From Hysterium pulicare CBS 123377 (Eukaryota; Ascomycota; Dothideomycetes; Hysteriales; Hysteriaceae): DNA of 26,322 nt. The notes under the pieces were generated by a model that worked only from the letters and a program-made list of their open reading frames with translations, had not been told where the DNA came from and searched no databases. Location of the stretch: contig AJFK01000012.1 in the NCBI GenBank assembly GCA_000467715.1, positions 1-26,322 of the forward strand, read 5' to 3'. Position numbers and translations under genes: made by a program. Of the stretch, positions 1 to 26,322 are shown piece by piece (within the stretch, counting starts at the first letter, position 1; each line of letters opens with the position of its first letter).

Positions 1-1853
1 ACCGCACTGCGGCCTGCCGCCTTGGAATGTGTGAAGGGTTGAGGTTCGGGTTACGCTTGCATGATTGGTCGGGGAGCGAACCGGTTCCAGGGAATGAAAT
101 TCTTACGTACAGCGCATTTTGGAATCTGGGCAGCATATTGCGCTGGCGTTTGTGCTACAGTAGCCCCTGCAACGGACAACAAGACGGTGAAAAGAGCGAC
201 AGGACGCATTGCGGAGAAACGATGGATTAAGACGAATGCAGCAAAACGATGGACTGGTGCACAGGAACGAGGACGTAATTGACCTGCAGGAAGCGAAAGT
301 GAGGGTGTGAAGACGAATTGACCGACCAGGAGTGAGTAATAAGAGAAGAGATTAGCCTATGTTAGCATCGAAGTATTTTAAAGAGAAAGGCTGGTAACCG
401 TGCCAACGAGTCCTGCATAGCGGCGGGAATGGTGGAGAGCCGCAAGGCGGAAGCGCAGTGAAGACTACTCTGAGGGCAACGTATCGGTAGAGACCTGCGA
501 AAATGGTAATACATAAATGAGCATCGCCAATCCACCATAATGACATTGACGGTGGTTCTCGTTTCTCCATCTTGTTTGCGATTGAAGTCGTTTGTTCGTC
601 TTCCTCGGAAAGTACGGCGGCATCACGGTCGGATGCGCGATAAGCAAGCCACCTCCTAGACGTGTCAGGAACGATGCCTTCAAAGGCGGCCAGCATCGGA
701 GGCGGAACCAACACGACAGAAATGCTCAACGCAGGAATCTCGGTTTAGGAGGCTGTTTGGTAAGAGAAAGCACGATGTCTGACGCTTCGAGGTTTGGTGT
801 TGAGAGGGGTAGTTTCTATTACCCCCAGGATTGCTCTTGTGGTTAACTCTTTGCTGGCTGCAGATTCTCATGAAGTAATAGCACACCAAGCCCTTGCGTG
901 TGATCAGACAAGTCGATGAGACGATATCCAGACGAACAGAGGCGTGCTTGGATTCCGAAGCGCTCGAGCGTCGCCATTTGAGCCCGTGATCACGGAGTCG
1001 AATACTCTGTGCTGACGAGCAAGCTACAATTAGCAAACGTTGATGACGACTAATCAAGCGTCGGGAAATGAGAAATAGTCGCGAGCTGCTTGCTTTCGTA
1101 GGATGCTATTGCTCAGGTGTGATTGCTGAATGACTGTGTCCGTGAACATATTGGGCGGTAAGACCTTGTGACGAGAGGACTTCTCAGCTTCGAAGGCGAG
1201 CAGTCATAGCCTTTGTAGCATGGTGACGAATCAGCAAAGTTTTCCAAGCGGGTTCCCTCTTGGATAGTAGTTGTACTAGGAAGCAAGAGTCCTCCAAGGC
1301 TTTGCCTCGCCCTGCCTGCCTGTCTGCTGGGCACGTGAACTGCGCGGCTTTAAGCGGAGGCTTAGCATTGCTCGGCATGACATAACCGCATCTATCCAGG
1401 CGTGTCGACAGAATTTCTATGACCCTCCGAAACTCGCGTCGACTGGCACAACTCACCGATTCACCATGGTCAATTCTTCGCAATCCCTCTTTGACCATGC
1501 ACTAACAAGTCATTTGCCATGGAAATCACCTGAGGGCCGGCTGTGCACGCCGAACCATGCTGGCGCTCCCGAAGCCTCGCCGTCTGGGGAAACTGGCCAT
1601 GTGTTGACTAACATCATAGGAGCTCTTTCCCTATTCACCTGAAAACTCTGAAACCGCCCTCGTTTGCCTTCCAACGTGACACGCATATATATACCACTCA
1701 TTCCCGCACCATCTTCCACTTTGCTCTCCTGAACCTAAACACAGACACTACCCCGACCCGCCAATCTACACGCGAACTCAAAGACATCTACCCTCCGACC
1801 TACCTGAGACAAAGAGTCACCACACCACACCTAGTCGACCCTAATTGATTGGA
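1..1853. other. Gene-free left flank and upstream region of the F-box gene
   Basis: I find no supported gene here. Open frames on both strands are short (the longest about 125 codons), overlap one another and show no recognisable domain or splice pattern. The last 150 bases are C/A/T-rich and pyrimidine-biased, as expected of a fungal promoter and 5' leader, and lead into the F-box gene at 1854. A non-coding transcript cannot be excluded. Confidence 0.55.
1686..1693 (+). promoter_or_regulatory. TATA-like element upstream of the F-box gene
   Basis: An uninterrupted TATATATA lies about 160 bases before the ATG at 1854, followed by a C/A-rich leader without ATG triplets close to the start. Position and composition fit a core promoter, but the transcription start is not visible in sequence. 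Confidence 0.4.
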
Positions 1854-3373
1854 ATGCCCATCAACAGCTTTCCCTACGAAATCCTTTCACAAATCCTCGA
1901 ATCAGCCGCTCAGTTCAATGAGCACGATGGCGTCACCTATACCTTCGGGCTCTCGCAGCCTCCAATGCCCCTCCAAAAAGCGCCATTGCAGCGCTACATT
2001 CGAGGGCCAGTTCCTCCAGAGATGTTAAAATGGGACGCCACCTCTGCCATACGCCTTGTCTGCCGCGAATGGCACGAGTGGGCTCTCGAATATGCTTTGA
2101 AGGATGTCTACATTCGTCATTGGAAAGGAGCTGAGCGTTGGGCAGAGCTATCTAATAAGCGAGGTATGAGACACGGCATCATGCCTGGACCGCAGGCGAT
2201 TAGCATGACCACTGGCTAACATGTCTCACAGAGAATTACGGTCTTTACGAGCTGATCGAGAAGCCCTCGGGCACGGCGGTCTACCGAGATCCTTTCCAAT
2301 CTCTCAGCAGCACTGTGAAGCTTCTGTCTGATTTCCCTGATGTTGCCTCCAAGATTCGCCGTATGTGGTTCAATGGCTTATACATTGCCGACACAGACAA
2401 GCAGATCTTCTCTGCTTTGCGGAGTTGCTCAAACCTAGCGTCTGTCAGCATGCCATGGACTACTCTTCGGCACCTTGATGCTCGGCAGTGGCGACAAATT
2501 CTGCTCGGCGGTGAAACTCCTCTTCGCTCATTGGAACTGCTCGCTGTTGACTTGACGACGCAACAGTCTTCAGACCCCAAAAACCAAGTTGACTTGCGCC
2601 CGTTGGAGTCTGCCCTCGCGAACTTTAGCCAACTTCGTCGCTTGAAGATCTTCGGTAATACCACATTCAAGCCGATCGATGATCGCGACCTCTTTGCTAT
2701 GTCACGTACTGCAACCCAACTCGAGGAATTCCACCTGACGTGCTTGTCCACCATAACGATTGATGGTGTCATGGCCATCGTCAAAGCTTCCCAGAAAACT
2801 CTAAGGGTGTTGGAGCATTCTCCTCGCTCCAATGATGGGTTTTGGCACCCTCACCCAGGATCGCTGTCCGAAAGCGACCACATCTGCGACATCCTCACGA
2901 GCTGTCCAAAATTGGAGACTGTCTCTCTTTCGGTTCCATCAGTGTGTTCGGCTTTGTTCTCGAACCCTAATGTTCGTTTCGCTGGTGACCTGCAAGTACG
3001 TGCTCTTCATCTCTGCGGCCACGAAGACGGACGATCGACCCATGAAGCACAGGAGGCCCTCGCCAAATTGCTTCAGCAGGCCCGGCAACTCATCGCTACC
3101 AAAGCTAAAAGCATTATTCCAAGGGAATTGTACGTCGAACTATTCTTTGCGGACTTCATCTTCGAGCCTCACATCAATGCGGTGCATGGGGACTTCTCAC
3201 TCGCGGAGCTTGCTTCCGGAGACTCTTGGCCTGAGACACGGACCATGTCTCGCAAAGGACCATATGGTTCCACGGGGTTGTATGGTAAGGATGAAGAGGA
3301 GCCATTCGAACGTGTCGATGAGGATGAGTTCCTGGCTGGCGCGAGACGACACATGGTCTCCATCTCCATCTGA
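1854..3373 (+). CDS. F-box-like domain protein with leucine-rich C-terminal part
   Basis: Two exons, 1854-2163 and 2232-3373, give 483 aa. The 68-bp intron starts GTATGA, has a CTAAC branch site near 2216-2220 and ends CACAG; splicing joins the two frames exactly. The first 40 residues carry the F-box-like pattern of Pro-hydrophobic-Pro-x-Glu-Ile-Leu followed by Ile-Leu. Around residues 60-75 comes Ala-Ile-Arg-Leu-Val-Cys-Arg-Glu-Trp, the second helix typical of fungal F-box proteins. The rest, about 350 residues, has spaced Leu-rich segments resembling irregular leucine-rich repeats and an acidic tail. F-box proteins usually recruit substrates to SCF (Skp1-cullin) ubiquitin ligases; the substrate here is unknown. 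The start was set at the first true ATG, because the frame can be extended upstream only through a TTG codon. Confidence 0.75.
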
Positions 3374-3911
3374 TCAAACGCTTAGGGGAACCCTGGGCGA
3401 ACCCTAGGCGACATCTCAGCACTCCCGAGCTGAAGTCGTGTCTTTTCTTTCTTTCTGCCAACAACGTGGGCCTTTTGTAAACACTCACGAAATCATGGTT
3501 ATCACGATTCATGCATTGCATCTAGCGAAAGGTGCCTGGAGTCCATTCAGTAGAACTCAAAAGCAGCCAGGACCCCTTCATTACTCTAATAAAAATTCTC
3601 TTACTTTGTCTTTTTATTGCTATCTCAAAATAATGGTGTTTTCAAATCTTTCACATGGTTTCATTGGGTACCGGGCATGGCATCATCAAGCGAGCATAAT
3701 GGCGTCCTTTTCGAAATAGCGAATCATCAAGCCTATTGTATAGGCATATCGACATAATGAAAAATGAATTGAGGATATACAAAAATCTTTTGACTGGATA
3801 TCATGGTATATAAACTGGCAAGTGAGGTCACTATCGTATATCAAATCAAAGCACAAACACGCATCAAGTAAATGGTCAAAAGGGTTCATTTCAATTCTTC
3901 GTGCCTCAGCC
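3374..3911. other. Convergent 3' region between the F-box and flavodoxin-like genes
   Basis: These bases lie between the stop of the forward F-box gene and the end of the readthrough frame of the reverse flavodoxin-like gene. They are AT-rich with T-runs and AATAAA-like stretches on both strands, for example TAATAAAAA near 3587-3595. This fits two 3' untranslated regions meeting. No gene is seen. Confidence 0.5.
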
Positions 3912-4088
3912 TTACAAGACTGTGCATTTAGCTGGTAGCCCACAGGGACCCTCTTTATCGCTCTTCTCCTTCTGCTCTGGTGTTGATCCCGCAGCGGCAG
4001 GTTGTTCTTTGGGGTTTGTAGTATTTTCTATCTTCTTTTGTTCGCCGCCCGCTGCAGCTGGAGCCGCACCCTGCTTACCGCCATCTAG
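3912..4088 (-). other. Predicted stop-codon readthrough extension ending in a CaaX prenylation box
   Basis: The reverse-strand frame of the upstream enzyme continues in phase directly after its TGA (4089-4091), beginning with CTA (4086-4088). It runs 58 codons without a stop to TAA at 3912-3914. The extension has a linker of about 45 residues, rich in Ala, Pro, Gly, Lys, Glu and Gln. It ends Gly-Pro-Cys-Gly-Leu-Pro-Ala-Lys-Cys-Thr-Val-Leu. Cys-Thr-Val-Leu is a CaaX box, and a terminal Leu favours geranylgeranylation; a second Cys six residues upstream could be palmitoylated. UGA CUA is the established high-readthrough context in fungi and animals. A full readthrough product would be 264 aa. 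That it is translated is inference. A recent nonsense mutation or a sequencing error are the alternatives. A 33-base GT-AG excision (4071-4103) would also bypass the stop in frame, but it is shorter than known fungal introns. Confidence 0.7.
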
Positions 4089-4962
4089 TCACGCAAAGCT
4101 GACCTTGGAAACAGTGCCGTAGAAGGCCTTGCCTTGCTCGGTGGCTAGCTCGAGTTCCTTCGCGGTTGGTTGACGAGATCCATCTCCGCTGGCGAAGGTA
4201 CCGGCGCCCCATGGAGAGCCACCGCGCACCTCACTCAGATCCGCAAGGAGGGCGAAGGTTGTCTTGTAACCTAGCGGAACGTAGATGATACCGTGATGGG
4301 TGAGGGTGGACATTGCGGCGATGCAAGTGGACTCTTGACCACCGCCCGCCTATATTTGAGGAAGTAAATTAGCCACGTTCATTTTTCTATCCACGGTGGA
4401 GTTGTGAGTAACTTACAGTAGCGGTCGAGACGAAGAGGCCGGCATATTTGCCCCAGAAAGCACCAGTCTGCCACTGCTTGCCGGTATTATCCCAGAACGC
4501 TTTCCACTGCGCGGGGAAGTTTCCGTAGCGGGTTGGGATGCCGAAGAGGAAGGCATCGTAGGACTCGAGGATGGATGGGTCGGAGAGGGTCTGGATCTCG
4601 GATGGCTTTGCGGGAGCATGCATCTTGGCCAGGACCTCCTGGGGAAGGGTCTCTGGGATCCTGTTGGGTGGTTAGTGAGAGGTCAAATTGATTGAAGGGC
4701 TGGAAGGGAGTAGGGTAGAGAGAGTAGGCTTACTGGAAGAGGTCCGCGGTGCCGCCAGCGGCTTCAATGCCCTTCTTTTCGGCCTCGGCGAGGGTCTTGA
4801 TGTGACCGTACATGGAGTACTGTGATGGACAGTGTGGTTAGCATTTACAATTATAAAGTCAATTGCACGGTCCTGGAGATCGAGTGAAGCGTCACAGAGA
4901 TCCGAACCCGAGTGTAACCTGGAGAGCTGACGTACGTAGACAATAGCGATCTTTGGAGCCAT
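4089..4962 (-). CDS. Flavodoxin-like NAD(P)H:quinone oxidoreductase, type IV (WrbA/Pst2 family)
   Basis: Four exons on the reverse strand (4936-4962, 4734-4819, 4417-4660, 4089-4349) give 205 aa to the first stop. Introns begin GTACGT, GTAAGC and GTAAGT, and all phases match. The protein starts Met-Ala-Pro-Lys-Ile-Ala-Ile-Val-Tyr, the first beta strand of the flavodoxin fold. A Ser-Met-Tyr-Gly-His segment follows at the FMN phosphate loop. The family signature [12 protein letters not shown] occurs mid-protein, and Ala-Gly-Gly-Gly-Gln-Glu opens the last exon. Relatives (WrbA, yeast Pst2/Rfs1/Ycp4, fungal minor allergens of the Alt a 7 group) bind FMN and reduce quinones by two electrons, protecting membranes from oxidative damage. 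The first 9 codons form their own exon. The stop is UGA followed by CUA, and the frame continues for 58 codons (separate entry). Confidence 0.93.
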
Positions 4963-5930
4963 CTTGAATGAAAGTACCTAGGTATAGATCTAAGGGAGAG
5001 AGGGTATCTAATTTGAGAGATCAATTGGACTTCAAAGCACTGGAATCGAGTGTCAGAGAGTAGTAAGGAGTAAAGAAGCAGAAGAAGAAGTCAAGCAAAA
5101 AGGGCGAGGAGGGGCAGCTTTTTATCTACACGAACCCACCGCAGGGAGTCGCAGACTTTCACCCGTCCTCTCTGCGGCTCCGGATTGGGAACACAAGTGC
5201 TAGCGTCATGGTCTTGGCAAAAATTGAAATCGCCTTACAAGAAGCTTATATCACCATTACAAATGTACAGCCTGGTCGGGATTTGGAAGCACGTTGTGCC
5301 CCGCGCCCGAATTCCGCGCCGCTGCTTGCGCCATCGTTGGCTACTTCTTGGTAAGCTGTTGCAAATTCTCCTTCCCAGTCAAGTTTCGTTAGCCTTGTGA
5401 GTATCTTTTTTTGATGCCGGTGAGGGGGAGCTTGTAAGCAAGTCCGAACAAAGGCGTGCAGCTCTTTGTGCCTGGACTAGGCTATGTGAGGTTTGGCGCG
5501 TTTATGCAAGGGTTCACGGGGGATCGGATCGGCGGTTCATCACCCGTCTTTGCCCATCGTCACTTAGTCCACGAGCTTCACAACTGTTGCTTGAGCTCTC
5601 GAGGCAAGTGATCTCTAATTCTCAATATAGCAAGGCAATGTTCTAGCTACGACAAATTCAATTCTCGTAATCGGGGACTGTTTTCGTTCCTTTTCATCAC
5701 TAGAAACAAGGGAGGCTGCCATTGGCCTGCTTCATTAATAATGCTCTTAAAAGAAGAAACCATTTGCGCACGCTTGAACGACCGTAGACGCCTTTCCATC
5801 TGGTATCAACAACTTCCTCCCCATTCAGGCCTAATCCTGGAGGCCTAATCCAGCTGGACAGTACAATTTAGCTATCAATAAAGCCACATTCTTAGAAATC
5901 AAGACAGCGTCGTAAGCCCGCGAAGAAGAT
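4963..5930. other. Upstream region of the flavodoxin-like gene and 3' region of the DUF3712 gene
   Basis: No gene is supported. Directly upstream of the enzyme start, the coding strand is CT-rich (TCTTCTTCT runs at about 5070-5095), a usual fungal 5' leader. At 5109-5114 it carries CCCCT, the core of a stress response element (read AGGGG on the forward strand). Single CCCCT motifs are common, so a stress-response role is only suggestive, though it would suit a redox enzyme. Confidence 0.4.
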
Positions 5931-7162
5931 CTATGATGATGTGATGTTGAGACCAAGCGCTTGAAGCGCCTTGCCAGCATTCAAATCGATATGCATGGGA
6001 TTCGACTGGATCGCAGCCTCATAGTATTTGAGATGTTGGCCGTTGCTGATGCTGGAATTTCCAATAATATCGATTGGTAGGATTCCGTTCGTATATTTCG
6101 AAGTGATCATGTTGATGACAAGGGATTGGTTGACTGTAGAGACCATAGGGACATGGTTGTCGCCTGGCTTAAGGAGTAGATTTTGCATCGTAGACGTGCC
6201 AATGGCTTGTCCTGCGACTGATAAATCTAAGGTTACGTTTCCTAGATCTATGCTCAGCACCGATGGATTCGGAATGAGGACGGTTCCGTTCATGTTGCTC
6301 CCATCTGGAAGTGGGGTTAAGAGAATGTTGAAATCGGTGATGTTAAAGCCATTAAGCTTATTCAATCCTAGATTTCCGGTTAGTAAGTTCACCTCCCGTA
6401 GTCGTTAAGGTTTTCACGAAACTAACCTTTCATCGTTATGGCTTTGTTGTAGTCAACAGTCATCTTCCTCAACCCAGATTGATGAACTCCTGTCCGCCCG
6501 CGCATGCCAACGCGAAACTCCTCGCTACCCATAACAAGCATATTGTACGCAATGAATTGGTCCATGTCGGCAATTTGCACATTCTCGTCTATGGTAATCG
6601 TGGTTTCAGCGTCGGCTTTCGTCTTTGGAACGTCAATATACATGAACGGTTTGATATTTGGCTCAGTACTCTCTAGGAACAGTGCTGCTTTGAAACCGTC
6701 AAGAGTTGGATGAAAGCTACTGGAACTCTTTGCCAGCGCGACAAGTTTCAACTGAACGGATGACGAGGTAGGATCGGTGACATCTTGTTCCTGGATCTCG
6801 AGCGTTGATGCATTGATGTCGTGCTGAGCCTTGTTGGGAATGGCCACAAAGAGTCTGTGCAATCGTCAGCTCCGACGCGTTTGTATAGAAGATAGCAGAG
6901 AGTATTCGTGGAAGCACCGTTGACTTTCTCTGAAGGCAACCTACATTGGCAATAGTATGGCCAATCCAATTATGATGATGAGAAGTAAGTCGCACCACCA
7001 AAACTTCTTATAGTGGTTTTTTAACCTCCCACCACCATTAGGATTTGAAGGATATAGAGTCCCACAACATCCTCCACGTTTTGTACCGCCTGACCTCCTC
7101 GCAGAGCCATCCGATGCGATGCGTTCCGAGTAGTCGGCCTGCATCTTGTCGTCGTGCTCCAT
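5931..7162 (-). CDS. DUF3712 family single-pass membrane protein
   Basis: Three reverse-strand exons (6945-7162, 6427-6854, 5931-6367) give 360 aa. The introns, 90 bp and 59 bp, begin GTAGGT and GTTAGT, and the reading frame is kept through both. The first 55 residues are hydrophilic and Arg/Gly/Lys-rich, with a Gly-Cys-Cys-Gly motif near residue 31. A strongly hydrophobic helix spans about residues 57-78 (Leu-Leu-Leu-Ile-Ile-Ile-Ile-Gly). About 280 mostly beta-type residues follow, with several Asn-x-Ser/Thr sites, suggesting a luminal or extracellular domain. The alternating pattern and length match fungal DUF3712 proteins, whose function is not established and which resemble lipid-binding LEA/AsmA-like folds. 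The start at 7162 is the first ATG; upstream extension needs a TTG. Confidence 0.85.
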
Positions 7163-8500
7163 GGTGAATAGACGAAGTCTTGTATATGCGACAAGTGAAA
7201 GAAGAATCAACCGGGTGCTACGGCGAGTTAAACCTGTGGAGGAATCCGCGGGGAAATAGATTAAAGAAAGACTAGAAGCTTAAAGTTGAAGCACATGTCA
7301 AAACCAAGAGGAATGCGACAGCTCCATCGAAATGCTCATATGGCTTCGCCGAGGGTTGATCACTTCGGAGGACAAAGGAGTAACTGATTCTGATTGAGTG
7401 GCAACCGGCTACAGTTTGGCTCAACCCAATCAACTTTCCAGAAAAGAAGCTTAAAGGGCAACACCTCCGAGATGTTAGTCGAATCCTGGTCTGTCCAGGT
7501 TCGTATGAAAGCCGAGGCAAATCATATCAAGAGAACTAGAAGCACATGCTTCAACCTGGAGCATAAACATGAGACAACGAAGCAGAAAACAACTTGACTG
7601 GGTACAGGTGTATCAGCCACAGTGTCGAGGCTCAAAATTAAGATTGAGGCAACTCTCGGAGAAGCCGGACGACGCAAAATTATTATAGTAATGAGTGGTA
7701 AAGATTGAAAGAGCAGCTGGTGGGAGAGGAGATGAATACGCAGGGGAACGAGCCACTTGCGTTATTGAACGGGCATCGCTGACCGTTAGGTGCAGGCTCG
7801 GCGGGTGCGGCGCGGCAGAAATGCTTGAACTAGCCAAGTCCGTGTAAGTCAGCGGGGAACTTAATTAAGATCTAAGGAAAGACTGGTTAGGCGATGGCAG
7901 ATCCTGGGGTTGCGGGAGCGAATCTGCGAGGCCTATCAATCGGAATGGATCTTGTTTCGGTATGGGCCGGACTGGCAATAGGCAGGTCTGTTTGCTTCTG
8001 CAGGCACATCTGTTGTAAAGAAGCAGCTGGACCTTTGCAAAACGATACGCCGAAAGAACAACCCCTCATTACATCTTCTACCACATACGTAACTCTCGGT
8101 CAAAAGCGCTGTTTAGAGCCGGGAGACATGTGAAAGCTCGTCACATCTTATCAATAACAATCCGATGAAAGTTGTTCGGGTAGCCTGCGGCGGTGTAGAG
8201 TCCTCAGTCTCGTCAAGAGCTGAGATTGAGGAATGACTTCCACGCCACCAATTACTAAACTTATCTCAAATGCAGTCATAGATAGATGGCAGTATTAGCC
8301 GCGTATTGCAAGCCCTCGATATCGAGACAAGTACGAGCAGTTCGTTGTCGTGTGATCTCCTTGACACAAGTCGATTCTAGCGGGGGCTCTGGGGGCGTTC
8401 CCAGCTTTATCGAATACGATATATGGCACCTCGACTGGGAACCCCATATGATGGATAGCGCATCGCCGAGTGTCGTCCTCCTCCCATCATTCGTGGCGGA

Positions 8501-8528
8501 CGATGTTAAAGCAACGATGTTAAAGCAG
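8501..8528. repeat. Two-copy 14-bp tandem duplication
   Basis: CGATGTTAAAGCA(A/G) is present twice head to tail, at 8501-8514 and 8515-8528, differing only at the last base. It lies in non-coding DNA and looks like a slippage duplication. Confidence 0.8.
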
Positions 8529-8743
8529 AGATGCACGGAATAGTTGAGCTTCCGAAGTCCTGCAGATTTGGCGTCGTCAATCATACTGAAGCAGATGTGG
8601 GCATCCTCCTAATCTCCGAGACCTTCGAGGGTTTACTATATTTGAAACATCCAAAGACTCTGCTGCGTGTCTTGTTATACTGAAATGTCGTTTCAACAAG
8701 GTGTTTCCCTCTCGGTCACAAATTTACCTAGACTCAAGTTGCA

Positions 8744-8754
8744 CACGTGACGTC
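8744..8754 (+). promoter_or_regulatory. Composite E-box / CRE-like site upstream of the G-patch gene
   Basis: The bases read CACGTGACGTC. They overlap an E-box with the Cbf1/Pho4-preferred flank (CACGTGAC) and a CRE-like half (TGACGTC) bound by bZIP factors. The site is about 100 bases before the ATG at 8852. The motif match is direct; binding is inferred. Confidence 0.4.
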
Positions 8755-8851
8755 GGCTAAACACCGGATTAACCTCAACTAAAGCTTGCGTTTAAGCAAT
8801 CAAGGTCATCTCCACACCGAGTTCCACGACTAAAAATACCAAACTAACAAA

Positions 8852-9866
8852 ATGGTTTCCGACGAAGAAGATGATTATATGAGTATGGTTTTTGGAGAGC
8901 CTGAAAAGCCTGGTAAGGAGAGCTCAATCCAGCGAGCAGCTCGTAAAAAACGTGAGGTACGTCCTAACATCCGCGACACGAATACATTCTGTTTACCTAG
9001 GTGTACTAACTAATATCTGGCAGGGCGCGATAAAAGCTCGTGTCAAGTCGAGGGCGGAACAAGAAGCGGAAAGTACAGCTGCACGAGAAGCTGCCCTAGC
9101 TACTGCCCTGGATACCTCCAATAAAGGCTTCAAGATGATGGCAAAACTTGGCTTTAAGCAAGGCGATACTCTTGGAGCATCTAAAGATGCCCGGAAGGAA
9201 CCAATTAACTTAAACATGAAGGAGGATAGAGGAGGTGTTGGGATGGACTCGGAAAAGAAAAGGAAGTTTCGGGAGGAAATGGAAAAGGAGTCGAAACGTG
9301 TCAAAGCAGAAGAAGGCGATTACCTCGAGCGCGTTAGATCAGAACGGGAAGCCAAAAGAAAAGAAGCCCAGTTCTCTGCCGCGCAGAAGACTGCGGAGAG
9401 GCTAGATTCCGAGTCCCAGGACAGCGCGAATCAAACCACCGAATCAAACCGACCTGGAAGCCCCGAGAAGAAACCTAACTCGAAGGCCACAATGGAGCCA
9501 TTGAAAAGTGTCAACGTTCTGTGGCGAGGCCTTTTGCGAGATAGGATGGAGAGGGAAAGAGATGCAAAGATACGGCGCGGTCTAACGGATAGAGATTCGA
9601 AGCTCCCGTCTTACGAAGATGATGACGAAGATGACGACTACAAACTTGCACTTGGCCGGGACCAGAATATGGCTGTTGTGGAAGAGGATTTAGTTGAGGA
9701 GGACGCGGACCTAGACGACTTCAATGCTCTGCCCCCTGCCGAGCGGCTTGAGAAATTGGTCCTCCACCTAAGGGACGCGCATCACTATTGCTTCTGGTGT
9801 AAGTATCAGTATCCAGATGCCACCATGGATGAATGCCCTGGGGTCACAGAAGAAGACCACGATTGA
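8852..9866 (+). CDS. G-patch domain protein, GPATCH11-like, with C-terminal DUF4187
   Basis: Exons 8852-8956 and 9024-9866 give 315 aa. The 67-bp intron has a perfect TACTAAC branch site (9004-9010) and ends GGCAG. The start lies in ACAAAATGG, a good context. The N-terminus is acidic (Ser-Asp-Glu-Glu-Asp-Asp-Tyr-Met). The G-patch is at about residues 68-113, with the Gly-Phe-Lys-Met-Met-Ala-Lys-Leu-Gly-Phe core and the later Gly-Gly-Val-Gly. A long charged, coiled-coil-like region follows, then an acidic Asp/Glu run. The C-terminal ~50 residues (Leu-Arg-Asp-Ala-His-His-Tyr-Cys-Phe-Trp-Cys ... Cys-Pro-Gly) match the DUF4187 zinc-knuckle-like end of GPATCH11. G-patch proteins typically activate DEAH-box RNA helicases in splicing or ribosome assembly; the partner helicase here is unknown. 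Confidence 0.9.
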
Positions 9867-10440
9867 AGCATGTCGTTCCGTTGGTCCCCTCGTCCAAAAA
9901 GTATGATCATGATCCCATTATCTTGAGCATTCATTAGACTCAACTCCAAATTTGACCTGGAAGTAGCGTTCTGCAATGGTAAACTTGCCAACCTGCCGAT
10001 GCAGCTTACTACGAATGTCTCTCTGCCGATTCGCACTTTTCGGCACTTGACATTTGCCTTTGGTCTGAACAACGACTAATTATGTTTATCTTGCATAGCA
10101 TAGTACCAAATCTTCAGATTGAGGATGTATATACAAAAAGGAATATGTGCTCGAAGCTCAAAGTATTACGCCCAGGAAGTATACATTTAGCAGATCGATA
10201 CAAATACAATAAATCTTCAATCATTTTCTACCATAAATTATAGTGATTACAATTCCAGAATCAAAAGTGTGAATTATGATGTCGTTATGTGATGCTCTTC
10301 CCAATAAGGTGAAGCATGGGCCGCTTCCAGATCGCTTTGTCACGAGCCGACGCGCGTGGAGCTTTCAGCTCGCGTTTCTCATTTCTTCGAGTATCGCGAG
10401 AACACAGATACCGAGCTTAAAACCAACAGACGCTACTATC
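9867..10440. other. Intergenic region: G-patch 3' end and ORC3 promoter
   Basis: No gene is seen. The first part is AT-rich, with AATAAA-like stretches near 10208-10214 that fit polyadenylation of the G-patch transcript. The last 100 bases carry CGCG-containing motifs, annotated separately. Confidence 0.5.
10350..10398 (+). promoter_or_regulatory. Cluster of CGCG motifs resembling MBF/E2F-type sites upstream of ORC3
   Basis: ACGCGCGT (10350-10357), CTCGCGTTT (10369-10377) and ATCGCGAG (10393-10400) fall within about 90 bases of the ORC3 start. ACGCG is the core bound by the fungal G1/S factor MBF. The cluster would fit cell-cycle expression of a replication gene, but none is a perfect ACGCGT. 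Confidence 0.4.
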
Positions 10441-12646
10441 ATGGAACACCAGAGGTGTTACATTTACGAACCACCTACACAGGAAGAAAGAGCATCGAAA
10501 CGCCGTCGAATCGCAACGCCAGTGCAACAAGCCCTCCGAGAGCAGACCTATCGAGAATTATGGTCTATTCAAGAACAACGAATTAAGGTAAGCTTCATAA
10601 TTCAGTCTACTATTAACAACACTAAATGAAGCAGGATACGCTGGAAGAAGCCGACAGAACAACACTTGAGAACATTGCCAATTTCATATCCGCCACTCCC
10701 CTAGCCCATGATCAGGAGCTACGTTCTGTTCCAACCGGATTGATCATTGCTGGCCCCAGCATTGCTTCTCATGGCTCTTTCTTTGGGCGTCTAGGCAACA
10801 AAGTTTCAAATGATAGAAATAGCACCTTCGTTCTACTAAATTCTGGCGAGTGTCCAAATTTAAAAACGCTCTTGAAAAATCTGATCAAAAAGGCTTCGTC
10901 TCGCATCGAGGACGATGAAGACGAGGAAACTGGGCGAAATGCGAGTCTATCAAGGCATGGCCCAAAGCTGCTTGATTTTGACCTTGGTCTGCTCCAGGAT
11001 TGGCATAGTAAAAGTCAAGTAAAGAATATTGTGGTTGCATTTCAGGATAGCGAAGCTTTCGATGCCATTTTACTTGCTGAAACCATCGAATTATTCCAGT
11101 AAGGAGTCTTCCATGTCATTCAAGACGCGACTGACATTCAGTAGCACCTGGCTCGACCGCCTACCATTTGTTCTATTATTCGGAATTGCAACATCTTCGG
11201 AGAGCTTCGAAGACAGATTGTCTGGAAGAGCTTTACATTACTTAGAAGGGGAAAAGTTCAATGTCACGCAGTCCGATGAAATCGTCGAGAAATTGTTCAA
11301 TGCAACGATTTGCGGTTCAGATATATCGCTTCGCGTTGGCCCTCATCTCAGCAGACGAGTTCTCGAGAGGCAGAAAGATCATGTGCAGAGCGTACAAGAT
11401 TTTTCTGATGGTCTCAAATACGCGTACATGTCTCATTTCTATGCGAATAAACTGAGCGTCTTTCTAAACCATGATCTCGATTTTGATGCAGTACCACCAG
11501 ACGTGTTCGAGGCGGCAAGAAACCTTCCTTCCTTTCGCAGGTAAGAAATACCTTAATTATCATGCCATCTGTCTCTGCTGACCCAGACATAGATGGGTTG
11601 AGGGGTTGTTGGATGATGACCGTACTCAAGAGGTACGTAAGCTCCTGGATTCCAATCAATACCTCTTCGACAATATCAAGGAACATATCGAAACTGGAAA
11701 ACAGTCGCTATCCGATCTCAGCTATGCGAGTGTCGTCCTAGCAACTATACGGGACTGTCTTCAGATGACGCCGCACGTGCTCAATTCCTCAATATGGATC
11801 CGCGCAGCTTCTGGAGAAATGAACGGATCACCACTCATCCGCGAAACCTTGCTATCCATCAAGAAAGTATCCTCAGATAAGTTGGCACAATTGCTGGAAT
11901 CTCTGGCGACACTCGAGAGTTCTGATTTGCCGCTTGACCTGTTAGCAGGTCGAGAAGACCTCAAAAGACTGATCGAGAAGAACACGACGGCCGCGCCGCT
12001 CAGAAGTCAGCACGACGTCCGAAACAACAGCCTGAGGACTACTGTTGTTGCGCAAAAGGTCGAACTGAGCAAGCAAAAAGCTGCACTTTCGGAACAAGAT
12101 AAGGCCTATTCCGAACTTGTTAACCGCTTTCACAATGACATCGAAGACTACTTTACTCGCACTTTTATCGACCCAAAAAGCCTGTTCCTTTCCGAAATTT
12201 TGATGTACGACCTCAAGACTCCGCATTCAGAGGTCTTCAATCCCAGACCGCGTTTTGCTGTAGAACGCGCTCTCGCGTCGCCGCATGACTATCTTAACTG
12301 TGATTGCTGTGGGGATACAGATGGTGGTCGTGACTCGGAGGGCGCGTTATCTGCGACCCAGCCGGCAACAGCTATCCTGTACCAGCTATACCTGGAATCA
12401 GGCTCGCTCATCAACGTTAGCGATCTATGGTCGGCATTCAATGCCATTATGGCAGACGAGGACGAAGGTGCTGAATCCACCACAATGTAAGTCCCTGAAG
12501 GCATCTTTTAACTTGCAGGCAGTATTGACCATCTTCACAGGGCACTCTTCCAACGAGCACTAGCAGAGCTCAAATATCTCGGACTAGTCAAACCGAGTAG
12601 AAAGAAAACTGATCACATCTCGAAGATGATGTGGAAGGGTCTTTGA
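10441..12646 (+). CDS. ORC3: Origin recognition complex subunit 3
   Basis: Five exons (10441-10587, 10635-11098, 11142-11540, 11593-12486, 12541-12646) give 669 aa, a normal length for fungal Orc3. Introns are 43-54 bp with GTAAG donors, and all phases close. The Orc3 N-terminal domain shows Leu-Ile-Ile-Ala-Gly-Pro-Ser-Ile-Ala-Ser-His near residue 90. Later comes a Phe-His-Ser-Thr-Trp-Leu-Asp-Arg-Leu-Pro-Phe-Val segment across intron 2. The C-terminal winged-helix region has Arg-Ala-Leu-Ala-Ser-Pro-His-Asp-Tyr-Leu and Leu-Tyr-Leu-Glu-Ser-Gly, and the last exon ends in a basic segment. Orc3 is a structural AAA-related subunit of the nuclear complex that marks origins and loads MCM helicase. 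It overlaps no gene but ends 42 bases from the stop of the convergent BNA1. Its stop is UGA followed by CUA. The acceptor of intron 3 is ambiguous (11586 or 11592; both keep frame). Confidence 0.95.
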
Positions 12647-12688
12647 CTACACTACACGTATATTAATACATTACCTCCTCTCGGCCCG

Positions 12689-13542
12689 TCATTTCTTCCT
12701 CGGAGCAACATCGCACAACGCCCCACAATTCTTACACGTTCTCGCCTCCTTATCCTCTTTAAATTTATTCACCGCATCCTTGATCTGTGTACCCAAATCC
12801 GTACAGTGGAAGCTCGCCTCATGTACCTTCTCCCCGCAATCCTGGCAGTACCACCTTAACTTGTCTATGCTATCCTTGGGGCGATGTTGCTCTAATACTA
12901 TGCCGACGGTATTGGCGAAGCGGATAGGATTATGTGGTGTGTTCGGTGGTAAAAGAAACATCTCGCCCTCATTGATGTGGAAGTCACGGAATTTGCCTTC
13001 GTCTACGGTTTTCAGGAGCATGGAGCCCCTATACTGGTAGAACCATTCTGCGGTTTCGTTTACGTGGTAGTCTGTTCGTTCGTTGGGGCCGCCAACGATC
13101 TGATAGGGGTGAGTTGTTGGTCGCGTTGGGGTTGGTATGAGGTGGTAACAGTATGTGAAGGATTCGTACCATTACTGTGACATCGTCGTTGTAGACGCAG
13201 TAGTTGTTGATAGGAGGTTTTAACATATGTGAATTCTCCTCTATCCTATAAACCGTTATATGTAAGTATTAGAGTAGGGGTAAAAATGCAAAAACTAAGT
13301 GTGGATTTGGACTTCTCCTATTCTAGGATATAGCTTAAAGGTATTCTTTGGGGTTATGAAAATACGTGAACTGGCTCTTAAGAGAAATACCCATACCATT
13401 TTGGGATGTTCAAAGGGCTAGCAAGAGCTCTTGTGGCATTTGTGGATGAGAATGCGCGGCGTGATGCGGTTGGAAAGGATAGAGGTCTCCAAGCCAGCGG
13501 AGCCTGTCTAAAAATACGAATACTAGGTCGTACGAACTGCAT
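12689..13542 (-). CDS. BNA1: 3-hydroxyanthranilate 3,4-dioxygenase with mitochondrial-presequence-like N-terminus
   Basis: Three reverse-strand exons (13397-13542, 13170-13245, 12689-13099) give 210 aa; introns are 151 and 70 bp. The enzyme opens the ring of 3-hydroxyanthranilate in the kynurenine route to quinolinate and NAD. The conserved start Asn-Ile-Pro-Lys-Trp is split by intron 1. The cupin metal ligands are visible as His86, Glu92 and His130, in Asp-Tyr-His-Val-Asn-Glu-Thr-Ala-Glu and Pro-Asn-Thr-Pro-His-Asn-Pro. Two Cys pairs (Cys-Gln-Asp-Cys, Cys-Lys-Asn-Cys) near the C-terminus form the rubredoxin-like iron site seen in fungal and bacterial enzymes. Relatives are usually about 175-190 aa. 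The extra ~40 residues have 7 Arg, no acidic residue, and Arg-Arg-Ala-Phe-Ser-Ser, which fits the R-3 presequence cleavage pattern. Met1 is the only ATG that includes the conserved start. Confidence 0.93.
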
Positions 13543-13839
13543 GGTAGGAATATTCACCTTGATGAGGATAAAGACATGATAACAAAGGGAAGTGAGAACT
13601 TGTATATATAGATGATGAGAAATAAGTTGAGCTTTAGAACCGCGGCCGGCGCACACTTCCTCCCCCGCCCCCGCTATCAAAGCTCCCAGCGGTCCGACTC
13701 GAGGGCCGGAGCTAGCAGCGAGTGAGTGTCTTGCGACAGCAGTGAAACAACAACTCTCAACACCACCTCTCACTTCCAGAACACCAATTTCCTCCTCTTC
13801 ACAGATCTCATATACTCCGAGCACTTGCACAAAGCCAAA
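13543..13839. promoter_or_regulatory. Divergent promoter shared by BNA1 and the copper transporter
   Basis: Only 297 bases separate the two start codons. A TATATATA at 13603-13610 lies about 61 bases before the BNA1 ATG on its strand. The transporter side has a GC-rich stretch (about 13640-13705) and a long CA/CT-rich leader without ATG near the start. I do not see an evident copper-response (Mac1-like) motif. Confidence 0.55.
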
Positions 13840-14606
13840 ATGGATCACTCGCACATGGATCACGGCGACATGGACATGGGCCACGGCCGCGGACATCAGT
13901 GCAACATGAACGTACGATAAAGCTCCGGAACGTGCTTGGGTGGAACTCCGCTGACCAGAAGCTGCGATTCGTAGATGCTTTTCACATGGGACACGAATGA
14001 TCTTTGCATCGTCTTCCACGGATGGCACGTTACCGGCACGGGCTCCTTGATCTTTTCCCTCCTCGGCATAATCTTGCTTACGGCAGGCTATGAGGCTGTG
14101 AGGGAGATATCGAGGCGGTATGAATCGTATGCGAGCTCACAAAGGGGTCAACAAGATATGGGAAGTGAGTTTTGCCCATCTCATTTCCAAAAAAAACTAC
14201 ACACCGTTTGCTCTAGGGTGCTTTGAAAGCATGGGACGAGGGTGTATTTCTTTCTGTATCCCCACACTACGAATACATGCTGAGAGGAGCGGCAATATAA
14301 AGATCAAACCACAGATGAATCGAGCTCATTACTTTGGTCAGGGAGGTCGGTTGCGGTTCAAGAGCAGAGAAGTAAGATCATCAAGGCTGTTTTGTACGCC
14401 GTTCAGATCTTCTACTCGTTCTTCATTATGTGAGTAGTCCCACCTCTCTGTTATCCACGGAGGCTCAGGTCATTGATGCTGGCTGCAGGTTGCTGTTTAT
14501 GACATACAATGGTTGGGTTATGATCTCTGTAGCTATTGGGGCTTTTGTCGGTTATTTGCTCTTCAGCAGCAATACTACTGCTACCAAGTCGGCGGCGTGC
14601 CACTAA
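13840..14606 (+). CDS. CTR-family copper transporter, with an apparent one-base frame break
   Basis: Proposed exons are 13840-13911, 13975-14164, 14217-14241, 14285-14429 and 14489-14606. The N-terminus is Met/His-rich (repeated Met-Asp-His, Gly-His-Gly), the copper-binding ectodomain of Ctr high-affinity Cu(I) importers. Exon 2 has the first membrane helix and Ala-Gly-Tyr-Glu-Ala-Val-Arg-Glu. Exons 4-5 encode the Met-Leu-Leu-Phe-Met helix (Met-x3-Met motif across intron 4), a Gly-x3-Gly-type third helix and a final Cys-His, as in fungal Ctr2/Ctr4-type proteins. Exons 3-5 join in one frame, and exon 2 starts in the expected frame. However, the end of exon 2 must be read one base shifted (from about 14128) to reach exon 3. 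I found no splice choice that repairs this without losing conserved sequence. A sequencing error, a natural frameshift or an unusual splice are possible. Confidence 0.82.
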
Positions 14607-15227
14607 GGGATGCGCTGTTGTGCATACGGTTCTATGAAAGCTGGACGTTGCATTGTTGGAAGAGGCGCTTGAGATCAACGCTATGATTTTCATATGGTTA
14701 CGTTTTGTGCATAGGGATGACGGCCGCGGAGCAACTTTTTAAATATCTTCAGCCCTCTAAAGCATATTCAAACTACACTGAAGACTTAACAATGGTATAG
14801 GCGAAGTTATTCATGTTATGGTTCCTCAATGGGGCAGTGCTTAGTTGCAGTGTTCAAAGTGGTTGGTAGGACTTTTGATTCACAATGATCACTTCAGAAA
14901 AGGCTCATGACGGAAGTCTAGATACGCATAGCTAGGAAAAAGAATTTAATTATCTTACTTAGATACTCTCAACGGCTTTTAGATGGTCATCTGAAGACTT
15001 AATGCCATTGGTACCATGACAGCAACTATCTCTCTAGCCCAGAGCAGACGTCCTTTTAGAACGATCAAGCTTTCACTATTGGAAATTTCCCAATGACAAT
15101 TTTTTTGGATTTAATTTATACTCACCCTCCAAAAGCAGAGCAGGGGATCTTACAACCAATCTACCTCTAGATAGAGAAAACGATCATCCATCACGAGACT
15201 CCGCCATCCTGACCCCACATCACGGTC
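14607..15227. other. Convergent 3' region between the copper transporter and dehydrogenase genes
   Basis: This 620-base spacer lies between two converging genes. It is AT-rich, and the decamer CTGAAGACTTAA occurs twice (around 14780 and 14993), each time followed within a few bases by CAATGG or GCCATTGG. No gene is evident. Confidence 0.5.
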
Positions 15228-16919
15228 CTAATACCCTCTATCCCTATCAACCAAATTCACAAACTTCTCCCCCTTCTCCCTTCTCCTCAGATTCTCCTGC
15301 AAGACCTGAAACGCCCTCTCTGCATACAAGACCGTGTTCCCACTGACATGGGGAGTGATCAGCACGTTAGGTGCGCTCCACAGCGGATCGTCTGAAGGCA
15401 AGGGCTCTGGGTCAGTGACATCGAGCGCTGCGCCGCGCAGCTTGTCTGCGTGCAGGGCATCGACGAGGGCGGGCTGGTCGATGATCTTACCACGGGAGAT
15501 ATTGGCGATGTAGGTTTTGTGCGGGTTGGTTTTGGCGAGGAGATCGAATTCGGGGGTGCTGAGGAGGTGGGTTGTGTCCTTCCTGTTGGGGCACGGAGGG
15601 TCAGTGTATAGATATGAAAAATAGATGATAGAGTAAGATTTTAAAAAGGCGGTAGAGAGTTACGAGTGCGCCATTGGATATGTTCGATTTTATTGAGGCT
15701 TTGGTCCACTTACGTGAGTGGCACACTGATAACCAGCAAGTCGATGTCCTGTTTCAGAAACTGGTGTAAGTTCTCTTTATCCAGCCCACTGTACCATGCG
15801 CTGGGAATCGAGCCATCGGGATCGCCGGTACCAGGTACAATGAAGCCTTTATCCTTTTTGGAATCTGGTGTTTTACGTGGCGATGCGGTATACGCGATTA
15901 CGTCCATGCCCATAGCTTTGGCCACGCGAGCCACTGTGGCACAGAAGTTGTCAGTGAACAAAACCATAGGTTACAGTCTGTGCCGGAAACAATATCGCGA
16001 GTTGGTCATGTAGCAAAATCTAGAGGATTCAGGATGCGCATCCTGGCGCCTGGAGGATGGCGCAACGTCGAAACGCCACAACCCTGTTGTGCGGGAAGGA
16101 ACAGATGCGTTTTCGGGGAGCCCGATTTGAAACATTCTGGAACAGCCTTCGAAGATACAATGCCGATTCTTCGACTGGGGCAGGAATTGGCGAATAATTT
16201 GGGGCCAGTTCACATAAGGGAATCAAATAATCAACTGACCTTGACGACCGATACTACCATATCCCAAAACTCCAACTCTTTGCCCCACCAGATCTCTGAC
16301 ACTCTTTGTATGCTTCTTGTCCCAATCGTGCTTCTTCTGCGCGTCGTGCAGGGCGTTGTAGTAATGGCTTTGGACTAGGGTGGTCATAATGACCCATTCC
16401 GAGATCTGAGGGCCGTGTACGCCAGACGCAGATGCGAGAGGTATTTTCGAGTCCGTATAGATTGGATGATGCTGTATCTGGTTTGTGCCGGCAGAGAAGA
16501 ATTGGATGAGGGAAAGATTCGGTGCGTGTGAGGCATCTTTGGGGAGAAATGAACCGGTTGCGAGGACGTTGGCACGTTTGATAAGGTCTAGAAAGTTGCC
16601 AACAATTATCAGATTTGTCCAAGTGGACGATAATTGATTGGGATCTCTATGGCTTGAACAGATGCTGACGAGAAAGGGAAGGGAATACAAGCGCTGGTGG
16701 AGAGAACGAAGACATCGAAAAGCAGAGAAGGTCGTCTTTGACTCAATTACCTTCGGGAACATAGTCTATCTTGTGTTGATCTCGAAAAGCTCCAGTAGTA
16801 TGTATATACTTCACTTCAAGCTTAGGATTCTCCTCCTTGATTTCTTTCAAGACCTTTTCGGCCGCTGATTCGGGCCATGGCAAGACGCAGAGCAACAGCT
16901 CCTCAGGACCACCTCCCAT
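15228..16919 (-). CDS. D-isomer-specific 2-hydroxyacid dehydrogenase (NAD(P)-dependent)
   Basis: Four reverse-strand exons (16751-16919, 16240-16587, 15714-15933, 15228-15582) give 363 aa. The Rossmann motif Gly165-Tyr-Gly167-Ser-Ile-Gly170-Arg-Gln sits at the exon 2/3 junction. The catalytic triad of the family is complete: Arg276 in Ile-Ser-Arg-Gly-Lys, Glu305 in Asp-Pro-Glu-Pro-Leu-Pro, and His324 in Thr-Pro-His-Val-Ser-Gly. These enzymes interconvert 2-oxo acids and D-2-hydroxy acids, such as glyoxylate/glycolate or hydroxypyruvate/glycerate; the substrate cannot be read from sequence. An insert of about 35 residues after the dinucleotide-binding helix (Ser-Pro-Arg-Lys-Thr-Pro) is typical of a fungal subgroup. 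The introns are unusually long for this window (163, 306 and 131 bp). Confidence 0.93.
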
Positions 16920-19621
16920 ATTGGCAAAGAATAACGTCAAAGTAGCTGAGCTGAGAGAGAATATGCAGGTGTACGGAAGTCAAAGAATGCACAATAATGA
17001 AGCTGATCGTGAATTATAACAGTGGCGTATGCGATAGACAGGATGCTGTTCTGAGTGACGTTCGATTACCAATCAATCATCTAAGTGTGACATTCTCGAG
17101 ATTGATGATTGACTCTCCAGAATAAGCCGGAGGCACGAGTTCAAGCGGCTTTTATGAGCCAAATCCGTAGTCGTTGAATCCTCTCGAACTTCGCGTCAAC
17201 GTCACCGATAATTGCGTCTTTTATACGGCAACTTATCGATAAGCTTCGGTGGCTGCTGGAATGGGATCCGGTTCGCTTCATTTCTCGCGTCTCTCAATTC
17301 AAACGTGTTCTGGCGTTTTTCGTCGTCGATAAAGAATGCGTTTCTTTGATTTCTTGTTGCTCTCCTGTCAACCTAAGTGTGCTCAACGTCGATTTCTTTT
17401 CTACTGACCCGAAGGAACCTGCGTAAATAGATGAACTTCGCCCATGTTAATCCTGCTATGTTTAATCGGACTTCATCATTCTTACGTCCCGTTATCCCAC
17501 ATTGCAGCGTTGCGGCATTGCGGCATTCAGCATGAAAACTGCATGTCCAGAGGTCTTATTTGTTGTCGCTTGCTGAGAACTCGAAGTTTTGACTCCGAGT
17601 GGGAGTCCTGGCAGTGGCCTCAGCCTCGTTATGATGGCTCCTGAAGTACGCGACAACGAACATTTTTCTATGGGACTTCTACTTGTTGCACATAAATTTT
17701 CTCTTATGGCTACATTACTCTCAAGTCAGCCTAACGATTCTCCATTCATTCAAGCCTGTCCCTATTGTCCCAGACTGTGGAATATCCAGTCCTTCTCAGC
17801 AATACCTTCCTCTTTCTGTGCCTAATCATCTATCATGGTGAGGAATGTCCCAACTTCCCCACAATGCATGGACGCGCCTTCAGTACATCCGCTGTCAGTA
17901 TCAGTTCATGCACAAGGGACCTGCATTTGTACCACCACGCAAAACTCCCCCTGGTCTCCTCCAAAACCGGTGAACTACACCAGGAAGTTGACAGGCAGAG
18001 GGGTTTGCAGAGAGCAGATGCACAGTACTGTACATCGCTTGCGCATGGCTAATATATTCGAACTTTCCACTCTCGAGGAGTTGTGAAACCTGCGCATAAC
18101 CATAGATATCAGTGCATATGTACACGTATGGTATGCATTATCACACAGCATATCTCATATAAAAAACCTCACTCTATAAAGCACCCGAAACCTAAATCGC
18201 TTAATAAATATTCCGTATATTATGGTACCTGCATATGACCCATTTCGCTCAAGTGAACTCTTTAACCGGCAAAGGCATGGTCAAAGCAAAATAACATGTA
18301 CGTTGTCGAAAGCGGAGAAGTTCGGTACCGGCAACCCGAAAATAGCCACCGGCAAGCTCAACCGCCATGGTAGCGAGGCGGAGGACAACACGAGTCGGAC
18401 TCGTGGGTGCGAATTTCCGCGCGTGGTTGCAACGAGGTCTTGGACCGGGGGTTGGGAAGGTCGGGACGGGCGGGGCGGCTGGAGAAATATACGGAGCACA
18501 CCTCGGTACCACGCACTACCAAGTTCCCAGAGCAGAAAATCTCTCACGAGCTTGCTGTGCCGCACGCTGTTTTTGTCTTGTAACGGCGCCGTTGTACTTG
18601 CTCCGTATGCTCATTTAACGATCCAATTTGGTTTGTGTCAAGACTTTTTGAAATTTGATGTCAGCAGGACTGGAGCTTGACAGGTATGGGTATGCTTGCA
18701 TTGTGGTACAAACGGCGGGACCCATGAATAGTCGCACAAGATCAGGGGTAACTTTTTCTGCCCTGCCAAGGATCCTTCCCCAGGGCACGGCACTTCATTA
18801 TTGTTGCATTTACCCAGATCGTGAGCAGTGAAGCCACCGTTTCAAGATTTTTAGCGACAAGGTGAAGATCGTGATTCTCCGCTTGCATTCCTTCTAGAAA
18901 GTGCTTCATGCAAGCGTGGGTTTTATTCTACAGTTTTTGAGGCGTTTGGGAGGCCTGTGAATATGTACAGGATAATGTCGTGTGACATTGCTCGAGTGAG
19001 AAGGCTCCCCTTTTGGGACCGGAGTAAGAAAAGGTAAGGAGGCTTGCGAGAAGGAAGCGGTGGTGAATTTTGCCTTATAGGCAGGCCCTGTCACGGCAGG
19101 GAGAGTGCTCGTACTAATGAGCAAGCGAGCGGCTGGTGAAGTATACTGTAAAAAGTTGGTTGAAATGAAGGACGCAAAGCAAAGGTCGAAGTTGAGGTTT
19201 AGTGAAGGATCCGATAATAGCCATCCCGTAACAGCCATCCCGAATAACCATCCCGTAATAACACCGACGCTATGATTAATCCAATTCCGTGAGGTCGAAT
19301 AGTACAAATAGATCCTCATCCAAGCCAGCCAGGTTCTTTGGATGCCAGTATCGTGGTTGGTGGAGAAGGGGAGATCGCTTCTTTGCGTCTCGGGTATATT
19401 AAAACAACTCGCGGAGCCGCGCATCTCGGGCGGCTCAATAAAGGTCAAATAGCACTTTTTTGTCGATCCGATCCGGGATTTTGTCAACGAGTCCTGCATC
19501 CTCGTGACTGGCAAGAAAGTTATGTTGTATGCATATCCAATGTCCAACTCCAATGTCACTTATAAAAATCCAAGCTTCGGAAAATCTCGTTCCAGTCTTT
19601 TGCCTAGGATATATTAATGCC
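16920..19621. other. 2.7-kb gene-poor spacer
   Basis: This region holds the promoter of the reverse-strand dehydrogenase and the 3' region of the reverse-strand receptor. The longest frame (18906-19559, reverse, 217 codons) has no recognisable domain and includes a tandem repeat, so I do not call it a gene. Several small frames around 17.8-18.7 kb also lack support. GCGGCATT is repeated near 17510-17526. Confidence 0.5.
19219..19258. repeat. Three-copy short tandem repeat around CCATCCCG
   Basis: CCATCCCG recurs at 19221, 19235 and 19248 (spacing 14 and 13 bases), with similar AT-rich spacers (TAACAG, AATAA, TAATAA). It is a small degenerate tandem array in non-coding DNA. Confidence 0.75.
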
Positions 19622-21523
19622 TCATATCTTATTTGCCATGCCATCTTGATAATCTTCGTCAATGGCAGGGGGGTTCATGCCTAGCCCGCCCCTAGCATGT
19701 GTTGCGCGCGGATCCCAATCCACGCGCATCGCTGCCTGAGACGGAGCGCGAGGTGTCGAGAAACTTAGATTGGGACTTCGGTATTCTCGTTGGACTTCTT
19801 TGCCGAAGTAGTCCGGAGTGCCAGTAAGAGAACGTCGATAACCCGGAAGATCGACGGATCCAGAACTGGTTATAGCAGTCTCGGGAGATCTCAATCCACC
19901 AGGGGTTCCAACTTTGAGTAATTCGTAGGTACGGGCGTCAGATGAAAATCGTTTTGCATCGAGAGAGACAAATTCCCGCTTCGAGTTGAACTTGGTTCGT
20001 AATAGTTGCCACCAACCAGTGAAAATAGAGAAACGGGCCAGGAGGAGGAAGCATTGTATGCCGGCCAGCTGTCATTAGAGTTAGCGACTTGTACTTGGCA
20101 ACAGTCAAGAGGGGGAACAGGAAACATGTAGCTTGACTTACCGAAAGCATCATCAATATCGCTATGACTGTCGACTCATTGACGAAGAGTTCTTGTCCTA
20201 AATCATAGCACTTGCTAACATCTTCGGGGTTACCCACTAAGCAGAACAAATATGGCATGGCCTTGTTCAAGTCCCTGCTCGCGGTGCTTCCAACGGAGTT
20301 GAGGTAGACGAAGACAACAGAGAAGAATATCACATCAACTAGTATGAAAACGACGATAGTAATGCCTCGCCACTGGAGCCAGACAACCTTGCTGACACGT
20401 CGATAAACAGCTCTTGCTGAGCGGGTTCGCACACTGGTGGTGTACGATGGCAACCCGGCGCTACTTTGGGTTTCCGTCTCATCGCTAAGCATATTCTTGA
20501 GATAGACTTTGATACAGTATGCGAATCTGCATCCCCGTTAAGCTTTATTCTAGTCTGGAAAATAGGATCGAACTTACGTTGTCAGTTGAACCACGGCAGC
20601 AGCCCCTGCAATGACAAGAAGGGGGCCCCAGAAATCCTTGAGGGAGTTTTGGGCGTTAACGTGACACACATCCCCAAATCTGAACGAGACTCCAGTGATA
20701 GTAATGGTGACGGTGAAGAACGTAGCAATCACACCCCATCCTAGTCCCTGAGCGGCGTAGAAAAACTTCCGTCCAGGCATGACGTCCCAACAGATCTGAA
20801 GATGCATCGACAGGGCGCGAATGAAAACTGGACACATTGTAATGAGTATACAAGCTTCGAATCGAGTCTAGGCAGTTTCCAAGTACTTACTCCAGACACT
20901 GATGGAAAGACCGCCGGCAATGATAAATGCACCAGAGAAGGCGCATGTCAAATTAGAATACATGTCGTTTGGTGTGATCTCGTCATAGCACTGATCGGGT
21001 TGCTCTGCAAATGGTACTACAAAACCAAGCTATAACACGAATAAGCTACCATTAGAAAATGGTTCAAAATCTGCAACTTACCGACATGAGCAATACTCCA
21101 ATGATCAAACAATAACTCAAGTAATGCTGACGTGTCTTCTCTGCAGGGAGGCATATGAAAGATATAAGTAGGAAGAGCATCAAGGCGACACCTGCCACAC
21201 TGAATCCTTCGGCGACACGGTAGGACGTCTTGAAGCCTGTAAATCCGTGTTAGACAAAGCTAGGAGAGGACGATTGGGCGGCCGTTCTCACTTTCGGGAT
21301 ACAGAAAATCGGTCGCTGGACACGGTAGACAGCAGTATAGACCGGCTTTGATCTGCTCGACAGGCGCACAGAATCGTCCCCCGACATCTTGACTCCGTCA
21401 GCTTCAGTCTCCCAGAAGGGCTCCCTCCTAATACATACATCCAGCTGCCCCAAACTTTGACATATCAAAAAAGGGAGCGGGGCACAGCCCTCGAAGCGGA
21501 GATGATAATGTTGTATTCGCCAT
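19622..21523 (-). CDS. Seven-transmembrane G-protein-coupled receptor, fungal Frizzled/cAMP-receptor-like type
   Basis: Seven reverse-strand exons (21439-21523, 21292-21387, 21082-21236, 20891-21029, 20578-20827, 20142-20526, 19622-20068) give 518 aa. All six introns are 51-73 bp, and every phase closes. The N-terminal ~65 residues are Cys-rich (Leu-Cys-Pro-Ala-Pro-Phe, Arg-Phe-Cys-Ala-Pro-Val, Cys-Cys-Leu-Pro-Cys-Pro-Ala-Thr-Asp), a small ectodomain characteristic of this fungal receptor group. Seven hydrophobic helices follow, beginning around residue 66 and ending around 383. Conserved stretches include Gln-Cys-Tyr-Asp-Glu-Ile-Thr-Pro-Asn-Asp-Met and Ile-Cys-Trp-Asp-Val-Met-Pro-Gly-Arg-Lys. 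A cytosolic Ser/Thr/Pro-rich tail of about 130 residues could be a phosphorylation and G-protein regulatory region. The ligand is unknown. A tiny upstream ORF ends two bases before the ATG. Confidence 0.9.
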
Positions 21524-21525
21524 TG

Positions 21526-21534
21526 CTAATTCAT
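21526..21534 (-). promoter_or_regulatory. Minimal upstream ORF (Met-Asn-stop) before the receptor start
   Basis: On the coding strand ATG AAT TAG ends two bases before the receptor ATG at 21521-21523. A second short uORF of seven codons lies at 21563-21586. If the leader includes them, they could lower or condition receptor translation. The 5' end of the transcript is not known. Confidence 0.4.
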
Positions 21535-23469
21535 TCGATTCCCAAGTTCGTTGACGAACAATTCAGATGCGTACGTCGTGCAACATGGACGATAATGATA
21601 TTGATCTTCGAACGGGTATGCGTGGCCCCCGACCCTCCGAAGATAATATAAGGCAATTTTTCGACTCGGAGCTTCCGAAGAGCAATGGTTCAGTGGTCTC
21701 TGAGACAGTACCGTGCCCAATGAGGTAACTATATGCTGGATGAGGTAGAAGCCGTGCTAAGGGTTCTGATACCAATTCATGCAGAAGATGAAACCAGAGA
21801 CGGTGAGAAGTGAGAAAAGGACTGTGACAGCAGTAAGGAAACCAAACGAGATGTCCCTCTGGGGTCGATCGGGTTGTACGGTGGCTTGATAAGGAGTAGA
21901 TAGCGTTCTGGAGGGATCAATGGCGCAATAAGGGAGTGTGAAACTCGATGAGTTTGAATATTATCAGAATACAGAAGAAGAGACCAAAAAGCGGGAATGC
22001 AGAATTGCGGGATGGGGTACAGTAATGTACGTAGACCGCAGATGGACGCCGCTGCGGCAGGGAGCAATCTAAGACCAGTTCCATGGGGGACCTGAAGGCG
22101 CGAGTAATTTTGGGTGTAGAGCCCAGCTCAGTGGTGCTGCGTACGACGGATGGAGGCAATCCATGCCGGCCCAAGAGCTTGCGGGCATGCAGAGACGGTC
22201 TACCAACGGCCTGCCTGGCCAGGGGGAGAGGAGGGTGAAAGCTCCGTGATGGGGAAGGTTGTTAGGCGCGTCGTGGTGGCGGAAGCTAGGGGCAGCCGTC
22301 CAGGCACAGGGAAGGAGAGTAAGCCTTGGGAGTGGTCGGGAGGGCCGTGGAAATCGCCAAAAAGTCACTGCCGTCGTTCAATCAGGACTCGAGGACCTCA
22401 GCTTTTCTGTGCCGCGACCCACACGAAAGGAAGGCCGCCGGCGTAGATGACATCTTCGCGTGTATTGAGCCCACATTTATGCCATGAGGGAGACAAGTAC
22501 GCGAAAGCCATCATCTCTTGCTTGGAACTTCCTGTTGGGCAAAGGCAGGCAGACAATTGCATGCATCGTCAGGCTCCACATGCAATATCGACGATTCGCT
22601 GGGATGCTGCAATGCCCTTGATGGGTCGAGACATGCTGACAGGTCGGTCGTGCGACGTTTTATTGAAAAGGGAAAATTAGAAACCATCAGGTCGTGTCCT
22701 CATCTCGATTATCCAGTAGTCGCGTGGTGACAGAGACTCGCATAGCAGAGGTCATCATAGAAGCTCTGGAGTCTCTCATACAGCACCGTGACTGGCCGAG
22801 GAACAGCAGCGGTGGCTTTGGACTCCAGCCTGTAACGCAGCGCTCAGCTTCGAAAGGGTACCTGTCCACGCGCCGTTCACGCTTCTCACGTGGCTAAAAG
22901 GCATCTATCTCTTCTGTCTTAGTGGCCAGCATTGATTTCAATGCAGCAGTCAGCTCGACGAGGACTGCAATTCAATGCTGTTCTGCTGCCTGGCTACAAG
23001 TCTTTCCCACAGGCATGTCAACACCGAGGCATTTGTGTGACGATCGTGTGCCCCATCCCGAAAGAGGAAAAGGCAGGGCGGCTGAGGCTTTGCAAAACGA
23101 TGCAGAGCGCAAACGGGCGGTCTGCTCCGATGCACGAGGATGCACTGTTGCTTGATGCCTTGCAGAACATGCGCCCATCGACCTTGCCCTACCCTACTGA
23201 GCCGTAGCTGATCCCGCCCCGACTGACGACGCCGCCCACATCGCCGTGTCTTGCAAACTCGGCGCTTTGCATCGTGCAACGCTGGCTCGTCCTTGGGGTC
23301 TCCATCACCTTCCAGCGGTGGCGTTGAACAGCCCAATGAACGCGTGAGATGTCCAGCTTTTGGTGACCATTCTTTTGTCACTTCGTCATATACGCGTTCA
23401 ACCTCTCGCTTTCTTCGCGCGAACCTGCCTCGTAAGGCCGGCATGATTACTCCGTGCTGCTCCTCCCAC
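21535..23469. other. Gene-poor region upstream of the receptor
   Basis: I find no supported coding region. The longest open frame (22950-23444, reverse, 164 codons) is Arg-rich and has no domain or splice context, and it arises in a GC-rich, CpG-containing stretch where long frames occur by chance. Part of the left end must be the receptor promoter. Confidence 0.5.
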
Positions 23470-23724
23470 GGGGGCGAATTTAGTGTTCGCCCTCCTTCCT
23501 CGCTAAACTACGAACCTCTAAACTTGACCTTAACGCGACTCTATTTAAATATATTCACGGATTAGTTTTTAATATTAAAATTTATATTTTAAGATAATAG
23601 TATTAATAAGCTAATCTATATTAAATTCTCTTTAAATCTTCTTGCTGTTGTTGCTAGATAAGTTGGTTGGGAAAAGGCTTATTTTTCTGTGGTTGGAGGG
23701 AGGGCGAACACTTAATTCGCCCCC
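23470..23724. mobile_element. 255-bp MITE-like foldback element with hairpin termini
   Basis: Near-perfect terminal inverted repeats of about 30 bases lie at 23470-23499 and 23695-23724. Each begins GGGGGCGAATT(T/A)AGTGTTCGCC when read inward, with two or three differences over the length. Each terminus is itself a hairpin, because GGGCGAA pairs with TTCGCCC around a 7-base loop. The interior is AT-rich, with almost no CA, TG or CG between about 23552 and 23640. There is no coding capacity. I do not see a clear target-site duplication in the flanks, so the superfamily cannot be assigned. Confidence 0.7.
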
Positions 23725-26103
23725 TGTGTCCCTTCTCGACACGGTATGTCGGCTTGATGACTCGTCCCGACTTCCTATGCCGAGAAGGAGAGCCCCTGCA
23801 TGTACCTCCCGCCATGGGATTTGGGCCACTGTTCCTGCAGGCGGCATCAACTTTCGTCAGCCGTCGATCCACAGTCGTCTCGTCCTTCCGCGCTACCTTT
23901 GAAATCGCCGTCCTTCTCAATTTGCAGCGGGAATGCTACCTGACTTGGTTAGCATCTCCAATGTTTCCGTTCCACCGGTATTCACATCATTTCTGGAACA
24001 TGATTTGGATCCGGGGAATTCATAATGTAATCGCATCATCATCCTGCGCGCTTTTGGCCTTCACCCTCCAATACGACTTCATGTACAGCCGACAATGGGG
24101 GTGGGTGAAGACCTAAACTATCATCAGTACGTTGAAACATGCTTGAAGCATCGAGAAATAGTGCACATTCTAGCTGCCCTTAGTGATACATACCAGAATA
24201 GAGGGTCGCGTTTACGTGTGGGGTTGCAACCTGCGCTAGGAGTTCCAACTTGTTCAACGTCCAGCTAAGCCAGCTACGGACTCGTCAAGAGAAAGTGAAT
24301 GTTCCGACAACTGCCATCTTTAGATCGGCTTCACGCCGGTTCCTGGAGGGTTCTGGAAAACGCACTGTGCCCCTATCCAAGCCGTTGGTGCAGCAGTCCA
24401 TCAGTCTATTGATCCTCGACGTTTCACTGGTGCGACCTTTGACACGTACACGACCCAACCGTTCCTCTCTGGAATCCCAAACGTCCGAAATATGTCAACA
24501 CACTCGAGCAATCACATCGCACAGAGCCTGGTTCTGCCGAGCCCTCGAACTATCCGAATGCCGATGGAACCAAGTGCCTGTGTCGCACTACGTCTAATAA
24601 TATTCGTAGTTGCATTCTTAGCTACTGAACGCTTTCCATGAACGGAAGCCAGCCCCTGGGCATTGGCGTTCTAACCTTCATATCCGATAACCTCTCTTTG
24701 GCCCTTGCGATTCGGGTGTCACTTCTCTCTGTCCTCAGACATGCTATATACCTGCCTCGCCGATATCAAACCGAGAGAGATGTCACCAAAGCTGTGACAA
24801 TATCCCACGCGGCACGAGCATGTCGCCGTAGGGCTTATCTCACCGACTGAAATGTTGTGCATTGTAACATTTTGACCTGCCCACCGACTTTTCAGTAGTG
24901 CCCCCTCTATCGCGCAAGCAAGGGATCCTGCGACGACTTGAGCAATCCTTCAAACGCCAGATCCCGGGTCAGTCTCTTTCCGAAGGACCATCTACACCAA
25001 AGAACGCATGTCTAGCAGCGGGAACAACTGCGACTGAAAGGCTTCATCACCCTCATTTCAATTTAGCACTGATGACAGCCTTCCTTTCTGGCAGTTTCGA
25101 ACTCTAGCTTTTGACTCTTACCAGGAGTTGATGACGTGGAATCCTGGTGTGGGTTCCGTTTTCTCTTTTACGACAAGCTGTGTCCTACTAGGCAAGTATC
25201 AAAAGTAGCGCTCTCCGGGTAAATGTAAGGATATTCACATCGACGTAACTACTAATTGCCTCAAGACAAACCTGTGAGCACATTTTGGACGGCAAGAGAC
25301 CAAAATGGATCCCTGGCTCATTCCCCCGCATACTCAGACTTACCCTTGATGTCCTCTCATCCATGTGTTGTTTCAAGTGCTCTAAGGTAAACTATATTCA
25401 TACCTTGCCTCATATGCAGCTCTGCGCGTCCTAAAAAGATTCCTCGGCATAAAGTAGGATCCATGGCTTCCCCGCATACTCTCTCTGGCTCTAACCTGGA
25501 CTGCGATCACTTACCAACTATCAGGGACTCCTTGCCCGGAATGTTGCAGAATACCCTTCCCCAGAGCAGCAGGTATCCGTTGTGCTTCACTTTGCAGATA
25601 GCGTTTGTGAACCTTGGACGTAGGGCTTGCCGAGCTAGTGTTGCCAGTTCTCCATCTATCCAATTCTGGTACTCGCTCTGTACAATGATCCTCTCACTGT
25701 AGGCCGATATATCTCTTAGTCCGTAATGTTAAATACATGTATGCTTTTGCATGTATGTACTATGGGTAGTCTCATCTAGAGACCTATTGTTGACCATGTG
25801 CGGACATCGCTCGATATCACAGACTCACTTGACCGCTCTCTTCTCGGTAATCTTCCAGAAAGACTACCAGCTCTGCATCCCACAGGCAATTCACCCTTCG
25901 AGAATGGCTTTCTTTCGTGTCTTTGCTTTTACACCTCTTTTAGTCTCCCGTATGTCTCAGATCTTGGGATTTATCCCCCACGACTACCATTCGACACGTT
26001 CTTTGCCCACTCAGCCATATCTGTCGCAGTTCGCCTCTCATAAAAGCAATATCCCCCGCATGGCCCAATCTAGGTGTACAAAACCTCTTGGCACCCCAAC
26101 AAT
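23725..26103. other. Gene-poor right flank with normal base composition
   Basis: No frame exceeds about 150 codons, and none shows a recognisable domain. Two stretches share GGATCC(C/A)TGGCT followed closely by CCCCGCATACTC, near 25313-25338 and 25452-25476. This hints at degenerate repeated sequence. Decayed genes or old repeats are possible but not demonstrable by eye. Confidence 0.45.
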
Positions 26104-26322
26104 ATGCATTAAATTAAGTAGATTTTAGATTTTATTAATAACTAACAATTATATAGTTATAGAACTTCTAATAATTAATAATCTACTACTTTTAAGTATT
26201 TATTTTAATAGCTAATATTATTATAAAATTCTATACTATATAAATTATATAACTATTAACCCTTCTATATTAATACCTTCCTTATTTCTCTTTTTAGCTA
26301 GCTATATTTTAATATATTAGGG
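26104..26322. repeat. AT-rich block with RIP-like dinucleotide depletion
   Basis: From about 26110 to the window edge there is no TG and no CG dinucleotide, only a single CA, and a large excess of TA. Repeat-induced point mutation turns CpA into TpA on both strands and leaves this signature. The block probably is the edge of a larger RIP-degraded repeat extending beyond the window. Confidence 0.7.

Follow-up and report, generated by a model that had tools for sequence, protein, structure and literature searches.

The window analysed here is a stretch of 26,322 nucleotides from Hysterium pulicare CBS 123377 (contig AJFK01000012.1, positions 1 to 26,322 of the forward strand). On its minus strand, a gene of four exons encodes a type IV NAD(P)H:quinone oxidoreductase, the short form of which comprises 205 amino acids. 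The gene and the DNA past its stop codon hold the following features:

4936..4962, minus strand: coding exon 1 with the ATG start (gene model; intron after exon 1 checked)
4734..4819, minus strand: coding exon 2 (gene model; flanking introns with CTAAC branch-like sites)
4417..4660, minus strand: coding exon 3 (gene model)
4089..4349, minus strand: coding exon 4 through the UGA stop, with SKVSFA as the end of the short form (gene model, TIGR01755)
4081..4091, minus strand: putative leaky-stop context UGA CUA GAU GG (sequence; recurrence of L-D-G)
3951..4088, minus strand: linker of the extension, 46 codons, unalignable among relatives past the first four codons (sequence, comparison)
3915..3950, minus strand: conserved tail GPCGLPAKCTVL with upstream Cys and CaaX box CTVL (tail profile; genome pattern search)
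3912..3914, minus strand: second stop TAA (sequence)

The enzyme scores 196.6 bits against TIGR01755 compared with a curated cut-off of 132.5, and the match spans residues 4-195, that is, the whole domain. By sequence, its best PDB match is 5mp4 (Protoplast secreted protein 2, yeast Pst2; E 1.2e-75), and the closest homologue among the matches listed, from Neofusicoccum ribis, shares 85% identity. A tree of 56 hand-picked domains places the gene's row among Dothideomycete and lichen rows, which points to a dothideomycete as the probable host. A search of the 37.2 Mb genome (596 contigs) revealed neither a second copy of the enzyme nor a second tail. One weak extra match to the enzyme (E 1.5, at C511) was rejected as a flavodoxin; it lies in a 208-aa open frame devoid of visible flavodoxin likeness, which we take to resemble a proteasome subunit (Rpn10-like). 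Other open frames nearby in the window match DUF3712 (5931-6392, minus strand) and G-patch with DUF4187 (8892-9866, plus strand), and a further frame at 11606-12490 (plus strand) matches the winged-helix domain of the origin recognition complex.

The TGA at 4091-4089 (minus strand) is followed by CTA GAT GGC, giving the context UGACUAGAUGG at 4091-4081 with UGA, CUA and G as the next base. Downstream, the same frame remains open for exactly 58 codons (4088-3915) and ends A-K-C-T-V-L as part of GPCGLPAKCTVL-TAA; a second Cys, a possible palmitoylation site, is located six residues upstream of the CaaX Cys. The original prediction had described precisely this arrangement of TGA-CTA, 58 open codons, an Ala-Lys-Cys-Thr-Val-Leu end and a Cys six residues before, and its coordinates and description proved exact. 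It had also held that no antisense gene constrains this DNA, and no plus-strand ORF of at least 100 aa overlaps 3912-4091. In a chance model of 200,000 first-order Markov sequences built on the 400 bases past the stop, 2.6% displayed a frame open for at least 58 codons and 0.28% ended in a CaaX-like box, each property being counted singly. No unusual RNA structure was detected downstream of the stop (z 0.36). The genome contains the motif TGACTAGATGG 12 times and the reversed pattern 8 times; of the 11 further sites we inspected 7, and at none of them does the motif terminate an open frame longer than 39 codons, introns being ignored. By itself, TGACTAGATGG is therefore uninformative.

Evidence that the extension is coding comes from its end. 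Our comparison covers 227 different homologues, namely the best 120 of 6755 matches together with the best 120 of 845 obtained when the homologue P0108 served as the query. We counted 57 long forms and 154 short forms (190-230 aa), and left 16 of the 227 uncounted, these being tandem proteins of more than 400 aa and proteins of odd length. The long forms consist of 50 NCBI-sourced rows and 7 sourced under jgi or lgn alone; closely related sequences are included among the former (many Fusarium, Colletotrichum and Penicillium), and there are 48 distinct tails. The species carrying long forms we take to belong to the Dothideomycetes, Leotiomycetes, Eurotiomycetes and Sordariomycetes. When a profile was built from the tails of 48 relatives, it matched the frame right after the TGA with 46.2 bits (E 9.4e-14), whereas none of the 848 remaining window frames scored better than E 0.79 (849 frames of at least 20 aa searched), and a degenerate pattern of the tail has this site as its sole match in the 37.2 Mb genome. 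As judged by sequence comparison, the tail of the extension is homologous to the C-termini of relatives and a real part of a protein.

Among the matches listed, the upstream Cys motif is present in 49 of the 50 NCBI-sourced long forms and the full end [GS]-[PS]-C-G-L-P-x-x-C-x-x-[LQMS] in 48 of the 50, counts that are partly circular, as long forms were recognised in part by this motif; the profile search of the window does not suffer from this circularity. The last residue of the CaaX box in 48 relatives among the matches listed is Leu in 21, Gln in 21, Met in 5 and Ser in 1, and the type of prenyl group therefore need not be conserved. By general rule, a CaaX box ending in Gln, Met or Ser suggests farnesylation. 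Geranylgeranylation, as originally predicted from the terminal Leu, agrees with CTVL in this gene but is not the conserved choice among those 48 relatives. Between the first post-stop codons and the tail, we found no alignable linker among the window and the seven jgi or lgn rows. Some long forms deviate. P0119 and P0183 were kept in the class although they do not have the full tail; P0119, from Lasallia pustulata, ends KKKKFPDKCEIQ after a Lys-rich stretch, a CaaX box in a protein that does not have GPCGLP, and here the Lys-rich stretch is perhaps a polybasic substitute for the second Cys. P0177 from Lachnellula hyalina, the annotated tail of which seems to be read in another frame past the junction, was kept out of the long forms; the shift of frame probably reflects a gene-prediction error around the stop.

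The position of the stop is conserved as well. Among the matches listed, 153 of the 154 short homologues stop 25-29 residues past DGSR, and 142 of the 154 end in K-V-x-F(A) or a near variant. In the long forms listed, a Trp is located 24-30 residues past DGSR in all seven jgi/lgn-only rows versus none of the 50 NCBI-sourced ones, a split by source with a probability of 3.8e-9 if the labels are independent. On the assumption that the jgi and lgn rows come from automatic gene calling that ignores introns, Trp at the place of the stop is most simply read as a TGA that was translated as Trp by the automatic caller. Were the codon a genuine TGG, the NCBI annotations should show the Trp too, yet they omit the segment. 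For these relatives, TGA is thus deduced from Trp, and CTA would be the reading of a Leu for which CTN or TTR are possible.

Of the seven Trp rows, P0108 begins at Met and has no intron-like insert while the stop is retained, and therefore looks like a spliced cDNA still holding the stop. P0121, P0126 and P0128 bear stretches that by eye resemble intron sequence, and so seem genomic. P0108 and P0121 also have another W at the end of the CaaX box and continue beyond it, as would be expected if TGA were translated as Trp, and P0220 is ambiguous with two Trp in the region. The tree of 56 hand-picked domains, in which 3 of 53 inner branches are strongly supported, sets the Trp rows apart from each other, with P0108 and P0121 among Leotiomycetes, P0126 by Alternaria and Pyrenophora and P0127 near those, the placement of the other Trp rows being unsure. 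Used as a protein query with W at the stop, residues 196-264 gave no match among 36 candidates, whereas the wider P0108 region did match; a search for relatives' DNA in viral, bacterial and archaeal contigs gave no match. The original prediction had named the joint conservation of TGA CTA and a Cys-a-a-Leu end as a check. The stop position and the tail are conserved, TGA CTA would be so on our reading of the protein rows, and the Leu is variable.

Directly past the stop, the window and the seven Trp rows share Leu in 8 of 8, Asp in 6 of 8, Gly in 7 of 8 and Ser in 5 of 8 sequences, followed by background until the tail. Identities between pairs at these first four positions amount to 75 of 112, whereas 20,000 random draws of four-residue pieces from the same linkers averaged 11.3 and never exceeded 33; six of the seven Trp rows come from the P0108-seeded search (best 120 of 845 matches), and the sample therefore favours P0108-like rows, which are also partly related. 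L-D-G is broken in P0121 (LAEG) and P0220 (LHGW). The window and P0108 share both L-D-G and the tail despite different linkers, and P0108 was found with X at the stop in the query, before any W was used. As the codons in the window are CTA GAT GGC, the recurrence of L-D-G is consistent with selection acting on UGA CUA G, which, according to the portions of the literature covered, is a known context of high readthrough in fungi and mammals (PMC4207609, PMC4359377, PMC12233894).

On the basis of these comparisons, we propose that programmed readthrough of UGA-CUA-G yields a soluble and a prenylated isoform from one mRNA, a reading to which we assign a probability of roughly 78%. Most ribosomes would terminate at the UGA and release the soluble 205-aa quinone reductase. 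In a minority, a near-cognate tRNA would decode the UGA owing to the following CUA G, and these ribosomes would cross the variable linker and append GPCGLPAKCTVL. The CaaX Cys would then be prenylated and the upstream Cys perhaps palmitoylated, so that a fraction of the enzyme would be membrane-bound and could reduce ubiquinone there. Readthrough itself, its rate, prenylation and membrane localisation are what we infer. The notion of a leaky termination that joins a CaaX tail to the quinone reductase, put forward in the original prediction, thus gains support from the comparison of sequences: the stop position, the first post-stop residues and the tail recur, and the linker does not. Repeats of PF00432 match three places in the genome, which may belong to prenyltransferases or to cyclases. 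The GAPDH and PGK genes of the same genome, tried as positive controls, both end in TAG. Past the TAG of the GAPDH gene (L002, G000:C243), the frame runs ESGQSQAMPKL-stop, the PKL end of which we take to be PTS1-like; by analogy with other fungi, this extension might be reached by splicing or readthrough. Both GAPDH and PGK are cases of readthrough in other fungi, and their TAG stops in this genome count against the proposal, as does the ordinary RNA structure past the TGA.

Among the alternatives, splicing fares best, even if we regard it as improbable for this gene. Such splicing would use a donor at the Val codon that follows the conserved Lys (AAG|GT); the intron would take out the stop, and transcripts retaining it would give the short form. 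The pre-stop peptide K-[VI]-[NST]-F is absent in 47 of the 50 NCBI-sourced long forms among the matches listed, a rough count because a few lineages, for example Chaetomium, have short forms that do not have this peptide, and many of the long forms resume just past the Lys; loss of the peptide together with resumption after Lys would fit such a donor. In Halenospora varia, P0123 equals P0121 in this region, minus the 13 residues VNFAWLAEGSAKE around the stop and plus one substitution, but the implied gap is 39 nt. Introns of fungi are usually longer than this. Two Teratosphaeria species with near-identical domains are annotated one as short, the other as long, and for fungal PTS1 enzymes the excerpt covered describes readthrough and splicing as forming a mosaic (PMC4973966).

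In the window itself, however, a simple scan did not turn up any intron that could be used. The donor at the corresponding place, GTCAGC, scores 3.2, and the in-frame acceptors for it are purine-rich. The best donor anywhere between the start of exon 4 and the stop reaches 5.6, compared with 8.0-9.6 for the true donors of the gene, all values being derived from a generic matrix rather than a trained one. The three true introns all have CTAAC or CTAAT 15-23 nt from their ends, whereas 4349-3912 does not contain any CTRAY branch-like site. Moreover, splicing alone leaves the recurrent L-D-G directly past the stop unexplained. Splicing over the stop is therefore unlikely in this gene as judged from its sequence, yet it may do the same job in relatives; some of the stop-skipping introns annotated there may be real, and others may be devices of gene predictors to pass the stop. 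A strong-looking donor, GTAAGC, is present at window position 4078 (minus strand), 13 nt past the first base of the stop; being located after the stop, it cannot remove it, but it could shorten the linker.

The remaining rivals are weaker still. A relic, with the stop fixed and the tail decaying, would account for the unconserved linker, but we consider it very improbable, as the 58-codon frame is open, both Cys residues and the CaaX box are intact and the stop resides in a high-readthrough context; in addition, stop and tail occur together again in rows close to Leotiomycetes and in others close to Pleosporales. A-to-I mRNA editing, known in some filamentous ascomycetes, would likewise put Trp at the stop by turning UGA into UGG in some life stage, but hardly any weight falls on it: P0108 and P0121 would each require two edited stops, P0121, P0126 and P0128 seem genomic, and a requirement for L-D-G is not expected from editing. 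An assembly or base-calling error at 4091-4089 is just as implausible, for even though the assembly is a draft in 596 contigs, 153 of the 154 short relatives among the matches listed stop at the homologous place.

Programmed readthrough may also extend beyond this species. We would lay even odds on a module made up of UGA CUA GAY GGN, a variable linker and GPCGLPxKC-a-a-X that is conserved across filamentous ascomycetes and gives rise to a minor prenylated isoform, with some lineages splicing over the stop and yeasts using the CaaX paralogue Ycp4. If true, changes in termination fidelity could tune the membrane share of an antioxidant quinone reductase, and the differing C-termini of 'minor allergen Alt a 7' annotations between related species would be explained.

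The nearest known systems are fungal GAPDH, PGK and TPI and human LDHB and MDH1, which, in the portions of the papers covered, share the UGA CUA context and the pairing of a main cytosolic with a minor targeted form (PMC4207609, PMC4359377, PMC4973966, PMC3840789). The readthrough enzymes of this type that carry a PTS1 end in a tripeptide; in contrast, the quinone reductase would receive a CaaX box accompanied by another recurrent Cys, a membrane is the expected destination, and its extension is long and includes a linker that varies. In the literature excerpts covered, functional cases of readthrough mostly concern peroxisomal targeting, and if a conserved leaky stop did append a CaaX box, the principle would extend to membrane anchoring. 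The original prediction's statement that such dual targeting is not known to be described for prenylation stands only in part. According to the passages covered, the readthrough extension of Drosophila Syx17 has a predicted farnesyltransferase signal (PMC3840789), and human readthrough extensions were screened for prenylation sites (PMC4359377). Syx17 thus resembles the present gene in bearing a prenylation signal on a readthrough extension, but in the excerpt it is a single prediction and concerns a different protein. Among the papers listed by our literature searches, we recognised no conserved lipid-anchored enzyme of this kind, and in their titles and abstract openings neither readthrough of a type IV quinone reductase nor demonstrated readthrough-derived prenylation; the portions covered of PMC10822820, PMC11616006, PMC4999894, PMC9231725, PMC12609287 and PMC5753163 contain nothing on readthrough of a quinone reductase or on prenylation thereby.

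The Ycp4/Pst2 flavodoxin-like proteins of yeasts belong to the same enzyme family as this gene. In the parts of the sources covered, Ycp4 of Candida albicans is extended at its C-terminus by about 90 aa, the last of which form a CAAX box (PMC4556627), and Ycp4 of S. cerevisiae is stated to be palmitoylated, its GFP fusion being located at eisosomes (PMC7943015). In Candida, the CAAX form is a separate gene beside the Pst paralogues, whereas here one gene would give both forms; filamentous ascomycetes would thus obtain from one gene what yeasts divide among several.
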